Assembly: GCA_001872725.1 (NCBI GenBank) | Contig: MNWR01000057.1 | Location: forward strand, 1 to 64,000 | Length of the DNA stretch: 64,000 nt | Direction of reading: 5' to 3' | DNA from: Proteobacteria bacterium CG1_02_64_396 | GTDB lineage: Bacteria; Pseudomonadota; MNWR01; CG1-02-64-396 | In this document: piece after piece, positions 1-64,000 of the stretch | Layout of the letters: each line of letters opens with the position of its first letter | Position numbering within the stretch: the first letter of the stretch is position 1 | Notes under the pieces: model-generated | What the model was told of the DNA's origin: nothing | What the model saw: only the letters and a program-made list of their open reading frames with translations | Databases searched by the model: none | Translations under genes and position numbers: made by a program

Positions 1-215
1 GCCGTGGCCTCTTCGACGGTGACGGACGGCTTGCTGCCTGGACGCTCAAAAAGGGTCGACAGCCCCTCCATGGCCACCTTCTTCCACTGGCTGATCTGCG
101 CCGGGTGGATTTGGTGTTCACTGGCCAACTCGCTTGTGGTTTTGACCCCCTTCAGGGCCTCCAGCGCCACCTTCGCCTTGAACTGCGCACTGTGCCGTTT
201 GTGTTTCCCGGACAT
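1..215 (-). CDS. IS3-family transposase OrfA, N-terminal part (runs off the window)
   Basis: The minus strand starts with ATG at 215 behind a GAGG ribosome site and stays open to position 1. It encodes about 71 residues beginning MSGKHKRHSAQFKAKVAL, the helix-turn-helix N-terminus of IS3/IS911-type OrfA proteins (motif ASEHQIHPAQISQWKK). This protein binds the IS ends and is joined to OrfB by frameshifting in the family; OrfB is outside the window. The start is supported by its position just inside the terminal repeat at 270-294. I am confident of the family but not of the exact IS group. Confidence 0.85.
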   Translation of the reverse strand, partial: MSGKHKRHSAQFKAKVALEALKGVKTTSELASEHQIHPAQISQWKKVAMEGLSTLFERPGSKPSVTVEEAT

Positions 216-294
216 CGCTTGGCTCCTCGCTCTCGCCAATCATGCCCCCTCGGTCTTAACAAAACCTACTGTCCAGTTTTTGGGGTCCACTTCA
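1..294. mobile_element. IS3-family insertion sequence, one end
   Basis: The outer end is a 25-bp terminal repeat at 270-294; read on the minus strand it begins TGAAGTGGACCCCAAAAAC, an IS3-type terminus with the usual TG dinucleotide. OrfA starts 55 bp inside it on the minus strand. The rest of the element lies left of the window, so the second terminal repeat, OrfB and the target duplication cannot be seen. It sits beside, or inside, the right end of the Mu-like prophage. Confidence 0.85.
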
Positions 295-453
295 CTGAAT
301 TGCAGACATGGTTGCACCGTCTTTACACTGCCCCCGCCGTGTGCGCACGGTGGCGGGGTGGCCCGGTCTTGGCCAGGCCGGTTCATGCGAGTGTTCGGCT
401 CGCGAGGAGGCGGTTGCCGCCGCCTTCTCCCCGTCTGGCCTACCTTTCGGCAA
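295..453. other. Non-coding strip between the IS end and the last phage gene
   Basis: About 159 bp without a credible gene. It should contain the prophage right end, but I find no clear copy of the repeated motif seen at the left end and no 5-bp duplication matching the sequence right of 30911. The only weak candidate is TGTGCGCACGG at 340-350, which resembles the TGTGAGCGGACGG of the left end. Confidence 0.4.
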
Positions 454-888
454 TCACCACGGAGGCGGAGGTAAGAGACTCAAGACGGTCCGTTCGGAGG
501 GTATGGCCGCCTGACACGTAGCGTACAAAGTGGTCCAACAATCGGCGCGCCAGGCGACGAACGCCAGAGCCTCGGTCTGGTACGGATTGGCGGCGGCCGC
601 GTAGGCACAGCAGGAATCGGCCGCGGAATAGCCTCGTGCCAAAGCCACCTTCTCGACGTGCGTCGCGACGATCTCCTCCAGTCGAGCCAATCTGTCGGCC
701 TCAGACGGCGCCACAAAATAGGCGGCAATGGCAGCCACCGACGCTGGGTCGTCTTCGGCCCCGGCCGCGAACCCGTGATCGAGGAAGGATCCCTCGACGG
801 GAGGGAGGCCCAGCTCGGCTAGGAGACCCAACACTGTATCTCTGCGGCGGAGAGCCACACGACCCTCCAAGGCGACGATCTGGCTCAC
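454..888 (-). CDS. Tail-fibre-assembly-like protein (DUF4376 type)
   Basis: A 144-residue protein, last gene of the late operon. Its C-terminal half carries the pattern seen in small phage proteins next to tail fibres: HVEKVALARGYSAADSC, then a segment ending in FVAWRADCWTTLYA, as in DUF4376-type proteins. The start is GTG at 888, overlapping the tail-fibre stop as GTGA, so it is probably translationally coupled. By position it would help fibre folding or attachment; that role is inferred. The N-terminal 60 residues match nothing I recognise. Confidence 0.6.
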   Translation of the reverse strand: MSQIVALEGRVALRRRDTVLGLLAELGLPPVEGSFLDHGFAAGAEDDPASVAAIAAYFVAPSEADRLARLEEIVATHVEKVALARGYSAADSCCAYAAAANPYQTEALAFVAWRADCWTTLYATCQAAIPSERTVLSLLPPPPW

Positions 889-1742
889 AGCAGCACCTCC
901 TGCACGATGTGAATGTGCGTCGATGAAAAGCCTCCGATCAACAGAGATCTAGCGCCGACCAAGCTGGCGATGCGCGCGCCTCCGATCACATCCAGGAGTG
1001 GGGTCCAGGTGCCCCCCTCGTCCGACGAGGCCATTATGGGTGTCCCACCAAGGCCTCCGGCAACCACCCAGCCGCTCGGCAGCTGAGCGATACACATGAC
1101 AGCTGCCCCGATACCGATCGTGGCAGAGGAGGGGAAGGTCGCGCCGCCATCGGTCGAAATCCAAACTTCAGGGACGCCAAACACCCCTGCCAAAACGGTG
1201 CCGCTCGACAGTTGCACGATACTTGACACCCCTGTCCCGCTGCCCAGCGTGACAGAGGTGGGGAAGGTCGCGCCGCCATCGGTCGAAATCCAAACTTCAG
1301 GGACGCCATTCACCCCTGCCAAAACGGTGCCCAGACCGCAATCCACGATTTGTTGAATATTGTTGCCGCTGCCGAGTGTGGCCGTATAACGCCCGGCGAG
1401 ACCGCGCCGAGCCGACAGTCTGGCCGTGTCGTAATACTGCGGGTGGGGATCGACCGCCCCCTCGTGCGCCGCTACGGTGGTGGAGGCCGTACCGGCTGGG
1501 TCGGCCCCGACGTCGCCGGGAGTCAACGTCACCGCTCCGGCCTTCCCCGCTACCGATTGCACGGGAGCGGCAGCGCCAGCCTCTGCGGTGGTGGTGTACT
1601 GCGGGTGGGGATCGACCGCCCCCTCGTGCGCCGCGACGGTGGTGGAGGCCGTACCGGCTGGGTCGGCCCCGACGTCGTCTGGGCCGACCACTGCGAGTTG
1701 CGCGGTAACGTCGTCGACCGTCACCACTAGGTAGTTCGGCAT
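885..1742 (-). CDS. Phage tail fibre with Asp-box repeats
   Basis: A 285-residue protein starting at ATG 1742 (MPNYLVVTVDD), chosen because AGGAGGAG lies 6 nt upstream; a longer open frame to 1886 has no ribosome site. The N-terminal third has two copies of a module with DVGADPAGTASTTV and DPHPQY, the latter a common tail-fibre motif. The C-terminal part has repeated Asp-box-like blades (STDGGATF twice, SSDEGGTW once), suggesting a small beta-propeller that may bind glycans. The gene follows the distal tail genes and should set host range. Both modules are visible as DNA repeats (1132-1329 and 1435-1677). Confidence 0.8.
   Translation of the reverse strand: MPNYLVVTVDDVTAQLAVVGPDDVGADPAGTASTTVAAHEGAVDPHPQYTTTAEAGAAAPVQSVAGKAGAVTLTPGDVGADPAGTASTTVAAHEGAVDPHPQYYDTARLSARRGLAGRYTATLGSGNNIQQIVDCGLGTVLAGVNGVPEVWISTDGGATFPTSVTLGSGTGVSSIVQLSSGTVLAGVFGVPEVWISTDGGATFPSSATIGIGAAVMCIAQLPSGWVVAGGLGGTPIMASSDEGGTWTPLLDVIGGARIASLVGARSLLIGGFSSTHIHIVQEVLL
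1132..1329. repeat. Direct repeat in the tail-fibre gene (Asp-box blade)
   Basis: Positions 1132-1200 and 1261-1329 are almost identical (offset 129 bp, 43 codons, in frame) and encode consecutive VPEVWISTDGGATFP blades. Near identity at the DNA level shows a recent internal duplication. Confidence 0.85.
1435..1677. repeat. Direct repeat in the tail-fibre gene (DPHPQY module)
   Basis: Positions 1435-1515 and 1597-1677 match over 81 bp with one mismatch (offset 162 bp, 54 codons, in frame). Each copy encodes the DVGADPAGTASTTV to DPHPQY module. Confidence 0.85.
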
Positions 1743-1743
1743 G

Positions 1744-2052
1744 TTAACTCCTCCTGATCGTGAGCTCGCCCGAGGCGATGTGTCGGTCGTCGCCGAGGGG
1801 GTGGGTCGCGTTGATCGACCATGCGTAGCGTCCGATACCCACCGCCTCAAGGGTGGCAAGGTCGGCAAAAACCAGCACCAATCCACTCGTCAATCCAAGG
1901 GCGACCGGCCACGTTGCCGAGGACTGATCCGACCAGCGGCGGCGCAACGTCAGCGAGGCGGTGTAATCTCGGAGATCAAGCGCCACGCCATTGGGCGCTG
2001 AGACCTTAAGAATCCGCCAAAAGTCGGCGTTCAACGAGGCGTCCCATCGCAT
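1744..2052 (-). CDS. Small tail-associated protein, unknown function
   Basis: A 102-residue protein starting at ATG 2052, immediately after the TAA of the upstream tail gene (TAAATG), and ending two bases before the tail-fibre start. It begins MRWDASLNADFWRILKV and is rich in beta-strand residues (YTASLTLRRRW, GLVLVFADLATLEAV, GRYAWSINATHPLG), resembling small beta-sandwich baseplate or fibre-adaptor proteins found beside tail fibres in other phages. No catalytic motif is visible. The adaptor role is inferred only from position and composition. Confidence 0.6.
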   Translation of the reverse strand: MRWDASLNADFWRILKVSAPNGVALDLRDYTASLTLRRRWSDQSSATWPVALGLTSGLVLVFADLATLEAVGIGRYAWSINATHPLGDDRHIASGELTIRRS

Positions 2053-4431
2053 TTAAGTCAGCTCCAAAAGCGTCACCCGGCACGATTGCCGAGCCCAATC
2101 GAAATCGCGTCGCACGACGTAGCACAGCAAAGTCCGGCCCGGAATAGTCAGAGGCAATTGCGCCGAGACGATTCGCACCACGTCCCCAGCCTCCAGGCGT
2201 AAACACGCGGACGAAACGGACGCCTCGATCACCTGCATTCCGTTGGCCTTGCGGGCCGCCGAAGTTGCTGCTAGAGCCTGACACTCGGCTGCTGGTAAAC
2301 CCCACTTGTCTTCGATGACCTCGGTTTGGGCTCCGTATTCGGCGACCGAAACGGACTCGGCCACGCTGTAGGCGGCTCCAAAGGTCTGGCCGTCCCACCC
2401 CGTGGCTACGGTGACCACGTTGCGGACGTACTCCCAGCCCCTGCGCCACTTGAGGGCACTGGCCCCCACCTGATCGGGGGTGATGGTCTCGACGGCAGGC
2501 GCGCCCGCCCGAGGGATCTGGAACAGCGTCAGCAACCCGTCACGCACGGTCCATTGGGCTTCTAGCAGCGCCGCCAGACTGGCGAGCAGATCGGATGCCG
2601 AGGTTGGCTTGTCGATGGTCTTTTGCGCCTCGATCTGGCGGGACGGGAACGTGGTCTTGAAGTGCCCCACCCACGCAGGATCGATCCGTGCCTCGGGGAT
2701 CTCCAGCCAGTTGGTCAGCAGGTCGAAGGCGAGATCGGCCAAGTGGGTATTGACCGGATAGGTCGCCTTGCGCCATGCCGTGCCGTCCGATTGCCAGACA
2801 ACCGGGTTCGACCCCGGTATCACGGCGCCGCCTGCGCCCGGACCACTGGCCACCAAGGACGACCAACCGGCGTTGCCGTAGGTGACCTTGTCACCCACCG
2901 CGTAATCGGTCGTCGCCGACCAGGTCGGACCATATTCGCGATCTGGAATTTTGCGGTCGGTCAGGTCGAGGTCGTCACGCAGCACAACCTCAAGACTCGC
3001 CCCGGCGCGGACGTCCCACACTCTGCCTCGATAGATTCGCGCCCGGTCGGTCGAGTCTGCATACCCCACCGAGACGGTGGCGATCCTGTTCTTGATCGTG
3101 CCGCCCAGCAACGCCCCGTAGGCCTCACCAGACGGTGCGACGGTGATTGACACCTCCCCGGAGGTCGCGCCGCGCGGCGACTCGGTCAATTGCGACGTCC
3201 GGGTGATCGTCCCGCCAATGGCGGGGATAGCCATCTCGGACCCAGCGTAAGATCCCAGCACAAGGGGCGGCGGCGCGAAGGTGATAATCAGGTTCTGCAC
3301 CGACGGCGACGCGTCGTGGGCGGCGGAGGCGGTCAGGTCGATCTTGGCCAGCCAGTATCTGTCCAGGGCGTGGAGCGGATCGCCGGTGGCCACAGCCCCG
3401 TGCGCCGTCCACCCGGCGAGCGAACCCGAGGCGTAAACGACGGGATCATTCGTCGAGTAGAGCGACACCGCCACCGCCCCTCCGATGGGTATCGTATCGG
3501 TCCAGGAGACCGATCCGGAACCGGTCGGGGTTCCGCCGAGGTCGACGGGGCGGTAGGCAGTGCCGGTGGGTTGATAGACTTCGGCGATGGTGAGCGGGAA
3601 GCCCATAGCCGGATCCATCGCGCCACTCGGCACCCAATACCCCGGCGCAGCGCACGAGAGGCCGTAGATCCACAGCTTGATCCAGGACACGGCATCGACC
3701 CAGGGGAGGTCGAACACAATCACCGCTGAGCGATCGGGAACGAGCCTAAACTCGACCGAGTAGGTGCTCCCTCCACGCAGCGAGGCTGCGAATCCCGAGA
3801 TGATGACCCCCCCTGGAGTGGTCGACGTAGGGAGCGCGTCGAGATGGGTGGTGGCGACGTCGGCGTACCGGAACCAGTAGGCGGTTAACCCTACCTGCCC
3901 CCCAGACGCGTCCAAAATGCGGCACTCTAGGTTCCAGCCGCCCTGGGGCCACTCAATCGTGCTCGGGTAGGTCAGGACCTGCGTTGCCGCACGATGCATT
4001 TCGCACTCGAGGCGCAGCTCGTTGAGCACCCCGTCGGCGCTGGCAATAAAGGGGAAGGTCGCTGTCGGAACCGTCGCGAAGGCGCCGTAGAAATCGGTGT
4101 CTGTCTTTGAAACCCGGTGGTAAAGCACCCTCAACGTGGCGAGATCTGGCTGATGCGAGGTCGCGAACGAGGGGCCTGTGGTGTGGGTCGGCGTCACGGG
4201 CGACCCGGGGCCGAGGATCAACCTCCCCCCCTCCGCCCGTACCCCAGAATCGAGGGCGTTGTAAGGTGCGACTCCAGCCCACTGCACTTGGCTGTCGAGG
4301 GCGGCGGCGTAGCCTGCCGACCCGGTCGCGCCAGGGGGAGGGGTTTGGTCGATTTCGACCCACAATGCCGGGGTGGCCCCGTGGGCTGGAGAGGACAATC
4401 GGGTGGCGATGGCCTGGGACAGCGTCAGCAT
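2053..4431 (-). CDS. Large distal tail / central fibre-type protein
   Basis: A 792-residue protein (start ATG 4431, MLTLSQAIATRLSS) overlapping the upstream stop as TAATG. An upstream extension to 4563 is only a shadow of the preceding gene. The C-terminal third has a tail-hub-like look, with a DRARIYRGRVWDV stretch, alternating strands, and FSRQ/ALLEAQWTVRDG segments typical of siphophage tail-tip components. The order after the tape measure (266-aa protein, then this, then fibre) fits the distal-tail and hub genes of B3/D3112-like phages. No enzymatic domain is evident. Confidence 0.65.
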   Translation of the reverse strand: MLTLSQAIATRLSSPAHGATPALWVEIDQTPPPGATGSAGYAAALDSQVQWAGVAPYNALDSGVRAEGGRLILGPGSPVTPTHTTGPSFATSHQPDLATLRVLYHRVSKTDTDFYGAFATVPTATFPFIASADGVLNELRLECEMHRAATQVLTYPSTIEWPQGGWNLECRILDASGGQVGLTAYWFRYADVATTHLDALPTSTTPGGVIISGFAASLRGGSTYSVEFRLVPDRSAVIVFDLPWVDAVSWIKLWIYGLSCAAPGYWVPSGAMDPAMGFPLTIAEVYQPTGTAYRPVDLGGTPTGSGSVSWTDTIPIGGAVAVSLYSTNDPVVYASGSLAGWTAHGAVATGDPLHALDRYWLAKIDLTASAAHDASPSVQNLIITFAPPPLVLGSYAGSEMAIPAIGGTITRTSQLTESPRGATSGEVSITVAPSGEAYGALLGGTIKNRIATVSVGYADSTDRARIYRGRVWDVRAGASLEVVLRDDLDLTDRKIPDREYGPTWSATTDYAVGDKVTYGNAGWSSLVASGPGAGGAVIPGSNPVVWQSDGTAWRKATYPVNTHLADLAFDLLTNWLEIPEARIDPAWVGHFKTTFPSRQIEAQKTIDKPTSASDLLASLAALLEAQWTVRDGLLTLFQIPRAGAPAVETITPDQVGASALKWRRGWEYVRNVVTVATGWDGQTFGAAYSVAESVSVAEYGAQTEVIEDKWGLPAAECQALAATSAARKANGMQVIEASVSSACLRLEAGDVVRIVSAQLPLTIPGRTLLCYVVRRDFDWARQSCRVTLLELT

Positions 4432-5231
4432 TACACCGCCTCCACCAGATCGAGGGTGATGGATCGCAAATTGCCCGCACGGGCGATGGGCATGTGGGGC
4501 ATCTGCTTGGCCTGCATCAGGTAGACCTCGGTCGGGCGGGTGTCGGGCATCCAGGCCCACCAAATAGGCAGACCGGCCTCGAAGCGTTGCTCACGGATCA
4601 GGTCGATCTTGGCCGCCAACGTGGGATCGATGGCCGACCATTGCGGCTTGAGCTCCAAACGTCGTCCGGTCACGTTAACCCACCGCCGCCCTGTTTCGGC
4701 CTCGAATTTGGTCGCAATCGTCACCTCGCGGTAGGGGTCGTAGCCCAGCTCGATGAAATCCATCTCGACCGCCTCGGCCAGCACGATCTCGGGGATCGTC
4801 AACACCTGTAAGGGGTCGAAATAGTTCAGCCTGATCAAATACTGGGTCGAGGGCGGGTGTGCGTTTAGCCGATAGATTCGACTCCCTTGGCTCGGACCAT
4901 CGTTGGGGGCGGCGTTAAGGATGGTGTTCCAGACTGCCCCGTCCCAATAGGCGACCGTCAACAGGGCCGACGCCGCCACGGAGCGAGCTCCTGCCGTGTC
5001 GTGGCGATGCCCGCCGAGGAGGATGACCGTCGGCATAGCAGCCGAGGCAAGGGTGGCGGTAATATCCACCCCACCCGATTCCCCGCCGTCGGCTTGGATC
5101 ACGGCGGGAGACAGCAGATCGCCGTCGGCGATGCTGTCCACCTTATAGCTGGGCGATTCGGTCCCGGTGAGCACCGCAAAGGCGGCCCCAGTGAGCAGGT
5201 TCGTGCCGATGATGAGGGGGGCGTCGGTCAT
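4431..5231 (-). CDS. Distal tail protein, probable
   Basis: A 266-residue protein with ATG at 5231 overlapping the tape-measure stop (ATGA). It begins MTDAPLIIGTNLLTGAAF and has a central jelly-roll-like region (RIYRLNAHPPSTQYLIRL) followed by a REVTIATKFEAETGRRW segment. This is the size and position of distal tail or carbohydrate-binding-type proteins directly downstream of tape measures in siphophages. No signal peptide or membrane segment is seen. Function is inferred mainly from gene order. Confidence 0.6.
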   Translation of the reverse strand: MTDAPLIIGTNLLTGAAFAVLTGTESPSYKVDSIADGDLLSPAVIQADGGESGGVDITATLASAAMPTVILLGGHRHDTAGARSVAASALLTVAYWDGAVWNTILNAAPNDGPSQGSRIYRLNAHPPSTQYLIRLNYFDPLQVLTIPEIVLAEAVEMDFIELGYDPYREVTIATKFEAETGRRWVNVTGRRLELKPQWSAIDPTLAAKIDLIREQRFEAGLPIWWAWMPDTRPTEVYLMQAKQMPHMPIARAGNLRSITLDLVEAV

Positions 5232-8200
5232 ACCGATACCGCCACGTTCGCACCGCGATTAATGTTGCGGTCGAGCACTGGAGAGAGTGCCTCGGCGATG
5301 CGCTGGAGCGTCCCGGCGCTGACCTCGTCCGGGTGCAGAGCCTGCACCTGTAGGTGGATCGTCACCGGGGGCTGCGTCGGTGGGGTGGCTGCCTTGTCGT
5401 GCGCTCCCGTGACTCCGCCATACCCCGACCCGGTGGCCATACTGCCGGGGGTGGATTGCACCCCCGCGCCTACTCCGCCCCCGGCGGAGGCGGAGGCTGC
5501 GCCGCCGTATTGCTGCTTCGAGATTGCGGCGACCCGTGCCACACCCTGGACGACGGCGATCCCTGCCGCCACGGCGGCCCGTGCGGGGGCGTCGGGCGTC
5601 GGAATCGCAAGCTGCGATTCATAGGCCTTCTGCGCGGCGGCATAGGTCGAGACCACCGTCTCGGCGATGGCGAGCGCCTTGCTGGCCTCGAAGGCCTTCT
5701 TGCCACCGTTTGCGAGCAGGGCCGACAGCGCACCGAACACCCCTGCGGTCAGTGACAGACGGGCCTCTGCCGCCTGTTTTTCGACCCCCGCCTTAGCGTT
5801 TTCGTGGATCTGTTTGGCCCGCAATTCGTCGCGGTCGTAACGGGCACGCAGCGCGGCAGTCATTTGGCCGCTGTCTTCCACTGCCTTGCGCTCGGCGGCC
5901 AGTGCCTCTAGCTGACGTTGATAACGCAGATTTTCTCTCTCCGCCTCGGTCAAAAACTGACCCTGCCACTCTTGTTCCAGGGCGGTGGATCGGTCGCGAG
6001 CGGCGGCGAGCAGAGCGTCGGTTTTGTCGCGCTCCTGCTGCGCCAACCACTGCCCATAGGCCTGTTCCAGCGCCACGACGCGGGCCGACCCTGCCCCCTC
6101 GACCGCCACCAGGGCCTCCCACCGCGCCGAGTATTCGGATGCCATCTTGGTGCTGGCGTCTTGGGCCGTGCCCAACAGATCGGCGGTCAACTGCCGCGCC
6201 TGCTCGACAGATTTGATTCGGTAATCGCTCAGAAACACAGCTAGATCGGGCATCTCGGCCACGATGCGCAGGCGCTGCTCCTCCGGGAGCGCGGCAAGCT
6301 GCGCGACCAGGTCGTCGAGCCCGGCTGCGTCCGACGTTGCGCGTACAGTCACGGATTTATCGCCGATCCCGTCGAGCAACGTGCCCACTTCGTCGAGAGA
6401 CGCAGTTTCGGCCCGCACGCGCACAACCACTTGCGACAGCGCGCCGAGACGGCCCTTGATTTGCTCGACGGCAGACAGCGACCCACTCAGAGCCTCGCTC
6501 CAGACTTGTGCTTGACTCTTGGCGCGTTCGCGCTCCTGCTGCGCCAACCACTGCCCATAGGCCTGTTCCAGCGCCACGACGCGGGCCGACCCTGCCCCCT
6601 CGACCGCCACCAGGGCCTCCCACCGCGCCGAGTATTCGGATGCCATCTTGGTGCTGGCGTCTTGGGCCGTGCCCAACAGATCGGCGGTCAACTGCCGCGC
6701 CTGCTCGACAGCTTGTTGCGCTTGGGTGGGGTCGATGCGAGGTGCCGGGATGGACCGGGGCGACGGGGCGGTGGGAGCACCGACGTCGTTCGGCGCCGCA
6801 AACATCTCGACGCCGACAGCGTCGATACCACCCAGGGCGCGGTCGCGCTCCTGGGCCAGCTTGGACAAGCTGTCGCTCAAGGAGGTGACTCCGCCCTTGG
6901 CCCGGTCCAGCCCGGCGCGCAGGCGGTCGGACCCCTCTTGGATGGCCCCGTAACCCGCTGTCGCCTCGTCCGCGACCCGACGCATTGCCACGCGATAGTC
7001 GGCCAAGGCCCGTCCGGCGGGTTGAATCGCCGACTCCCATTCGCCGATTTTCCGGGCGACGGTATCGAGCCCGAGTGATTCGGCCCCTGTTTTGAGTGCC
7101 GTCAAAAGCCCTTTTAAGGCCGTTTGAATGCCTTCGAATGCCGCCGATGCAGCAAATTTTGCCCCGGTCCACACCACAGTGGCGGCGGTCTGGGCGGTTT
7201 GCCACCCGTTGCGCAGCACTTGAAGCAATCCGACGAACAGTGACCCGATCCACCCGACCGCCTCGCCAGATCCGGTTTTGATCCCCTCCCAGGTGGCCGC
7301 TGCACCAAATTTGATCCACTCCCACCCCTTGAGCAGAGCGAGGACTAAGGCGTCGCCCGCCTGGCGCACGACGGCGAATTCCTCGCGGGCCCAAGATCCG
7401 ATTGCGTAACCGGCCATCCCCGCACCCAATAAATTAAACAGTCCGGCAATTCCGATTCCGGCGGCTTTCGTCGCCCCGGTCAGATCGGCGACCTGACTCC
7501 GTAGGGCGGCGGTCTGCGCCGTCAGGTCGGCCACAGTCTGTTGCGCGACTGCGCCCATGATCGAATCGGCCCTGGCCTTGGCGAGAGCCGCCTCGGCGCT
7601 GGCCAGTTCGGCCTGGGTCTGCTCCAGCAGTGCCGCCTTCTGGGCGCGCGCCGCCAGTGCCGCCTGGGCGGCAATCGCTACGGCCGACGTCTGACGGGCC
7701 AGCCAAATCGCCAACGCAGCCTCGGCGAGGGCGATGCCTCCCGATGCCAGGGCAGCCATGTGGTTGGCCACGCCGTCGAGGGCAGTGGCCAAATCTGTCG
7801 TGGCGCCTGAAATCTTGTTTTGTGCGTTGAGCCAGCGCCCGAAAGCGTTGGCAATGCGGGTTGAGGCCTGCTCGATGGTGACGGGCATTTGGTCGAATTC
7901 GGCTTGCACCGTGGCCGCCTGGCTGCGCAGCGCCTCGATCACCGTGGCGGCGGTGATCTGCCCCTGTTCGCCGAGCGCGCGCAGCGCCCCAAGCGGTACC
8001 CCGAGCCCATCGGCGATTGCCTGCGCGATGCGCGGGGTTTGCTCCAGCACCGAATTGAGCTCGTCGCCGCGCAACGTACCGCTGGCGAACCCCTGGGCAA
8101 GCTGAGTCATCGCGGCGGAGGCGGAGGACGACGAGGCCCCCGATACCACCGAGGCTTGCGACAGGGTCTTGGTGATTTCGATCAATTCGGCCTGGGAGAC

Positions 8201-8620
8201 ACCGAGTTGCCGCGTCGAGAGCGCGAGGCGCGAAAACAGATCGGCATTGGCGGCGATGGGGGTGCGGGTCTCTTGAGCGACGGCGTACAGGTCGCGCATG
8301 GCGACTCGTGATGCGGCCATCGACCCGGTGGCGAGTCGGATTCGACCGTCGAGGTTGGTCCAGGTATCGGCGACAGCGACGATCCCCGACAGGCCGCCAG
8401 AGGCGAACGGCAGAGCCTGGAACGACAGCCAGAGTGTGCGGGCCTGAGCGAGCTGGGTACTGATCGAGGTAATTCCGCGACGGGCCGCCGTGACCCCAGC
8501 CGCCATCTGCTGCGTCGAACGCAGCGACGTCTCACCGAGATCGCCGACCGTCTGACTGAGGCCGAGGATTTCGGCTTTTGCCTGCCCCCCAGAGGCGGTA
8601 ATCTTAAGGGCTAGTTGCAT
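5228..8620 (-). CDS. Tail tape measure protein
   Basis: A 1130-residue protein, the largest phage gene. The N-terminal 250 residues match the tape-measure domain of siphophages (DTWTNLDGRIRLATGS, then FASGTLRGDELNSVLEQTPRI). A middle region carries hydrophobic stretches, and the rest is Ala/Gln-rich coiled coil. It sits right after the chaperone pair, as in lambda-like tail operons, and should fix tail length and pass into the host envelope. Residues around 640-700 and 807-867 are the same block because of an exact 184-bp DNA duplication. The start ATG 8620 has only a weak AGG upstream. Confidence 0.9.
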   Translation of the reverse strand: MQLALKITASGGQAKAEILGLSQTVGDLGETSLRSTQQMAAGVTAARRGITSISTQLAQARTLWLSFQALPFASGGLSGIVAVADTWTNLDGRIRLATGSMAASRVAMRDLYAVAQETRTPIAANADLFSRLALSTRQLGVSQAELIEITKTLSQASVVSGASSSSASAAMTQLAQGFASGTLRGDELNSVLEQTPRIAQAIADGLGVPLGALRALGEQGQITAATVIEALRSQAATVQAEFDQMPVTIEQASTRIANAFGRWLNAQNKISGATTDLATALDGVANHMAALASGGIALAEAALAIWLARQTSAVAIAAQAALAARAQKAALLEQTQAELASAEAALAKARADSIMGAVAQQTVADLTAQTAALRSQVADLTGATKAAGIGIAGLFNLLGAGMAGYAIGSWAREEFAVVRQAGDALVLALLKGWEWIKFGAAATWEGIKTGSGEAVGWIGSLFVGLLQVLRNGWQTAQTAATVVWTGAKFAASAAFEGIQTALKGLLTALKTGAESLGLDTVARKIGEWESAIQPAGRALADYRVAMRRVADEATAGYGAIQEGSDRLRAGLDRAKGGVTSLSDSLSKLAQERDRALGGIDAVGVEMFAAPNDVGAPTAPSPRSIPAPRIDPTQAQQAVEQARQLTADLLGTAQDASTKMASEYSARWEALVAVEGAGSARVVALEQAYGQWLAQQERERAKSQAQVWSEALSGSLSAVEQIKGRLGALSQVVVRVRAETASLDEVGTLLDGIGDKSVTVRATSDAAGLDDLVAQLAALPEEQRLRIVAEMPDLAVFLSDYRIKSVEQARQLTADLLGTAQDASTKMASEYSARWEALVAVEGAGSARVVALEQAYGQWLAQQERDKTDALLAAARDRSTALEQEWQGQFLTEAERENLRYQRQLEALAAERKAVEDSGQMTAALRARYDRDELRAKQIHENAKAGVEKQAAEARLSLTAGVFGALSALLANGGKKAFEASKALAIAETVVSTYAAAQKAYESQLAIPTPDAPARAAVAAGIAVVQGVARVAAISKQQYGGAASASAGGGVGAGVQSTPGSMATGSGYGGVTGAHDKAATPPTQPPVTIHLQVQALHPDEVSAGTLQRIAEALSPVLDRNINRGANVAVSV
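6027..6711. repeat. Exact 184-bp in-frame direct repeat in the tape measure gene
   Basis: Positions 6027-6210 and 6528-6711 are identical base for base, 501 bp apart (167 codons). They encode the block from ERDKT/ERAKS back through QARQLTADLLGTAQDAS. Recombination between the copies would delete or add exactly 167 residues. Confidence 0.95.
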
Positions 8621-8649
8621 CGGTGGTTAACCTATACAAGGAGGGCGTC

Positions 8650-8805
8650 ATGGGGATCCTCGAAGACCTCGTCATGGGGGTGGTGGGGATTGTGCTGTCG
8701 CTCGTATCCAGTCCGTGGTGGCTGGTGGCTCCGGCCATCGTGGCCGTGAAGTGGGGGTATTACGCGGCGCGATACCTCTTCAGGCCGATCACCCCCACAC
8801 CCTGA
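8650..8805 (+). CDS. Small membrane protein encoded opposite the tail operon
   Basis: A 51-residue open frame starting at ATG 8650 behind a strong AAGGAGG (spacing 5). It begins MGILEDLVMGVVGIVLS and has a hydrophobic helix through GIVLSLVSSPWWLVAPAIVAV, ending with a basic YYAARYLFRP tail. It occupies the only gap in the tail operon (8621-8788) on the opposite strand, and its last 17 bp overlap the chaperone extension. I do not recognise the family. The ribosome site and clean membrane topology argue that it is real; expression would need its own promoter, which I could not identify. Confidence 0.5.
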   Translation: MGILEDLVMGVVGIVLSLVSSPWWLVAPAIVAVKWGYYAARYLFRPITPTP

Positions 8806-9037
8806 GCGCCTCCCCTTCTAGGGTTTGCACCCGTTCCAGGCAATCGGCCTGATCGCCGACCCCCAGCATCTGCATCGCGGCGTGAACGCTGGGTAGATCG
8901 AGGGCAGAGCGTCGCCCCTCGATCACCCGCCACGACCCGGAGCAGGCCAAAAACACCCGCAGCGCCTGCCAGTTCTCTTCCCACACCCACACGTCACTGC
9001 TCACCGACAACCGGGCGAGTTGTTCCTCGCCCAGCAT
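8789..9037 (-). CDS. DUF1799-type tail assembly chaperone extension (T part)
   Basis: This minus-strand open frame has the DUF1799 signature of phage tail genes: DVWVWEENWQALRVFLACSGSW, then a segment around LDLPSVHAAMQMLGV and a C-terminal LEGEALRVWG. The ATG at 9037 has no ribosome site. The same frame is open back to 9103, the last base of an A-AAA-AAC slippery heptamer at the end of the upstream chaperone. It is therefore more likely made as the C-terminal part of a -1 frameshift fusion than as a separate protein (see 8789-9441). Confidence 0.75.
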   Translation of the reverse strand: MLGEEQLARLSVSSDVWVWEENWQALRVFLACSGSWRVIEGRRSALDLPSVHAAMQMLGVGDQADCLERVQTLEGEALRVWG

Positions 9038-9441
9038 GGCGACGTCGTCGTCGTCGAACTTCGCCGTCCGCCCCCCGGCCCAGGCGCGGGCGGCGTCAAT
9101 CAGTTTTTTCGGGCGCCCTCGGCAATCGAGTCAAACCACGACCGGACGATGCACCCAGCCACCGGCACGATCTCGATCACCGCATCGAGGTTCTGCGGCG
9201 AAAACTGTAGCGGGTTGCCGTCCGCATCGATCACCTCCTTCCAGTCTTCCACCACCCGACGGCAGAACTCGGCGTCGTCGATCTCGCCACTCTTGGTCTC
9301 GTCCAGCAAGGACTCGACCTCGTGGCGGTTCAGGCGTCGGAAGACGGCGACGAACCGCGTCTTCTTGGTTTTACCCTTGTCGTCGATCAGGGCGACCTCG
9401 ACAGGCCAGGGGTAGGTATCGGAAAAATCGAGTTTGAACAT
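8789..9441 (-). CDS. Predicted -1 frameshift fusion of tail assembly chaperones (G-GT type)
   Basis: The 113-residue upstream product ends GCC-CGA-AAA-AAC-TGA. Read as CG[A-AAA-AAC], positions 9109-9103 form a textbook X-XXY-YYZ slip site directly before the stop. After a -1 slip, translation continues CTG-ATT-GAC from 9103 with no stop through the whole DUF1799 frame to 8789, giving about 217 residues. In lambda and many siphophages the short and frameshifted chaperones both assemble the tail around the tape measure, whose gene is next here. The shift itself is predicted, not shown. Confidence 0.75.
9100..9441 (-). CDS. Tail assembly chaperone (G part)
   Basis: A 113-residue protein with start ATG 9441 (MFKLDFSDTYPWPVEV) and an AAGG about 10 nt upstream. 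The upstream extension to 9582 is antisense-like filler overlapping the tail tube gene. The sequence has the tail-chaperone look: an N-terminal beta region, TKKTRFVAVFRRLNRHEVE, then a helical C-terminus with EFCRRVVEDWKEVIDADG. It lies between the tail tube and tape measure genes, as chaperones do. It ends at a slippery heptamer, so a minority of ribosomes should read on into the DUF1799 frame. Confidence 0.8.
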   Translation of the reverse strand: MFKLDFSDTYPWPVEVALIDDKGKTKKTRFVAVFRRLNRHEVESLLDETKSGEIDDAEFCRRVVEDWKEVIDADGNPLQFSPQNLDAVIEIVPVAGCIVRSWFDSIAEGARKN

Positions 9442-9452
9442 GGCGCGTGACC

Positions 9453-10388
9453 TTATTGGAGGGTGACGGTGATGGCGTCGTGCGCAGTTTGCGCCGAATT
9501 GAGAACGCGCAGCGGCAGGCCGAGAAACGACACCCCGGCGTCGTCGCTGAAACCGGGCTTGCCGATCTGCACGCGGGGGCACGCGATCACCAGCGACTTG
9601 CCGCTGCCGAGGCCGTGTTTGATTTCGAGCGCCCCCGCTGCCCCCGACTGGGCTTTGGCCCAGGCGTCGAAGGTCGCCACCGAGGGTTCCTCGACGGTGG
9701 CTGTGCCGGAGGGCTTCTGGCCGACGATGTCGATGCGCTCAGCGTTGGTCAGGTGGCGGTGCTGCACATCGTTGCCGAGCTTGATCTCCAGGTCTTTCAG
9801 CCCGAGGCTCACCCCGTGCAGAACAAACGAGTTGGTGTAGGTCGCGTCGGCAGGGTAGATGTCGAGGTTGGGCAGCACGGTGCCGGAGGGGAGCGCACCG
9901 TCGGCCACCGGCTTGTAGAGCCCGGTAAAGGCAAAGTGCATGACCGCCTCCCCCGCCGCCGTCACCTTGAACGACCAGTCGCCGCGACAGCCGACCGCCT
10001 GGTGTTTCACTCCGTCGCGATAGGCCTCGAACGTCAGCGACTCGAAGCCGCTGCCGACCAAGGCATAGATCGTTTTGGTGCCCGGCGTGTTGGTCTCGGA
10101 CCAGCCGCAACCCCGCATCAACCGCCCCCACCAGGGGATCGTCCCGGCCATAGTGGCGTTGGGCAGCGGCACGTCGAATTCGATCTTGCAGCCGAGGCCA
10201 GTCATGGGGATGGCGGCGTCCTCGCCCAATACCGGCTTGACCACCGCCGGAGCCAGTTCGACGCCCTCAAGTGGGGTCAGGCTGAAATTGGTCACCGCAA
10301 GGGCGTCGGTGGCTGGGGATGGGGTGGCTGCGGTCCCATAGACGGTTTCGATCTTGGCCATGATGACCTTTTTCGCGGCGAGGATCAT
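9453..10388 (-). CDS. Major tail tube protein
   Basis: A 311-residue protein starting at ATG 10388 (MILAAKKVIMAKIETVYGT), overlapping the upstream small gene as ATGA. The N-terminus (KVIMAKIETVYGTAATPSPATDAL) and Gly/Thr-rich beta-strand content, including a later LGLKDLEIKLGNDVQH segment, are those of phage tail tube proteins in Mu-like siphophages. It precedes the chaperone and tape measure genes. It would polymerise into the hollow tail. No sheath gene lies next to it, which supports a non-contractile tail. Confidence 0.8.
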   Translation of the reverse strand: MILAAKKVIMAKIETVYGTAATPSPATDALAVTNFSLTPLEGVELAPAVVKPVLGEDAAIPMTGLGCKIEFDVPLPNATMAGTIPWWGRLMRGCGWSETNTPGTKTIYALVGSGFESLTFEAYRDGVKHQAVGCRGDWSFKVTAAGEAVMHFAFTGLYKPVADGALPSGTVLPNLDIYPADATYTNSFVLHGVSLGLKDLEIKLGNDVQHRHLTNAERIDIVGQKPSGTATVEEPSVATFDAWAKAQSGAAGALEIKHGLGSGKSLVIACPRVQIGKPGFSDDAGVSFLGLPLRVLNSAQTAHDAITVTLQ

Positions 10389-10558
10389 TTCTTGGCTCCT
10401 TTGATTTTACCCTCGGCGTGGTCGTCGCGGGTGCGCTCGGTCAGCGTTACCTCGCCGGTATCGGTGGCGGTATAACTGCCTCCGCTCGGGGGTTGAGCCG
10501 GTCCGGTGGGTCGAGGTGGCGGAGAATCGGGCGTCGGTGCGGTTTTGGCGGTGGCCAT
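10385..10558 (-). CDS. Small Pro/Thr-rich phage protein
   Basis: A 57-residue gene that is easily missed: ATG 10558 lies 5 nt after an AGGAGG site, and the TGA at 10385-10387 overlaps the tail tube start as ATGA. It starts MATAKTAPTPDSPPPRP and ends with a charged stretch (ERTRDDHAEGKIKGAKK). The low-complexity proline-rich N-terminus suggests a disordered linker or virion accessory. The same slot holds small uncharacterised genes in related phages. No function is assigned. Confidence 0.75.
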   Translation of the reverse strand: MATAKTAPTPDSPPPRPTGPAQPPSGGSYTATDTGEVTLTERTRDDHAEGKIKGAKK

Positions 10559-10559
10559 G

Positions 10560-10988
10560 TCAGCCTCCTGACTTGAGGTAAGCGTCGAAAGAAAAGTCGT
10601 CTTGCCAGGCGATCACGCCGCCGTCCATTTCGGCCAGTCGCCCCTTCACGAACAGACAGCCGGTCGATCTATCCTCTGGCGGCCAGCCATGCAGGGCTGC
10701 GAGCACTTGAGCCCGCACCTCCGACAGACCGCCGTCGAGTGCCGATTCCCCCACCGGGTCACGCAGATCGCGCACCTTGATCAGCACTGCGAAGGTGCGG
10801 GTCGAGCGCTGCAAAGCTCCGGGGGTGGCGAGCAGGTCGCCTCCCGCCGTCTCGGCGACGGGCACGACCCACGCAGCCGGGAATCTGGCCGGGGTGGCGG
10901 CGGTCGCCGAGAATTCGGCCGCACCGCCGACCTTGGCGAGCAAAGAGCACTGCGTCTCAAGGCGGGCTACGATGGCGGCCAGGCGCAT
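10560..10988 (-). CDS. Mu gp37-like tail terminator / connector protein
   Basis: A 142-residue protein with start ATG 10988 (MRLAAIVARLETQCSLLAKVGGA), overlapping the upstream stop as TGATG. It has a Mu gp37/DUF1834-like outline: N-terminal helix, AAWVVPVAE, RTFAVLIKVRD, then a C-terminal VAALHGWPP-type segment followed by DFSFDAYLKSGG. It follows the gp36-like gene exactly as in Mu. Members of this group cap the tail tube at the head-proximal end; that role is inferred here. Confidence 0.7.
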   Translation of the reverse strand: MRLAAIVARLETQCSLLAKVGGAAEFSATAATPARFPAAWVVPVAETAGGDLLATPGALQRSTRTFAVLIKVRDLRDPVGESALDGGLSEVRAQVLAALHGWPPEDRSTGCLFVKGRLAEMDGGVIAWQDDFSFDAYLKSGG

Positions 10989-11407
10989 CAGATGAACCCT
11001 CCGTTGCCCCGATCCCACACCCTGCCGCCGGTCTCCATTTGTACCGATTGTTCGGCCACGGCCTGGGTGGCGGCGGGCGACAACCCGAGATCGATCTGCC
11101 CCTTGCCTACGGCGGCCAAAAACTTGACCCCGTCTTCGTAGCGCCGCCGAACCTCGTCGGAGGCCCGGTCTGCCCACAGGTAATAGCGGGTGAGGTTGCA
11201 GGCGATCCGCACGACAGCCCCCGGCACGGTGGCCAACGGCACCGGCACCCGCCCACCCAGATATCCGTCGATCTCAGCATCGGCGTCGGCCTGAGCGCGG
11301 GCGATCACGGCCTGGTCGATCTGCCCCAGCCGGTCGCGGTCGGTCAGTTCAATCAACTCCTGCTCGCCGAATCGGTCGATCAGGTCTTGCAGTGAGCTGT
11401 ACGCCAT
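10988..11407 (-). CDS. Mu gp36-like head-tail connector (DUF1320)
   Basis: A 139-residue protein starting at ATG 11407 (MAYSSLQDLIDRFGEQELIEL). It shows the DUF1320 pattern: an N-terminal DLIDRFGEQELIELTDRD, a helical QADADAEIDGYLGGR, then VVRIACNLTRYYLW and VRRRYEDGVKFL. In Mu this is gp36, next to the capsid block and before gp37, the same order as here. It probably forms an adaptor ring below the portal. Confidence 0.85.
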   Translation of the reverse strand: MAYSSLQDLIDRFGEQELIELTDRDRLGQIDQAVIARAQADADAEIDGYLGGRVPVPLATVPGAVVRIACNLTRYYLWADRASDEVRRRYEDGVKFLAAVGKGQIDLGLSPAATQAVAEQSVQMETGGRVWDRGNGGFI

Positions 11408-11421
11408 CGTGGTTAACGGGG

Positions 11422-11643
11422 CTATTGGTCCCCGTCCTCCTCCGCAGTAACCGCACCGATTTCGAGGTCGATCTCGACGACGGTGAGCATCGGTTCTGCC
11501 TTGATTTGGGCAATCTGCTCCTCGGTCAGAACGCTGACGGGCAATTCGGTCACGCCGCTCCAGGCGCGACCGCCCCGCCGAAATCCGTTTTTGTGGCTAG
11601 AGACCCGCAGACCCGGAGTCGTGGTTTTTTTTGCAGCGGCCAT
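11422..11643 (-). CDS. Mu gp35 / HI1506-like small phage protein
   Basis: A 73-residue protein, ATG 11643 with AGGAGG 7 nt upstream. It contains the HI1506-like motif HKNGFRRGGRAWSGVTELPVSVLTEEQIAQIKAEP (described by parts: GFRRGGRAW and LTEEQIAQIKAEPML). It lies between the major capsid gene and the gp36 gene as in Mu. The N-terminus is lysine-rich (MAAAKKTTTPG) and the C-terminus acidic. Its role in Mu-like phages is unknown. Confidence 0.75.
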   Translation of the reverse strand: MAAAKKTTTPGLRVSSHKNGFRRGGRAWSGVTELPVSVLTEEQIAQIKAEPMLTVVEIDLEIGAVTAEEDGDQ

Positions 11644-11669
11644 GTTGGCCTCCTATATATATAGGAATG

Positions 11670-11703
11670 GATGATCAGGCGGGGGCTCCCCCGCCCCATC
11701 ATC
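11670..11703 (-). other. Strong hairpin 10 nt after the major capsid gene
   Basis: Positions 11670-11703 fold as GATGAT..GGCGGGG-GAG-CCCCGCC..ATCATC. It has no U-run, so it is not a standard terminator, but its place between the capsid gene and the connector/tail block suggests an attenuator or mRNA-stabilising stem that keeps capsid expression high. A TATATATA stretch follows at 11654-11662. Confidence 0.5.
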
Positions 11704-11713
11704 GAAGGATCGA

Positions 11714-12757
11714 TTACGGCAACCAGGGGACGACAACCACTTCGACGGCGTCGTAGTTGGGGTTCGAGTCGCCGCCGTTGATCTGCTGCGCCTTGATGAC
11801 CTTGTTGGCCGCCGAGCGGTTGGTCATCCCAACCACCAACAGATTGGGTTTGATCCCCAGGGGTTGGCCGTTGTCGCCCTTGAACCCGCCCATCGCGGCG
11901 AAGGCGGCGTCGAAATTGGTTTGGTCCAAGGTCGCCTTGGACCCGAACGCCATTTGCCAGAACCCATACCCGACGTTCGAGCGCGCCTTGACGCCGTAGC
12001 GAAACTCGTCGCGAGAGAACACAGCTTCATCGTCGACGGACGTCATCGCCTGGAAGCTGTAGTCCTCGCGCAGTTGGTAGATCAGCGGCTTAAGGGGGCG
12101 GCGGGTGTCCATCAAATACCAGGGGGATCCTGCTCCGGCCTGCAAATTAGAGACCGAAGCCACCCCCGACTCGCCACCCACAGGGTGGTCGGTATCGAAG
12201 AAGAACTGCCCATCGAAGCAGGGAGTGCTCCACCCTGCCGCCAGCGCATTGAACACGAGCTGATCGGGGTGTGACTTGGCGTTGAATCCCATCTCCTCGA
12301 ACACGGGGGCCAGCACCCCATACGAATCGTCATTAATCGCGGTTGCTTCGACACCTACGGTCGATTCCCACTTTTTGTTTTTCAGGGCGTAGTCGTGCAG
12401 CGCCAGACTCTGGACCTGCCGATCCCCGATCCATTCGCGGATCGTGGTGCTCTTGCCGATCCAGCCGTATTTCTCTTCGGCGGTGGTCGAGGGGACCGTG
12501 GTGGCGACTTTTGCGAAGAAGGTTTCGGGGGCGCTAAACCCCTTGTTGAAGGCGGCTTTGAAGCCGGTAAAAACCGCGCTCAAGTTGGCTCGATTGACCA
12601 CCATCGAGCCGAACGCCAGCCCGGACCAGAGGTCGGGCGCATCCAGGACGGAGCGCGCCAACGGGTAGGCCAGCGCCTCGCCACCGGGGGCAACCACCGC
12701 GACGGCGAAGGCAGCGACCACGCAAGTGAAAATCAAACCGGTAGAAAACTTGTTCAT
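11714..12757 (-). CDS. Major capsid protein, Mu gpT-like, with an unusual N-terminal extension
   Basis: A 347-residue protein clearly related to Mu gpT: KYGWIGKSTTIREWIGDR, then GVLAPVFEEMG, FFFDTDHPV, YGFWQMAFGSKATLD and LGIKPNLLVVG. Mu gpT homologues usually begin at about MVVNRANLSAVFTGFKAAF, which here is residue 52. The best ribosome site (AGAGGA, 8 nt) precedes ATG 12757, adding about 51 residues that look like a Sec signal peptide (MNKFSTGLIFTCVVAAFAV, ending EALAY). The internal ATG at 12604 has no ribosome site. The core call is firm; the true N-terminus is open. Confidence 0.9.
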   Translation of the reverse strand: MNKFSTGLIFTCVVAAFAVAVVAPGGEALAYPLARSVLDAPDLWSGLAFGSMVVNRANLSAVFTGFKAAFNKGFSAPETFFAKVATTVPSTTAEEKYGWIGKSTTIREWIGDRQVQSLALHDYALKNKKWESTVGVEATAINDDSYGVLAPVFEEMGFNAKSHPDQLVFNALAAGWSTPCFDGQFFFDTDHPVGGESGVASVSNLQAGAGSPWYLMDTRRPLKPLIYQLREDYSFQAMTSVDDEAVFSRDEFRYGVKARSNVGYGFWQMAFGSKATLDQTNFDAAFAAMGGFKGDNGQPLGIKPNLLVVGMTNRSAANKVIKAQQINGGDSNPNYDAVEVVVVPWLP

Positions 12758-12777
12758 GTCGTAATCCTCTGTGGCGA

Positions 12778-13179
12778 TCAGCCGATCAAGACCCAAACAC
12801 CAACCGCATCGACATCCTTGCAGACGCCAGCGGCGGATAGGGTGCCGATACCATTGGTGGCGGCCAGGGTCTGGTCGTCCACCAGGTAGACGGTTTTGCC
12901 GATATGGGTGCGGTCGATGGTGCCGTCGTTGCCGTACCGGAAAACCCCGGCGCGGACGGGTACGGTCAAGCTCCCGGCCAACCCGGATGTGTTGTCGCGG
13001 GCCTCTTCGGCACGTCCCCGCGCCGTCAGTCCGGTGGAGGTCGAGGCAGGGACGGCGTTGCCCGAGGCATCGAGGCAGACGATTGCCCCGGAGTGGATAT
13101 TGGCGCTCGCGGCGACCGGGTCTTCAAAGGTCGTTCCGTCGCGCACCAAGGTGTTGCGGTCGGTGGTGGTGGCGGCCAT
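12778..13179 (-). CDS. Capsid cement / head decoration protein
   Basis: A 133-residue protein with start ATG 13179 (MAATTTDRNTLVRDGTTFEDP) after a GGAGGGCC site. It has the small beta-rich sequence of DUF2190-type decoration proteins: AASANIHSGAIVCLDASGNAVPA, then RAGVFRYGNDGTIDRTHIGKTVYLVDDQT. It sits between the protease/scaffold and capsid genes, as head-decoration genes do in B3/D3112-like phages. It would stabilise the expanded capsid. Confidence 0.8.
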   Translation of the reverse strand: MAATTTDRNTLVRDGTTFEDPVAASANIHSGAIVCLDASGNAVPASTSTGLTARGRAEEARDNTSGLAGSLTVPVRAGVFRYGNDGTIDRTHIGKTVYLVDDQTLAATNGIGTLSAAGVCKDVDAVGVWVLIG

Positions 13180-13195
13180 GTGGCCCTCCTGTCGA

Positions 13196-14359
13196 TTAAG
13201 CCGCGCCCTTGGCGGCGCGGAACGCTTCGGTCGAAACGCCGGTGGCCTTGCATACCGCCATCTCGGTTTCGCTCAGTTGGTTGGGCTCTGACAATTCCGG
13301 CGGTTTTCCGCCGGTTTGGGTGCCGGATAGAGCCGAGATGGCGGGGGTCTTGTCGAGGTAGCCGCGCAGGGCGGCCACGTCTTTGACTCCGAGGTCGCGA
13401 GCCCACTGTTCTTGGACGGGCAGCAGTTTTCCCTGCTCCAGACCCGAGGCGATCAGGTCGTCCACCTGGGCTGCGTTGCGCTCGGCTTTAAGCGCCACCA
13501 CCTCGCCCTTGAGCGCCTCGAAGGCGGAGAGTGGGACGTACTTGGACGGGTCGGGATCGGACGATCCGATCCCCTTGATGGCGGCGGTCACCGAGGTCCA
13601 CGGGGCATCGGCAGGTAGCCCCAGGGCGGTGGCCGCCTCGGTTTGGGCCGCCTCGGCGCCCCGCAACAGGCTGATGGCTTTTTCGAGTTCGGCTGTGAGG
13701 TCGGCGTCGGTGGTGGTCAACGGCAGGTTGAGCAGGTAGATCAGGCGTTCGCGCAATTCGTCCACGGTTTCCTCCGCAGTCTGGAAGGTCGCGGCGGCTC
13801 GGGCCGCCAGGTCGGAATGGCCATCGATGGCCGGGTAGTTGGTGAGCGAGGCCATCTGCACGTCGAGGATCTCTCCCGTGCCGACGCGGTAGCCGAACAC
13901 TGGGCTGATGTAGCGGTACTCCCCCGCGCGGATGTGCTCGGCGGCGCGGTCGGTCCAGCGCACGTCGAGGGCGACCAGCCCCACCCCGTCGCGCCAATCG
14001 AGCTTCTTGCACCAGCCACTCGCCGGGGCGGGTTGTCCGTTGTGCTCTGCCTTGAGGGTCTGGTGTTCGTAATCGAGCGGCATGTCGCCAGACGCTTGCG
14101 CCCACCGAGAGGCAATGGCTCGGGCGCGGTCGGGCGTCAGATACCAGTGGGGGGCATCTTTGGGCCGCCCGTCGCCCTCTCGGGCGCGGAACGGTCCGGC
14201 GGGAATCAGGACAATTTCGGACGGGGGATCTCGGTCGTCGATGGCAGCGCCGCAGACGGCGACGGCGTATTCGACGCGGGCGACAAAGCCGCGACGCCCC
14301 CCGACCTGGGGGGGCCGGTGGGTGTGAGGCGTCGCGAAGTGAGAGGAGATCGTCGTCAT
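13196..14359 (-). CDS. Mu gpI-like capsid protease / scaffold
   Basis: A 387-residue protein with start ATG 14359 (MTTISSHFATP), AAGGA 7 nt upstream. The N-terminal half is the Mu I protease type (EIVLIPAGPFRAREGDGRPKDAP, MPLDYEHQTL, HIRAGEYRYISPVFGYR). The C-terminal half is a coiled-coil scaffold (YVPLSAFEALKGEVVALKAERNA) ending in a short conserved tail. In Mu the gene yields both protease and, from an internal start, scaffold. It opens the capsid block after a 200-bp gap that holds a possible promoter. Confidence 0.85.
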   Translation of the reverse strand: MTTISSHFATPHTHRPPQVGGRRGFVARVEYAVAVCGAAIDDRDPPSEIVLIPAGPFRAREGDGRPKDAPHWYLTPDRARAIASRWAQASGDMPLDYEHQTLKAEHNGQPAPASGWCKKLDWRDGVGLVALDVRWTDRAAEHIRAGEYRYISPVFGYRVGTGEILDVQMASLTNYPAIDGHSDLAARAAATFQTAEETVDELRERLIYLLNLPLTTTDADLTAELEKAISLLRGAEAAQTEAATALGLPADAPWTSVTAAIKGIGSSDPDPSKYVPLSAFEALKGEVVALKAERNAAQVDDLIASGLEQGKLLPVQEQWARDLGVKDVAALRGYLDKTPAISALSGTQTGGKPPELSEPNQLSETEMAVCKATGVSTEAFRAAKGAA

Positions 14360-14421
14360 GCCGGTATCCTTGCGGACCAGCATGCGGCGGTTAATGGGAG
14401 GGGGTTCCGGGTGGGATCTGG

Positions 14422-14503
14422 GGCGGGCTGTATATTAGTTGCAGTGGTGGCGCGGTTTCGGGTGCATCCGTACCCCCTTCAAAACCCCTTCAACGCCCTT
14501 CAA
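14422..14503 (-). promoter_or_regulatory. Possible late promoter with three phased TTGAAGGG repeats
   Basis: Upstream of the protease gene, minus strand, three copies of TTGAAGGG lie at 14496-14503, 14486-14493 and 14475-14482, spaced 10 and 11 bp (one helical turn). A TAATAT element at 14432-14437 lies about 40 bp downstream and 75 bp before the ATG. The layout looks like an activator-dependent promoter. No -35 box is evident, as expected for an activated promoter, but the assignment is inference. Confidence 0.4.
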
Positions 14504-14559
14504 AACGTCTTTTTAGGGTTGCCGATATACCCTAGGTGCCTCTATGCCTTTTTGTTTGC

Positions 14560-15108
14560 TTAAATCGCGGTTTTGAGCGCGTCGGTCAGCCGGTCGCGCA
14601 CCACATCGAGGATTGTCCCCTCGTCTTGGCGCGATACCCCCAAAAAGGGACGGGCCGGAATGTCGCCCCAGGGGCTTTTGCCGCCCGCGAACGAGCGGGC
14701 TTTGGCCCCGAATTGCTGCACAGCGGCGTACTCCAGACCCGAGGCGATCACCACCTCGACGGCGGTGGCGCGGGCGTGGATTTCCCGACCGAGACGACGG
14801 CTCTCGCCGATCAGTGGTTTTTTGTCGGCCAACAGGCCGACCCCCTTGCGGGTGAGGTTGCGCCCCCCCCCTTTTGTTTTGTGTTTCGACAGTCCGCCGC
14901 GACGGCGCAACAACAACAGCACCGTCGTGTCGCTGTTGTCGGGCCAGGGGGATCCGTCGGGTGCGGTGGAGGTTGTGAAGCGGCGCTTGGTCGATACAAC
15001 CAGGGCCTCGCCGATGTCTTGCATGACCGGTTTTAGGTCGGTGGTGGCTCGGGCCAAACGTTCGAGCGCCGCCACAACAGGCGGGGTGTCGATTTCGATG
15101 CGGATCAT
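14560..15108 (-). CDS. Mu gpG-like virion morphogenesis protein
   Basis: A 182-residue protein starting at ATG 15108 (MIRIEIDTPPVVAALERLARA). It matches the Mu G / phage virion morphogenesis family: MQDIGEALVVSTKRRF, PDGSPWPD, VEVVIASGLEYAAVQQFGAK, IPARPFLGVS. In Mu it acts at head-tail joining. It lies between MuF and the protease gene as in Mu. A 47-codon frame at 15105-15250 upstream has no ribosome site and is not called. Confidence 0.85.
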   Translation of the reverse strand: MIRIEIDTPPVVAALERLARATTDLKPVMQDIGEALVVSTKRRFTTSTAPDGSPWPDNSDTTVLLLLRRRGGLSKHKTKGGGRNLTRKGVGLLADKKPLIGESRRLGREIHARATAVEVVIASGLEYAAVQQFGAKARSFAGGKSPWGDIPARPFLGVSRQDEGTILDVVRDRLTDALKTAI

Positions 15109-15256
15109 TTATATTGCCCCTTGGGTTCGCGGCAAAATCTCCCCGCGATCTGCTGAGGGCGCGCCTGACGCCCGAAGGTGACCGGGACACTCACCGGTCG
15201 GGGCCTCGGCCCGGTGGCGGTGACGGGAGCCCGCCACGCGAACCCCATGGGGGCGA

Positions 15257-16426
15257 TCAGGCGCGCCCCTGCTTTTTTCGCAGCCGCTGAATCTCTCGAT
15301 CCCGCTTGGCCGCGTCGGCCGACAAACGCCGATAACTGGTCACCCACAGCCCGCCCCCGGTCGTGGTGGTCTTGACCACTAGAATCAGTCCCCCCACTTC
15401 GTCTTCCCTTATATAAATAAGGCTGCGCTTTTCTACGACTTTCCAGGTCGCTCTATCCACCACCTCCTGAGCCTGCGCATACTCTTGGGCCGTCAATTCT
15501 GGGTGACGGTCGATCTGCTTGTGGGCGCTGTCCGCTGACAGGTGGGCCACCGTCACCCCCTCCTGAGCCCCCAGGGCCGCTGCGTCCTCCGGCGGCAGTC
15601 GCACCAACGGGAAAGACCCCGAGGGGGCGCGATACCAACGGTCGAAAACGTCGGCGGCCAGCCAGCTCTGAATCAGATCGATGGCTGGTCGGGGCGGGAG
15701 CTGGTCGAGCTTCGGGGCGAGAGATCGCACCGCATCGACCGCCCCCCCGCCGGGCTTGTAGCCCCATCCCCGGTCGATACCTGGCGGTTCCCCTGTTTTG
15801 TCGCTGGTTTGGTCCCACCCGTCTGGGATCGCCTTATCGGGGTTACCGCCCAGGCGGCGAGCCCCGTCCGCAGAGCGTGCGCCTGCCACGTGACACCCGC
15901 AGCCCCAGCCGTTGGGTGGGTAGTGGGTGGCCCAAAACTGGTGATCCTTGGGGAGTGTCAACCCGTTCCAGGCCAGATGCTGCGGTCTCGGATTGAGCGC
16001 CGAATCGCTGTGCAGATACACCCAAAAGGGGAAGTCTTGCAGTTGCGCGAGACGGCCAGCGGCATAGGCGGTCGAGGCGTTGGTGGCGTAGATCATCCGG
16101 GTGCGCCACGCTTGGCCTGCCCCGCTGTCTTCGCCTGTCCAGCCGTGCCAGCCCATCCGCGTGACGATGTCGCGGAAATCGCGGCGGAACCCATCCAGGC
16201 TGCGGCCCTCGGCGATGGCTCGATCTACAGCCCCAGCCAGCGCCGCCAATAGATCGGCACGCAGCGCACCCGCCACCATGAACCCACGGTCGTGCTCGCC
16301 TTTGAACACATCGTCCCACCGAGCGGTGGGGACAAGGTTGCCCAGCTTTCCTCGGAAAAACGCGACCTGTTCGGCGAACGGTTTAGCGAATGCTCCAGAG
16401 ACGCTGGAGGGACGCGAATCAATCAC
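15257..16426 (-). CDS. MuF minor head protein with C-terminal PBECR-type nuclease domain
   Basis: A 389-residue protein. The start is GTG 16426, with GAGG 6 nt upstream and overlap with the portal stop (GTGATTGA). The N-terminal 230 residues are the MuF/SPP1 gp7 domain (FAEQVAFFRGKLG, DIVTRMGWHGWTGED, TRMIYATNASTAYAAGR, WATHYPPNGWGCGCHV). The last 115 residues fit the PBECR2 barnase/EndoU/colicin/RelE-like fold: VAHLSADSAHKQIDRHPELT, SLIYIREDE, LILVVKTT, LWVTSYRRL. MuF proteins enter the capsid in low copy number, so the toxin-like domain could be delivered with phage DNA. Nuclease activity is inferred from family resemblance. Confidence 0.85.
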   Translation of the reverse strand: MIDSRPSSVSGAFAKPFAEQVAFFRGKLGNLVPTARWDDVFKGEHDRGFMVAGALRADLLAALAGAVDRAIAEGRSLDGFRRDFRDIVTRMGWHGWTGEDSGAGQAWRTRMIYATNASTAYAAGRLAQLQDFPFWVYLHSDSALNPRPQHLAWNGLTLPKDHQFWATHYPPNGWGCGCHVAGARSADGARRLGGNPDKAIPDGWDQTSDKTGEPPGIDRGWGYKPGGGAVDAVRSLAPKLDQLPPRPAIDLIQSWLAADVFDRWYRAPSGSFPLVRLPPEDAAALGAQEGVTVAHLSADSAHKQIDRHPELTAQEYAQAQEVVDRATWKVVEKRSLIYIREDEVGGLILVVKTTTTGGGLWVTSYRRLSADAAKRDREIQRLRKKQGRA

Positions 16427-17993
16427 TCGATCCCTCGACCACGTCGAAGATCCCTGCCGCCGCCGCCGCTTGCCCAGCCTCGGCCAGAGTCGAGGCGAGA
16501 GTGTCAAGCCCGAGACCTGGACCTGCTGCCAATAACTTGCCGCGCAGCTCTTCGAGCGATTCGGCCTCGCCGAGCAGAAGCTCGATCTGGGCCATCCAGA
16601 CCCCGACGGCCTCGTGCCCCTGCCGGGCCAGTCGGTCGGCGATCAGCTCGTCGGGGCGGGGCAGATTTTGCTTGAGACCTGTCAGCGTCGCTCGGGCCGA
16701 GACCTCGCCACCGACCGGTGGCTGCGGCGTCGAGGCGACCGACAGCACCGCCTCCCCATCCTGGGCCTCGGGGATGCGCAGTTTATCGTGAGCCCAGCGT
16801 GCCGGGATTTTCATCCCGACCTGTACCAGCTTGGGCACCGCCTCGGAATACAGAGCCAGATCTTCCGCTTCGGAGGTGTCGAACACGAACCGAGGGCACC
16901 GGCGCAGATCGGAACTCCCCCGATTGAGCGCCAAAATCGGATAGATCAGGTCTCGGGTGAGCGTCCCGGCAATCTGGCGGGCGTCGCTGACCAATAGGTC
17001 GCGCCGGACCTCGTTGTGGACGCTGGCCGTATTGCTGCCCAATCCGGTATTGGTCGCCTCGCTGGTGGCGACGCCCCCTAGAATCACCTTCGACTGCGTT
17101 CGTTCGCACCACCCGACCATCGCCAGGAACGGATCGGCCCCTCCTTTGGCTGCCTCCTTGAATTCGATTTCCATCCCTTTGGGGATGATCCCCGCCGCCG
17201 CGTGACCGATGTTGACGACCGCGCGGAGCAGGGTCGCCTTTTCGGCGGGTGAGGCCCCCGATTCGTAGCGGCCCAGGCGCAATGGCAGGCCGCAAATCTC
17301 CAAGAATTCGGCCAGGTCGCGCACCGAGTAGTTCTTGAAGAGGAAGAGCCACGCCAGGGTGCGGTAAATTCCTTCGCGGGCCAGTGTGCCGTTGCGCCCC
17401 TGGTGGCGGTGGACCACCCACCCGAACGGGTTGAGTGTTTCGCCGTCGAGGCTGTGGCCGTTGCGCAGCCGGATCTCTGAGCGGGTCGCGGTGTCGAGGC
17501 AGAACCAGCGCTGAGGGCGCGGGGTGACGGAGGTGGGGAGGCGCTCGCTGCCGTAACGTCCCCATTCGATTTCGGCGCACGCGAAACCCTTACCGACGGC
17601 GTCGGTGAGCCCGAGCAACACATCGTCGAGATCGGGGTAATCGCGCAACACCTCTTCGACGTAGGCGGCATCCCCCTCCTCTTGCGGAGTAGGGTTGCGC
17701 GGGGGCGTGATCGACCAATCCAGGGTAAGGACCGCCCGCTGGCGCTTGCCCATCTCGGCGGCGAGGTGGCCGTCTTTTTCTTCCATGTCGGCGAACAGGT
17801 CGGACTGCTGGGCGATGTCGCCGCGCTCTGCCCCCTCCAGCAGCGCCGACAGCTTGGCAGGTGTCAACCCCCGCACTGGGTGCAGCTCGAATTCCTGCTT
17901 GATTTGCGCGATTTGCGAGGTTTGAGGCTCTCCCCCAACGTCGGCGCGGCGGATGGGCTGGCCGTAGGGGTCGAAGATCGTGTAATCGGCCAT
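16419..17993 (-). CDS. Portal protein, Mu gp29-like (DUF935)
   Basis: A 524-residue protein. ATG 17993 overlaps the terminase stop as TGATG. It shows the DUF935 portal pattern: FELHPVRGLTPAKLSALLEGAERGD, DGHLAAEMGKRQRAVLTLDW, FACAEIEWGRYG, AEFLEICGLPLRLGRYESGA, SKVILGGVATSEA. It would form the dodecameric ring at the capsid vertex. The C-terminal 100 residues are less conserved and helical. The gene order terminase-portal-MuF-gpG is that of Mu. Confidence 0.9.
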   Translation of the reverse strand: MADYTIFDPYGQPIRRADVGGEPQTSQIAQIKQEFELHPVRGLTPAKLSALLEGAERGDIAQQSDLFADMEEKDGHLAAEMGKRQRAVLTLDWSITPPRNPTPQEEGDAAYVEEVLRDYPDLDDVLLGLTDAVGKGFACAEIEWGRYGSERLPTSVTPRPQRWFCLDTATRSEIRLRNGHSLDGETLNPFGWVVHRHQGRNGTLAREGIYRTLAWLFLFKNYSVRDLAEFLEICGLPLRLGRYESGASPAEKATLLRAVVNIGHAAAGIIPKGMEIEFKEAAKGGADPFLAMVGWCERTQSKVILGGVATSEATNTGLGSNTASVHNEVRRDLLVSDARQIAGTLTRDLIYPILALNRGSSDLRRCPRFVFDTSEAEDLALYSEAVPKLVQVGMKIPARWAHDKLRIPEAQDGEAVLSVASTPQPPVGGEVSARATLTGLKQNLPRPDELIADRLARQGHEAVGVWMAQIELLLGEAESLEELRGKLLAAGPGLGLDTLASTLAEAGQAAAAAGIFDVVEGSSD

Positions 17994-19339
17994 CACCAGG
18001 CCCCTTTCGCGCCCGCCAACGGGTCGTCGTCGTCATCGTCGAAAGATCCGTCCCAACGGCTGTGTTTGCCGGGGGCGGGGGTGTAGGCGTATTCGGTCGG
18101 CGGGGGCGACGCGGCATAGATCCCCAAAAAGGCGGCCCAGGCCCGGTCGGCGTGGCCGTCGCCCCCCTCGACATCGAAGCGGATGTTGCCCGCCGCCGTG
18201 GTGACCTTGCGCAGGCTGTGCAGATCGGCACGCACCCACTCGTTGCCCGACGGGATGCGCACCTTGCGGTCTTCGAACGCCTCTTTCGCGACGTGGGCCA
18301 AGTGCTGCTTGGCATCGCCGGTGAAGAGCACCCCCTCCACCCGGCTGTCACCGTAGCGGCGCTTGGCATCCTCGACCGGTTTTTCGCCCATGCCGGTTTG
18401 GTCCATGCACAACCTGACCGGGTTATACCGGCGCATCAGAGCGTCGAGGGTCTGGTCCTGCTCGCGGAAGCTGGCCCGTTTGAGGGTGACGATCTCTCGC
18501 GTCCACAACACGTCGCCGACCCGCTCCCACACCCAGGAGCACCATAAATCGTTGCGTGCGGCGATGTCGTTGCCGATGTAGGTGCGCCCGTTTAAGTACC
18601 TCTCGGGCAGACCGGCATCGTCGTGTTCGACTGCGTTGATCAGGTCGTAACTGAGCCAGGCGCTGGCCTCGTCGAGCCAGTTGAGTTCGTACTCTTGCGC
18701 CCAGGCGTCGGGGTCATTGATCCCCTTGCGCAGCAGGTCAATGTCGCGGGGCAGGCCATCGGCCACCGCCTGGTAGATGTCCACGACGTGCCGCGACCAA
18801 GGGGATTCGGGGTCTCGATCGGTCATCAGCTCGTAGAACTTATTGCCTTTGCCGTTGGGGGTGCTGACCACCCGCAACTTCCACCCCGCCGAGATCACCG
18901 GGAACAGTGCGGTCCAGATCTTGCGGCTGTCGGCGTGAAACCCGAACTCATCGAGGAAGACGTTGCTCGAAAACCCGCGCGCGGTGTCGGGGTTGGCGGG
19001 CAGGGCGGTGATGCGCGACCCACCTGGCAGCGTGACTTCCAACGCTTTGATCTGCACGCCTTCGAATTGGTCGATTTCGACCAATTCGAAGGCGGCTTGA
19101 AGGGCTTGAAGGTGCCGCTTCACCCCCTCTTCCATTGCCTCACGAGCCTGCCTCTCGCCGCGTGACAGAATCACCCACCGGGTGCGCTTTCCCGCTGCCT
19201 CGGCCCGCACACAGTCGAGCACGATTTCAAGCGTGGTCGTGAAGGTTTTGCCAGTCTGACGGGCGAACATCCCGACCTTGAAACGGGTGCGGTCGGCCAG
19301 CCAGCGTTGCTGATAGGGGTAGAGCAGGGGGGCGCTCAT
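17993..19339 (-). CDS. Terminase large subunit, Mu gp28-like
   Basis: A 448-residue protein with ATG 19339 overlapping the small-subunit stop as ATGA. It begins MSAPLLYPYQQRWLADRTRF. The Walker A motif is GMFARQTGKTFTT (about residue 29), and the Walker B-like VFLDEFGFHAD follows at about residue 125. A nuclease region downstream has CMDQTGMGEKPVED and FDVEGGDGHADRAWA. It drives headful packaging of phage plus flanking host DNA in Mu-like phages. The upstream extension to 19474 is a shadow frame. Confidence 0.9.
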   Translation of the reverse strand: MSAPLLYPYQQRWLADRTRFKVGMFARQTGKTFTTTLEIVLDCVRAEAAGKRTRWVILSRGERQAREAMEEGVKRHLQALQAAFELVEIDQFEGVQIKALEVTLPGGSRITALPANPDTARGFSSNVFLDEFGFHADSRKIWTALFPVISAGWKLRVVSTPNGKGNKFYELMTDRDPESPWSRHVVDIYQAVADGLPRDIDLLRKGINDPDAWAQEYELNWLDEASAWLSYDLINAVEHDDAGLPERYLNGRTYIGNDIAARNDLWCSWVWERVGDVLWTREIVTLKRASFREQDQTLDALMRRYNPVRLCMDQTGMGEKPVEDAKRRYGDSRVEGVLFTGDAKQHLAHVAKEAFEDRKVRIPSGNEWVRADLHSLRKVTTAAGNIRFDVEGGDGHADRAWAAFLGIYAASPPPTEYAYTPAPGKHSRWDGSFDDDDDDPLAGAKGAW

Positions 19340-19890
19340 ACATCCACGCCGTAGCTCTCGCGGATGATCGCGCGCAGGCGGTCGGGGGTGATCGCGCCGT
19401 TCGACCCTCTGGCGTCCTCGGTGACCCTTTTGACCAACTCCTCCGCCGTGCGGCGCCGAACCTCCTCCTCCCATTCCTTCTGCCCCCGGCTGGCGCGGCT
19501 TAGGTCGGCAATGGCCCTGGCTGCCTGATTGAGCAGCTTCAGGCGCTCCCCAGGCGGGGCGGTTTCGGCCTCTTGCACCGCCAGCAGGGCCTCGAATAGA
19601 TCCGACTGAACTAAGCCGATCACCGCAGCACTGCGGTGATCGGCATCGTCAGGGGCCGCCTCGGCAATCAGCCTCGCTGCATCGGTGCTGGCCTTCAGCG
19701 CCGCCAAGCGGCGCTCCAGCATCTGGCTACGGGTACCAATGGCGGTTTTGCCGACACTGTAACCTCGGGCGGCCAGCTCCTGGCTCAGCCGCACAAACCC
19801 CGAATGCCCCCCCTCGACCAGAGCGCGGTCCAGCCATTCGCGCACCGGCTTGGGCAGTGCCTCGATTTTCGACCTAGGCGGCACGCTCAC
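19336..19890 (-). CDS. Terminase small subunit, Mu gp27-like (DUF3486)
   Basis: About 184 residues from GTG 19890 (VSVPPRSKIEALPKPVREWL), which overlaps the upstream stop as GTGA; GTG 19893 is also possible. The DUF3486 signature is present: SKIEALPKPVREWLDRAL, FVRLSQELAARGYSVGKTAIGTRSQ. The C-terminal half is a long helix. It should recognise the pac end and guide the large subunit. No separate ribosome site is seen, so translation is probably coupled. Confidence 0.85.
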   Translation of the reverse strand: MSVPPRSKIEALPKPVREWLDRALVEGGHSGFVRLSQELAARGYSVGKTAIGTRSQMLERRLAALKASTDAARLIAEAAPDDADHRSAAVIGLVQSDLFEALLAVQEAETAPPGERLKLLNQAARAIADLSRASRGQKEWEEEVRRRTAEELVKRVTEDARGSNGAITPDRLRAIIRESYGVDV

Positions 19891-20198
19891 CACCACTTTT
19901 TGGGGCGGCTGATCCCCGCCGGGGCGGGGGTGGCGTACTCCACCACGTTGACCCCTTGGGCGGTCATGCTGGCCATCCAGGTGGGGGTTTCTTCGCACTC
20001 CAGGGTGACCAGCCCGCAGTCGCGCAGGTAATCCAGTTCGCGCCGCAGTCCGTGGGGGGTCAGGGGCAGATCGATGTCGGCCAGAGCGCGGTACAGCACG
20101 GTTTCGGCCACAGCGCTGGGGCGCCCGGCATCCAGCGCCCGCAAAATGCGCCAGCGGGTCTCTTCGCGCTGGGCTTTATCCAGATCAATCTCGTGCAT
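19887..20198 (-). CDS. Winged-helix-like phage protein (Mu gp26 position)
   Basis: A 103-residue protein from ATG 20198 (MHEIDLDKAQREETRWRILRAL). The sequence has a winged-helix outline (RILRALDAGRPSAVAETVLYRAL, then LRRELDYLRDCGLVTLE, with a beta wing). It lies just upstream of the terminase small subunit gene. Homologues in Mu-like phages are uncharacterised; a packaging or regulatory DNA-binding role is plausible but inferred. Confidence 0.7.
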   Translation of the reverse strand: MHEIDLDKAQREETRWRILRALDAGRPSAVAETVLYRALADIDLPLTPHGLRRELDYLRDCGLVTLECEETPTWMASMTAQGVNVVEYATPAPAGISRPKKWW

Positions 20199-20511
20199 GG
20201 GGTTTGGCCTCCAACACCCGGTCGAGCTTGTCGCGCAGGTGGTCAAGTTTGGCGTCGATGCTGGAGCTAAACCGAATCCAGTCCTCGCGGCGCACGTACT
20301 CGCGGGGCAGTTCGGCTTGCAGCTTCAGCAGGTCTTTTTCCACGCGGTCGATTTTGTCGCCCCCTTCGCGGTTGGCTTTTTGAATGCCGTCCAGCTTGCC
20401 GTCGATGTGTTTGACGTAGCGGTCGAGCAGCCACTTCACCGCCCAGAACAGCACCCCCGACCACAGGGCAATCAAGGTGACCAAGGGGCCGAGGTCCGCG
20501 ATTTGATTCAC
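20185..20511 (-). CDS. Mu gp25-like membrane/coiled-coil protein (DUF2730)
   Basis: A 108-residue protein from GTG 20511, overlapping the upstream stop as GTGA and preceded by a G-run. One N-terminal membrane helix (LGPLVTLIALWSGVLFWAV) is followed by a long coiled coil (VKHIDGKLDGIQKA through REDWIRFSSSIDAKLDHLRD). This is the layout of Mu gp25/DUF2730. It sits beside the lysis genes, so a spanin-like role is possible but unproven. Confidence 0.7.
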   Translation of the reverse strand: MNQIADLGPLVTLIALWSGVLFWAVKWLLDRYVKHIDGKLDGIQKANREGGDKIDRVEKDLLKLQAELPREYVRREDWIRFSSSIDAKLDHLRDKLDRVLEAKPHARD

Positions 20512-20714
20512 TTCCCCCCCCCCCGCTCGAACTCCTTTTGGCAATCGATGCAGCGCAACGCTCCTGGCTTGAGCGCCAGGCGCTCGGAGGGGATCGGCTC
20601 CCAACACACCCAACAAATGCCGGTCTCGTTGCGCTCCGGCTCGCTGCGGTAGCGGTCGAGCGCCTCGCGGCGCTGGATTTCTTCGACCTCGAAGGCCTGA
20701 TCGGCGATGTCCAT
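20508..20714 (-). CDS. TraR/DksA-type zinc-finger protein
   Basis: A 68-residue protein with ATG 20714 after GAGGAACG. It has the TraR outline: an N-terminal helix (MDIADQAFEVEEIQRREAL), then a four-cysteine zinc finger, CWVC, followed 17 residues later by CIDCQKEFE. TraR proteins bind the RNA polymerase secondary channel and mimic DksA/ppGpp. The Asp residue near the N-terminus typical of these proteins (MD, AD) is present. Short TraR-like genes are common at this place in Mu-like phages. Confidence 0.8.
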   Translation of the reverse strand: MDIADQAFEVEEIQRREALDRYRSEPERNETGICWVCWEPIPSERLALKPGALRCIDCQKEFERGGGK

Positions 20715-20720
20715 CGTTCC

Positions 20721-21194
20721 TCACACACTCAATAGCAAGGCGGCTTCGGCCTCGCGTCGCAGAACCAAACCGGGCAGCTTTCTCCCGCCGCCCCACACCC
20801 AGCGGCGCATTTCATTGGCCGCCTCGCGCCAGTCGGCCTCGTTGATCCGTCGCCTCATGGTCGAGGCCCGCAGGCGACCCGACCCGAGGTTGAAGGTCCA
20901 GTCGGCGACGGCGGCCAGGCGTTGGGGCGATTCGTGGGTCAAGATCGGGCACACCCGCAGGGTTTGCGCGACCGCGTCGCCCATGTCTGCCTCCAGGTAG
21001 ATTTGGCCCTGCGCCTCGTCGATGGGGGGGTGATCGGGTCGGCATAGGTGGCCGTACCCGATGGTCCAATGCCCGGCGGGGCAGCGGTACGGTCGGGCCA
21101 ACACCACCGGGGATCGCTGCACGACTCGCGCGAACCCTTCGAAGGAGATCGCCAGGTCGAGCGCCTGTTCGGGGACGAGTGACAGGCCGCCCAT
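20721..21194 (-). CDS. Phage endolysin, GH24 lysozyme
   Basis: A 157-residue protein from ATG 21194. The GH24 active-site region is visible: Glu in SFEGF (about residue 19), then a CPAGHWTIGYGH loop supplying the Cys/Thr part of the E-C-T triad. NLGSGRLRASTMRRRIN and the C-terminal GLVLRREAEAALL helix complete the fold. There is no signal peptide, so it should need the holin encoded just upstream (21198-21680) to reach peptidoglycan. Confidence 0.9.
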   Translation of the reverse strand: MGGLSLVPEQALDLAISFEGFARVVQRSPVVLARPYRCPAGHWTIGYGHLCRPDHPPIDEAQGQIYLEADMGDAVAQTLRVCPILTHESPQRLAAVADWTFNLGSGRLRASTMRRRINEADWREAANEMRRWVWGGGRKLPGLVLRREAEAALLLSV

Positions 21195-21197
21195 CGA

Positions 21198-21680
21198 TCA
21201 CACCCCCTGTCGGTGGCGGATTACGCGATCCAGGAACCAAAAGTTGAGGATGCCGCTGAGCATTGCCAAGTCGGCGTCGGTGTAGGCGGTTGAAATCGCG
21301 GCGAGCAGATCGCCGCCCGACAGATACAGCGACACCGCCGCCGCCGTTTTGGCGCTGGCGTACAGCGCCAACAGCCAATAGGTGACGACGGGGCGTACCG
21401 ATTGACTCAGACCGTCGATCCACCGCACACCCGAGGGCTTAGCCTGGGCAGCGATGGCGGTTTGGAGGGCTGCTAGCCCGGCGGCGTCGAGGGTGATCTG
21501 GCCTTGGGTCTTGGCTTCTTCGAGTCGCTCGGAGGATCGGTCGCGGTCGGCCTCGATTTGGCGATCAAACATCGCCAGCTCGTGCGCGCGCTCATTTTTT
21601 TTGTCGAGTTGGGTGAGTACCTCGGGGACCAGCCGCAACACACCGCCGCCGAGACCTGAGAGTAGGGATTCAAGGATCAT
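21198..21680 (-). CDS. Holin, 3TM type
   Basis: A 160-residue protein from ATG 21680 with GAGGAAG upstream. The N-terminal half is amphipathic and charged (DKKNERAHELAMFDRQIEAD). The C-terminal half has hydrophobic segments around SVRPVVTYWLLALYASAKTAAAV and MLSGILNFWFLDRV, matching the GTA/3TM holin family. It directly precedes the endolysin. It would form the inner-membrane lesion that times lysis. Confidence 0.8.
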   Translation of the reverse strand: MILESLLSGLGGGVLRLVPEVLTQLDKKNERAHELAMFDRQIEADRDRSSERLEEAKTQGQITLDAAGLAALQTAIAAQAKPSGVRWIDGLSQSVRPVVTYWLLALYASAKTAAAVSLYLSGGDLLAAISTAYTDADLAMLSGILNFWFLDRVIRHRQGV

Positions 21681-21794
21681 GGGCTTCCTCCTGGGGGGGG
21701 AGGATCGCCAGGCTGGAGCAGGGTGGGAACGGGATGGGGTTCCGGGGTGGTATTGCGGGGTTAATCAAGGGTCAGGCGAAGGGAGGAGAAAAGA

Positions 21795-21818
21795 AAGCCC
21801 CCGCCGAAGCGGGGCTTT
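21795..21818 (-). terminator. Rho-independent terminator after the lipoprotein gene
   Basis: On the minus strand AAAGCCCCGC-TTCG-GCGGGGGCTTT is followed by CTTTTC. The TTCG tetraloop and following U-rich tract make a good terminator just after the lipoprotein stop at 21824. Confidence 0.8.
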
Positions 21819-21823
21819 GGCAA

Positions 21824-22297
21824 TCACGACGATGTTTCTCCGATCCAGATCATGCTCGGGTTGGGCTCCTCCTCTCCGGTGACGGCATAGTGCATCAGCA
21901 AATGGGCGTTGAGGTCGCAACGGCGCTTGAAATTCAATCCCTTCTTGGGGATTTGTTCGGCGTCGGCGCGACATCGCACCGTCAGCACACCGCTACCGTC
22001 ATTGTTGGGCCGCATATCGACGACGTAGGCCGGGGAGTAAATATTGAGTTTGTGGGTGCGAATCACGTTGGAAGATTCGACCTGATTGGTTGAGGGGGCA
22101 TGCATCCCGACCCACCACTGCACCCGGGTCCAGACCAGATCGACGCGGTCGGCCGCAATGTCGCGACTTAAGGGCTCTTGCATAATTCTGGCGACCCATT
22201 CGGCTTCGGATGGGGTGAGCCGCAACGCAGTCACGCTGGTGCAACTGGTCAGCAAGGCGACGAACAGGGCGGCGGCGATGGATTTTGTGGTCTTCAT
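21824..22297 (-). CDS. Phage-encoded lipoprotein, possible moron
   Basis: A 157-residue protein from ATG 22297 behind AAGGAG. The N-terminus MKTTKSIAAALFVALLTSC is a lipoprotein signal with the lipidated Cys at 19. The mature part has no domain I recognise; it contains RVQWWVGMHAP, LNIYSPAYVVDM and VRCRADAEQ. It is isolated between two terminators (21795-21818 and 22402-22429), so it forms its own unit between the antirepressor and lysis genes. That layout fits a lysogenic-conversion gene such as a superinfection-exclusion lipoprotein; an outer spanin is the alternative. Confidence 0.7.
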   Translation of the reverse strand: MKTTKSIAAALFVALLTSCTSVTALRLTPSEAEWVARIMQEPLSRDIAADRVDLVWTRVQWWVGMHAPSTNQVESSNVIRTHKLNIYSPAYVVDMRPNNDGSGVLTVRCRADAEQIPKKGLNFKRRCDLNAHLLMHYAVTGEEEPNPSMIWIGETSS

Positions 22298-22401
22298 GGT
22301 GGTTCTCCTTAAATGACCTTGTTCCCGTGGTTGTTGGTTTTTTGGAGCCTGGTGACGGGAGGAAGACAAGACAAAAGCCTGAAGGTAGAAGGGCTTAAAA
22401 A

Positions 22402-22429
22402 GCAAGCCCCCGCCGAAGCGGGGGCTTGC
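22402..22429 (-). terminator. Rho-independent terminator, perfect 12-bp stem
   Basis: On the minus strand GCAAGCCCCCGC-TTCG-GCGGGGGCTTGC is followed by TTTTTAAG. It closes the transcript carrying the antirepressor and the 84-residue gene at 22462-22713. Confidence 0.85.
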
Positions 22430-22461
22430 CGTAGGAATCCACCCCGTGGCCGAACCTGGAT

Positions 22462-22713
22462 TTACCCGGTCCGTTGGGCCTCCCGAGCGAACCGTGCGTG
22501 GGCTTGCTCCGCCTCCAGCGCCTCAGCATCGGCCATGGCCAAATCCAACAACAGGCGCTGGGTCGCCAGCAGATCCCCCAGGCGGTCGAGGGCCTCGACG
22601 ATGTCGGGGGAGGGGTGGTTGTAGGCCAGCTCGTACTCCCCCTCCATCGCGTGCAGGATGGTCTGGGCGCAGGAGATGTGGGCGACCGGGTAATAGTCCT
22701 GGTCCATCGTCAC
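22462..22713 (-). CDS. Hypothetical small phage protein
   Basis: An 83-residue frame from GTG 22713 (or ATG 22707, MDQDYYPVAHISCAQTI), behind GGGGGTG. It overlaps the antirepressor stop. It is mostly helical and acidic (LAYNHPSPDIVEALDRLGDLL, LAMADAEALEAEQAHARFA). No known domain was recognised. It is the last gene before the terminator at 22402-22429, so it is cotranscribed with the antirepressor. Confidence 0.6.
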   Translation of the reverse strand: MTMDQDYYPVAHISCAQTILHAMEGEYELAYNHPSPDIVEALDRLGDLLATQRLLLDLAMADAEALEAEQAHARFAREAQRTG

Positions 22714-23339
22714 ACCCCCAACGCCGCGAGGGCGCGGGCCGACAGCGCCCCTTTGCGCCCGGCGGCGGCCAGGCGGGGGTTGGGGCGGTAGTGCAGCAGC
22801 CCCAGGGCGTCGGCTTTGCGCAGGCGGCGGGCCACCGCGTCGCCGCTGATCCCCAGCAGTTTGGCGATTTCGCCCCGAGCCAGCCCCATTTGGTGGTAAC
22901 GCACCAGATCGTGCAACACCCGGTCGGTGCCCACCAGCGCCAGGCGCAATTGGGCGATTTGTGCTTGTTGGCGGCGCAGCAGGGCGGGGGTGTCGCGCTC
23001 GTAGGCGATCAGGGCGCGGCGGATGGCCCGACCGGCGGCGTTGTTCTCGATCAGCGCCAACTCTTTGGCCACCTCAAGGCTGAGCAGGTACTCGGTTTTT
23101 GGGCGGCCGCCGAAGAGGCCGGGGGTTTTTGCCAGCTTTGGCAAAAAGTCCGAACCCTCTGAAAAACCGTAGGTTTCGATTCGGTCTTTGATCCAATTGG
23201 CAAACATTTTGCCGACCCCCAGGTGCTTGTGCAGCGTCCTGGCATCGACCAGGGTCTGCTCGACCCCGGCCAAGGTGCCGGTGGTGGTGGGGATGAGGGT
23301 GGTACTGCTGGGGGTACTGCTGGGGATCAAGGCGCTCAT
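22710..23339 (-). CDS. Phage antirepressor, AntA domain plus C-terminal HTH
   Basis: A 209-residue protein from ATG 23339 with AGGAGG upstream. The AntA/AntB domain is clear (VDARTLHKHLGVGKMFANWI, GFSEGSDFLPKLAKTPG, PKTEYLLSLEVAKELALIEN). The C-terminal 70 residues form a DNA-binding-like unit (HQMGLARGEIAKLLGISGDAVARRLRKADALG). Antirepressors counter the lysogenic repressor. It lies right after the Mor-like activator gene, where Mu has its middle-to-late switch. Confidence 0.85.
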   Translation of the reverse strand: MSALIPSSTPSSTTLIPTTTGTLAGVEQTLVDARTLHKHLGVGKMFANWIKDRIETYGFSEGSDFLPKLAKTPGLFGGRPKTEYLLSLEVAKELALIENNAAGRAIRRALIAYERDTPALLRRQQAQIAQLRLALVGTDRVLHDLVRYHQMGLARGEIAKLLGISGDAVARRLRKADALGLLHYRPNPRLAAAGRKGALSARALAALGV

Positions 23340-23605
23340 GGCGGCCTCCTGGGTGGGTTCCCCCCGCTGCTGCGCGGGTGGTGGGGGTGGGGCGGGTTAG
23401 CAGACCGGACCAGGTACCGGCAGCCCCGAGGGGCTCCCACCCAACCCCCACCATAGGGGGCCGAGCGTGCACACCAGGCCCACCCCTGGCGGGGCGGGCG
23501 CAAAAAAAACCGCTGGCGCGGCTGGTGCGCCTGGTATCCGGGCTGCTGAACCCGTGCCTGCATGGGGCAGGCGTGGGGATTGATGCCCGGATGGGGGGGG
23601 GCGTG
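23340..23605. other. 266-bp gap between mor and the antirepressor
   Basis: Very GC-rich, with no credible gene. By analogy with Mu this gap should hold the Mor-dependent promoter for the next genes. I see no unambiguous -10 box, only several short inverted repeats such as GCAGCCCCGAGGGGCTCCC around 23420-23440. Confidence 0.4.
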
Positions 23606-24028
23606 TCAGTCCCACAACCTAGGCGCCACGACCTGTCGGGGTGTGCCTCGGTTGCGGATTTCGCGGATCCTCCGCTCGGTCAGCCCATACCGCAGGGCCA
23701 GGTCGCGGTTGATCTCGCCCACCGCAGCGCGGATTTGCGCGTCGCGGGCGGCGAGCAGGGCGGCGTGGCAACGGGGGATGGGGAACCGAGCCTCTCCGCC
23801 TGCGAGGTGCGCCAGTTTTTGGGCCACGTCGTGCCCCACGGCGACGCTGAGCCAGTGATCTGGGGCTGGGCGGCGGGCCGGAACGTAAATTTCAGTGCCG
23901 CCCAAGAGGCGGATGACCCGTTCGGCGTCGGACCAACCCAGCCCCTCGACCAGAGCCTGAGCCGAGTCCGGTAGGGCATTGCTCTCGCGCAGGATGAGGG
24001 CGAAGTCGTGTGTGCGCGCGACGTTCAC
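23606..24028 (-). CDS. Mor-type transcription activator
   Basis: A 140-residue protein from GTG 24028, GAAGGGA upstream and GTGA overlap with gemA. The C-terminal half has the Mor/C family pattern: LGGTEIYVPARRP, RDAQIRAAVGEINRDLALRYGLTERRIREIRNRG, where the last part is the HTH. Mor activates the middle promoter in Mu. The long upstream extension of the frame to 24559 is shadow coding. Confidence 0.8.
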   Translation of the reverse strand: MNVARTHDFALILRESNALPDSAQALVEGLGWSDAERVIRLLGGTEIYVPARRPAPDHWLSVAVGHDVAQKLAHLAGGEARFPIPRCHAALLAARDAQIRAAVGEINRDLALRYGLTERRIREIRNRGTPRQVVAPRLWD

Positions 24029-24483
24029 GGCTGCGTCCCTTCTGTTTTTCGATCCTTGGGGCCCAAGGCAACCCCCTTGCGGCGCTGGTGGTACACCAAT
24101 GCTGCGACAATCCGGCGCAGTTGATCCGGTGTACACCACTGCACCCGTTCGACCCCGAACATCTTCTTGGCCATGCCGTGGGCGTAGGGCCAGCCATACC
24201 CCAGGCTGGTCAACTGCGCCTCGATTTTGTCGATCGGCCGCTGCCGGGCGCGAGCGGGGTCGGGCTTGGCGGCCCGGTGCGGGTTGGTCTGGTGGGGCGG
24301 TAGGCCGCAGCGCTCCATGTAGACCAGCACCTGGGCGGCGCCGATGATCGTCAAGTGTTTGGCGCTGCGCACCCCGGCCACCTTGTGCAGGGCGTCGCGG
24401 TAGGTGTCGTCGTCCCACCCCAGCTCTTTTTTGCCGATGTGGATCCTGGCCAGCAGGGGGCGGGTGATGGTGTCGGCGGTCAT
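24025..24483 (-). CDS. gemA: GemA / Mu gp16-like protein (DUF1018)
   Basis: A 152-residue protein from ATG 24483 (MTADTITRPLLARIHIGKKELG). It has the DUF1018 features: HIGKKELGWDDDTYRDALHKVAG, a Pro/Arg linker, then LTSLGYGWPYAHGMAKKMFG and VQWCTPDQLRRIVAAL. In Mu the gem gene affects host DNA supercoiling and host gene expression. It sits between the early genes and mor as in Mu. Confidence 0.85.
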   Translation of the reverse strand: MTADTITRPLLARIHIGKKELGWDDDTYRDALHKVAGVRSAKHLTIIGAAQVLVYMERCGLPPHQTNPHRAAKPDPARARQRPIDKIEAQLTSLGYGWPYAHGMAKKMFGVERVQWCTPDQLRRIVAALVYHQRRKGVALGPKDRKTEGTQP

Positions 24484-24525
24484 GATGCCCTGGCCAGCGC
24501 CAGCGCCGCCTCATGCGGATTGTTG

Positions 24526-24660
24526 TCAGCCATGCCTCGCCCCCCGGCACTCGGCGCAACGGTGGTCTGCGTCGTGCTTGGGCCTACGCACCAGGGCCAA
24601 GGCCAAGACAACGCCCAAACTGCCCAGGGTGATCCCGGCCACAAAAGCAACAGCGATCAT
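24526..24660 (-). CDS. 44-residue single-pass membrane protein
   Basis: ATG 24660 lies 6 nt after AAGGAG. It encodes MIAVAFVAGITLGSLGVVLA followed by LALVRRPKHD and a C-terminal CAEC pair, so one membrane helix and a small cysteine/histidine-rich tail. Its end overlaps a tiny 17-codon frame (MADNNPHEAALALARAS, 24482-24532) that runs into gemA as ATGA. An overlapping frame starting at 24699 (MKRSPEKEKNDD, then CCFCGRDH) also has a fair ribosome site. Which of these is made is unclear. Confidence 0.55.
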   Translation of the reverse strand: MIAVAFVAGITLGSLGVVLALALVRRPKHDADHRCAECRGARHG

Positions 24661-24990
24661 CGTTTTTCTCCTTCTCCGGTGAGCGCTTCATCGCCGCGCC
24701 CTCCGGGCTACCAAGCAATCGCGCCGAGGCGGCGCTCCTACACGTTGATGTCATTCGGCTGCTCGTCGGACCCGGCGCACCACCGCCGGATGACCACCCC
24801 CCGCCTGGGCGGCGGAGGGGGTTTCGCTTCCCCCCACAGGGGGGGCCATTACGTGGCCAGCGGCAGAGGCTCGCGAAAGGAGGAGCGCCCCCTGCTGCGG
24901 GTGTTGTTTCGATCCCATCACCGCCCGCTGGACGGGGCGCGGCCATTCCTGGCCCCCCCTAGGAGCCAAGGACCCCCCGCGCTGGGGGCG
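24661..24990. other. 330-bp region between the small early genes and gam
   Basis: It contains a REP-like element (24718-24742) and several overlapping weak frames. The longest minus-strand one, 24751-24969, has no ribosome site and poor codon use. The region is GC-rich with many hairpins; no gene is called. Confidence 0.4.
24718..24742. repeat. REP-like element inside the prophage
   Basis: AATCGCGCCGAGGCGGCGCTCCTACAC is the reverse complement of the family GTAGGAGCGCCGCCTCGGCGCGATT also found at 49143, 52695 and 53661. Its presence within phage DNA shows that the element has moved or been acquired. Confidence 0.8.
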
Positions 24991-25518
24991 TTACGCGGCC
25001 TCGGCCTCGAAGGGGATGATCACGAAGTCCTCCACCCCGGTGACGATCTTGATGCCCGCCACCCCGGCCACCGCCTCGGGTTCGTTCAGAATCGCCTCTT
25101 TGTTCGGTTCGCTTTTGGTGCGCACAAAACGCCCCAAACCCAGCCGCTCCAGGGTTTCCACCACGGCGTCGGCCCCGGTGATGCGGCACGAAGGGGGGCG
25201 CTGACGCCAGGCGATTTCGCCGGTCACCAAGTTGGCGGTTTTGCTCTTGCCGTTGCGGGTCAGCTCGTCGCGGTGGGCCTCGGCCCAGGTCTGCACCCCC
25301 TTTTGCAGGGCGGCCACCTCCTCCCCCAAGGCGTCGAGCTGGGGCTGATACTGCTGGGTCAAGGCGGCGATCTGGTCGTTGAGCTGCGCCTGCAACCGCA
25401 TCTGCTCACGGTTGAGGTCGCCAATCTGCCGCACAGCGGCGGCGGCTTGGTCCCGATTGGCCGGGACGGTCACCGCCACGGCGGGGGCTTTGATGCGGGT
25501 AGGGCTACGGGGGGGCAT
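24991..25518 (-). CDS. gam: Host-nuclease inhibitor Gam
   Basis: A 175-residue protein from ATG 25518 with GGAGGCC upstream. It matches Mu Gam: a long helix (QIAALTQQYQPQLDALGEEV), WAEAHRDELTRNGKSKTANLVTGEIAWRQRP, then VVETLERLGLGRFVRTKSE and KEAILNEPE. Gam binds DNA ends like Ku and protects them from RecBCD-type nucleases. It is in the early region as in Mu. Confidence 0.9.
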   Translation of the reverse strand: MPPRSPTRIKAPAVAVTVPANRDQAAAAVRQIGDLNREQMRLQAQLNDQIAALTQQYQPQLDALGEEVAALQKGVQTWAEAHRDELTRNGKSKTANLVTGEIAWRQRPPSCRITGADAVVETLERLGLGRFVRTKSEPNKEAILNEPEAVAGVAGIKIVTGVEDFVIIPFEAEAA

Positions 25519-25532
25519 GGTGGCCTCCTGGG

Positions 25533-25697
25533 TTAATCCCGGCGCAGGGCGCCGGTGTAGGCGATCCAGCGATACCCCTGTTGGGACACCGCTCGGGTAT
25601 GGCGCCGGTGACGTCGGTGACGCCGGGCGCTCTGGAGCAACCGCAGGGTGGCCACCAACAGCGCCACCCCGACAGCGAATAACACGACTTCAAACAT
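25533..25697 (-). CDS. 54-residue membrane protein with a basic tail
   Basis: ATG 25697 lies after AAGGGGG (about 9 nt). The peptide starts MFEVVLFAVGVALLVATLRLL, a membrane helix, and continues RRHRRHRRHTRAV, a strongly basic tail. It overlaps the stop of the zinc-ribbon gene upstream. Longer frames covering it on the same strand are not credible. No family is recognised; small early membrane proteins in phages often modify the host envelope or exclude other phages. Confidence 0.6.
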   Translation of the reverse strand: MFEVVLFAVGVALLVATLRLLQSARRHRRHRRHTRAVSQQGYRWIAYTGALRRD

Positions 25698-26250
25698 CGT
25701 TCGATCCCCCTTTAAGGCCGGTTTGCAGCATCTGCCGCACCGCCGCGAACCCGCCGACCAACTCCTGCTCCGACAGCCGGTCGGCCACCTGTGGCCGTTG
25801 GCTGGCGCGGGGTTGCCGGTAGGGGTTGCGCCGGGCCTCCTCTTGGCGCTCCTCCTCGGCGGCGGACTCTTGTTCGGCCAGATTGGCCACGACACCCCAC
25901 AGGTAGCTGTGGGTTTTTAGGGGGCGCATCACCTTTGCCCCCGGCTTGCGGGCTTGGGCCACCACCTCGGCCATCCCCCGCACGATCAGCGCCCCGGTGA
26001 TGGGCACCGGGCCGCTTTCGCGGGGGATTTGCCCCTGGTTTTTAACCGCCGCCAGGGCATCGATCCGTTTCGTGGCCTCGGCAAAATCGAGCCCTGCCCC
26101 CTTCGGATCGCGGAACAGGGCCAGGTAATCCAGCACCCCCTCACCCAGGTCGGCCTTCACCACCGCCGCCACCAACCCCCGCGCCTGGGAATCGAGCGTC
26201 CACCCCTCCAGCGAGGCACAGGCGCCGCAACAGGGGCAGGTCAGGCGCAT
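25690..26250 (-). CDS. Zinc-ribbon early phage protein, unknown function
   Basis: A 186-residue protein from ATG 26250 (MRLTCPCCGACASLEGWTLD). Its N-terminus has a CPCCGAC zinc-ribbon knuckle. The middle (VVKADLGEGVLDYLALFRDPKGAGLDFA) and the acidic, basic-ended C-terminus (YRQPRASQRPQVADRLSEQE) resemble conserved early proteins of Mu-like siphophages. It overlaps the DUF551 gene by 10 bp. Function unknown. Confidence 0.7.
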   Translation of the reverse strand: MRLTCPCCGACASLEGWTLDSQARGLVAAVVKADLGEGVLDYLALFRDPKGAGLDFAEATKRIDALAAVKNQGQIPRESGPVPITGALIVRGMAEVVAQARKPGAKVMRPLKTHSYLWGVVANLAEQESAAEEERQEEARRNPYRQPRASQRPQVADRLSEQELVGGFAAVRQMLQTGLKGGSNDV

Positions 26251-26495
26251 GGGGCGCCCGGCGGGGGTGGGGGGAGCGGCATCCAATACATGGGGGTGTG
26301 CGTCGAGTCGCCGCCGGTCAGACGCCACCGGTCGTGTCGGTCGAGACAGGCCGTCTCGACCCATCCGCCGTCGGGCAGCCCCGCATCGAACCAGACGAGC
26401 ACATCCACCTGTCGGGGGGGCAGATTCTGGATAACCGGAATCCAGCCGTTGAAAGGCGTTTTAATGTCGTTTGCGCGGCTGATCGATCCAGGCAT
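26241..26495 (-). CDS. DUF551-type protein
   Basis: An 84-residue protein with ATG 26495 overlapping the MuB stop (TGATG). It has the DUF551 pattern: GWIPVIQNLPPRQVDVLVWFD, then WRLTGGDSTHTPMYWMPLPPPP. Proteins of this type are common in phage early regions; their role is unknown. Confidence 0.8.
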   Translation of the reverse strand: MPGSISRANDIKTPFNGWIPVIQNLPPRQVDVLVWFDAGLPDGGWVETACLDRHDRWRLTGGDSTHTPMYWMPLPPPPPGAPCA

Positions 26496-27442
26496 CACGC
26501 ACCTCCCCACAATTCGCCCCAGGTGGCGCGAATCTCGGCGGCCCCCACCCCGTGCAGACCGCCGGGAGAGCTGATCGCCGCCAAACGGATGGTCTTGCGC
26601 ACCATGCGCAGCGCCCCCGGCTTGCTGGCGATGGAGCGCAGCAGGGCGAGGCTGTCGGCGTCGAACGCCTTCCAGGCGCCTGCGTAGGCCTCCACGTCGG
26701 CGGCTTGGGGCAGGCTCACCTTGAGCCGCTTGCCGACCCGGCTGAACAGACGGTCGAGGTAGGCGGCCCGGCTGCCGCTGCCGCCGGTCATGCGGGTGTA
26801 CACCTCTTCATTGCCCAGGAGCGCCAACCCCACCTCGGTGGCGTCGTGGATCGCCCGCACGGCGTCCAGCGCCTTGACCCCGAGGTTTTGCGCCTCGTCG
26901 AGGATCAGCATCCCACCCTTGCCCCGCATCGCCTTGACGAGGTCGCGCATCGTCGCCGCTGCGCTGCTGCCAGGCTGGATGCCGACGGCGGCGGCGATCT
27001 CGGCCAAGATCGGCATCGGGGTCTCGGTGGTGGGGTTGGCGGTGCAAAACCACACATTGGGGCGGGTCTCGGCGTAATGCAGGCCGGTGGCGGTCTTGCT
27101 GCACCCGGCTCCCCCGTAGATCAGGGCGATGTCGCCAGCCAGCTGGGCGTACCCAAGGGCGGCCAGAATCTGACCGGCGGTGGGGGTGGCAGCCCATTCG
27201 GGGTCGGGAGGCATCCCGGAGGAGTCCTCTTTGCGCAGGTGGTACAGTGCCAGCCAGCGCCCCACCTCCCGAGCCACCTTGGCGCCGTCGCCCGTGTATT
27301 TCTCGGCCAGCCAGGGCGACAGCCGGGACATCGACACCCCGGACTGACGGGCTACTTCGGCCCCGGTCAGCTCGTCCTCGGTCATCACCTGCTTGACCTG
27401 TTGCCTCACCTGCTCTTGATCCACCTCACGTTTGGCCGTCAT
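26495..27442 (-). CDS. MuB-like transposition target-DNA activator ATPase
   Basis: A 315-residue protein from ATG 27442 with AAAGGAG upstream. An N-terminal HTH (ELTGAEVARQSGVSMSRLSPWLAEKY) is followed by an AAA+ domain: IALIYGGAGCSKTAT (Walker A), GGMLILDEAQNLG (Walker B), and a VGLALLGNEEVYTRM sensor region. This is the MuB layout; MuB captures target DNA for MuA. The P-loop reads GGAGCSKT, with Ser where Gly normally precedes the Lys. The gene directly follows muA. Confidence 0.9.
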   Translation of the reverse strand: MTAKREVDQEQVRQQVKQVMTEDELTGAEVARQSGVSMSRLSPWLAEKYTGDGAKVAREVGRWLALYHLRKEDSSGMPPDPEWAATPTAGQILAALGYAQLAGDIALIYGGAGCSKTATGLHYAETRPNVWFCTANPTTETPMPILAEIAAAVGIQPGSSAAATMRDLVKAMRGKGGMLILDEAQNLGVKALDAVRAIHDATEVGLALLGNEEVYTRMTGGSGSRAAYLDRLFSRVGKRLKVSLPQAADVEAYAGAWKAFDADSLALLRSIASKPGALRMVRKTIRLAAISSPGGLHGVGAAEIRATWGELWGGA

Positions 27443-27457
27443 GACGAATCTCCTTTG

Positions 27458-29446
27458 TTATTGGTTGGCGCCCGTTGAACGGGTCTTGAGAGGTGCTGTT
27501 TTGGCGAGGTGCCGATCCAGCATCCTGTTGACGTTTTCTTGGAAGATTCGCTGCCGCTGGGGGTCAGACGAGGGGCCGACGACATCCCCGTTCGCCACCC
27601 GCTTGAGCGGCTGCCCAAAATTGGGGGCGACCAAGCCGGGGGCTGGGATGGACGCAGGGGTGTTGGGGGCGGGCGTTAAGGCTGCCGCCTCCAGGGCGCC
27701 CATCCGTTTGTCGGCCTGGGCCGCAACCTTCTGGGCTTTCTGGCTGCGGGCTTTGTTCTTGGCCCACTCCCGCCCTGCCTCGGTATCGCCGAAGCCCACC
27801 CCGGCGTAGTGCTGCACTTTGCCGATCACCTGGCCGTCCAAGGTGGTCACCGTGACTGCTGCCAGCAGATCGGCGGGGTCGTAGTACGCCACCACCTTCT
27901 GCCCCTTGCGGTCGGCCATGGCTTCGTTCCAATAGCGATGGGCGCCGTGGGGCCCCTTGCCCGCTTGCAGCTTGATCTCCCCCCGCTCCCGGCTGGCGGT
28001 CACCACCTCGGGCATCAGCAGCAACATTTCCCGCTGCTCCAAGGTCAGCACACGGACGGTCGCGTCCTTGAAACTTTCGGCAAAGGCTTCGTCGTAGCTC
28101 TTCACCCCGGCGCAAATGTCGGTACGCCGGTTGGGCCGGGCGTTAAAACGCACCACTTCTTGCGCCACCACCTGCGCGAATTCTGCGTAGGGAATAGCGG
28201 TGGCTTTGCTGAAGCCCCGGTCTAAAAATTGTGGGTGTTTGGCCACCAGATCGTGCAATCCGCCAATACCGAAACTGCGTTCAATCGGTTTGGCGCCGGG
28301 GTTCGATTTGGTCATATCGGGCAACGTAAAACGGGGGGTAATCCCCACCAGTTGCAGCAACCCCAGGGGGTCGTCTTCCCTGTTTTTAAAGCGGTGGCGG
28401 TTGCCCGACCGCCCGGTCATCGCCTTGTTGGCGGCGACCACGGTGTTGTCGATCCACGCATCGGTAGGGGTGCAAATGGCGGTCAGGTCGTAGGTGGCCA
28501 GGCGGAAAAGATCGGTGTTTTCGGTTTTGGCCAGCCGGTAGGCCAGAATCTTGTTGCTGCGCAGATCGGCCCAGAACCAACCGGTGCTGGTGTTCAGCAC
28601 CTCGCCGTCGGGCCACTTCACCCACAGCTTGTCGAACTTCAGCCCGTCGCCCACCACCGCCTCGCCCGCTGCGTACATCGACCGATCCCGCTTCTGCGGG
28701 GGATACAGGCGAGCCAACGCCACCTCGCCCTCCCGCCAATACACACGGGTGGACTCCTTAATGTCGCTCTGCACCCGTTTGTGAAAGGTGCGCAGCGCGG
28801 GCAAGTCGCCCCACCCGTGCTGCTTGGCCGCTTCGTCCGTGCGGCGGTAACATTCGGCGACGGTGTCCCCGTCGTGGGTTAAATACAGGGCCAGAAAGTA
28901 ATCCCACGCAGCCGGGGGAATTTCTTTACGCTCGCGCTGCACGCTCCAGCCGGGGATCATCAGCGCCGCCCAATCGCTTTTGGGGTGCTCGCGCACTCCT
29001 GGGTGTTGGCTGGTGCCGTAATACCAACCGCGTATCGTGGCGGCAGGTATGGCCCATTCCTGGGCCACTGTTTCCAGCGCCTCGCGCACGGGAATTTTCG
29101 CGTCGAGCAGGTCGCGCAATTTAAAAAGGCACATCGCTTTGTTCTGGCCGATGTCGCGGTGTTTTTGCGATTTGGTCCACGCCCACCGCCAAAGGTGGGA
29201 AGAGCGTTCGCTGTCGGGGGTGGGGTTTTCTGGGGATGGGGGCGTTGGGGCGGCAGGGAGCAACTGTTTCAACGCGGAGGAATACCCCCCCGAGGCTATC
29301 GATTCGATGTTGTACTGCTTAGCGATGCCGCCATTCATGCGGACTTCCCTGGAGGGCCAATCCCTCGCCCTCCTGGCTACCGCCTGCTTTGATACCCCGG
29401 CGGCTGCGGCGATTTCTGCCAGGCTGAACCATTCGACGGGTGTCAT
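27458..29446 (-). CDS. MuA-type DDE transposase
   Basis: A 662-residue protein from ATG 29446, overlapping the Ner-fusion stop as ATGA. An N-terminal MuA-like HTH (WFSLAEIAAAAGVSKQAVARRA) is followed by the DDE core with D267 (VVGDGLKF), D333 (WIDNTVVAANKAMTG) and E389 (GAKPIERSFGIGGL). Mu has D269, D336 and E392, so spacing is almost the same. A mu-transposase C-terminal domain and a MuB-interacting tail follow. It performs integration and replicative transposition. Confidence 0.95.
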   Translation of the reverse strand: MTPVEWFSLAEIAAAAGVSKQAVARRARDWPSREVRMNGGIAKQYNIESIASGGYSSALKQLLPAAPTPPSPENPTPDSERSSHLWRWAWTKSQKHRDIGQNKAMCLFKLRDLLDAKIPVREALETVAQEWAIPAATIRGWYYGTSQHPGVREHPKSDWAALMIPGWSVQRERKEIPPAAWDYFLALYLTHDGDTVAECYRRTDEAAKQHGWGDLPALRTFHKRVQSDIKESTRVYWREGEVALARLYPPQKRDRSMYAAGEAVVGDGLKFDKLWVKWPDGEVLNTSTGWFWADLRSNKILAYRLAKTENTDLFRLATYDLTAICTPTDAWIDNTVVAANKAMTGRSGNRHRFKNREDDPLGLLQLVGITPRFTLPDMTKSNPGAKPIERSFGIGGLHDLVAKHPQFLDRGFSKATAIPYAEFAQVVAQEVVRFNARPNRRTDICAGVKSYDEAFAESFKDATVRVLTLEQREMLLLMPEVVTASRERGEIKLQAGKGPHGAHRYWNEAMADRKGQKVVAYYDPADLLAAVTVTTLDGQVIGKVQHYAGVGFGDTEAGREWAKNKARSQKAQKVAAQADKRMGALEAAALTPAPNTPASIPAPGLVAPNFGQPLKRVANGDVVGPSSDPQRQRIFQENVNRMLDRHLAKTAPLKTRSTGANQ

Positions 29447-29919
29447 TTCCGCCCCTCGTCCTGCCACATTGGCCCTGCACCCGTGAGTAGCCAGTTGAGG
29501 TTGACGCCTTGGGCTGCAATAGAGGCCAAGGCGTCGGCCCCAGGTTTCCTTCTCCCGGCGATATAACTAGCCAGGGTCCGAATGGGGATGGCCGTGCGGT
29601 CCGCAAACTCGATTCTGGTCATGCCAAGCTGTGCAATGGCCGTCTTGAGACGCACCCCTAGGCCGCTCTGTCCCGACGCAGTTGAATACCTGCTTGGCCA
29701 GATCGACGCCGGATCGACGCCGAGGGCTTCGGCGATGATCTGCTGCCCTTTCGGCCACGGGCGGTCGAGTGCCCCCTTAAGGACGCCGGGTTTGTACCCT
29801 TGCTCGGCCGACAACCTGCGCAAGCTCCAGCCGCGCAGACGCAGCGCGCAGACAATCTCGGCCCTGTGCCAGTCGTTGGCGCAGGTGGTGGTGCCAGATG
29901 TGGATGGTTTTTGGCTCAT
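29443..29919 (-). CDS. Ner-like regulator fused to a repressor-type HTH domain
   Basis: A 158-residue protein from ATG 29919 (MSQKPSTSGTTT). Residues about 15-75 are Ner/Nlp (DWHRAEIVCALRLRGWSLRRLSAEQGY, KGQQIIAEALGVDPASIWPSRY). Residues about 85-158 are an XRE-type HTH ending NLNWLLTGAGPMW. That ending nearly repeats the repressor's NTEWLLTGTGPMW, and the alignment holds across the HTH. Ner alone is about 75 residues in Mu, so this is a fusion. It is the first early gene, divergent from c. No ribosome site is evident before the ATG. Confidence 0.8.
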   Translation of the reverse strand: MSQKPSTSGTTTCANDWHRAEIVCALRLRGWSLRRLSAEQGYKPGVLKGALDRPWPKGQQIIAEALGVDPASIWPSRYSTASGQSGLGVRLKTAIAQLGMTRIEFADRTAIPIRTLASYIAGRRKPGADALASIAAQGVNLNWLLTGAGPMWQDEGRK

Positions 29920-29931
29920 GACCGGAGGATA

Positions 29932-29947
29932 GGTCCACAAGTGGACC
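29932..29947. promoter_or_regulatory. Operator-like inverted repeat GGTCCAC-AA-GTGGACC
   Basis: A perfect 7-bp-arm palindrome 13 bp upstream of the Ner-fusion start. It shares the GGTCCA/TGGACC core with the larger palindrome at 29951-29990, so it is probably bound by the same regulator. Confidence 0.7.
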
Positions 29948-29950
29948 ATT

Positions 29951-29990
29951 TGCAAGTCTTATGGTCCATTTGTGGACCATAAGACTTGCA
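29951..29990. promoter_or_regulatory. Perfect 40-bp palindrome in the phage control region
   Basis: Two 18-bp arms flank TTTG, with GGTCCA-TTTG-TGGACC at the centre (29963-29978) and TGCAAGTCTTAT outside. There is no U-run, so it is not a terminator. It lies between the divergent regulators and shares its core with 29932-29947. It is most simply an operator for a dimer or tetramer. Confidence 0.75.
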
Positions 29991-29991
29991 A

Positions 29992-30025
29992 GGTGCCAAC
30001 CTAGGTGCCAACCAAGGTGCCAACC
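29992..30025. promoter_or_regulatory. Operator array, three GGTGCCAACC copies at 12-bp spacing
   Basis: GGTGCCAACC occurs at 29992-30001, 30004-30013 and 30016-30025, exactly 12 bp apart. The same sequence, inverted, recurs at 30069-30122 on the other side of a 43-bp AT-rich gap that must hold the divergent promoters. Confidence 0.8.
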
Positions 30026-30068
30026 GATAATCCGAAAAAACATAGCGCAACACATTGAAAAATAAAGA

Positions 30069-30122
30069 AGTTGGTACCTTGTCGACGGTTGGCACCTTTT
30101 GGTTGGTACCTTGGTTGGCACC
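30069..30122. promoter_or_regulatory. Operator array, four GGTTGG(C/T)ACC copies
   Basis: Copies at 30069-30078 (first base differs), 30087-30096, 30101-30110 and 30113-30122, inverted relative to the array at 29992-30025. The last copy ends 12 bp before the repressor ATG, so binding here would autoregulate c. Confidence 0.8.
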
Positions 30123-30134
30123 TTTGGGGGAAAA

Positions 30135-30725
30135 ATGACTACGGATGCAGAGGTTGTAGCACGTAAGAAAGAGTTAGGAGCGCGGGTGCGCGAGGTGCGT
30201 AAAACTGTGGACATGACACTTAAGGATTTCGCTCTTCACACGGGCATCCCGCTCCAAACTCTCAAGAATTATGAGAGGGGGACCAGTATGCTCGGCGCAA
30301 AGGCTGCTTCTGCCTTAGCGGGGGTAGGTGTCAACACGGAATGGCTGCTCACAGGAACGGGGCCAATGTGGCAGGCCGATTTGATGCGCGGGGTCGATGA
30401 CCGTGAGGTGTTTTTATCGGTGCTGCGTGGTGGGGGCGTGCTGTTCAATAAACTACGTGGAATTGTGGATTTAGTCGGCCTCGATGAGTTTGCCCGGCTC
30501 ACCCACATCCCTGCCGAAAAATGGCACCCCATCCTGGCTGGTGAGGCCAATCCCCCCATCGACTACCTCCTGGCTGCCTCCGCCGTGGCGGGAACCTCTC
30601 TGGATTACCTGGTGGGGGCGTCCACCGAGGAGGAGTCCGTTTTCCTCGCTCGCTACCGCACCGCCACCCCCGAAGACCGTGCCCTGCTTTCCTCTCTCCT
30701 GGATCGTCTTTTGAAGGCTCCTTGA
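30135..30725 (+). CDS. Lysogenic repressor, c-type
   Basis: A 196-residue protein from ATG 30135, GGGGG 4 nt upstream; a longer frame from 30099 runs through the operators and is not used. The N-terminal HTH (VREVRKTVDMTLKDFALHTGIPLQTLKNYERG) ends in NTEWLLTGTGPMW. A second part includes VGLDEFARLTHIPAEKWHPILAG, a further HTH-like segment, and a C-terminal helix. It is the only plus-strand regulator and is divergent from the early operon, as c is in Mu. Confidence 0.85.
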   Translation: MTTDAEVVARKKELGARVREVRKTVDMTLKDFALHTGIPLQTLKNYERGTSMLGAKAASALAGVGVNTEWLLTGTGPMWQADLMRGVDDREVFLSVLRGGGVLFNKLRGIVDLVGLDEFARLTHIPAEKWHPILAGEANPPIDYLLAASAVAGTSLDYLVGASTEEESVFLARYRTATPEDRALLSSLLDRLLKAP

Positions 30726-30744
30726 ACCTCCTTCACGGGGGCGA

Positions 30745-30911
30745 CGTTCGTTCGCAAACTTAAGGGCCGTTTTTTTTTTTTTGGGTTTTTGACGTTTTGT
30801 TCGCAACCACCTACCTCCACCTTCAACCCCAACGAAGCCCAATGTTTCCGGGCTCTTCCTGCCTCTTCCGCCTTCTTCCGGGTTTGTTCCTAAACTTGCC
30901 GTCCGCTCACA
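30745..30911 (+). other. Prophage left end with three transposase-site-like repeats
   Basis: Three related motifs lie at 30745-30761 (CGTTCGTTCGCAAACTT), 30793-30807 (CGTTTTGTTCGCAAC) and 30881-30897 (GGTTTGTTCCTAAACTT), the last about 10-14 bp inside a terminal TG (TGTGAG, minus strand from 30911, or TGAG from 30909). Mu has three MuA sites at its left end with a similar layout. A 13-base T-run lies at 30770-30782. Confidence 0.6.
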
Positions 30912-31707
30912 GGCCATGCAGCATCAGCGCCCGCGCCTTGCCCTTGTATTGGGTGACCAACAGGTCGTAGGGCATGGCGGCGACATGGTCGCTGCCGATG
31001 ATCGGCAGGAAGTGGGACTCCCCCGCCTCGGGATCAAGCAGCCCAACCCCGAAGAGGGCCCCTCCGTCGGGGAGAGCCACCTCGAAGACCGTTTGGGTTT
31101 TGCCCGATCCGGCGGCCAGATTGCGGCGCACCGTCTCGATCCCCTGACGCAGACTGGGGAAGGTGGCCAGATCGACCACATCTTCGAAGTAGGGCATGGC
31201 GAACATGTAGTGGTAATCGGCCAGATCGTCATTGTCGACCGCGCCGCCAAAGGGTTGGGCTCCGGCGCCGGTTAAATCGCTCAAGGCGTGAACCAACGCC
31301 TGCCCTGGTTTAGCGACTGCCTGGCTTTGGGCGGCGAAATCCTCTTGTAGGTAGGCCCGCATCAGGTATTCGGGGTTCAGGGCCGAGACGGCGATTTTTT
31401 CACCCTGCGCCTTGAGGCCCACCTTCAGCACGGCTGCAAAACCGCGCAGGGGATCGTTTTTGGCAACCTGTTGCCAGGCGGGGGCGGTGACCACCACGAC
31501 CTCAAGCGCGGCGTCGCCACCGGGGTGGTACCGCCCCACCACGGTCAGCCCTGCCCCCTGCGCTGCGGCGGCGACCTGGTCGGCAGCCTGTTCGATGGGG
31601 GCGCTTAAGTTGCCCAGCGCCAAATAGGGGGACAGCTCATCCCCGGCCTGGGCCGCCCAGGGCAGGGCCATCACAGCCAGTACCAGCATGGTCATACGTC
31701 GCAACAT
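30907..31707 (-). CDS. Secreted host protein of unknown function, 3' end possibly cut by the prophage
   Basis: A 266-residue frame from ATG 31707 with GAGGAGGGG upstream and a signal peptide (MLRRMTMLVLAVMALPWAAQA). The mature part contains LTVVGRYHPGGDAALEVVVVT, VSALNPEYLMRAYLQED and AMPYDLLVTQYKGKARALML, a layout I associate with uncharacterised periplasmic proteins that usually run about 30 residues further. The stop (30907-30909) falls inside the predicted phage terminus, so the original C-terminus may lie beyond the prophage. Confidence 0.65.
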   Translation of the reverse strand: MLRRMTMLVLAVMALPWAAQAGDELSPYLALGNLSAPIEQAADQVAAAAQGAGLTVVGRYHPGGDAALEVVVVTAPAWQQVAKNDPLRGFAAVLKVGLKAQGEKIAVSALNPEYLMRAYLQEDFAAQSQAVAKPGQALVHALSDLTGAGAQPFGGAVDNDDLADYHYMFAMPYFEDVVDLATFPSLRQGIETVRRNLAAGSGKTQTVFEVALPDGGALFGVGLLDPEAGESHFLPIIGSDHVAAMPYDLLVTQYKGKARALMLHGL

Positions 31708-31908
31708 CTTCCCCTCCTCTTGTTTGTTTTGTGGTTGTCGCGGTTTGTGGTGGATAAGTGCAGTGCATCCATCGCCCCGCCCGCCAGTTTAGGAAGGGCT
31801 AACCCCTTGGGGATTCATAAAAACCAATGACCCGACAAAGGGGATTGATCGGGTTGAACATCGTTCTCAAGGTGGCGTCGAACGGGGTCCGAGCAGTGAG
31901 GAGCGATC

Positions 31909-33333
31909 ATGCCTATTCCCCCCATCGTTGTTGGATTCGGTTACGACCTGCGCTTGGGCGACAACCCCGCCTTGAGCGAGGCGCTGGCGGGCGGCGTGCC
32001 GGTGGTTCCGCTCTATGTGTGGTCCCCCGAAGAGGAGGCCCCCTTTGCCCCCGAGGGGGCGAGCCTGTGGTGGTTGGGGCAGTCGCTTCTGCGTTTGGAT
32101 GAGTCGCTGCGGGCGCGGGGGTCACGCTTGATCGTGCGCCGTGGCCCCGAGGGGGAGGCGCTACGTTCGGTGATTGCTGCAACCAAGGCCAAGGCGCTCT
32201 ATTGGAATGGGGGATTTGATCCTCCGGGCCGGGAGCGGGATGGTCGCTGGCTGGCGCAATGCGCCTCGCTGGGGGTCGAGGCCCGCTGCTTTCCCTACGA
32301 CGGTTTGGTTGACGCCCAGCAGATCCACACCCAAGGGGGCGATCCCTACCGACGTTTTGCCCCCTTCTTCAAGCGCTGGCGGCAAGAAGCCGACCCGGCG
32401 GTGGCGCCGTTGCCGATTCCCGAAACGATTCCGGCTCCCCAGCAGTGGCCCGAATCTGAGACGGCGGTGCAGGTGGGATTGGGAGAGTCCCCCTTTTGGG
32501 CCTCGGGGTTGGCGGCGCAGTGGCAGCCGGGGGAGGCGGGGGCGCATCAATTGTGGCGGCGGTTTTTGGCCGAGCGGATCGAGGGGTATGCCCAGTGGCG
32601 GGATCACCCCGGCGAGCAGGCGACCTCGCACCTGTCGCCCCACCTGCATTTCGGCGAGATCACCCTGAGGCAGTTGTGGTGGGACTTGCGGGGGATCGCC
32701 GGGGAGGGGGGTGAGCGGTTTCGCAGCGAGCTGGGGTGGAGGGCGTTCGGGCAGTACTGGCTGTACCACTTCCCTCACGCGCTGGGGCAATCTCAGGATC
32801 CCCGTCTTCATCGCTTCCCCTGGCGGCACGATCCCGAGGGTTTGGACGCCTGGCGACGCGGCGCCACCGGCTACCCCCTGGTCGATGCTGGAATGCGCGA
32901 AGCCTGGTCCAGCGGCTGGATGCACAACCGGGTGCGGATGGTGACCGCCTCGTTTTTGGTCAAACACCTACTGATCGACTGGCGCGAGGGAATGAACTGG
33001 TTCGCCCAGACCCTGGTGGATGCCGACCTGCCCAGCAACGTCTTGAATTGGCAGTGGGTGGCCGGGACCGGGAGCGAATCGCAACCCTTCTTTCGTATCT
33101 TCAACCCGGTGACTCAGTCGCGCCGCTTCGATGCCGGGGGGGTCTACCTGAAGCGCTGGCTGCCGGAATTGCGCGAGCTTCCGACGCAGTGGATCCATGC
33201 CCCGTGGGAGGCGCCCGAAACGGTGTTGCGGCAGGCGGGGGTGGTGTTGGGGGAGGATTACCCAGCCCCCATCGTGGAGCACTGGGCGGCGCGGGTGAGG
33301 GCGATGACGGCGTGGAGGGGGATGAAGGGGTGA
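31909..33333 (+). CDS. phrB: CPD photolyase / cryptochrome family
   Basis: A 474-residue protein from ATG 31909 with GAGGAG 6 nt upstream. The N-terminal antenna domain starts IVVGFGYDLRLGDNPAL (WFRRDLR in most relatives). The FAD domain is intact: TSHLSPHLHFGEIT, FGQYWLYHFP, FPWRHDPEGLDAWRRGATGYPLVDAGMREAWSSGWMHNRVRM, and NWQWVAGTGSESQPFFRIFNP. These match class I CPD photolyases, which repair UV dimers with light. It is a single gene divergent from the secreted-protein gene. Confidence 0.9.
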   Translation: MPIPPIVVGFGYDLRLGDNPALSEALAGGVPVVPLYVWSPEEEAPFAPEGASLWWLGQSLLRLDESLRARGSRLIVRRGPEGEALRSVIAATKAKALYWNGGFDPPGRERDGRWLAQCASLGVEARCFPYDGLVDAQQIHTQGGDPYRRFAPFFKRWRQEADPAVAPLPIPETIPAPQQWPESETAVQVGLGESPFWASGLAAQWQPGEAGAHQLWRRFLAERIEGYAQWRDHPGEQATSHLSPHLHFGEITLRQLWWDLRGIAGEGGERFRSELGWRAFGQYWLYHFPHALGQSQDPRLHRFPWRHDPEGLDAWRRGATGYPLVDAGMREAWSSGWMHNRVRMVTASFLVKHLLIDWREGMNWFAQTLVDADLPSNVLNWQWVAGTGSESQPFFRIFNPVTQSRRFDAGGVYLKRWLPELRELPTQWIHAPWEAPETVLRQAGVVLGEDYPAPIVEHWAARVRAMTAWRGMKG

Positions 33334-33385
33334 GGGTTGGTTTTGGCAGTCACATCGACCTGGTTGGACTCGCCCGCCAAAACCC

Positions 33386-36031
33386 TCAGCGGTGCAGCCT
33401 CTTCAAAACCTCTTCGGCAAGCGCCAAAACCTCGGGCGCCGCCCCCACCGGGGGTTGCCCACTTGCTGCCGCCCGCAACGCCAGAATGAAGGGTTGCAGG
33501 AAATCGGCGTGGGGGCTTTCGGTCATGAGGTCGGCGAGGGCAGGGCCAAGGCCAAAGCCATGGCAGTGCAGCGACAGATTTTCTTGGAAAAACGAGGTCC
33601 TTTGTCTCGTCATGCACGTCTGTACCAGAGACTCCAAGGATCGAGTGGCAAAATCCCGATTGCCAAGCCACAGATGAATTTTAACCAAATTGATCGCTTC
33701 GGATGGGTCATCTGGATTGGAGCCGGGAATATTCAACCAACCCCTATAATTTTGAGTAGCCTCTTGTTTTTTACCGGACAGGGCTTGGAGGTCGGCCAGC
33801 CTCAATAAGAGGTATCCGTTGCTTTTATCGAGCGAAAAAGCTTTCTTGAATGCTTCTTCCGCCTCCTGCCCACGTACCAAACAAACACCTAGCTCTGTCC
33901 ATAGGTATACATCATCTGGGTTGAGAGAAATTGCTTTGCGGATAGCTTTTTCTTTCCAGGGTTGTTGGGATGGGTGGGATGTTCTTTCGCCAAAAATTCT
34001 ATTGGTACGAAAGCAGTCTAAGGCGACTAAATAGGCATCGGGGTCGTTGCCGAAGCAATGTTCCATTTGCATAAATGCAGTTTGACTATTGGGAAGATCT
34101 GGAAAGAAATTCCCTTGAAAAACAGCTTTTTGCACGGTTGGCATGCCGTTGCGCCGTTTTTTCGAGAAGGGATCAGGGGATGTCCACATCCAGTCCTCCT
34201 CGACGTTTTCGAGAATGGCCTGGTAGTGCGACCTGGAAACCCCCGTGGTGCCTTCATCAGGTACTGAGCAGACAGAAATCTTGGTCTCGAAAGAGGGATC
34301 CGGTGAGGCATAGGGTGTTGTTTGGGCTTCATGGATCGTCGGTGATGCCATCTCTTCAGGGGGGGCTCCGGCTGTTCTTTCTGCAATCGCCTCCTTGTCT
34401 TCCAGCGACAACCCAATACATCCCGCCACCCCCTCGACCCACCGCTCCATCTCCTCCTCGTTTTGCGGGTGGGGGCATTGCCGCAGCTTGGTTTTTAGTG
34501 CCTCCAGTCGCCGCAAGTAATCGTCGGCATCGACGAAATGGCGGTCCTGCCCGGCCAAGTCAAAAAGGTCGGGCAATATCTTTTCCAGCCGCTGCCGGGC
34601 GGTGGCAAAAACGCGCCACTCCAGCCCCAACCCCTCTTCCCCCCCCAAGGCCGAGGCGACCGCCAACGAATATTCCAGCTGCGCCTGGGAATCGAGCTCC
34701 CCCGCCGCATGGCGGCGGGCGAGCAGGGCGGCGAGGTCGGTCAGCTCTTGCTTGCCGTACCACAACCGCATGAAGGCGATCAGCCAGCCCAGACGTTGCC
34801 GCACCCGGCGCGAGCCGTGGCGCATCAGGTACCAGATGTTGAAAAACCGCTCCGCCACCTGGTAACCGAAGCGTTTGCCCGCCTTAGAGGCAAGTTGGGC
34901 TTTCTCGATCAAACCCTCCTTTTCGAGGCGGGCCAGTTGCGGGGTGATGGTGGTGGGGGGGATGTGGGAGGACGCGGCCAGCTCTTTTACTCCGACCGGA
35001 TCCCAGTGCTCCATCAGGTGGGCCAGCAGTTTGCGCGGTTGTTCGGACAGCGCCTCCATTCGGGCCTTGTAGAGGGGGGTCATTAGGTCGAGCAGGCGGT
35101 GCAGGTCGGCCTGCACGTCGTCTTCCCCTCCAGCGGCGAACATCTCGTACAGCATGGTTGTGGTGCGGGGGTTGCCGCCCGAGAGGATGCGCAGCGACTG
35201 GAGCCGCTCCGGCTTGTCGTCCAGGGTGCGGCGCATCTCGGCCTCGGCCTCGGCGCCGACCCATCCCCGCCCCGCCCCGAAGCTGCGGGCCAGGGCCAGG
35301 ATCGCGGCGCGCATCTCCTCAGCGTTCAACGAACGCAGTTCGAGGGGGTGGAAAAAGTCGTGGAAGGCATGCTGGTACTGGGCGTGGAGCTCCAGGTGTT
35401 CGTAGCTGGCGCCGATCCAGAACAGCCCCGGTTGGTGCGACAGGGTGTTGCGCAGCCGCCAGAGCACGGTGGCCGAGCCGTCCTTTTTGCCGCTTTTTTC
35501 CCCCGCCGCCAGGTTGCCCAGCAGCAGGTCGCTGCTGTCGATCAGCAGCAGCAACCCCCGCCGGTGCGAGCCGATCCAGTCGGTCAACATGGCCAGCGCC
35601 AGCTCCTCGCGCTGTTCGGATTCCAGAGGGGCGAGCGCCGCGATTTGGGCGTCGAACAGGGCAAGCTCGTCCGCCGCGCCCCCTTCACGTTCCAGGGCGT
35701 CGGCCAGGGCGTCGAGGGTGTTGCGCCACAGGTCGTCGAGTCCCCGCACCGTGTATTGCTCCTCGGGGAAGATGAGGGGGAGCCAGTGGGCGCTCAGGTT
35801 GGGATCGTCGCGCACCGCCAGCGCCAAGCGTTGCAATAGGGTCGATTTGCCCATGCCGCGCGGCCCGACGACGAGCCGGTGTTGCGGCACCTTGGTGGGG
35901 GGGGTGTCTTGCAGCGCCTCGGTCAGCTCTTGGAGTTCGCGCCCGCGGGCGACGAAGATCGCCCGCAATTCGTCGTCGCCCCAAAGGTGGGGGTTGTATT
36001 TAAGGGCGGCGTTGAGGGGGGCGTCAGCCAT
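33386..36031 (-). CDS. STAND/AAA-type ATPase with winged helix and TPR-like C-terminus
   Basis: An 881-residue protein from ATG 36031, inside the last 8 bp of the upstream gene. The Walker A is GPRGMGKST (residues 56-64) and a Walker B-like LLLLIDSSD follows near 185. Residues about 365-430 are a winged helix (LLAHLMEHWDPVGVKELAASSHIPPTTITPQLARLEKEGLI). After a helical middle, the last 220 residues contain TPR-like pairs (LNPDDVYLWTELGVCL, SNGYLLLRLADLQALSGKKQEAT). This NTPase-plus-repeat layout is that of STAND sensors; the ligand and output are unknown. Confidence 0.75.
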   Translation of the reverse strand: MADAPLNAALKYNPHLWGDDELRAIFVARGRELQELTEALQDTPPTKVPQHRLVVGPRGMGKSTLLQRLALAVRDDPNLSAHWLPLIFPEEQYTVRGLDDLWRNTLDALADALEREGGAADELALFDAQIAALAPLESEQREELALAMLTDWIGSHRRGLLLLIDSSDLLLGNLAAGEKSGKKDGSATVLWRLRNTLSHQPGLFWIGASYEHLELHAQYQHAFHDFFHPLELRSLNAEEMRAAILALARSFGAGRGWVGAEAEAEMRRTLDDKPERLQSLRILSGGNPRTTTMLYEMFAAGGEDDVQADLHRLLDLMTPLYKARMEALSEQPRKLLAHLMEHWDPVGVKELAASSHIPPTTITPQLARLEKEGLIEKAQLASKAGKRFGYQVAERFFNIWYLMRHGSRRVRQRLGWLIAFMRLWYGKQELTDLAALLARRHAAGELDSQAQLEYSLAVASALGGEEGLGLEWRVFATARQRLEKILPDLFDLAGQDRHFVDADDYLRRLEALKTKLRQCPHPQNEEEMERWVEGVAGCIGLSLEDKEAIAERTAGAPPEEMASPTIHEAQTTPYASPDPSFETKISVCSVPDEGTTGVSRSHYQAILENVEEDWMWTSPDPFSKKRRNGMPTVQKAVFQGNFFPDLPNSQTAFMQMEHCFGNDPDAYLVALDCFRTNRIFGERTSHPSQQPWKEKAIRKAISLNPDDVYLWTELGVCLVRGQEAEEAFKKAFSLDKSNGYLLLRLADLQALSGKKQEATQNYRGWLNIPGSNPDDPSEAINLVKIHLWLGNRDFATRSLESLVQTCMTRQRTSFFQENLSLHCHGFGLGPALADLMTESPHADFLQPFILALRAAASGQPPVGAAPEVLALAEEVLKRLHR

Positions 36032-37190
36032 GGTTGGCCTTCCAGTAGTCGCGCAGCAAAAACGAAAGAAAGGCATATCGCCCCCCGTTTTGACCGAGAT
36101 AGCCCTGTTCTTCAAGGTAGATCAGGGTCTCCTCCAGCCGAGTTTCGCGCCGGTCGGGATCGGCTTCGAGACGGCCCAGACGGGCCCCCAGTTGGGGGCG
36201 GGTCACCCCGGCATCGCTGTTGGCGGCGTAGCGCAGCACCGCCAAGACGAAGTCGCGGCGGGGTTGCGGCAGATCGAGCAGGCGCTGGTACCAGTGCACG
36301 AAACAGGAGCGTTTGCCGGCCAGCTCGCCGTAACCAAGCTCGATGTCGTCGGAATTCAATACCCCCTTGTGGTCGAGACGGCGCAGACCGGCTTTCATCG
36401 CCTCGTCGAGCAGCAGGTTTAGGTAGTAGGGGGAAAGCCAGCCGGTGCGGTCGCAGAGGTGGTCGAGGGTGGCGGTTGTGGCTTGCCATCCCTCGCGGCT
36501 CGAAAAAGTCGCCGCCATAGCCAGGGCCGAGCGGCGGGTGAAGGGCTGCAAAACATAGTCGTAGCAGTCGTTCATTAAGGTGGTCAGGCGGTGACGTTCG
36601 AGCAGTTCAGCCAGCCCGATGGAGCCGGTGAAGACAAAGCGGCAAGCGAGCCCCGACTGCTGCCGCCAGGAGCGCAACCAGCCCAGCGTCAGCGCTGCCT
36701 CGTGGAGATCGTGTGTGATGAGTCTGTCGAGAAAGACGGTGAATTCGTCGATGAGGATCAGCAGCGGTTGGGGGGCGAGACGGTGTTGAACGCGGTTGGC
36801 GGCGGATTGCCAGGGGGTGGCGGCGTTGGGATTGAGTTCGAGAGATACCCCCGCAACCCCGACTTTGTGGATGTGGCGTTGAACCCAGGTGGTGGCCTGG
36901 TCGCGCCAGTCGGCAAGATGCCGTTGGATCGAAGCCTCGGGAAAAGCCCGGTCGAGCCGGTCGATGAGGCGGGCGACCCGGTCGATCCCTTGCAGATCGA
37001 CATATCCGGCCAGCAGGCCATGGTCGGTCGCCTGCTCCGTCATCCGCTTGAGGATCGACGATTTGCCCAGGCGGCGTGGTCCGGTCAGGGCGACATGGTT
37101 TTTCTGGAGTGCCGACCAGAGGTCGTCCAGCTCGGCCTCCCGGTCGAAGAAGTCTTCGCCGGTGGCGATGTTGCCTAAGCAAAGGGTCAT
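36024..37190 (-). CDS. AAA/STAND ATPase, partner of the downstream 881-residue ATPase
   Basis: A 388-residue protein from ATG 37190 with AAAGGAGG upstream. Walker A is GPRRLGKSS (37-45) and Walker B is LLILIDEF (143-150). It follows the archaeal-type ATPase family (FFDREAELDDLWSAL at the N-terminus, RFVFTGSIGLAELL after Walker B) with a C-terminal winged helix (GVTRPQLGARLGRLEADPDRRETRLEETLIYLEEQGYL). It overlaps the next gene by 8 bp, so the two ATPases are made together, probably as a complex. Confidence 0.75.
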   Translation of the reverse strand: MTLCLGNIATGEDFFDREAELDDLWSALQKNHVALTGPRRLGKSSILKRMTEQATDHGLLAGYVDLQGIDRVARLIDRLDRAFPEASIQRHLADWRDQATTWVQRHIHKVGVAGVSLELNPNAATPWQSAANRVQHRLAPQPLLILIDEFTVFLDRLITHDLHEAALTLGWLRSWRQQSGLACRFVFTGSIGLAELLERHRLTTLMNDCYDYVLQPFTRRSALAMAATFSSREGWQATTATLDHLCDRTGWLSPYYLNLLLDEAMKAGLRRLDHKGVLNSDDIELGYGELAGKRSCFVHWYQRLLDLPQPRRDFVLAVLRYAANSDAGVTRPQLGARLGRLEADPDRRETRLEETLIYLEEQGYLGQNGGRYAFLSFLLRDYWKANHG

Positions 37191-37226
37191 ACCCGCCTCC
37201 TTTCAGGTGAATAAAGAGGGGACTAG

Positions 37227-37258
37227 ATTAATACGAATTCGAATTAATACAAGTTTGA
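37227..37258. repeat. Two tandem 16-bp AT-rich repeats before the ATPase operon
   Basis: ATTAATACGAATTCGA (37227-37242) and ATTAATACAAGTTTGA (37243-37258) lie 37 bp upstream of the ATPase start in an otherwise GC-rich genome. They are suited to be a promoter with an operator. No precise -35/-10 pair could be fixed. Confidence 0.7.
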
Positions 37259-37325
37259 ATTTATCTGCACCAAGAGCGAAGGGCCAGGGGCGATGGAGTT
37301 CCTTCCGCGCCCCGATGTCGATGTG

Positions 37326-38852
37326 TTAAGGGCGTCTTGCCCCCACCCCCTCCGGTCTCTTCATCAACAGCAGCAGCGGCATCACCGCCACCGTCAGCAC
37401 CCCCATCAGCAGAAAGTCGTTGGTGTAGCCGATCATCGCAGCCTGACGGTTGATCTCTAGGTCGATCATCGCCAGCCCCGCGGGGGAATCGATGCCCCAC
37501 GGGGGGGGGAGCAGGGGGGCTTGGGCCAGGGGGTTGAAGGGGGTGACGAAGGCGCCGAGCTCGGCGTGGTTGATCTGCACGCTACGACTGAAGACCACCA
37601 TGATGATCGAAATCCCGATGCTCGATCCGATGTTCCGAATCAGGTTGAACAGCCCCGCCGCTTCGGTCCGCAGCGGTGGCGGCAGGGTGGCGAAGGCGAT
37701 GGTTTGCAGCGGCACGAAGATGAATCCCAGCCCCAAACCCTGCACCACCCCGGTCCAGATGAGCGGCCCCATGCCGATCTCAAGGTTGAAATACGACATC
37801 TCCCACAGCGACTCCGAGACGAAGCCAAAGCCGATGGCGATCAAGATGCGCGGGTCGTATTTGCCGACCAAACGGCCTACCAGCGCCATCGAGAACATCG
37901 AGCCCAGCCCCCGCGGCACCATCACCAGCCCCGTATCCACCACCGGGTAGTGCATCAGGTTCATCAGGTAGGGGGGGAGCAGGGCCATGGTCGCCAGCAA
38001 CACCACCCCCATGATGAACATGAAGGTCATCCCGGTCAGGAAGTTGCGGTCGGAGAACAGCACCGGGGAAATGAACGGGTTCCGGGTCGTCATTGAGTGG
38101 ACGGCAAACAGATAAAAACCCATCCCCGCTAAAATCGCCTCGGTCAAAATCTCGTTGGAGCTCAGCCAGTCGTGCCCCTGCCCCCGGTCGAGCATCAGCT
38201 GCAGGCTGGCGATCCCCAGGCTCAAGGTTAAAAAGCCGAAGCGGTCGAAGGGGCGATCCCCCTTGGGGGTTTCGGGGACGAAAGTGGCGATGAGGAACAG
38301 CGCCAGCAATCCAAAGGGGAGGTTGATGAAAAAGACCCACTGCCATTCGAGCCACTCGGTGATGTACCCCCCCAGGGTCGGCCCCAGAATCGGCCCCACC
38401 ATCACCCCGACCCCGAACATCGCCATCGCTTGGCCATGTTTTTCTTTGGGGTAGGTGTCGAAGAGGATCGCCTGCGACAGCGGCACCAAAGGCGCCCCGG
38501 CGATCCCCTGAATAATGCGGAAGAGGACGATTTCGGGCAGGTTGGTGGCCAAACCGCAGGCGACCGAGGCCAGGGTGAACAGCGCCACGGCGATGAGAAA
38601 GAGCCGCTTGCGCCCGATCTTCATCGCCATCCAGCCGGTGGGGGGGATCATCACCGCCGAGGCGACGATGTACGAAGTCAGCACCCAGGCGATCTGATCC
38701 TGGGTGGCCGACAACGTCCCCATCATGTGGGGCAGCGCCACGTTGACAATGGTGGTGTCGAGGATGACCAGGATGGTCGCCAGCATCACTGCCGCCGCAA
38801 TCAGGCCACGATGCTGCTTTTCACCCATCCGCTCGACGGCGGCTGCGTTCAT
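37326..38852 (-). CDS. emrB: Multidrug efflux permease, EmrB/QacA (DHA2) family
   Basis: A 508-residue membrane protein from ATG 38852, overlapping emrA as ATGA. It has the 14-helix DHA2 layout with family motifs: VNVALPHMMGTLSATQDQIAWVLTSYIVASAV, GWMAMKIGRKRLF (motif A), GVGVMVGPILGPTLGGYI (motif C). It exports hydrophobic toxicants by proton antiport and should work with EmrA and an outer-membrane TolC not encoded here. The operon runs marR-emrA-emrB. Confidence 0.9.
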   Translation of the reverse strand: MNAAAVERMGEKQHRGLIAAAVMLATILVILDTTIVNVALPHMMGTLSATQDQIAWVLTSYIVASAVMIPPTGWMAMKIGRKRLFLIAVALFTLASVACGLATNLPEIVLFRIIQGIAGAPLVPLSQAILFDTYPKEKHGQAMAMFGVGVMVGPILGPTLGGYITEWLEWQWVFFINLPFGLLALFLIATFVPETPKGDRPFDRFGFLTLSLGIASLQLMLDRGQGHDWLSSNEILTEAILAGMGFYLFAVHSMTTRNPFISPVLFSDRNFLTGMTFMFIMGVVLLATMALLPPYLMNLMHYPVVDTGLVMVPRGLGSMFSMALVGRLVGKYDPRILIAIGFGFVSESLWEMSYFNLEIGMGPLIWTGVVQGLGLGFIFVPLQTIAFATLPPPLRTEAAGLFNLIRNIGSSIGISIIMVVFSRSVQINHAELGAFVTPFNPLAQAPLLPPPWGIDSPAGLAMIDLEINRQAAMIGYTNDFLLMGVLTVAVMPLLLLMKRPEGVGARRP

Positions 38853-39925
38853 GGCGCGTCGGTATGGATGGTCACGTTGACGCTCAGACCGGCCCGCAGC
38901 GTGGGGGCGTTGGGGTTAGCCTCAAGCTCCAGGCGAACCGGCACCCGCTGCACCACCTTGACCCAGTTGCCGCTGGCGTTTTGCGAGGGGAGCAATGAGA
39001 ACTCGGCACCGGTGGCGGGGCTGACGCTGGCGACCTTGGCCCTCCAGATGTGGCTGGGGTAGGCGTCGATTTCGATCTGCGCCTCTTGGCCGATCTTCAG
39101 CCGCTCCAGCTGAGTCTCTTTCAGGTTGGCCTCAACATAGTGCTGGGGCGACACCAGAGCGAAGAGGCGCTCCCCGGTTTTGACATATCCCCCCGGTTGC
39201 ACCGGGAGGGGACCAACCTCGCCGCTCATGGGGGCGAAGATCTTGGCGTGGCTCAGGTTCAGCATGGCGTGGTCGAGCGTCGCCTGGGCCTGCCGATACA
39301 GCGGGCTGTTTTCAACCGCTTGATCGGGGACGATCCCCATCTGGGCGCGGATGCGGGCCAAATCCTGCTGCAAAGCCGAAACCTTAGATTTGGCTCCGTC
39401 CACGTTGTGACGCGCCTCGTCAAGCGACGAGGCGGCCAAAGCCTGGCTGCTGGCCAGAGGTTTGCGCCGCTCGAACTCCCGTTCGAAGAAGGCCAGATCG
39501 GCCCGGGCCCGCTCCAGGTCGGCCTCGATGCGGTGGTAGTAGGCTTTAAGGGCGGTCACCGTGTCGCGCACCGAATTCAGTCGAGCCTGAGCCTCGCGCA
39601 CCGCAATGCGCAGCGAGGTTTCGCTCAAGGTCAGCAGCAACTGCCCCTGCTCGACCCGGTCGTGCTCCCCCACCAAAACCGCGTCGACCCGACCGTCGAT
39701 GTCGGTCGAGACGAAGACCCGGTCCGCCTTGAGGTAGGCATCGTCGGTGGTAATGGTGCTCATCGCCTCGAAGTAGAGGCGGGCGCCGAACAGGGCGAGC
39801 AGCAGCGGCACTCCGAGCATCAAAACGCGGCGCAGCCCCTTTTTTTGCGGGGGGATCGCTGCGTCGGGTGGGGTGGCTCCGGCTTGGGGGCGCTCATGGC
39901 TTGGAGGATCCTTGCTCGTCGGCAA
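38849..39925 (-). CDS. emrA: Membrane-fusion protein EmrA
   Basis: Up to 358 residues. The N-terminal start is uncertain: TTG 39925 overlaps marR by 32 bp, and an internal ATG 39820 (MLGVPLLLALFG) begins just at the membrane anchor. A single TM helix (RRVLMLGVPLLLALFGARLYF) is followed by the HlyD layout: ITTDDAYLKADRVFVSTDIDGRVDAVLV, a long coiled coil, and IFAPMSGEVGPLPVQPGGYV. It links EmrB to an outer-membrane channel. Confidence 0.85.
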   Translation of the reverse strand: MPTSKDPPSHERPQAGATPPDAAIPPQKKGLRRVLMLGVPLLLALFGARLYFEAMSTITTDDAYLKADRVFVSTDIDGRVDAVLVGEHDRVEQGQLLLTLSETSLRIAVREAQARLNSVRDTVTALKAYYHRIEADLERARADLAFFEREFERRKPLASSQALAASSLDEARHNVDGAKSKVSALQQDLARIRAQMGIVPDQAVENSPLYRQAQATLDHAMLNLSHAKIFAPMSGEVGPLPVQPGGYVKTGERLFALVSPQHYVEANLKETQLERLKIGQEAQIEIDAYPSHIWRAKVASVSPATGAEFSLLPSQNASGNWVKVVQRVPVRLELEANPNAPTLRAGLSVNVTIHTDAP

Positions 39926-40379
39926 CGCAGCAGGGGGTGGGTTGCACGCGCTGGAGGTTGTTCTTCATCAGGGTCAGGGTGTCGAGCAACGTTTCGATCT
40001 GTTCGGGGGACATTCCCGCGGTGACCTCGGCCCGGACTTCGGCGGCGACCGATTGCATCTGGGCGAAGATGGGGGCGACCTTGTCGGTGAGAAAGAGCAG
40101 GTTGGCCCGCCGGTCGCCAGGGTGGGGACGGCGCTCGACCCAGCCGGCCCCCTCCAACCGGTCGATGTGGCGGGCCAGGGTGATCGGCTCGATCTCCAAC
40201 AGCTCGGACAGCGCCTTTTGGGTGATCCCTTCGCAGCGGTAGAGATGGACGATCACCTGCCATTGGGCACGCGTCATCCCCAGCGCTTGGGCCCGTTGGT
40301 CAAACCGTTTGCGGAACAGGCGGGTGGCGTCGGCCAGCAAAAAACCGAGGGAGCGCGAGAGGTCAGGGGTGGATTTCAT
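39894..40379 (-). CDS. MarR-family regulator of the emr operon
   Basis: A 161-residue protein from ATG 40379 (MKSTPDLSRSLGFLL). It has the MarR winged helix: GMTRAQWQVIVHLYRCEGITQKALSELLEIEPITLARHIDRLEGAGWVERRPHPGDRRANLLFLTDKV (in parts: QKALSELLEIEPITLARHID, then RRPHPGDRRAN). It is first in the operon, so it probably represses itself and emrAB until a drug binds. Confidence 0.9.
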   Translation of the reverse strand: MKSTPDLSRSLGFLLADATRLFRKRFDQRAQALGMTRAQWQVIVHLYRCEGITQKALSELLEIEPITLARHIDRLEGAGWVERRPHPGDRRANLLFLTDKVAPIFAQMQSVAAEVRAEVTAGMSPEQIETLLDTLTLMKNNLQRVQPTPCCVADEQGSSKP

Positions 40380-40390
40380 GGGGCGGGATC

Positions 40391-40423
40391 ATGCTCGCCA
40401 AGATTATGGTAAGCAAGCTCATG
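40391..40423 (-). promoter_or_regulatory. Possible marR-emr promoter and operator
   Basis: On the minus strand a CATAAT -10-like box (plus-strand 40403-40408, ATTATG) lies about 25 bp before the marR ATG within an imperfect inverted repeat (CATGAGCTTGC .. GCGAGCATG). The position suits autorepression. No good -35 is visible. Confidence 0.35.
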
Positions 40424-40528
40424 AACCGGGGGCGCAAGCGCAAGGGCATCACTAAAAACCGGCAAAGATGCCCGGCAAGAGCCGGAAACGTGCGCACCCC
40501 GGCCGCAAGTGACCGAAATGACAGCGCA

Positions 40529-40571
40529 GCAAAAACCCGCAGCCTCAAGGCATCGACTTCGGGTTTTTTGC
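40529..40571. terminator. Terminator-like inverted repeat
   Basis: Arms GCAAAAACCCG (40529-40539) and CGGGTTTTTTGC (40560-40571) form a stem with A- and T-runs at its base. The 20-nt loop makes it a weak candidate. No gene ends directly before it. Confidence 0.4.
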
Positions 40572-40760
40572 GCAACGCGGCTGAAAAAAGGCAGGAGGCC
40601 TTTTATTCGGCGTTTCCCTAAAACCGGCCACAGTGGGGTGTTCCGCAGGGCGGAGAGGATGCGCTGGCAGGCCGATTCTTGATGCTCCTGTGCTTTTATG
40701 TCCCAATGAGTTTCATTCGCAGGCAGTCCATGGGGGCGAGATCATCAGGAGGAGGGGGCG

Positions 40761-41300
40761 ATGGCCGAGTTTGCGCAGGCATTGGCAGCCACACTGGGCA
40801 ACGAGGGTGGCTATGTGGACGACCCGCACGATGCGGGGGGCGAGACCTGCCGGGGGATTTCCCGCAAGAATTTCCCCACGTGGGGCGGATGGGGGTTGAT
40901 CGACCAAGCCAAGTCGGCCCCCGGCTTTCCCGGCGGCCTCGATGGCAACGCCCTGTTGCAGGAGCAGATCGCCGCCTTCTATAAGGGGGAGTTTTGGGAT
41001 CGGGTGCGCGGCGACGCCATCGCCGACCAGCAGGTCGCCGCCTCGATCTTCGACTTTGCGGTCAATGCCGGCGTCGGCACCAGCGCCCGGTTGGCACAAA
41101 AGGCGGCGGGTGCGGCGGTGGATGGGGCGATCGGCCCCAACAGCGTGGCGGCGATCAACGGCACCGATCCCCGCACCTTTTTGGCCCTGTTCGCCTTGAA
41201 CAAAATCGACCGTTACATCCAAATCAGCGAAAACAGCCCCAACAACCGGACCTTTTTCTTCGGTTGGATCAAAAGGGCCATGGCCGATGCCCCGGTGTAA
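40761..41300 (+). CDS. GH108 muramidase (endolysin-like)
   Basis: A 179-residue protein from ATG 40761 with a GGAGGAGGGG site. It has the GH108 catalytic start (LGNEGGYVDDPHDAGGETCRGISRKNFP, the E in NEGGY being catalytic) and the linked C-terminal peptidoglycan-binding part (IFDFAVNAGVGTSARLAQKAAG, DGAIGPNSVAAIN). There is no signal peptide. Such genes are often phage remnants or secretion-associated muramidases; no other phage gene is nearby. It is cotranscribed with the HD-GYP gene (31 bp apart). Confidence 0.85.
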   Translation: MAEFAQALAATLGNEGGYVDDPHDAGGETCRGISRKNFPTWGGWGLIDQAKSAPGFPGGLDGNALLQEQIAAFYKGEFWDRVRGDAIADQQVAASIFDFAVNAGVGTSARLAQKAAGAAVDGAIGPNSVAAINGTDPRTFLALFALNKIDRYIQISENSPNNRTFFFGWIKRAMADAPV

Positions 41301-41330
41301 TCCGGATGCACCGTGATGAAGGAGCACGCA

Positions 41331-41924
41331 GTGAAAGAGGCTTTCGAGATCCTGCACCAATACACCCATGGCTTGGCCGAAGCGCTCAAACAGCGCGATC
41401 CCTATACCCGGCTGCACTGCGACCGGGTGGTGGAATTGGCGCTGGAGCTGGGACGTAGCGCCGCAATCCCCACTGCCGACATGCTGCTGCTGCGCATCGC
41501 CGCCTCGTTCCACGACATCGGCAAGATCGGCATTCCCGACCGGGTGTTGCTCAAGGCGGGCCGCTTGGAGGATGAGGAATGGGCGTTGATGAAGAGTCAC
41601 AGCGTTCGTGGCGAGCAGATCTTGCTCGCGACCGGGCTCGAAGGGGTGGAGGCGGTGGGCAAGGTGATTCGCCACCACCACGAGCATTTTGATGGCGGCG
41701 GTTACCCCGACGGTTTGATGGCCGACGAGATTCCCATGGCGGCCCGGATTTTAGGCATCGCCGACAGCTACGACGCCATGGCGACGACACGCGTCTATCA
41801 ACCCCAGCAGGCGCACGAGACCATCATGGGCATCATGGCGGTCGAGCAGGGGGGAAAACACGACCCGGAGCTGTTCGCCCATTTTTGCCGGGTGATTGAA
41901 GACAGTCACTACCGGGTGCGGTGA
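41331..41924 (+). CDS. HD-GYP cyclic-di-GMP phosphodiesterase domain protein
   Basis: 197 residues from GTG 41331, chosen for AAGGAG 6 nt upstream (an ATG at 41316 has none). A stand-alone HD-GYP domain: HCDRVVELALELG, ASFHDIGKIGIPDRVLLKAG, HHHEHFDGGGYPDGLMADEIP, ARILGIADSYDAM. The HD pair and GYP motif are intact, so it should hydrolyse cyclic di-GMP. There is no sensory domain; it may act with a partner. Confidence 0.9.
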   Translation: MKEAFEILHQYTHGLAEALKQRDPYTRLHCDRVVELALELGRSAAIPTADMLLLRIAASFHDIGKIGIPDRVLLKAGRLEDEEWALMKSHSVRGEQILLATGLEGVEAVGKVIRHHHEHFDGGGYPDGLMADEIPMAARILGIADSYDAMATTRVYQPQQAHETIMGIMAVEQGGKHDPELFAHFCRVIEDSHYRVR

Positions 41925-42464
41925 GCCTTGTTCACCAACGGACCATCGCCTTGAACCGGTCCGTAACGGTAGGGGTTGGCGTCGAGGAGGTCGGAACTGC
42001 GGTTTTCAATCAGCGCCTCCCAAATGGGGTCGGCATGGTACGCCGAGGCGTAAGGGGGAGGGGAAGACCCTCGCCGGGTAGGGGGGCAGCAAGGGGGAGA
42101 GGGATAAAGGGTTGAAACCGTGCCTGACATCGCTGAATGGGGGGGGTAGAAGTGTGCGGCACACCCATCCCGTGGGGCGCTGCCCCATCGTCCCCCCTTC
42201 AGGAGCGTTCCACCCATGCCACCTCCTCAACCCCCGAAACCGCCCAACGGCTTCCCGACGCCTCCCCCACCATCGTCGACCTGGAGGTCAACGAGCGCAG
42301 TGAGGGTGGGAAAATCCCCGGTTTTACCGAATGGACTGCGGGTAACGGTTGGCAGTACAACGCCTCCTGACGTTGCAGCGCCGCATCAATAAAAAAGGGG
42401 GCCAATCGGCCCCCCTTTTTTGTCTTACTTCCAATCTGTCTTACTTCCAATCAACACCCCCCGT
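41925..42464. other. 540-bp region with gene remnants
   Basis: No complete gene. On the minus strand 41909-42055 reads DPIWEALIENRSSDLLDANPYR, which looks like a decayed protein C-terminus. On the plus strand 42263-42370 reads IVDLEVNERSEGGKIPGFTEWTAG and ends 27 bp before a terminator, again gene-like but without a start. Both may be leftovers of the rearrangement that duplicated the acs 3' end. Confidence 0.45.
42397..42421. terminator. Bidirectional terminator GGGGGCC-AATC-GGCCCCC
   Basis: A perfect 7-bp stem with A-run before and T-run after. It lies just past the end of the duplicated acs fragment, matching the terminator at 43564-43586 past the real acs. Confidence 0.85.
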
Positions 42465-42757
42465 TCACTCCTCCCCCCGCAACTGCTCCAAGATCTTCTG
42501 ATCCTCCAAGGTCGAGGTATCGGTGGTGATCTCCCTTCCCGCCGCAATATCGCGCAACAGGCGGCGCATGATCTTGCCGGAGCGGGTTTTGGGCAGGTTG
42601 TCGGCAAAGCGAATCTCGTCGGGCTTGGCCAGGGCGCCGATCTCCTTGGCGACGTGTGCCCTCAATTCCCGCACCAGTTCGTCGCGGTGGAACTCGTCGC
42701 GTCCCCCCTTGAGGACCACGAAGGCGAAGATCTCTTCCCCCTTGATCTCGTCGGGGC
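42465..42757 (-). pseudogene. Duplicated 3' end of acs
   Basis: 293 bp match the last part of acs (43615-43907) with about 11 differences (about 96% identity), offset 1150 bp. It encodes the final 97 residues ([21 protein letters not shown] onward) including the catalytic-lysine region [10 protein letters not shown] and its stop. The frame continues upstream to 42836 only by chance. No promoter or start is present, so it is a non-functional copy. Confidence 0.9.
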
Positions 42758-42852
42758 GGGGGTCGGTTCTCTTGAGGCCGGTTCGTTCAAGGTTGGCCCC
42801 CTTCCCACGCAGCGATGATTGAACTTGATGGCGCATGTGCCATCATTCCGCC

Positions 42853-43293
42853 ATGAAACCGCGCATCGTTGTGGACACAAGTGTGCTGACTTCCGCTCTG
42901 ATGAGTGCCCACGGGCCCAATCGGGAAATCCTGCGTCGCTGCCTGCTGGGGCGGTACCAACCGCTGTTGGGCAACGCCTTGTTTTCTGAATACCTGGATG
43001 TCGCGACCCGAGATACCACCTTGGCACGGTGCCCGGTCCCGAAAGAGGACGTGATCGACCTGCTTGAAGCGTTTTGCGCCGTGAGCGAATGGATTGCGAT
43101 CTTCTACCTGTGGCGACCGAATTTGTCCGACGAGGGCGACAATCACGTTCTTGAACTGGCCACCGCTGGAAACGCGAGGTGGATCGTGACCAACAACGTA
43201 AAAGACTTCCGTAATGCTCAACTGCGATTTCCCGACATCGCTATCGTCACACCCGAGCAGATCTTGAAGGGAGGTGAACCATGGCAACCCTGA
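42853..43293 (+). CDS. PIN-domain toxin
   Basis: A 146-residue protein from ATG 42853 (MKPRIVVDTSVLTSALMSAHG). It is a PIN_3/COG1569-type ribonuclease with the acidic residues D8 (VVDTSVL), an E in ALFSEYLDV, D in NLSDEGDNHVLELA, and D in TNNVKDFRN. Such toxins cleave RNA and are held by the cognate antitoxin, whose gene overlaps its end (43281). Confidence 0.85.
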   Translation: MKPRIVVDTSVLTSALMSAHGPNREILRRCLLGRYQPLLGNALFSEYLDVATRDTTLARCPVPKEDVIDLLEAFCAVSEWIAIFYLWRPNLSDEGDNHVLELATAGNARWIVTNNVKDFRNAQLRFPDIAIVTPEQILKGGEPWQP

Positions 43294-43508
43294 CCGTGCG
43301 GCTGCCCGACGACAAACACATGCGACTTAAAGCGCTGGCTCAACGCAGACATATCAGCGTCAACAAGTTGATGGAGGAGCTTTCGACCCAGGCCATTGCC
43401 GAGTTCGATGCCGAAACGCGGTTCCGCGCCATGGCGGCAAAAGGATCGGTCGAGAAGGGGTTGGATGTGTTGGATCGGCTGGATCGGGCGTTCGAAACAA
43501 AGGTTTGA
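43281..43508 (+). CDS. Ribbon-helix-helix antitoxin
   Basis: A 75-residue protein from ATG 43281 with AGGGAGGTG upstream. The N-terminus MATLTVRLPDDKHMRLKALA is an RHH fold (TVRLPDD strand, then two helices with ISVNKLMEELSTQAIAE). The C-terminal tail (EKGLDVLDRLDRAFETKV) should bind the toxin. It overlaps the toxin gene by 13 bp; toxin-first order is usual for this class. Confidence 0.85.
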   Translation: MATLTVRLPDDKHMRLKALAQRRHISVNKLMEELSTQAIAEFDAETRFRAMAAKGSVEKGLDVLDRLDRAFETKV

Positions 43509-43563
43509 AGCCAATTTGTGGGTCTGGCTCCGTCCAGCATCGCAGCGTACATATAAAAAAAAA

Positions 43564-43586
43564 GGGGGGCCTGAGCCCCCCTTTTT
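43564..43586. terminator. Bidirectional terminator GGGGGGC-CTGA-GCCCCCC
   Basis: Perfect 7-bp stem with A-run before and T5 after. It serves acs from the minus side and the antitoxin gene from the plus side. Confidence 0.85.
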
Positions 43587-43614
43587 CATTCCAACCTCAT
43601 TCAATCCAACCGTT

Positions 43615-45588
43615 TCAATCCTCCCCCCTTAACTGCTCCAAAATCTTCTGATCCTCCAAGGTCGAGGTATCCGAGGTGATCTCTCTTCCCGCCGCAATAT
43701 CGCGCAGCAGGCGGCGCATGATTTTGCCGGAGCGGGTTTTGGGCAGGTTGTCGGCAAAACGGATCTCGTCGGGCTTGGCCAGGGCGCCGATCTCCTTGGC
43801 GACGTGTTCCCTCAATTCCCGCACCAGTTCGTCGCGGTGGAACTCGTCGCGTCCACCCTTGAGGACCACGAAGGCGAAGATCCCTTCCCCCTTGATCTCG
43901 TCGGGGCGACCGACCACGGCGGCCTCGGCGACCAGGGGATGACTGACCAGGGCCGATTCGATCTCCATCGTCCCCAAGCGGTGGCCCGAGACGTTAATGA
44001 CGTCGTCGACCCGCCCCATGATCCAGAAATAGCCATCGTCGTCGGTGCGGGCTCCGTCGCCGGCGAAGTAATACATCTTCCCTTGATCCTTGAATTTGGC
44101 CCAATAGGTGTCGACGAAACGCTGATCGTCGCCCCACACGGTGCGCAGCATCGAGGGCCAGGGTTTGCGCACCACCAGCAGCCCCCCCTGCCCCCTCTCG
44201 ACCGGGTTGCCCTCGCCGTCGACGATGGCGGCGTCGATCCCCGGCAGGGGGTTGGTGGCCGATCCCGGTTTGATCGGGGTGGCCCCCGGCAGCGGGGCGA
44301 TCATGTGGCCGCCGGTTTCGGTCTGCCAGTAGGTATCGACGATGGGGCAGTTCTCCTTGCCGATGGTGCGGTAGTACCACATCCAGGCCTCGGGGTTGAT
44401 CGGCTCGCCGACGGTGCCCAGGATGCGCAGGTGGCTCAGGTCATACTTGTTGGGCCACTCATCCCCCAAGCGGACCAAGGCGCGGATGGCGGTGGGGGCG
44501 GTGTAGAAGGTGTTGACCGCGTGTTTTTCGCAGATCTCCCAGAGCCGTCCGGCGTGGGGGGTGGTGGGAGCCCCTTCGTACATCACGGTGGTGGCGCCCG
44601 CCGCCAGCGCCCCGTAGACGACGTAGGTGTGGCCGGTGATCCAGCCGACGTCGGCGGTGCACCAGAAGGTGTCCTCCTCTTTAAGATCGAAGACCCACTT
44701 CATGGTCATGATCCCCCAGAGCAGATAGCCCGCCGAGGAGTGGACCACCCCCTTGGGTTTGCCGGTCGAACCCGAGGTATAGAGGATGAACAGCGGGTGT
44801 TCCGATTCGACCGGTTCGGGGGCGCAGTGGTAATCGCCGTCGGGGACGGTGTCCTCCCACCAGACGTCGCGTCCGGCTTTCATGTGCACATGCTGGCCGG
44901 TGCGGCGCACCACCAGAACGTGCTCAACGCTGGGGCAGCCATGAGACAGCGCCTCGTCGGTCGCCTCCTTCAGGGGGACAATCTTCTCGCGCCGCCAGCC
45001 GCCGTCGGCGGTGATGACCAGTTTGGCCGCCGCATCCTCGATGCGGTCCTTGAGCGCCTCGGCCGAGAAGCCGCCGAAGACCACCGAGTGAATGGCGCCG
45101 ATGCGGGCGCAGGCGAGCATGGCGACCGCCGCCTCGGGGACCATGGGCATGTAGAGGACGACCCGATCCCCCTTCTTGAGCCCGAAATCTTGCTTCATGA
45201 CGTTGGCCAGCTTGTTCACCTCAAGGTAGAGCTCTTGATAGGTGATGACCCGGCTGTCCCCCGGCTCCCCCTCCCAGATGATCGCCGCCTTGTTCTTGCG
45301 CCAGCTCTTCAGGTGACGGTCGACGCAGTTCTGGGCGACGTTGAGCCGCCCATCTTCGAACCACTTGTAGAAGGGGGGATTGCTGTCGTTGAGGGTTTTG
45401 GTGAAGGGGGTGGTCCAGTCGAGGTGCTCCCGCGCCAGCCCCGCCCAGAACCCCTCGTGGTCGGACTCGGCGGCGGCCCGTAACGCCTCGAAGTGGGCCA
45501 TGCTGGGGATGGCGGCGGTGTCGGCGACGTTGGCCGGAGGATGGAAGACCCGGTTTTCGGTCAGGGTCGATTCGATGGTTTCGCTCAT
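43615..45588 (-). CDS. acs: Acetyl-CoA synthetase
   Basis: A 657-residue protein, the usual Acs length, from ATG 45588 ([15 protein letters not shown]) with GGGAGA upstream. Motifs: [16 protein letters not shown] (AMP-binding P-loop), [12 protein letters not shown], and the acetylation-regulated C-terminal [11 protein letters not shown] with its catalytic Lys. It activates acetate to acetyl-CoA. It is the last gene of the minus-strand acetate block, separated from the exonuclease gene by a tandem repeat. Confidence 0.97.
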
Positions 45589-45625
45589 GGACAGTCTCCC
45601 GTGGATGGGCCGGTTGCCGGATGCA

Positions 45626-46160
45626 GGCTGCCGGTCTTGTTGATGAACAATGGGTGGCGGAGCCACGGAGTGGCGGGGCCACATCGGTAGCGTTGTTTTT
45701 GTAGGAGCGGTCCCCGACCGCGAACGGTTGTGTCCCGGTGCGACAACTTGGCCCCATCGGTTCGGCGACGGGGTCGCCTCCTACAACGGTGCTTGATCCG
45801 GGGGCGATGCCGTTGCCGGTTTTGTTGCTGAACAATGGGTGGCGGAGCCACATCGGTAGCGTTGTTTTTGTAGGAGCGGTCCCCGACCGCGAACGGTTGT
45901 GTCCCGGTGCGACTTGGCCCCATCGGTTCGGCGACGGGGTCGCCTCCTACACGGTGCTTGATCTGGGGGCGATGCCGTTGCCGGTTTTGTTGCTGAACAA
46001 TAGGTGGCGGAGCCACATCGGTAGCGTTGTTTTTGTAGGAGCGGTCCCCGACCGCGAACGGTTGTGTCCCGGTGCGACAATCTGGCCCCATCGGTTCGGC
46101 GACGGGGTCGCCTCCTACAACGGTGCTTGATCTGGGGGCGATGCCGTTGCCGGTTATGTT
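45626..46160. repeat. Three-copy tandem repeat between acs and the exonuclease gene
   Basis: Copies start near 45629, 45815 and 45978, with a partial fourth at 46147; unit 163-186 bp. Each runs from TTGCCGGTTTTGTTGCTGAAC through TGTAGGAGCGGTCCCCGACCG to GGGGTCGCCTCCTAC. In each unit the last two parts are an imperfect inverted repeat of the REP type (TGTAGGAG .. CTCCTACA). Small differences separate the copies (an extra 16-bp GGAGTGGCGGGGCCAC in the first). Confidence 0.9.
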
Positions 46161-46179
46161 GGGTCGCTTCCCTGCGCCT

Positions 46180-46884
46180 CTACCCCAACCGCTGCAAGCG
46201 AAACAGCCCCTCGACCGTCGTCACCCCCCGGCTTTGCCGGGCCTGTTCGGCCAAGCGCCAAAAGATTGAGGCGGTTGCTTTGGCATCCCCCAGGGCGGTG
46301 TGGCGACCGTGTACCTCAATGCCCAACCGCCCCGCCACATCGTCCAGGGTTCCGACCTCGTCGCAAGGGGCCAACGCCCGGTCGAGCCGCATGGTGTCGA
46401 GGGTCGGGTAGGGAAAATGGGCCCCCAGGTGGCCGACCATCGCCTTGTTGATGAAGCGGATGTCGAAGCCGATGTGGTGGCCGACCACCACCGACGCCCC
46501 GATGAAATCGAGCATGTCGACGATCCGCTCCAGCAGGGTCGGCTGCCCCCGCACCATGTCGTCGCTGATGCCGTGAATCTCGACCGCCGACAGCGGGATC
46601 GGAATTTGAGGATCGACCAGCGCCTCGAAGCGCTGCCCGATCACCCCCGACCGCATCTTCACCATCCCGACCGAAACGATCCGGTCCTTGCCGGGATTGA
46701 GCCCCGTAGTCTCGGTGTCGAGGACCACGAAGGGGGCCTGTTCAACCGGGACCGTCCCCAGGTCGACCGTGCGCAGCCGAGCGCAAAGCCTTTGCACATG
46801 GAGTGCGATGGGGTCTGCGGCCAGCCGTTGCCGCTTGAGGGTGCGCATCAAGGAGGCGGCCAGACGGTCTTTCAGGTTCGGCAT
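46180..46884 (-). CDS. DEDDh 3'-5' exonuclease (DnaQ-like)
   Basis: A 234-residue protein from ATG 46884. All acidic motifs are present: VVLDTETTG (D56, E58), VEIHGISDDMV, GHHIGFDIRF (Asp), HGRHTALGDAKAT (His and Asp). It follows the epsilon-like exonucleases that commonly sit next to DUF294/CBS regulators and acetate symporters. It would act on nucleic acid or nucleotides; its link to acetate use is unclear. Confidence 0.85.
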   Translation of the reverse strand: MPNLKDRLAASLMRTLKRQRLAADPIALHVQRLCARLRTVDLGTVPVEQAPFVVLDTETTGLNPGKDRIVSVGMVKMRSGVIGQRFEALVDPQIPIPLSAVEIHGISDDMVRGQPTLLERIVDMLDFIGASVVVGHHIGFDIRFINKAMVGHLGAHFPYPTLDTMRLDRALAPCDEVGTLDDVAGRLGIEVHGRHTALGDAKATASIFWRLAEQARQSRGVTTVEGLFRLQRLG

Positions 46885-47006
46885 AGGGCTCCTTCATGGG
46901 GAAAACCATCGTTGCGGGAGCATTCGCCCCGTCCCTTCGCCGGATCGTGGGTGGTGGATGCGCCGCGCTTATCCACCGGTGATCCCGCCGATCACCCCTT
47001 ACACGC

Positions 47007-48905
47007 TCAAAACGGGCTGAGCGTCACCGCACGCCGCATCACCCCCTGCAATCGCCCCACGGTGCGCAGTGCATCTTTGAGCGCGTCGATCTGGTGGTGG
47101 CTCATCTGGCCGATGTCGACGAACTTGTCGGGGGCGACCCCCTCGGCGACCTGGGCCAGTTGGTGGGCCAAAATCGTGTCGACCAGCAGGGCGTAGGCGG
47201 CCAGCGCCGCCTCCACCGCGTCGCGGTCGAGAATCCCAAGCGCGGCCACCTGTTGCAACCGCCGGTGGGTGTTGCGTTCGGCAATGCCGGCCCGGATGGC
47301 GAAGAGCCTTGCCGCGTCGACCACGAACAGGGTCCCCTCCGCCTTGAGATCGACGCTCCCCCGGTGTTCGCTGTCGGAGCTGGTGATCAGTCGTCCCATG
47401 AATCCCAGCGGCGGCTTGTATTGGGCGTCGTCCATCATCAGAGCGGTGAGGAAGGCCGATGCGCTGGCCGCCTCGTTGTTCAAGATTGCCTGTAGCGGCT
47501 CCAGCAGCGCCACCTCGCCATAGAGGGGGGCCAGGTCGAAGACGATGGAGGACCAGCGGGCCGCCATGTTGTCGGGGTGGTGGATCCACTGCCGGAACCG
47601 CTTGGCCCATTGCGACACCGAGCCGCGAAACTCGGGGTTGTCGGTCATGACCCCGCCGGGGCAACGCTTGTAACCGACCGTTTCGAGCGCCGCCGCCAGC
47701 GCCTGTCCGAAGCCACCGAACCAGGTGGCCGCTTGGTCGGCTTGGGTCGGGTCTTTCGGATCGTCCCAAATCAGGCCGTGATCCTGATCGGGATCGAGCA
47801 GCATCTCCCGCCGTCCCCCCGAACCCATGACGATCACCGCAAAGGGGAGGGGGGCGGCGCCATGTTCCAAAGCGTAACGGTTAAGGGTCAACGCGACCGC
47901 CCGCTCCTGAATGGCGCGGTGGAAGTTGCTGATCGCCAGCAGCACCTCCGAGGTGCGGCGGGTAATCTGCCGTTGGTGGGAGGCAAACCCCGGCAAACGC
48001 TCGGAAAAGGTCTTGAGATCCTCCAGAGAGACGGCGTCGGAGATGCCGGTCAGGGGGGAGCCGATGTGGGTCGAAAGGTAACGGAAGAGGTCGCCGTCGG
48101 TGATGATCCCGACCGGCTTGCCCTCCTCGACCACCACCACCCGGTCGGCCCGGTGGCGATAGAGCAGATCGCGTACCCGCCATAAGGGATCGAGGGGGGC
48201 GACGGTGCGGGCTTTGGCCAGATGCAGCGCCCCGATGGGGGTCCCCAGATCGCCGTGCTCGGCCACCAGCCGGGTGAACTCCTGCTCACGCAGCAGCCCC
48301 ACGACCTTGCCATCATCGTCGACGATGACCGCCGAGGAGACCCCTGCCCGAACAATCTGCCGGGCCACCTCGGTCAGGGTGGCGCTCCCCGACGCGGTCA
48401 GCACCGGGGTGTGCATCACCCGTTGGGCCGGAGCCGCCAGGGCCGAGCCGCTGATGTCGGCCTCGGTGGGCAGCGGTTTGGCCGCCCGTAACCGCAGCGC
48501 CATGACCCGGTTGAAGGCGGCGCTGAGCTCGTGGTGGCGCGCCTCCAGGGTTTGCATGACCGGGCCGTCGAGGGCCAGTAGGGTGGTCGGCTCGTCGGCG
48601 CTGGCGGTGGAATTGTAGGGGTCGGAATGTAAAAAGGCGGTCAGCCCGACGAAGTGGCCGGGGCCAAAATTGCAGATCCGCCCTTGGCTGCCGGGATAGC
48701 CCGACAGGTGCATCGCCCCCTCGACAATCAGGTAGAGCTTGCCGGTGTAAGGGTCGCCGCTGGCAAAGAGGATTTGTCCCCGGTCCAGATGGATGGCGGT
48801 GGCATGGTGGAGCAGATGGTCGATCTCGGCGGGGGTCAGGCTGGCCAGCGCCTTGACCTCGGCCAGCATCTGGCTCAGTTCGGGGGCGGGAAGATCAGCG
48901 GCCAT
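47007..48905 (-). CDS. cNMP-binding, CBS-pair, DUF294 nucleotidyltransferase-like regulator
   Basis: A 632-residue protein from ATG 48905. Domains in order: cNMP-binding fold (about 15-130, LILFASGDPYTGKLYLIVEGA-type core), two CBS repeats (about 165-285, VSSAVIVDDDGKVVGLL; ADRVVVVEEGKPVGIITDGDL), and a nucleotidyltransferase domain (VIVMGSGGRREMLLDPDQDHGL) with a DUF294 C-terminal part. Such proteins often sit with SSS-family acetate symporters and probably sense nucleotide state. Enzymatic activity is predicted from the GSGGRRE..DxD motif. Confidence 0.85.
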   Translation of the reverse strand: MAADLPAPELSQMLAEVKALASLTPAEIDHLLHHATAIHLDRGQILFASGDPYTGKLYLIVEGAMHLSGYPGSQGRICNFGPGHFVGLTAFLHSDPYNSTASADEPTTLLALDGPVMQTLEARHHELSAAFNRVMALRLRAAKPLPTEADISGSALAAPAQRVMHTPVLTASGSATLTEVARQIVRAGVSSAVIVDDDGKVVGLLREQEFTRLVAEHGDLGTPIGALHLAKARTVAPLDPLWRVRDLLYRHRADRVVVVEEGKPVGIITDGDLFRYLSTHIGSPLTGISDAVSLEDLKTFSERLPGFASHQRQITRRTSEVLLAISNFHRAIQERAVALTLNRYALEHGAAPLPFAVIVMGSGGRREMLLDPDQDHGLIWDDPKDPTQADQAATWFGGFGQALAAALETVGYKRCPGGVMTDNPEFRGSVSQWAKRFRQWIHHPDNMAARWSSIVFDLAPLYGEVALLEPLQAILNNEAASASAFLTALMMDDAQYKPPLGFMGRLITSSDSEHRGSVDLKAEGTLFVVDAARLFAIRAGIAERNTHRRLQQVAALGILDRDAVEAALAAYALLVDTILAHQLAQVAEGVAPDKFVDIGQMSHHQIDALKDALRTVGRLQGVMRRAVTLSPF

Positions 48906-49110
48906 GTTTGAGGATCCTCTGGCGCGAGAACTCCAGGTAAATCGCCCCCCCGAAGCAGAGCAGGGAGGCGATCATCAACTCCCCGATGTGCCGGAAGAAA
49001 TCGCCGGTCATGAACATATCCAAAATCATGATGACCACCCCGAATCCGGCCAGGATGTTCGACCATTTGCCTCGGCGTTGGGCGATATTGAGGGTCGCGG
49101 ACGATGGCAT
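48895..49110 (-). CDS. Small two-helix membrane protein
   Basis: A 71-residue protein from ATG 49110 (MPSSATLNIAQRRGKWSNIL), overlapping the start of the regulator gene by 11 bp. Two membrane helices: NILAGFGVVIMILDMFM and LMIASLLCFGGAIYLEF. Genes of this size are common between the symporter and DUF294 genes in related operons; function unknown. Confidence 0.7.
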   Translation of the reverse strand: MPSSATLNIAQRRGKWSNILAGFGVVIMILDMFMTGDFFRHIGELMIASLLCFGGAIYLEFSRQRILKHGR

Positions 49111-49142
49111 GGGGCCTCCTGGTGGATGAAAGGGTGGGTGGA

Positions 49143-49169
49143 AATCGCGCCGAGGGCGGCGCTCCTACA
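49143..49169. repeat. REP-like element
   Basis: AATCGCGCCGAGGGCGGCGCTCCTACAA, the reverse complement of the GTAGGAGCGCCGCCCTCGGCGCGATT family. Confidence 0.8.
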
Positions 49170-49213
49170 ACGACAACGGAGGGGAGTCCGCCCGAAAGCG
49201 GACCCCCCCTTTG

Positions 49214-50827
49214 TTATTTCAAAGCATGCATCTTCATCAGCACATCGTTGGCCTGACGGATCGACTTGTTCTCGATCGAACCGGCCATGGCGCGGCTGAC
49301 GACGATGTTGGTCAGGAAGACCAGCGGTACCAAAATCAGCGCTGAACTGGTGGCCGGCATGACCCCCGAAGCGCCGAAGAACTCGACCTCGTTCATCCAG
49401 CCGATCATGGCGCCGACCGCCCCGATCAACCCCACCAACATTCCCCACAAAGCGCCGTACTTGTTCGACTTGCTGTCCCACACCCCCAAGATCAAGGTCG
49501 GAAAGATCGTTGCGCCGGCGATGGCGAAGGCCATGGCGACGATCTGGGCGATCAGGGCCGGGGGATTCATGGCGATCCAGACCACGATGGCGACGATCAC
49601 CACGGTGAAGATCCGAGCCACCTTGAGCCGTTGCTGGTCGCTCGAATGGGGCTTGAGGACCGAGGCGTAGATGTCATGGCTCATCGCCGAGGCGCCCGCC
49701 ACCATCAATCCGGCCACGGTCGACAGACCGGCGGCCAGGGCTCCGGAGGCCAGGTAGCCGATGAACCACAGACCCAGCCCCGCCTTTTCGGGGGCCGAAA
49801 GGATGATGACGTCGGCGACCGCCGTGCCGCCGCCGGGGTTGAAGAGCTGCCCCAACGCCGCGTAGGCGGGGCTCGACCAATACAGCAGACCGATGAAGAA
49901 CAGCCCCCACACCACCGACTTGCGGGCGACGTTTTCGTCTTTAACGGTGTAGAAGCGCACGATGATGTGGGGCAGACCGGCGGTCCCCACCATCAGGGTG
50001 AAGGCGAGCGCCACAAACTGATAGAAGGTGCCGTTGGCCCAGGGAAGGATGTAATCGGGATGCGCGGCCCCCACCTGAGAAACGATGGCGCCGTACTCGA
50101 TCTGGGGCAGCACCACAGCCTCGCCGGTGGCGGCGGTCAGCAGCGGCCACAGGGGAATCAAGAAACCGGTAATCAGCACCACGTATTGAATCTGCTGGTT
50201 GCGGGTCACCCCCGCCTGGCCCGACATCAGCATGTACACCAGCACCACCCCGGCGGCGAAGAAGACACTTCCCTCGTAGCCCATGCCGAAGATCCAGCCC
50301 GAGATCAGGCCGATCCCCTTGAACTGGGCGGTGGCGTAGGTGATGGCGATGATGACGGTGACCAGGGCGGCGATCATGCGCACCGCGTGGCTGTCGAAGC
50401 GATCCCCCAAGAACTCGGGCACCGTGTATTTACCGAAGCGGCGGATTTGGCTGGCGACCAGTGCCAGCAGCAGCACATAGCCGCCGGTCCAGCCGATGAT
50501 GTAGCCCAGCCCGAAGAACCCCTTGAGGTAGAGCAGACCGGCCATCCCCATGAAGGAGGCGGCGCTCATCCAGTCGGAGGCGATGGCCATACCGTTGCCG
50601 ATGGTGCCGATGTTGCGCCCCGCCACCCAATATCCGGCGGTGTCGCGTACCCGCATCATCCAGCCCACCCCCAGATACAGCAGGATGAAGCCGATCATGA
50701 TCCCGGCCGGGATCGCCTTGAAGCCTTGTTCGATTTGAAACAGCTCTTCGCCCGCCGCCCAAACGGGGGCGGCGACGAGGCTCAATGCCAGACCCAGCAG
50801 GGCGGCGGCTTTACGTTGAAAATTCAT
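49214..50827 (-). CDS. Sodium:solute symporter, acetate-type (VC_2705 subfamily)
   Basis: A 537-residue membrane protein from ATG 50827. An N-terminal signal-like segment precedes 12-13 helices. SSS-family signatures include GYWVAGRNIGTIGNGMAIASDWMSAASFMGMAGL (in parts), TVPEFLGDRF, and ASGALAAGLSTVAGLMV. With the small DUF4212 subunit directly upstream it forms the two-subunit symporter type linked to acetate or other short carboxylates. The acs gene in the same block supports acetate as substrate. Confidence 0.85.
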   Translation of the reverse strand: MNFQRKAAALLGLALSLVAAPVWAAGEELFQIEQGFKAIPAGIMIGFILLYLGVGWMMRVRDTAGYWVAGRNIGTIGNGMAIASDWMSAASFMGMAGLLYLKGFFGLGYIIGWTGGYVLLLALVASQIRRFGKYTVPEFLGDRFDSHAVRMIAALVTVIIAITYATAQFKGIGLISGWIFGMGYEGSVFFAAGVVLVYMLMSGQAGVTRNQQIQYVVLITGFLIPLWPLLTAATGEAVVLPQIEYGAIVSQVGAAHPDYILPWANGTFYQFVALAFTLMVGTAGLPHIIVRFYTVKDENVARKSVVWGLFFIGLLYWSSPAYAALGQLFNPGGGTAVADVIILSAPEKAGLGLWFIGYLASGALAAGLSTVAGLMVAGASAMSHDIYASVLKPHSSDQQRLKVARIFTVVIVAIVVWIAMNPPALIAQIVAMAFAIAGATIFPTLILGVWDSKSNKYGALWGMLVGLIGAVGAMIGWMNEVEFFGASGVMPATSSALILVPLVFLTNIVVSRAMAGSIENKSIRQANDVLMKMHALK

Positions 50828-50838
50828 GGCGGCTCCCC

Positions 50839-51135
50839 TCATTCCTTGACGTTGTCGTTCCACAGCTTCACGAACAACGCGCAAAGCAGGATGAAACTGA
50901 CGGTGATGAACTGGGCGACCAGCCAGTAATGCAGCGGGAAGCCAAGGAAATGGGCCTGCACGAGAGGGCCATTGCCCTTCTCGTCGCCGGTGAGCCAAAT
51001 CAAGACGGGGATGCCGTAGGCGATCAGCGCCCACAAGGCGACCACAATCTTGGCCGCTTTGGTTTCGGCTTTGACCGAGGGTTGGGTGGGATTGAAAAAG
51101 CTGATCTGAACCGCTTGTTCACGGGGTTCGGTCAT
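50839..51135 (-). CDS. DUF4212 symporter small subunit
   Basis: A 98-residue protein from ATG 51135, 11 bp before the symporter gene. Two membrane helices (KIVVALWALIAYGIPVLIWL and HYWLVAQFITVSFILLCALFV) give the DUF4212 layout. It pairs with the SSS protein. Confidence 0.85.
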   Translation of the reverse strand: MTEPREQAVQISFFNPTQPSVKAETKAAKIVVALWALIAYGIPVLIWLTGDEKGNGPLVQAHFLGFPLHYWLVAQFITVSFILLCALFVKLWNDNVKE

Positions 51136-51206
51136 GGGTCAAACCTCCTGCAATCGAAAAGATGGGGCCGCAGGTGCGACCCCCAGGGAGGAGAGAGGAG
51201 GAGGCC

Positions 51207-52277
51207 TCATAGCAGGATCTGGAGCTGCGCGCTCACGGTGTTCACCGCCGAACCGCCCGAGGGCTTTTTGCTGGCGTACTCCACCTTGACGTTGGCGCCG
51301 TGGCCGTCGATCAGGTAGTTCACCCCGGCGCGCACGGTCGAAAAATCGGTGCCGGTGTCGAAATCGAACGACTCGATCTTCACCACCGGCTGGAGGTCGC
51401 CGACCTTGTAACCGGCCTGGACGAAGTACCCCTTGCCGGAGTTGGTGCCGTTGTTTTTGTAGGTGTAGTAGGCCGCTTGGCCGCTCAGCACGTTCTCGCC
51501 CAGCGGCATGTCGAGCACTGCGTCGAAGGTGGTGGCGGTGTAGGTCTTGCCAAAGGTCGCCGCATCCTTCTGGGTGTCGATGCCGACGCCGAACGAGAGC
51601 ACCTCCTTCTTACCCAGGTAGTTGTTGGAGTAGAAGAAGCCGGTCTCGGCATCGCGTAGGTTGATCTGCACCCGGCCGGTGATCCGCTTGCTGTTGCTGG
51701 AGGTGGTCAGGGCGGAGCCGGTGGAATCGACCTGGCCGCCGTCGAAGACCCCAACCCGAAAGTCGACCATGTTGTCGGCCAGCAGCCCGCGCAGCTCGAC
51801 GCCGGTGTCGCGCCAGACGTTGGTGTTGGGCATCTTGACCAGGTCGAGGTTGTAGTCGACGCCAAGCAGGGAGGCAGCCGATTGGCGGTTGTGGTGCGAG
51901 AAGGGGAGCAAGATGTACCCGGCGGCCAGATTGAGCCCGCCAGGAAGCTTGAGGTCGACGTAGGCGTCCTGGGTGAAGATCCCCTTGCCGCCCGAACCGG
52001 TGGCGGCCCCGTTGGCCCCCTTGCCCTGGTTGTAGTCGTCGGTCTCCATGAAGAACGAGACGGTCTCGTTGATGTTGCCCGACAGGATGATGCGGGAGCG
52101 GCGGATGAAGAAGTCGCCGGGTCCGTTGCTGGGGTCTTCGTACTTGACCTGCATCAGGTAGCGCACATCGATGGAGGTGTTGTCGTCGACCTGAATCTTG
52201 GCCGCGAAGGCGGGGGTGGCGAGCAGCGCGGCGCCCATCACACCGGCGGCGAGCAATGCGGACTGACGTAGCTTCAT
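51207..52277 (-). CDS. Outer-membrane porin, phosphate-selective OprO/P-like
   Basis: A 356-residue protein from ATG 52277 after GGAGG. A Sec signal (MKLRQSALLAAGVMGAALLATPAFA) is followed by a beta-barrel sequence: YLMQVKYEDPSNGPGDFFIRRSRIILSGNIN, GTGVELRGLLADNMVDFRVGVFDG, and a C-terminal AQLQILL strand. It heads the acetate block, so it probably lets the substrate cross the outer membrane; family members otherwise carry phosphate. Confidence 0.85.
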   Translation of the reverse strand: MKLRQSALLAAGVMGAALLATPAFAAKIQVDDNTSIDVRYLMQVKYEDPSNGPGDFFIRRSRIILSGNINETVSFFMETDDYNQGKGANGAATGSGGKGIFTQDAYVDLKLPGGLNLAAGYILLPFSHHNRQSAASLLGVDYNLDLVKMPNTNVWRDTGVELRGLLADNMVDFRVGVFDGGQVDSTGSALTTSSNSKRITGRVQINLRDAETGFFYSNNYLGKKEVLSFGVGIDTQKDAATFGKTYTATTFDAVLDMPLGENVLSGQAAYYTYKNNGTNSGKGYFVQAGYKVGDLQPVVKIESFDFDTGTDFSTVRAGVNYLIDGHGANVKVEYASKKPSGGSAVNTVSAQLQILL

Positions 52278-52515
52278 GGGTTTCCTCCTGGGAATGGGGG
52301 CTGGGCCGCTCCTGTTCACCGCCAAGCGGTGGGTTTTTGGAGCTGTGCCCGTTAATCTGCGCCCCGGAGGGGGCGCCGTTTCGATTGCGCCAGGGCTGCC
52401 ACCCTGTCGCTTTCAAACAAGCCGTGCAGACGGCGCCCCTTCCACTTCAAGAGCTGTGCCACGCAAGAAAACCACGCAACATCAGTGCTTTAAACAATTT
52501 CCCTTTTTTGGTGGT

Positions 52516-52554
52516 GTTACGATGGGTAACGAAACAACGTTACGATGGGTAACG
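52516..52554. promoter_or_regulatory. Two GTTACGATGGGTAAC operator-like repeats
   Basis: GTTACGATGGGTAACG at 52516-52531 and 52539-52554 (23 bp apart), each an inverted GTTAC-N5-GTAAC, plus a further GTAAC at 52556-52560. They lie 240 bp upstream of the porin gene and may bind a regulator of the acetate block. Confidence 0.5.
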
Positions 52555-52694
52555 GGTAACGTTTCGAGGCTAAGGGAGAGGTCTTGTTGTTGAACCGAAA
52601 GGCATCGGCCCGAGGGAGGGCCTCCCACATTCTTTTTATCGTGAGGGTTTGAGGGGATGTGGAAGGGAAGGGATTTGTGGGATGAAAACAATTT

Positions 52695-52719
52695 GTGGGA
52701 GCGCCGCCTCGGCGCGATT
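52695..52719. repeat. REP-like element
   Basis: GTGGGAGCGCCGCCTCGGCGCGATT, direct orientation of the REP-like family. Confidence 0.8.
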
Positions 52720-52855
52720 CATTGTTCAAGATAGCGCTCCAACTGGAATAGCCAGGTGGATTGAACCGTTCGACCCCCACCTGTCCTCCCCCTGCCAAGG
52801 GGGGGACGCAAGCGGGTAAAGGGGTGCCCAAAAGCCCCCTCTCCCTGGCAGGGAG

Positions 52856-53007
52856 CCCCTAGGAGGCTGTCGGACTTGAGACCGTCCTACTGCGCCGGCG
52901 GGTAATCGGTCCAAATTTCCCCGGTTTTTCGTCACATAGTCACCACTATGATCCTCATTCCCCACTCGGCTCGCTACGGACGCTCAAGTCCGACAGCCTC
53001 CTAGGGG
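52856..53007. mobile_element. 152-bp MITE-like element with 25-bp perfect terminal repeats
   Basis: Arms 52856-52880 and 52983-53007 are perfect inverted repeats (CCCCTAGGAGGCTGTCGGACTTGAG and its complement), with CTAG near the tips. The 102-bp interior has no gene. Size, arm length and lack of coding suit a non-autonomous transposable element mobilised in trans. Confidence 0.75.
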
Positions 53008-53034
53008 AACCGACCGTTCGGCGAGGTCAAGGTT

Positions 53035-53566
53035 ATGGAAGAAATGGCAAACCCATCTCCGAACGACGAGTTGCATCGTTGCTTGCGCCCCCATTCCCGA
53101 AACTACATTCAGGCGTATGCCATTGGCGTTTTTCTCGATGCCGAGATTGCTTTGTTTTTCAAAATGGCAGGTTCAGCGAACGCCATCGCAGCCGGTTTGA
53201 TCGTGTTGCTCGCGGCGGCAACCAGTGTTTTGGTGATTCGTTTGCGTCAGAAAACCATGGAGTTAAACGCGGCGTTGCGGTTGAAGGTATTCGTTTCGCT
53301 TGATGTTCAAGGCAGGTTTCAGGCGTTGCGTGCACTGAATGGGGTGGTGCTTATATCGGGAGGGGGTGGTGGGTATTGGGGTTTTAGTTGCCTGCGACCA
53401 AGTCCTGACGCATGGAGTCATAACACCCGATGTCTATCGAGGGTGCGCGATTGCAGGTCTCAGTACCGCAGCAGGGGTTGGGATTCGCTGGCTCCGGCGT
53501 GACCTTTATTCGTCCGGTTCGTATCAACTTTTGGAAGGACGCGTTCCGCCGCGTCCCTGGTCATGA
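53035..53566 (+). pseudogene. Small membrane protein gene with a frameshift
   Basis: A frame from ATG 53035 (MEEMANPSPNDELHRC) encodes membrane helices (AIAAGLIVLLAAATSVLVIRL), then loses sense after LNGVVLISGG. A +1-type shift in the G-rich stretch near 53360-53385 restores GVVGIGVLVACDQVLTHGVI, VYRGCAIAGLSTAAGVGIRWLRR to a stop at 53566. The combined protein would be about 175 residues with three or four helices. The break is either a real mutation or a sequencing error in the G-run. Confidence 0.55.
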
Positions 53567-53660
53567 TCGGGCATGGCTCTCCAGAAAACCTCAGCCCGAG
53601 GGCGGGCCTCCTGCCCCGAGGGTGTGGCCTTCCACGTGAGGGCAACCGGTGGATGTGGTG

Positions 53661-53687
53661 GTAGGAGCGCCGCCCTCGGCGCGATTG
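53661..53687. repeat. REP-like element
   Basis: GTAGGAGCGCCGCCCTCGGCGCGATTG, direct orientation, in the gap before the first hydroxylase gene. Confidence 0.8.
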
Positions 53688-53817
53688 AAGAGGCAAAGCC
53701 TCGCCTCCCAGCCCCACCCCATTTTCCCCCACGCCTTTCCCCCGCCCCCCGCAAACCTGTAATCTGCCCCCACGGGGCCTGCCACTTTGGTCCGACTCGA
53801 ATGCAAACGAGGTCGCG

Positions 53818-55029
53818 ATGGGCGTGCAAAACGATGTGTTGATTGCCGGGGGGGGGCTCTCGGGGCTGACGATGGCGACCGCCTTGGCGGGCCAAGGGTT
53901 GAACGTCACGGTGGTCGATCCGGCTGCGGCGGGGGGGCGTCCTTCGGGGGGGGAGACCCGGATCTCGGCGCTGGCCCGTGGCAGCGTCGAATGGCTGGAG
54001 CACTGGGGGGTGTGGGACTTGGTGCGCGGCGCCGAGCCGATCAAGGCGGTGCAGGTGCGCGAGGCGGGGCAATCGGGGGGGGCGCTGCTGCACCATAGCC
54101 AGATGGGGGAGGGGGCGGCCGGATACGTCGTCCCCAACGACGCCCTGCTCGCCGCCCTGGATCGCCGGGTCGCTGAGGCGGGGATCGCCGTGATTCAAGG
54201 GGCGGGGGTCGCCTCGGTGCTACCCTGGAACGACCACGTTTCGGTCCGCCTGAGCGACGGCGCCACCCACCGCGCCGCCCTGGTGATCGGGGCCGACGGC
54301 CAGAACTCGGTCGTGCGCCGCATGCTGCGTCTGAAATCCCACAGCTACCACCACAACCAATATGCCCTGATCGCCAACGTCACCCCCGAAAAACCGCATC
54401 AAGGTGTCGCCTTCGAGCGTTTCATCGACGCAGGTCCCCTGGCGCTGCTGCCGCTTCCCGAAAACCGCATGGCCATGGTCTGGACCGCCAAACGCAAGGA
54501 GGCGATGCAGTTGCTCGATCTGAGCGACGAGCAGTTCTGCCGCGCCCTGCGAATTCGCTTCGGCGACGACCTGGGCGACTTTTCCGCCCCCACCCCCCGC
54601 CGCCTATTCCCATTGGTGCTGGAGCGGGCCGAACACATGGTCTCCAAGCGGGCAGCCCTGATCGGCAATGCCGCCCACTCGCTGCATCCGTTGGCGGGGC
54701 AGGGGTTCAACCTGGGTCTGCGCGACGTGGCGGAGTTGGCCGAGCGGGTGCTCGATCGGCACCGCGCCGGGGGGGACCTGGGGGACGCCGCCGTGCTCGA
54801 CGGCTATGAACAGGCGCGGCGCCGCGACATCGACGCCACCATCGCCTTCACCGAGGCGCTCAACCTGCTCTACACCTGCCCCGCCCCCCCGGTGGCCTGG
54901 GGACGGCGGCAGGGATTGAACCTCTTCGACCGTTTCGATGAGCTTAAAAAAGGGCTGATGCGCCGCACCATGGGGCTGCATCTGGCTCCGCCGCCTTTGC
55001 CCACCCGCCAGGGGGAGACCCATGAATAA
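53818..55029 (+). CDS. UbiH/UbiF-type FAD monooxygenase
   Basis: A 403-residue protein from ATG 53818. FAD-binding motifs: DVLIAGGGLSGLTMATALA (Rossmann), the DG motif ALVIGADGQNSVVRRML, and the GD-type motif AALIGNAAHSLHPLAGQGFNLGLRDVAELA. This is the ubiquinone hydroxylase family, which adds ring hydroxyls in ubiquinone synthesis. It overlaps the next hydroxylase gene by 8 bp, so two sequential hydroxylations are likely encoded together. Ring position specificity cannot be read. Confidence 0.85.
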   Translation: MGVQNDVLIAGGGLSGLTMATALAGQGLNVTVVDPAAAGGRPSGGETRISALARGSVEWLEHWGVWDLVRGAEPIKAVQVREAGQSGGALLHHSQMGEGAAGYVVPNDALLAALDRRVAEAGIAVIQGAGVASVLPWNDHVSVRLSDGATHRAALVIGADGQNSVVRRMLRLKSHSYHHNQYALIANVTPEKPHQGVAFERFIDAGPLALLPLPENRMAMVWTAKRKEAMQLLDLSDEQFCRALRIRFGDDLGDFSAPTPRRLFPLVLERAEHMVSKRAALIGNAAHSLHPLAGQGFNLGLRDVAELAERVLDRHRAGGDLGDAAVLDGYEQARRRDIDATIAFTEALNLLYTCPAPPVAWGRRQGLNLFDRFDELKKGLMRRTMGLHLAPPPLPTRQGETHE

Positions 55030-56272
55030 ACCGCTGCCCCGCCGCGAATGTGATGTGTTGATCCTGGGGGGCGGCATGACCGGCGCGACCCTGGCGCTCG
55101 CCCTGGCCGAGACCGATCTGACGGTGGCGCTGGTCGACCGGGCCGATCCCTTGCACGACGCCCGGCAGGGGGCGGAGCATCGGGTCAGCGCCGTGGTGGC
55201 CGGATCGGTCCGGGTGCTGCAAACCATCGGCGCTTGGGAGGGGCTGGAGCGGCGCGGGGTGAATCCCATCGAGGCGATCCAGGTGCTCGACGACGACTCG
55301 CCGGCGACGATTCGCTTCGAGGCATCCGACGCCGACCTGCCCCACCTGGGGGTGCTCGCCCACAATCAAGCGATTGTCGATGCCCTGCACGAGGCGCTGC
55401 TCGGCGCCAGCCGAGTGCGGGTCTACCGCAACGCCGCCCCCCGCGACTTGGTGGACGAAGGGGCGCGGGCGGCGGTGACCATCGACGACAACGGCGCGAC
55501 GGTGCGGTTGGTTGCCAAGGTGGCGATTGCCGCCGATGGACGCGACAGCGGCATCCGCGAGCAACTCGGCATCGCCACCCTGGGGCACGACTACCACCAG
55601 AGCGGGGTGGTCGCCACCATCAAACCCGAATACCCCCACCGCAACATGGCCTGGCAGCGTTTTCTGCCCACCGGCCCACTCGCCTTTTTGCCCCTGACCG
55701 AAAACCGCTGCTCCATCGTCTGGACCCTGCCGACCGAGCAGGCCCGAGAGGTCTGCGCCCTGGACGACGAGGCCTTCCGCGCCACCTTGGGGCGCGCCTT
55801 CGGCCCCGATTTGGGCCGCATCGTCGAGGCCGGACCCCGCTTTGCCTTCCCCTTCAAATTGGCCCACGCCCACCGTTATGGGCGCGGTCGCATCTGGCTG
55901 GCGGGGGACGCCGCCCACGCCGTCCACCCCCTGGCGGGGCTCGGTTACAACCTGGCGGTGCGCGACGTGGCCTGGCTGGCCCAGGTGTTGGTCGAGGCGA
56001 GCTACGCCCGACAAGACATCGGCGGTGCGCGGGCGCTCAAACGCTACGAATCGGGCCGCATGCCCGACTCGGTGCTGACCTCGGCCTACGTCGACAGCTT
56101 CAACTTCCTCTTCTCGACCGAAGACCCGGTGCGCCAGACGCTGCGCCGCAGCGCGATTGCCGCCGTCAACATGGTGGGTCCGCTGCGCCGGTTGATGATG
56201 CGCGAGGGGATGGGGATGGGGGTGTTCGGGCTGGCGGGACCGAGGCTTTTGCGGGGGGAGGGGCTGCGCTAA
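55022..56272 (+). CDS. Second UbiH-family FAD monooxygenase
   Basis: A 416-residue protein from ATG 55022. It has DVLILGGGMTGATLALALAETDL, VAIAADGRDSGIREQLG, and IWLAGDAAHAVHPLAGLGYNLAVRDVAWLA. It is related to but distinct from the upstream gene, as expected for a pair acting on different ring positions. The C-terminal 50 residues, beginning RQTLRRSAIAAVNMVGPLRRL, match the family's tail. Confidence 0.85.
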   Translation: MNKPLPRRECDVLILGGGMTGATLALALAETDLTVALVDRADPLHDARQGAEHRVSAVVAGSVRVLQTIGAWEGLERRGVNPIEAIQVLDDDSPATIRFEASDADLPHLGVLAHNQAIVDALHEALLGASRVRVYRNAAPRDLVDEGARAAVTIDDNGATVRLVAKVAIAADGRDSGIREQLGIATLGHDYHQSGVVATIKPEYPHRNMAWQRFLPTGPLAFLPLTENRCSIVWTLPTEQAREVCALDDEAFRATLGRAFGPDLGRIVEAGPRFAFPFKLAHAHRYGRGRIWLAGDAAHAVHPLAGLGYNLAVRDVAWLAQVLVEASYARQDIGGARALKRYESGRMPDSVLTSAYVDSFNFLFSTEDPVRQTLRRSAIAAVNMVGPLRRLMMREGMGMGVFGLAGPRLLRGEGLR

Positions 56273-56303
56273 GCGGCCCCATCCAGGGAGAGGCGAAGGG
56301 GAT

Positions 56304-56996
56304 CTACCTTTCGATTCCGCCGCGCAGATTGGCGGGGACGGCGCGATCCATCTGCTTGGGGTAGGGAAGATTCAGCCCCCCCATGCTGGCGATGAAGCCC
56401 TCCCGGTCGACCCCGCCGCCGATCCGCTCATTGATCGCCTTTTCTTGGCCGATGCAGCTCACCCGCCTGCCTGCGTAGTCATGGCCGGGGTAGATCAGCA
56501 CCTCGTCGGGAAGCTCAAAGAGCTTTTTGGTGATCGAGTCGAACAGCGTCCCCGCATCGCCACTTTGAAAATCGGTGCGGCCACATTTGCCGATGAGCAA
56601 TGCGTCGCCGGTGAACAGGCAGTTGCGCCAGTGGTAGGTCATGCAGCCCGAGGTATGGCCGGGGGTGGCGATGGCACGGATGACCTCGAAGCCGAAGGGG
56701 ATGGCGTCGCCGTCCTCTACCGTCATATCGCTGCCGCTGGCTCCCTCAAAGGCCCCCACCCCGTAGTCGGCCCCAGTCTTGCGCCGCAGTGCGTCGGCCC
56801 CGGTGACGTGGTCGGCATGAATGTGGGTGTCGAGAATCAAGATCAGATCAAGGCTCTCCTCCTCCAGCACCGCCAAATCCCGCTTAACCTGCTCTAAAAC
56901 CGGGTCGATGATGACCGCCTCGCGGGTGATCGGGTCGCCCAGGATGTAGCTATAGGTCGAGGTGGCGTCGTCAAAGAGTTGGCGAAAAACGATCAT
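56304..56996 (-). CDS. ETHE1-like persulfide dioxygenase
   Basis: A 230-residue protein from ATG 56996. A metallo-beta-lactamase fold with H58, H60, D62 and H63 (THIHADHVTG), then TPGHTSGCMTY, FTGDALLIGKCGRTDFQSGDA and IYPGHDYAG. The CGRTDFQ segment and the STYSYIL start are typical of ETHE1-type enzymes, which oxidise glutathione persulfide in sulfide detoxification. It is a single gene, convergent with the second hydroxylase gene. Confidence 0.9.
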   Translation of the reverse strand: MIVFRQLFDDATSTYSYILGDPITREAVIIDPVLEQVKRDLAVLEEESLDLILILDTHIHADHVTGADALRRKTGADYGVGAFEGASGSDMTVEDGDAIPFGFEVIRAIATPGHTSGCMTYHWRNCLFTGDALLIGKCGRTDFQSGDAGTLFDSITKKLFELPDEVLIYPGHDYAGRRVSCIGQEKAINERIGGGVDREGFIASMGGLNLPYPKQMDRAVPANLRGGIER

Positions 56997-57039
56997 GTCG
57001 GCTCCGGAAATTGAGGGTGTCTCGGTGCGAGTGGCGACC

Positions 57040-57942
57040 TTAGTCCCGGCGCCAGCGGGCGGCCAGCAATGGGCCGGTCAGGTTGTGCCAGATTGAGAAG
57101 ATCGCCCCTGGCAGGGCGGCTAACCCCCCGAAATGGGCGGCGGCCAACGCCACGGCGAGCCCCGAGTTTTGCATTCCCACCTCGATGGCCACAGTACGAC
57201 GCTGTTTGAGGTCGAGCCCTGTCCGCTTCGCTCCAAGGTAACCCAACGCCAGACCTGCTCCGTTGAGCAGCGCCACCGCCAGCAGAACCGGGGCGATGGC
57301 GGCGTTCAGCTGATGCAGGTTCAAGGCGACAACCACCCCGACGATCCAGGCGATCACCCCCATCGACAGGAGCGGCAGCGCCCCTTGAATCACAGTGGGG
57401 GAGGGGCTCCACAGGGCACGCAGCCCAATACCAAGCGCCACCGGCAACAGCACGATTTGCCCCACCGAAATCAGCAGTCCCGCCGGATCGACCGGCAACC
57501 AGCTTGAGGCAAGCCACCAAATCCAAAAGGGGGTAAGCAGGGGGGAGGCAAGGGTTGAGGCGGTGGTCATGGCGATGGACAGCGGCACATCCCCCTTGGC
57601 CAAAAAGGCGATGACGTTTGAGGCGGTACCGCCGGGGACGGCCCCCACTAAGATCAAGCCCAGAGCCAGCTCAGGGGGCAGTTGCAGCGCCCAGGCGATC
57701 CCCCAGGCCGACAGCGGCATCACCCCGTATTGCAGGGCCAGTCCGATCAGCAGTGGTTTGCCCGCGCCGCGTAGCCCGCGCAGGTCGTTCGTGGTGACGG
57801 TCAGTCCCATGCCGAGCATGACGGCCGCGAGCATGGGGGCGATCCACCCCTTGCCGGAGCTGGCGATCTCGGGGAGTAAGGCCCCCCAGACGGCCCCGAG
57901 GAGCACCCAGAGGGGGAAGAGGGTTTGCAGCCGCTGGGTCAC
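57040..57942 (-). CDS. Bile-acid:sodium-symporter-family (BASS) transporter
   Basis: A 300-residue membrane protein from GTG 57942, overlapping the upstream stop as GTGA. About 9-10 helices with BASS motifs: MLGMGLTVTTNDLRGL, LVGAVPGGTASNVIAFLAKGDVPLS, EVGMQNSGLAVALAAAHFG. Bacterial members carry organic anions such as pyruvate or pantothenate precursors; the substrate here is unknown. Confidence 0.85.
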   Translation of the reverse strand: MTQRLQTLFPLWVLLGAVWGALLPEIASSGKGWIAPMLAAVMLGMGLTVTTNDLRGLRGAGKPLLIGLALQYGVMPLSAWGIAWALQLPPELALGLILVGAVPGGTASNVIAFLAKGDVPLSIAMTTASTLASPLLTPFWIWWLASSWLPVDPAGLLISVGQIVLLPVALGIGLRALWSPSPTVIQGALPLLSMGVIAWIVGVVVALNLHQLNAAIAPVLLAVALLNGAGLALGYLGAKRTGLDLKQRRTVAIEVGMQNSGLAVALAAAHFGGLAALPGAIFSIWHNLTGPLLAARWRRD

Positions 57943-58889
57943 GCTGTTAATCCCACCGCGTCGCGGATGGCAGAGGCCACCCGCACCACCGCCTCGTGCC
58001 CCTCGGCCATCGCCTCCTCGGCCCTGTCGAATTCCATCAGTCCGATGTGGGCCAGCCTGGGGGTGACGATGACGTCGGGGGGATCGCCCGCCATGCGGGA
58101 GTTGGTGATCCGCTCCTGCATGATGTTTAAAGATCCGGCCATGACGTCGAACAGTCCGGGGGCGGGGATGCCGCAGTCCTTGGCTTTGGCCTTGCTCTTG
58201 GCCTTGGATGACGATTCCTCTTCGCTGCCGCGCAAAAAGGGGAAGCGGTCGGCGACCTTGTCCCAGAAGTCGCGGGCCTCTTCCACCTTTTTGGGCAGTT
58301 GATGGGGAGCGAAGGCGCGTCCGACGATGTCGCCATTGAGGTTCACCGCAATGACCACCTCGGCCCCCATCGCCTTACACAGGCTGACCGGGACCGGATT
58401 AACCACCCCGCCGTCGATCAACCAGCGGTTGTCGACGCAGTGGGGGCGGAAGATCCCCGGCAGGGCGATGCTGGCCCGCACCGCGTCGATCACCGGCCCT
58501 TGACGCAGCCAGACCTCGCGACCGGTGAGCATATCGGTCGCCACGGCCCCAAACGGAAGGGGGAAGGATTCGATGTTGGGCTCGCCGATCCTGCTTTTAA
58601 AAAAATCGACCAGACGATCCCCCGCGAACATCCCCCCACCGCTGATTCCCGGATCCATGAAACGCAAGACTTCACGCCAAGTCAGGGATTGCACCCAGGC
58701 CTCAAGGCGTTCGAGGTACCCCCCGGCGTAGGCCCCCCCCACCAGCGCCCCGATGGAACAACCGGCCACGATATGGGGGTGGATCCCCATTTCATGCAAG
58801 GCGCGAATGGCGCCGATGTGGGCCCAGCCACGGGCCGAGCCGCTACCTAGGGCCAGGCCAATGCGGGGGGTAGCAGAAATCGGTGTCAT
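57939..58889 (-). CDS. Patatin-like phospholipase, RssA type
   Basis: A 316-residue protein from ATG 58889 (MTPISATPRIGLALGSGSAR). Patatin features: oxyanion-hole GSGSARGWAHIG, nucleophile GCSIGALVGG, and catalytic Asp in IDGGVVNPVPV. A Lys-rich insert (SSSKAKSKAKAK) lies near residue 240. It probably acts on membrane lipids. A TTG at 58910 is a less likely start. Confidence 0.85.
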   Translation of the reverse strand: MTPISATPRIGLALGSGSARGWAHIGAIRALHEMGIHPHIVAGCSIGALVGGAYAGGYLERLEAWVQSLTWREVLRFMDPGISGGGMFAGDRLVDFFKSRIGEPNIESFPLPFGAVATDMLTGREVWLRQGPVIDAVRASIALPGIFRPHCVDNRWLIDGGVVNPVPVSLCKAMGAEVVIAVNLNGDIVGRAFAPHQLPKKVEEARDFWDKVADRFPFLRGSEEESSSKAKSKAKAKDCGIPAPGLFDVMAGSLNIMQERITNSRMAGDPPDVIVTPRLAHIGLMEFDRAEEAMAEGHEAVVRVASAIRDAVGLTA

Positions 58890-59305
58890 GGGGTTCTCGG
58901 GGGGGGGCAAAAACGTACCAAGGAAGAACGTTGTACGCCGGAGGTGGAGGCGCGATTCAGGTTGTATCAGGGCCCTACATTCATGAATTCACGACCAGGG
59001 AACAACCATCGTTGATGCGATGATTTATTTCTTTTTTGGGGGGCGATCTAGGGTGGCTTGTATGCCAAGACATGATCATAAACCACTGAGAACAAAGGGC
59101 ATCACAGGTCTGTGTTGGCAGGAGACACCCCATCAGCCTTTTTAATAGGGGTTTTGGAAGCAATTTTTCTATCGGAGTGTGATTTCGAACCCATTCTTCA
59201 GACAAAAATGATCGGTATTCTCACCCAACCACCCGATTCGCGGTTTTGTTGTTGAAACGTCGAGACCACCCCTGTCGGGATGCAGGATGAAAAGAGGCAC
59301 TCACG
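58890..59305. other. 416-bp intergenic region before the pilin genes
   Basis: More AT-rich than its surroundings (for example 59020-59180). It should hold the promoter of the pilin operon and possibly of rssA, but no clear -10/-35 or -24/-12 pair was found. A 74-codon minus-strand frame (58981-59205) has no ribosome site and is rejected. Confidence 0.5.
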
Positions 59306-59818
59306 ATGCGTGGTGATTCAGGTTTTACCCTGTTCGATCTGTTGGTGGCGGTGGCCATCCTAGGGTTGCTCACGGCCATTTCGGTCCCGGCGGTGACCAA
59401 CATATTAGAGATCAGTCGTCTGAAGGCGGCGGCCCGCTTCATCAAGGGCGACATGATGAATCAGCGTATGGTGTGCGTGAAGGAGCGGCACGACATCGTC
59501 TTCTACTTCAATAACCAAGCCTTCAGCGTCGGTGGGGTTGGTTATCAGAGCAACACCATCAACTACGTGGTTTGGAGCGACGAAAACCGCGATGGCGTCA
59601 AGGATGCGGGGGAGTTGAGCCAGCGTTCGCTGGGTTACAACCTGATCGGCGGCCAGGTGATCAATCGCTTCCCCGGCATCACCATCAGCGCCGATGTGGA
59701 TTCCATTACCTTCGATTCCCGGGGCTCCGCCGAAGAGGGGATCATCACCCTGACCGACCCCTCAGGCAGACAGCGTCAGGTTGAAGTCTCGATTGCCGGA
59801 ATGGTGAAGGTGGACTGA
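59306..59818 (+). CDS. Minor pilin, FimT/GspH-type
   Basis: A 170-residue protein from ATG 59306. Type IV prepilin start MRGDSG|FTLFDLLVAVAILGLL, with a short leader. Residue 5 of the mature part is Asp, not the usual Glu. GspH/FimT-like globular part with a Gly-rich C-terminus (FDSRGSAEEGIITLTDPSG). First gene of a four-gene minor pilin operon (fimT-pilV-pilW-pilX order) that primes pilus assembly. Confidence 0.85.
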   Translation: MRGDSGFTLFDLLVAVAILGLLTAISVPAVTNILEISRLKAAARFIKGDMMNQRMVCVKERHDIVFYFNNQAFSVGGVGYQSNTINYVVWSDENRDGVKDAGELSQRSLGYNLIGGQVINRFPGITISADVDSITFDSRGSAEEGIITLTDPSGRQRQVEVSIAGMVKVD

Positions 59819-59819
59819 G

Positions 59820-60296
59820 ATGATGCCAAACCCCGACAAAGCTGGTGGGCAGAGAGGGTTCTCTCTCTTGGAATTGTTGGTGGCGATGAGCGTGATGACC
59901 ATCGCCCTTTTAGGACTGGCTGGGGTGATGTCCGCCGTGGCTCGCGCCACCGCTTTGAGCAAGCAGATCACCACCGCCGCCACGCTGGCCAACAGCACCA
60001 TTGAGGATGTCATCGGGGTCTCCAACAACTATGGGGATGTGGTGACGACCTTCGCCGCCACAACCTGCACCACCGGCAATTTCGCCAACGCCAAATACTA
60101 CAAATGGGGTATTTCTGGCAGTTTGTCGCCTGGGATCTCCAGCGATTGGGATTTTCGGGTTTGCCTCTACATCGAGCCCGACCAACCGATTGCCGGAATG
60201 AAGCGGGTGACGGTCGACGTCGATTGGCTGTGGAACGGCAAAACCAAGGCCGACGGCACCCCCTACACCGTTGTGCAAACCCGGGATGTACGATGA
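59820..60296 (+). CDS. Minor pilin, PilV-type
   Basis: A 158-residue protein from ATG 59820 (or 59823). Prepilin signal GGQRG|FSLLELLVAMSVMTI with Glu at +5. The C-terminal part contains two Cys (TTCTTGNF, FRVCLYIE) that may form a disulfide. It overlaps the pilW start (ATGA). Confidence 0.8.
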   Translation: MMPNPDKAGGQRGFSLLELLVAMSVMTIALLGLAGVMSAVARATALSKQITTAATLANSTIEDVIGVSNNYGDVVTTFAATTCTTGNFANAKYYKWGISGSLSPGISSDWDFRVCLYIEPDQPIAGMKRVTVDVDWLWNGKTKADGTPYTVVQTRDVR

Positions 60297-60928
60297 ACAG
60301 CCACCACAACATGCCTGCGGCGACCGGGGAGCGGGGCTACTCACTCATCGAAATCCTCATGACCCTCGCTCTTGCGGGGATCTTCTTTTCGGCGATCACC
60401 GGCATCTTCGTTTCGCTCAACAAGGGGTATCAGACGCGGGAGGATGTCATCGAGATGCTGCAATACGCCCGGGTTGGGATCGAAAGGGTGACCCGGGAGC
60501 TCCGTTACGCCCGCTCGTTCAACGTGGCAAATGCCACCAACGTGCAGTTCGTGGCCACCGACATCGACGGCATCAAAGAGGTGGGGGGGAGCGAGGTTTG
60601 GGATGTGGTGGAATATGGATCCTACAGCGACGACGGGGTGGCGACCCTGGGGCGCAAAACCGCCCTGAACGTCGCTCCGGCCCAATCGGCCAGCCCGACC
60701 ATGAGCAGCTACGCCGCAGCCGCACGCAATCTGTACAGCCTGAGTTTCGAATACTTCGATAACCCGGTCACCCTCAATCCCACCACGGTTACGGCCGATG
60801 TACGGGCGGTTCGGGTGACCCTGACGATCCGTACCGCCAGCAAAGATGCCGACTACAGCTACAACGGCGGTTATCGCATCTACACCCTGTCGGCCATCGT
60901 CATGCCGCGCAACATCGAGCCCCTTTGA
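60293..60928 (+). CDS. Minor pilin, PilW-type
   Basis: A 211-residue protein from ATG 60293, overlapping the pilV stop. Prepilin signal GERG|YSLIEILMTLALAGI with Glu at +5, then a long globular domain (GYQTREDVIEMLQYARVGIERVTRELRYARS). A PilW-type minor pilin; third gene of the operon. Confidence 0.85.
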   Translation: MNSHHNMPAATGERGYSLIEILMTLALAGIFFSAITGIFVSLNKGYQTREDVIEMLQYARVGIERVTRELRYARSFNVANATNVQFVATDIDGIKEVGGSEVWDVVEYGSYSDDGVATLGRKTALNVAPAQSASPTMSSYAAAARNLYSLSFEYFDNPVTLNPTTVTADVRAVRVTLTIRTASKDADYSYNGGYRIYTLSAIVMPRNIEPL

Positions 60929-60961
60929 GGCCCCCTGACCGAATCCCAACGAGGTGACGTC

Positions 60962-61687
60962 ATGAACCAATCTATTCAAATCAAGGCAGGCCAAAAGGGA
61001 TTTGTCCTGGCGCTGGCCATGGTGTTGATGGCGGCGATCTCCATCGTGGGGGTGTATGCCCTGCAAGAGGCCAATACCGACATCGAGATCGCCGTGAATT
61101 ACCGCGACATCAAGATTGCCGAGGCGGCCGCCGAATCGGGGATGCTCCGTTCTTTGGTCGAAATCCAGAATTACCTGAACGACCTGGGGATTTTTAGCAG
61201 CGTCGACACCTGGAACAACGGCTACTTGGCCCAGCAGGCCATCGCCACCCTGGCCCCGAACATCAACAACCTGATCGGCGATAAATCGGTGGGGGTGAAC
61301 GGTGCCAGCTACACCCTAGATGCCACCGCCATCACCTCCGAAGAGATGACCAACGGGCGCAACTCGGCCCAGCAGCTCTGGAACAATGCCCCCCCCAATG
61401 AAGGCCGCAGCTACATGTGCCACTTCCCTGGGGGCAACCCCGCTCATGCCGGCACCATCGAGGTTTCGAACAGCAATTGGAGTTACGAACATCAGAGCGG
61501 TGGTGCGGTTGGAGCCCACATTGCCCAAGGGGACACCCTGGGTTCCTGCCAACCGCCCGTACCGCTGGGAACGATGACTTCGACCGGTTTGTACAAGGGG
61601 GCCGAAGTCTCGATGTCGTACCAGTTGATGTACTTCCCCTCGACCGGGACGGTGTCGTTTGTGGCGGGGTCGGTGACGCAGAATTAG
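60962..61687 (+). CDS. Minor pilin, PilX-type
   Basis: A 241-residue protein from ATG 60962. The N-terminus QKG|FVLALAMVLMAAISIVG is a prepilin signal with Leu instead of Glu at +5, as in Pseudomonas PilX-like pilins. The globular part (ALQEANTDIEIAVNYRDIKIAEAAAESGM) follows. Last gene of the operon, before a terminator. Confidence 0.8.
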   Translation: MNQSIQIKAGQKGFVLALAMVLMAAISIVGVYALQEANTDIEIAVNYRDIKIAEAAAESGMLRSLVEIQNYLNDLGIFSSVDTWNNGYLAQQAIATLAPNINNLIGDKSVGVNGASYTLDATAITSEEMTNGRNSAQQLWNNAPPNEGRSYMCHFPGGNPAHAGTIEVSNSNWSYEHQSGGAVGAHIAQGDTLGSCQPPVPLGTMTSTGLYKGAEVSMSYQLMYFPSTGTVSFVAGSVTQN

Positions 61688-61711
61688 TTCAATCAACAGC
61701 GGGATCCCAGC

Positions 61712-61740
61712 AAAAAGCCCACGATTTCGTGGGCTTTTTT
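61712..61740 (+). terminator. Terminator of the pilin operon
   Basis: AAAAAGCCCACGA-TT-TCGTGGGC followed by TTTTTT, 25 bp after the pilX-like stop; it can also work on the other strand. Confidence 0.9.
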
Positions 61741-62208
61741 CATGATGGAGCAACGGCCATTCGATGCTTTTTAGAGACGGAGGTCGAAAACCAAAGTAGG
61801 CGCGTGCGCCCGCCGCTCTCGTGAGATCGCAAAGTTTTTTGAGATGCCCTTATGACGGTGGGTCGTTACTTCTCGTGTGGCGCAGACATTCATCGAGAGG
61901 TCGGGGGTTTGGACGCCTATGGGGCTTCTTCGACGGATTCAACACAGGCACAGGGTTGTCAGCGGGCAGAACCGGATCTGGGGCATCAACCGCTTGCCAT
62001 AAAGGCCTGTGACGCCATGCACTCTATGCGGAAGAGAGGGGGGCGGCGGGTTTGAGAAACGCAGGCGGATCACGTGCAGCAAATAGCTGGGGCATCCTTG
62101 AACGCCCGGCCTACGTATTGCCAAGGGAGCACCGGTTTCCAGCACGCCAAGGGATGTGGTGCTTGTCTGTAGAACCGGTCCCTTTTCCAGAACAATGGGG
62201 GTGGTGCA

Positions 62209-62236
62209 CAAAAAAAGGGCGCCCTTTCGGGCGCCC
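62209..62236 (-). terminator. Terminator of amtB
   Basis: On the minus strand GGGCGCCC-GAAA-GGGCGCCC is followed by TTTTTTTT. It lies about 140 bp after the amtB stop with nothing else in between. Confidence 0.85.
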
Positions 62237-62374
62237 CAAGTGTCTTCCCTGGAGGAGGAAGTTATCAAAAGCAGTCATCGGGCAATGAAAATGGTTCCCA
62301 ACCTCTGCTCAAAAAACTCAATACTCAAACTCAAACTGCCGGGTGGAAGGCCCCTCCCTGGGCCCTGATTCCAC

Positions 62375-63685
62375 TTAGTCGAGCACGTAACCACGCTCGT
62401 TGTGCTGGGTGATGTCCAGACCCTGCTCCTCTTCCTCTTCGGTAACCCGCAGACCCATCAGCAGATCGACCACTTTGAGGATGATGAAGGTGACCACCGC
62501 GCAGTAGACGATGGTGGCGATCACGCCCAGGAACTGGGTGCCGACCTGGGAACCGATGCTCACACCCTCGGCCAGCCCCAATCCGCCGAAGTCGGCGGAG
62601 ACGAACACACCGGTCAGGATGGCGCCGACGATGCCGCCGATGCCGTGGACCCCGAAGGCATCCAGCGAATCGTCGTAACCCAGCGCACGCTTGAGAACGG
62701 CAACCGCGTAGAAGCAGGCAGCACCAGCCACCAAACCGATCACCAGTGCGCCGATGGGGCCGACGAAACCGGAGGCGGGGGTGATGGCGACCAAACCAGC
62801 GACGGCGCCCGAGGCGATGCCGAGCATGCTGGGCTTGCCGTACTTCAGCCATTCGGCGCCCATCCAGGACAGAGCCGCCATCGCGGTGGCGATCTGGGTG
62901 ACGGCCAGAGCCATGCCCGCACGGCCATCGGCAGCCAATTCGCTACCGGCGTTGAAACCAAACCAGCCGACCCACAGCATCGAGGCACCGATCATGGTCA
63001 GGGTCAGGTTGTGGGGGGGCATCGCATGTTTGGGATAACCCTTGCGGGCGCCCAAGACGATGGCCGCGACCAAACCGGCAACACCGGCATTGATGTGGAC
63101 CACGGTACCGCCGGCGAAATCGAGCACACCCTTATCGGCCAACCAGCCGCCGCCCCACACCCAGTGGGTAATCGGGGCATACACAGCGGTCACCCACAGC
63201 GCCATGAAGACCAACATAGAAGAAAACTTCATCCGCTCGGCGAAGGCGCCAACGATCAAAGCGGGGGTGATGATCGCGAAGGTCATCTGGAAGGTCATGA
63301 AGACCGTCTCGGGGATGGTTCCGCTGATGGCGTCGAAGTCGACCCCAGACAGGAAGACCTTCTCGAAACCGCCAACAAAGGCGTTGAGTCCGCCGCCATC
63401 GGTGAAGGCCAGGCTGTAGGCGTAAACCATCCACAAAATCGTCATCAGCGAGGTGATGGCGAAGGTTTGCATCAGGACCGACAACACGTTCTTGGCGCGG
63501 ACCATCCCACCGTAAAACAGGGCCAAACCGGGGATGGTCATGAAGAGGACCAGCGCGGTGGCGGTGATCATCCAGGCGGTGTCGCCTGCGCTAATCGTCG
63601 GGGTGTCGTCGGCCAGGGCCAACGTCGGCAGGGCTGCCAGGGCCAGCGTTGCGGCCCCTTTCGTAAACTTGGAATACATGGACAT
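62375..63685 (-). CDS. amtB: Ammonium transporter AmtB
   Basis: A 436-residue protein from ATG 63685 with GGGAGA upstream. A signal peptide (MSMYSKFTKGAATLALAALPTLALA) is followed by eleven helices with Amt motifs: DTAWMITATALVLFMTIPGLALFYGG, FVMFQMTFAIITPALIVGAFAERMKF (in parts), DFAGGTVVHINAGVAGLVAA, and SLDAFGVHGIGGIVGAILTG. Transports ammonium; gated by GlnK, encoded just upstream. Confidence 0.95.
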   Translation of the reverse strand: MSMYSKFTKGAATLALAALPTLALADDTPTISAGDTAWMITATALVLFMTIPGLALFYGGMVRAKNVLSVLMQTFAITSLMTILWMVYAYSLAFTDGGGLNAFVGGFEKVFLSGVDFDAISGTIPETVFMTFQMTFAIITPALIVGAFAERMKFSSMLVFMALWVTAVYAPITHWVWGGGWLADKGVLDFAGGTVVHINAGVAGLVAAIVLGARKGYPKHAMPPHNLTLTMIGASMLWVGWFGFNAGSELAADGRAGMALAVTQIATAMAALSWMGAEWLKYGKPSMLGIASGAVAGLVAITPASGFVGPIGALVIGLVAGAACFYAVAVLKRALGYDDSLDAFGVHGIGGIVGAILTGVFVSADFGGLGLAEGVSIGSQVGTQFLGVIATIVYCAVVTFIILKVVDLLMGLRVTEEEEEQGLDITQHNERGYVLD

Positions 63686-63705
63686 GGCGATTCTCCCGTG
63701 GGGGA

Positions 63706-64000
63706 TCAAAGGGCCTCGGCGTCGGACTCGCCGGTACGCACGCGGATGACCTGTTCGAGGTCGAGGACGAAGATTTTGCCGTCGCCGATCTTCCCGGTAC
63801 GGGCGCCGCTCTGGATCGCCTCCATCGCAGGGGCGAGGTTCTCGTCGACCACTGCCACTTCAAGCTTCACCTTGGGCAGAAAATCGACCACGTATTCGGC
63901 ACCACGATAGAGCTCGGTATGGCCACGTTGACGTCCGAAACCCTTCACCTCGGTCACGGTGATCCCCTCCACACCAATTTGCGAGAGGGCCTCGCGGACG
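63706..64000 (-). CDS. glnK: P-II nitrogen regulator GlnK, 5' end outside the window
   Basis: The frame stays open to 64000 ([22 protein letters not shown]...). The T-loop with the uridylylation Tyr is present ([21 protein letters not shown]), then [11 protein letters not shown] and the C-terminal [13 protein letters not shown]-like tail. GlnK and AmtB form the usual pair for ammonium sensing. About 15 N-terminal residues are missing. Confidence 0.95.

Follow-up and report, generated by a model that had tools for sequence, protein, structure and literature searches.

A probable programmed -1 frameshift at an abutting stop codon joins a tail chaperone to DUF1799 in a Mu-like prophage

The slip site and the two overlapping frames

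In a Mu-like prophage, a tail assembly chaperone gene and the DUF1799 frame behind it are very probably joined by programmed -1 ribosomal frameshifting of the lambda G/GT type, as judged from the sequence and its relatives. The two overlapping frames sit between the genes of the tail tube protein and the tape measure protein (order tube, chaperone, DUF1799, tape measure; Table 1) in the window, which is the whole stretch of 64,000 nt analysed. On the minus strand, positions 9111-9100 read CGA (9111-9109), AAA (9108-9106), AAC (9105-9103) and TGA (9102-9100). The register of this X_XXY_YYZ heptamer is the one that links both frames by -1. The -1 frame opens at 9130, directly past an in-frame TGA. 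A -1 slip makes CTG (9103-9101) the next codon; counted from it, the frame has 104 codons before its TGA (8791-8789). The original prediction had named both the A_AAA_AAC right before the stop and the 104 codons free of stops; its coordinates and counts are all correct on re-reading. Among 317 ORF ends in the window, one of the heptamers AAAAAAC, GGGAAAC, AAAAAAG and GGGAAAG stands directly before the stop only once, at the slip site itself.

Table 1. Features of the tail chaperone locus in the window
Feature	Positions	Strand	Basis
Tail tube protein gene (Phage_tube_2), upstream of the chaperones	9453..10388	-	Domain match
Tail assembly chaperone gene of the 0 frame (upstream; 113 aa; role like lambda gpG)	9100..9441	-	PHROG matches, PF08748 relatives, fold
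Slippery heptamer A_AAA_AAC	9103..9109	-	Read from sequence; in register in 99/100 Pfam-found loci
0-frame stop TGA, abutting the heptamer	9100..9102	-	Abutting stop in 73/100 loci, above synonymous codon expectation
-1 frame extension, DUF1799, lambda T-like part of the putative fusion, 104 codons and stop	8789..9103	-	PF08809, predicted fold
Predicted stem-loop, candidate stimulator, 7 nt past the heptamer	9062..9095	-	Centroid hairpin
Internal ATG of the -1 frame, without ribosome site, not a likely start	9035..9037	-	Sequence, relatives
Tape measure protein gene (TMP_3), downstream of the chaperones	5228..8620	-	Domain match

The ATG of the upstream gene (9441) is preceded at 9 nt by the Shine-Dalgarno sequence AAGG (9454-9451). 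Its protein matches PHROG 313, a tail assembly chaperone family (E 5.6e-6), and PHROG 569, a family labelled tape measure protein (E 1.5e-9). Phage_TAC_4 (PF08748) matches 23 of the 25 members of its alignment (best 1.4e-43); the window protein itself has no match to this model at E 0.01. The predicted fold is confident (pLDDT 92.5) and ends in a C-terminal helix (residues 94-112). The product of the -1 frame matches DUF1799 (PF08809) with 40.3 bits at a cut-off of 26, and its predicted fold is likewise confident (pLDDT 89.1), with the first helix (residues 2-9) directly after the slip. In the models, the end helix of the chaperone and the first helix of DUF1799 are compatible with a single continuous helix in the fusion. 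Fold matching found no solved structure, solved tail chaperones included, that resembles either part. Thus, the pair is likened to lambda gpG/gpT by role and position only.

PHROG 17368 spans both the chaperone and the DUF1799 parts. Together with PHROG 569 and 680 it is labelled 'tail length tape measure protein', yet what these families match is the chaperone with its extension, DUF1799. Many phage records therefore carry a misleading name; the gene is present in more than 1000 of them.

Conservation of the heptamer

DUF1799 loci were gathered with the Pfam model PF08809. This model begins well downstream of the junction, so the selection of loci is blind to the slip site. An in-register X_XXY_YYZ heptamer, nearly always A_AAA_AAC or G_GGA_AAC, is present in 99 of the 100 Pfam-found loci, and a 0-frame stop follows it directly in 73. 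With phage records and other contigs added, the heptamer is in register in 267 of 270 loci. These comprise 133 loci that are distinct at about 75% identity, of which 102 have the abutting stop (A_AAA_AAC 62, G_GGA_AAC 39, A_AAA_AAG 1). Serratia phage Smarc4, with the non-canonical C_GAA_AAG, was excluded from the counts. L043 and L276, which match the Pfam model weakly and have 35 codons between heptamer and stop, are possibly unrelated.

There are three exceptions among the 270 loci. L091 has GGGAAAT directly before TGA, and the junction of L049 is unreadable. In L068 (Photorhabdus australis DSM 17609) an extra A places the chaperone and DUF1799 in one ORF. The run at about 1495-1505 of this locus has eight As, not six; the fusion may be natural, or it may stem from decay of the prophage or from an error in sequencing.

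The locus is a prophage in a draft genome, and an ordinary gene overlap or a decaying gene with a heptamer formed by chance might be considered on that ground. This explanation is scarcely conceivable given the near-universal conservation of the heptamer and the intact flanking tail and head genes. Furthermore, none of 1578 other ORF ends (at least 100 codons) in the flanks of the relatives has AAAAAAC, GGGAAAC, AAAAAAG or GGGAAAG right before the stop; the background ORF ends were drawn from the window and the loci of the relatives.

A joining of the frames at the RNA level, by a polymerase that adds or drops an A on the A6 run (9109-9104), is very hard to credit. The A8 variant of L068 does fuse both frames. 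However, six As are short for polymerase slippage, and 39 of the 102 distinct loci with an abutting stop use GGGAAAC, in which the longest run is three. Transcriptional slippage is thus not the shared mechanism. Reassignment of TGA was also considered and rejected. Nothing points to it, the genome has two matches to the class-I release factor family, and read-through of TGA would not help because the linked frame is -1.

The missing start of the DUF1799 frame

Several depositors annotate DUF1799 as a separate CDS. The protein might be a separate product, with ribosomes reinitiating past the TGA on the ATG at 9037, which is present in the window, or starting on the CTG overlapping the stop (as CTGA). 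In the records of Rhodobacter phages RC1 and RS1 the annotation starts from such an overlapping CTG.

Between its opening and this ATG, the -1 frame contains no ATG, GTG or TTG. No Shine-Dalgarno sequence precedes the ATG either (the preceding sequence is GACGACGACGACGTCGCC), in agreement with the original prediction, which had described this codon as lacking a ribosome site. One of the observations that, by the same prediction, would speak against it is a start of the second frame's own, complete with ribosome site, in related phages. Such a start is found near the slip in 8 of the 133 distinct loci and is absent there in the other 125. In 92 of the 133 no start codon lies upstream of the conserved post-slip peptide, and the median distance to the first downstream start is 22 codons.

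The downstream frame, which has no start of its own, is conserved as protein up to the slip. The peptide directly past the slip, upstream of the ATG at 9037, reads K-L-[IKRT]-x-[AV]-A-R throughout the family. K-L hardly varies, and the positions that follow strongly favour small residues (A/V, then A). Between the window and the relative L014 the first 12 residues from the slip are identical, and the DNA differences are synonymous only. Conservation of this peptide (KLIxAA) in the lack of any start codon is taken as a sign of selection.

The overlapping codon fares no better as a start. Where the abutting stop is TAA or TAG (25 of 102 loci), this codon is CTA, which is no start. A_AAA_AAA_TGA, which would supply an ATGA overlap with the slip kept, occurs in none of 228 cases. 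On the evidence of peptide, starts and codons, a separate start at either codon was rejected as highly improbable.

Proposed mechanism

Under programmed -1 frameshifting, most ribosomes would read the chaperone gene to its TGA and release the 113-aa chaperone, in the role of gpG. In a minority, tRNA-Lys and tRNA-Asn on AAA AAC would slip one base back onto AAA AAA. These ribosomes would resume at the CTG (9103) and make a 217-aa chaperone-DUF1799 fusion, in the role of gpGT, which would read ...ARKN-LIDAAR... across the junction. By analogy with lambda, both products would be assembly factors: the chaperone part would coat the tape measure protein, and tube subunits would be recruited by the DUF1799 part. 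Published motif studies place A_AAA_AAC among the weak heptamers on E. coli ribosomes (PMC5009743; PMC4066793), so that a low efficiency of a few per cent would be expected.

The abutting stop

The expected frequency of abutting stops was derived from a null model in which the Leu codon of the -1 frame, CTG or CTA, is only as frequent as elsewhere. Among 126 Leu cases, 101 abutting stops are seen where 50.8 are expected, an excess of about twofold. Where the next codon starts with G, which needs the rare CTA, the stop abuts in 9 of 15 cases against 0.8 expected. Because of this excess over the Leu codon expectation, the adjacent stop appears to be a selected arrangement. In this form the claim of the original prediction that the stop is part of the signal is upheld; its further sense, an effect on the slip, has to be set against work on HIV-derived reporters. 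In human cells, frameshifting in these reporters was lowered by an adjacent stop and became responsive to release factor, and earlier work of the same group found the effect of the stop in the HIV system in bacteria likewise (PMC4373837). By this analogy, the abutting stop would be predicted to lower the slip.

A selected stop may simply end the short product without a tail, or it may tune slippage. We regard it as possible, though rather doubtful, that the stop is a working part of the recoding signal. AAA AAC would then occupy the E and P sites with the stop in the A site, competition with release factor would set the slipping fraction, and the ratio of chaperone to fusion would follow release factor supply. 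If true, RF2-type tuning would have a -1 counterpart throughout a large family of phage tail chaperones.

In a subgroup of relatives (L033, L240, L245, L248, L249, L253 and others) TCC replaces the abutting stop and termination lies 8-11 codons on. The intervening codons are similar among its members, and the subgroup offers a natural comparison by which to judge what the stop does. No paper surveying the abutting stop in the TAC_4/DUF1799 family was found in the literature covered, which is incomplete and does not include the founding survey (Xu et al. 2004).

RNA folding around the slip site

The predicted hairpin (9095-9062) is not unusual compared with dinucleotide shuffles of the window sequence (z -0.55). 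Compared with synonymous-codon shuffles, which keep the protein constant, folding of the window locus has a z of -2.2. As the single window sequence does not stand out significantly under dinucleotide shuffling, the case for a stimulator rests on the family. Across 102 loci, folding just downstream of the slip exceeds that of synonymous shuffles (mean z -0.91 in a 50-nt window; -0.83 with local shuffles), and these loci have no excess in windows that begin some 34 to 80 nt further on. The excess just downstream of the slip is most simply read as a sign of selection.

An upstream Shine-Dalgarno enhancer was considered and rejected. The window has GAGGG at 9120-9116 upstream of the slip (duplex -6.4 kcal/mol); the family-wide signal is weak (mean z -0.2, p 0.04, p-values being optimistic because the loci are phylogenetically related).

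Prophage setting

The head genes of the prophage are Mu-like (Mu gpT, protease I, portal, gp27 and gp36), and a Mu-type transposase domain (DDE_2) is present at 28073-28675. Between DUF1799 and the tape measure gene lies a gap with an antisense ORF of 60 aa (8623-8805, plus strand), which is hydrophobic and has no match in Pfam or the PDB. It could be a gene for a small membrane protein or a chance ORF. The same gap in L037 holds a different antisense ORF, also hydrophobic; L014 is without such a gap.

Comparison with known systems

Frameshifted tail chaperones are textbook knowledge, and the lambda heptamer is G_GGA_AAG. The window pair shares with lambda G/GT its location, flanked by the genes of the major tail protein and the tape measure protein, and the predicted -1 tandem slip. 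It differs in its protein families (no homology of the lambda proteins to the TAC_4-like and DUF1799 parts was detected here), in its heptamer and in the 0-frame stop directly past it. In lambda, gpG is the abundant short product and gpGT the rare, C-terminally extended one, with roles as reviewed (PMC5009743).

Homologous DUF1799 in the same -1 register is found in T1-like phages (Drexlerviridae), in Serratia phages Smarc2 and Smarc4 and in Hafnia phage Pocis76. In Smarc2 and in those T1-like records that were read, a stop likewise follows A_AAA_AAC directly. These phages have other heads, whereas the window module lies behind a Mu-like head and is accompanied by a Mu-type transposase. For Smarc2, Smarc4 and Pocis76, joined CDSs were annotated by the depositors, and a frameshift is mentioned for T1-like phages (PMC4319613; PMC8407766). 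In Acinetobacter phage Loki the AAAAAAC-stop arrangement has been pointed out (PMC5313236), and by this arrangement its gp12/gp13 are likened to the window pair. The window site is thus of a known type, in a family for which some T1-like and Serratia phages already carry a frameshift annotation.

The Rhodobacter phages RC1 and RS1, whose head gene order resembles that of Mu, carry the same gene pair with G_GGA_AAC TGA. The CTG start annotated there for DUF1799 is probably an artefact caused by the frameshift.

Mu itself has a head and a transposase like those of the window prophage, but its tail chaperone frameshift is -2 (PMC5009743), compared with -1 here. D3112/PaMx73 and B3 combine a -1 slippery heptamer and a siphophage tail with a Mu-like head, as in the window. 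Their heptamers (D3112 T_TTT_TTC, B3 C_CCT_TTC) lie 41-43 codons before the stop, and the chaperone family and the C-terminal part are others (PMC4378225). The window pair does not fit this type with its pyrimidine heptamer and its own C-terminal part. The heptamers of phage B3 (L286, 3447) and D3112 (L287, 5009) open -1 frames with similar peptides, and the B3/D3112 chaperones appear, from sequence, to be frameshifted as well, at a site far from the stop. The original prediction had proposed a search of these phages for conserved slippery sites; heptamers are present, but they form another site in another chaperone family. It had also described lambda G/GT logic in a Mu-like phage. The lambda-type -1 shift is supported by the comparison with relatives and the Mu-like character by head genes and transposase, with the qualification that this logic is not that of Mu.

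For a widespread gene pair, the findings correct the annotation: DUF1799 would be a frameshift extension and not a separate gene. Conservation extends jointly to the slip site, the abutting stop and the folding downstream. The influence of the stop on the ratio of the two chaperones is now directly testable in laboratory phages.
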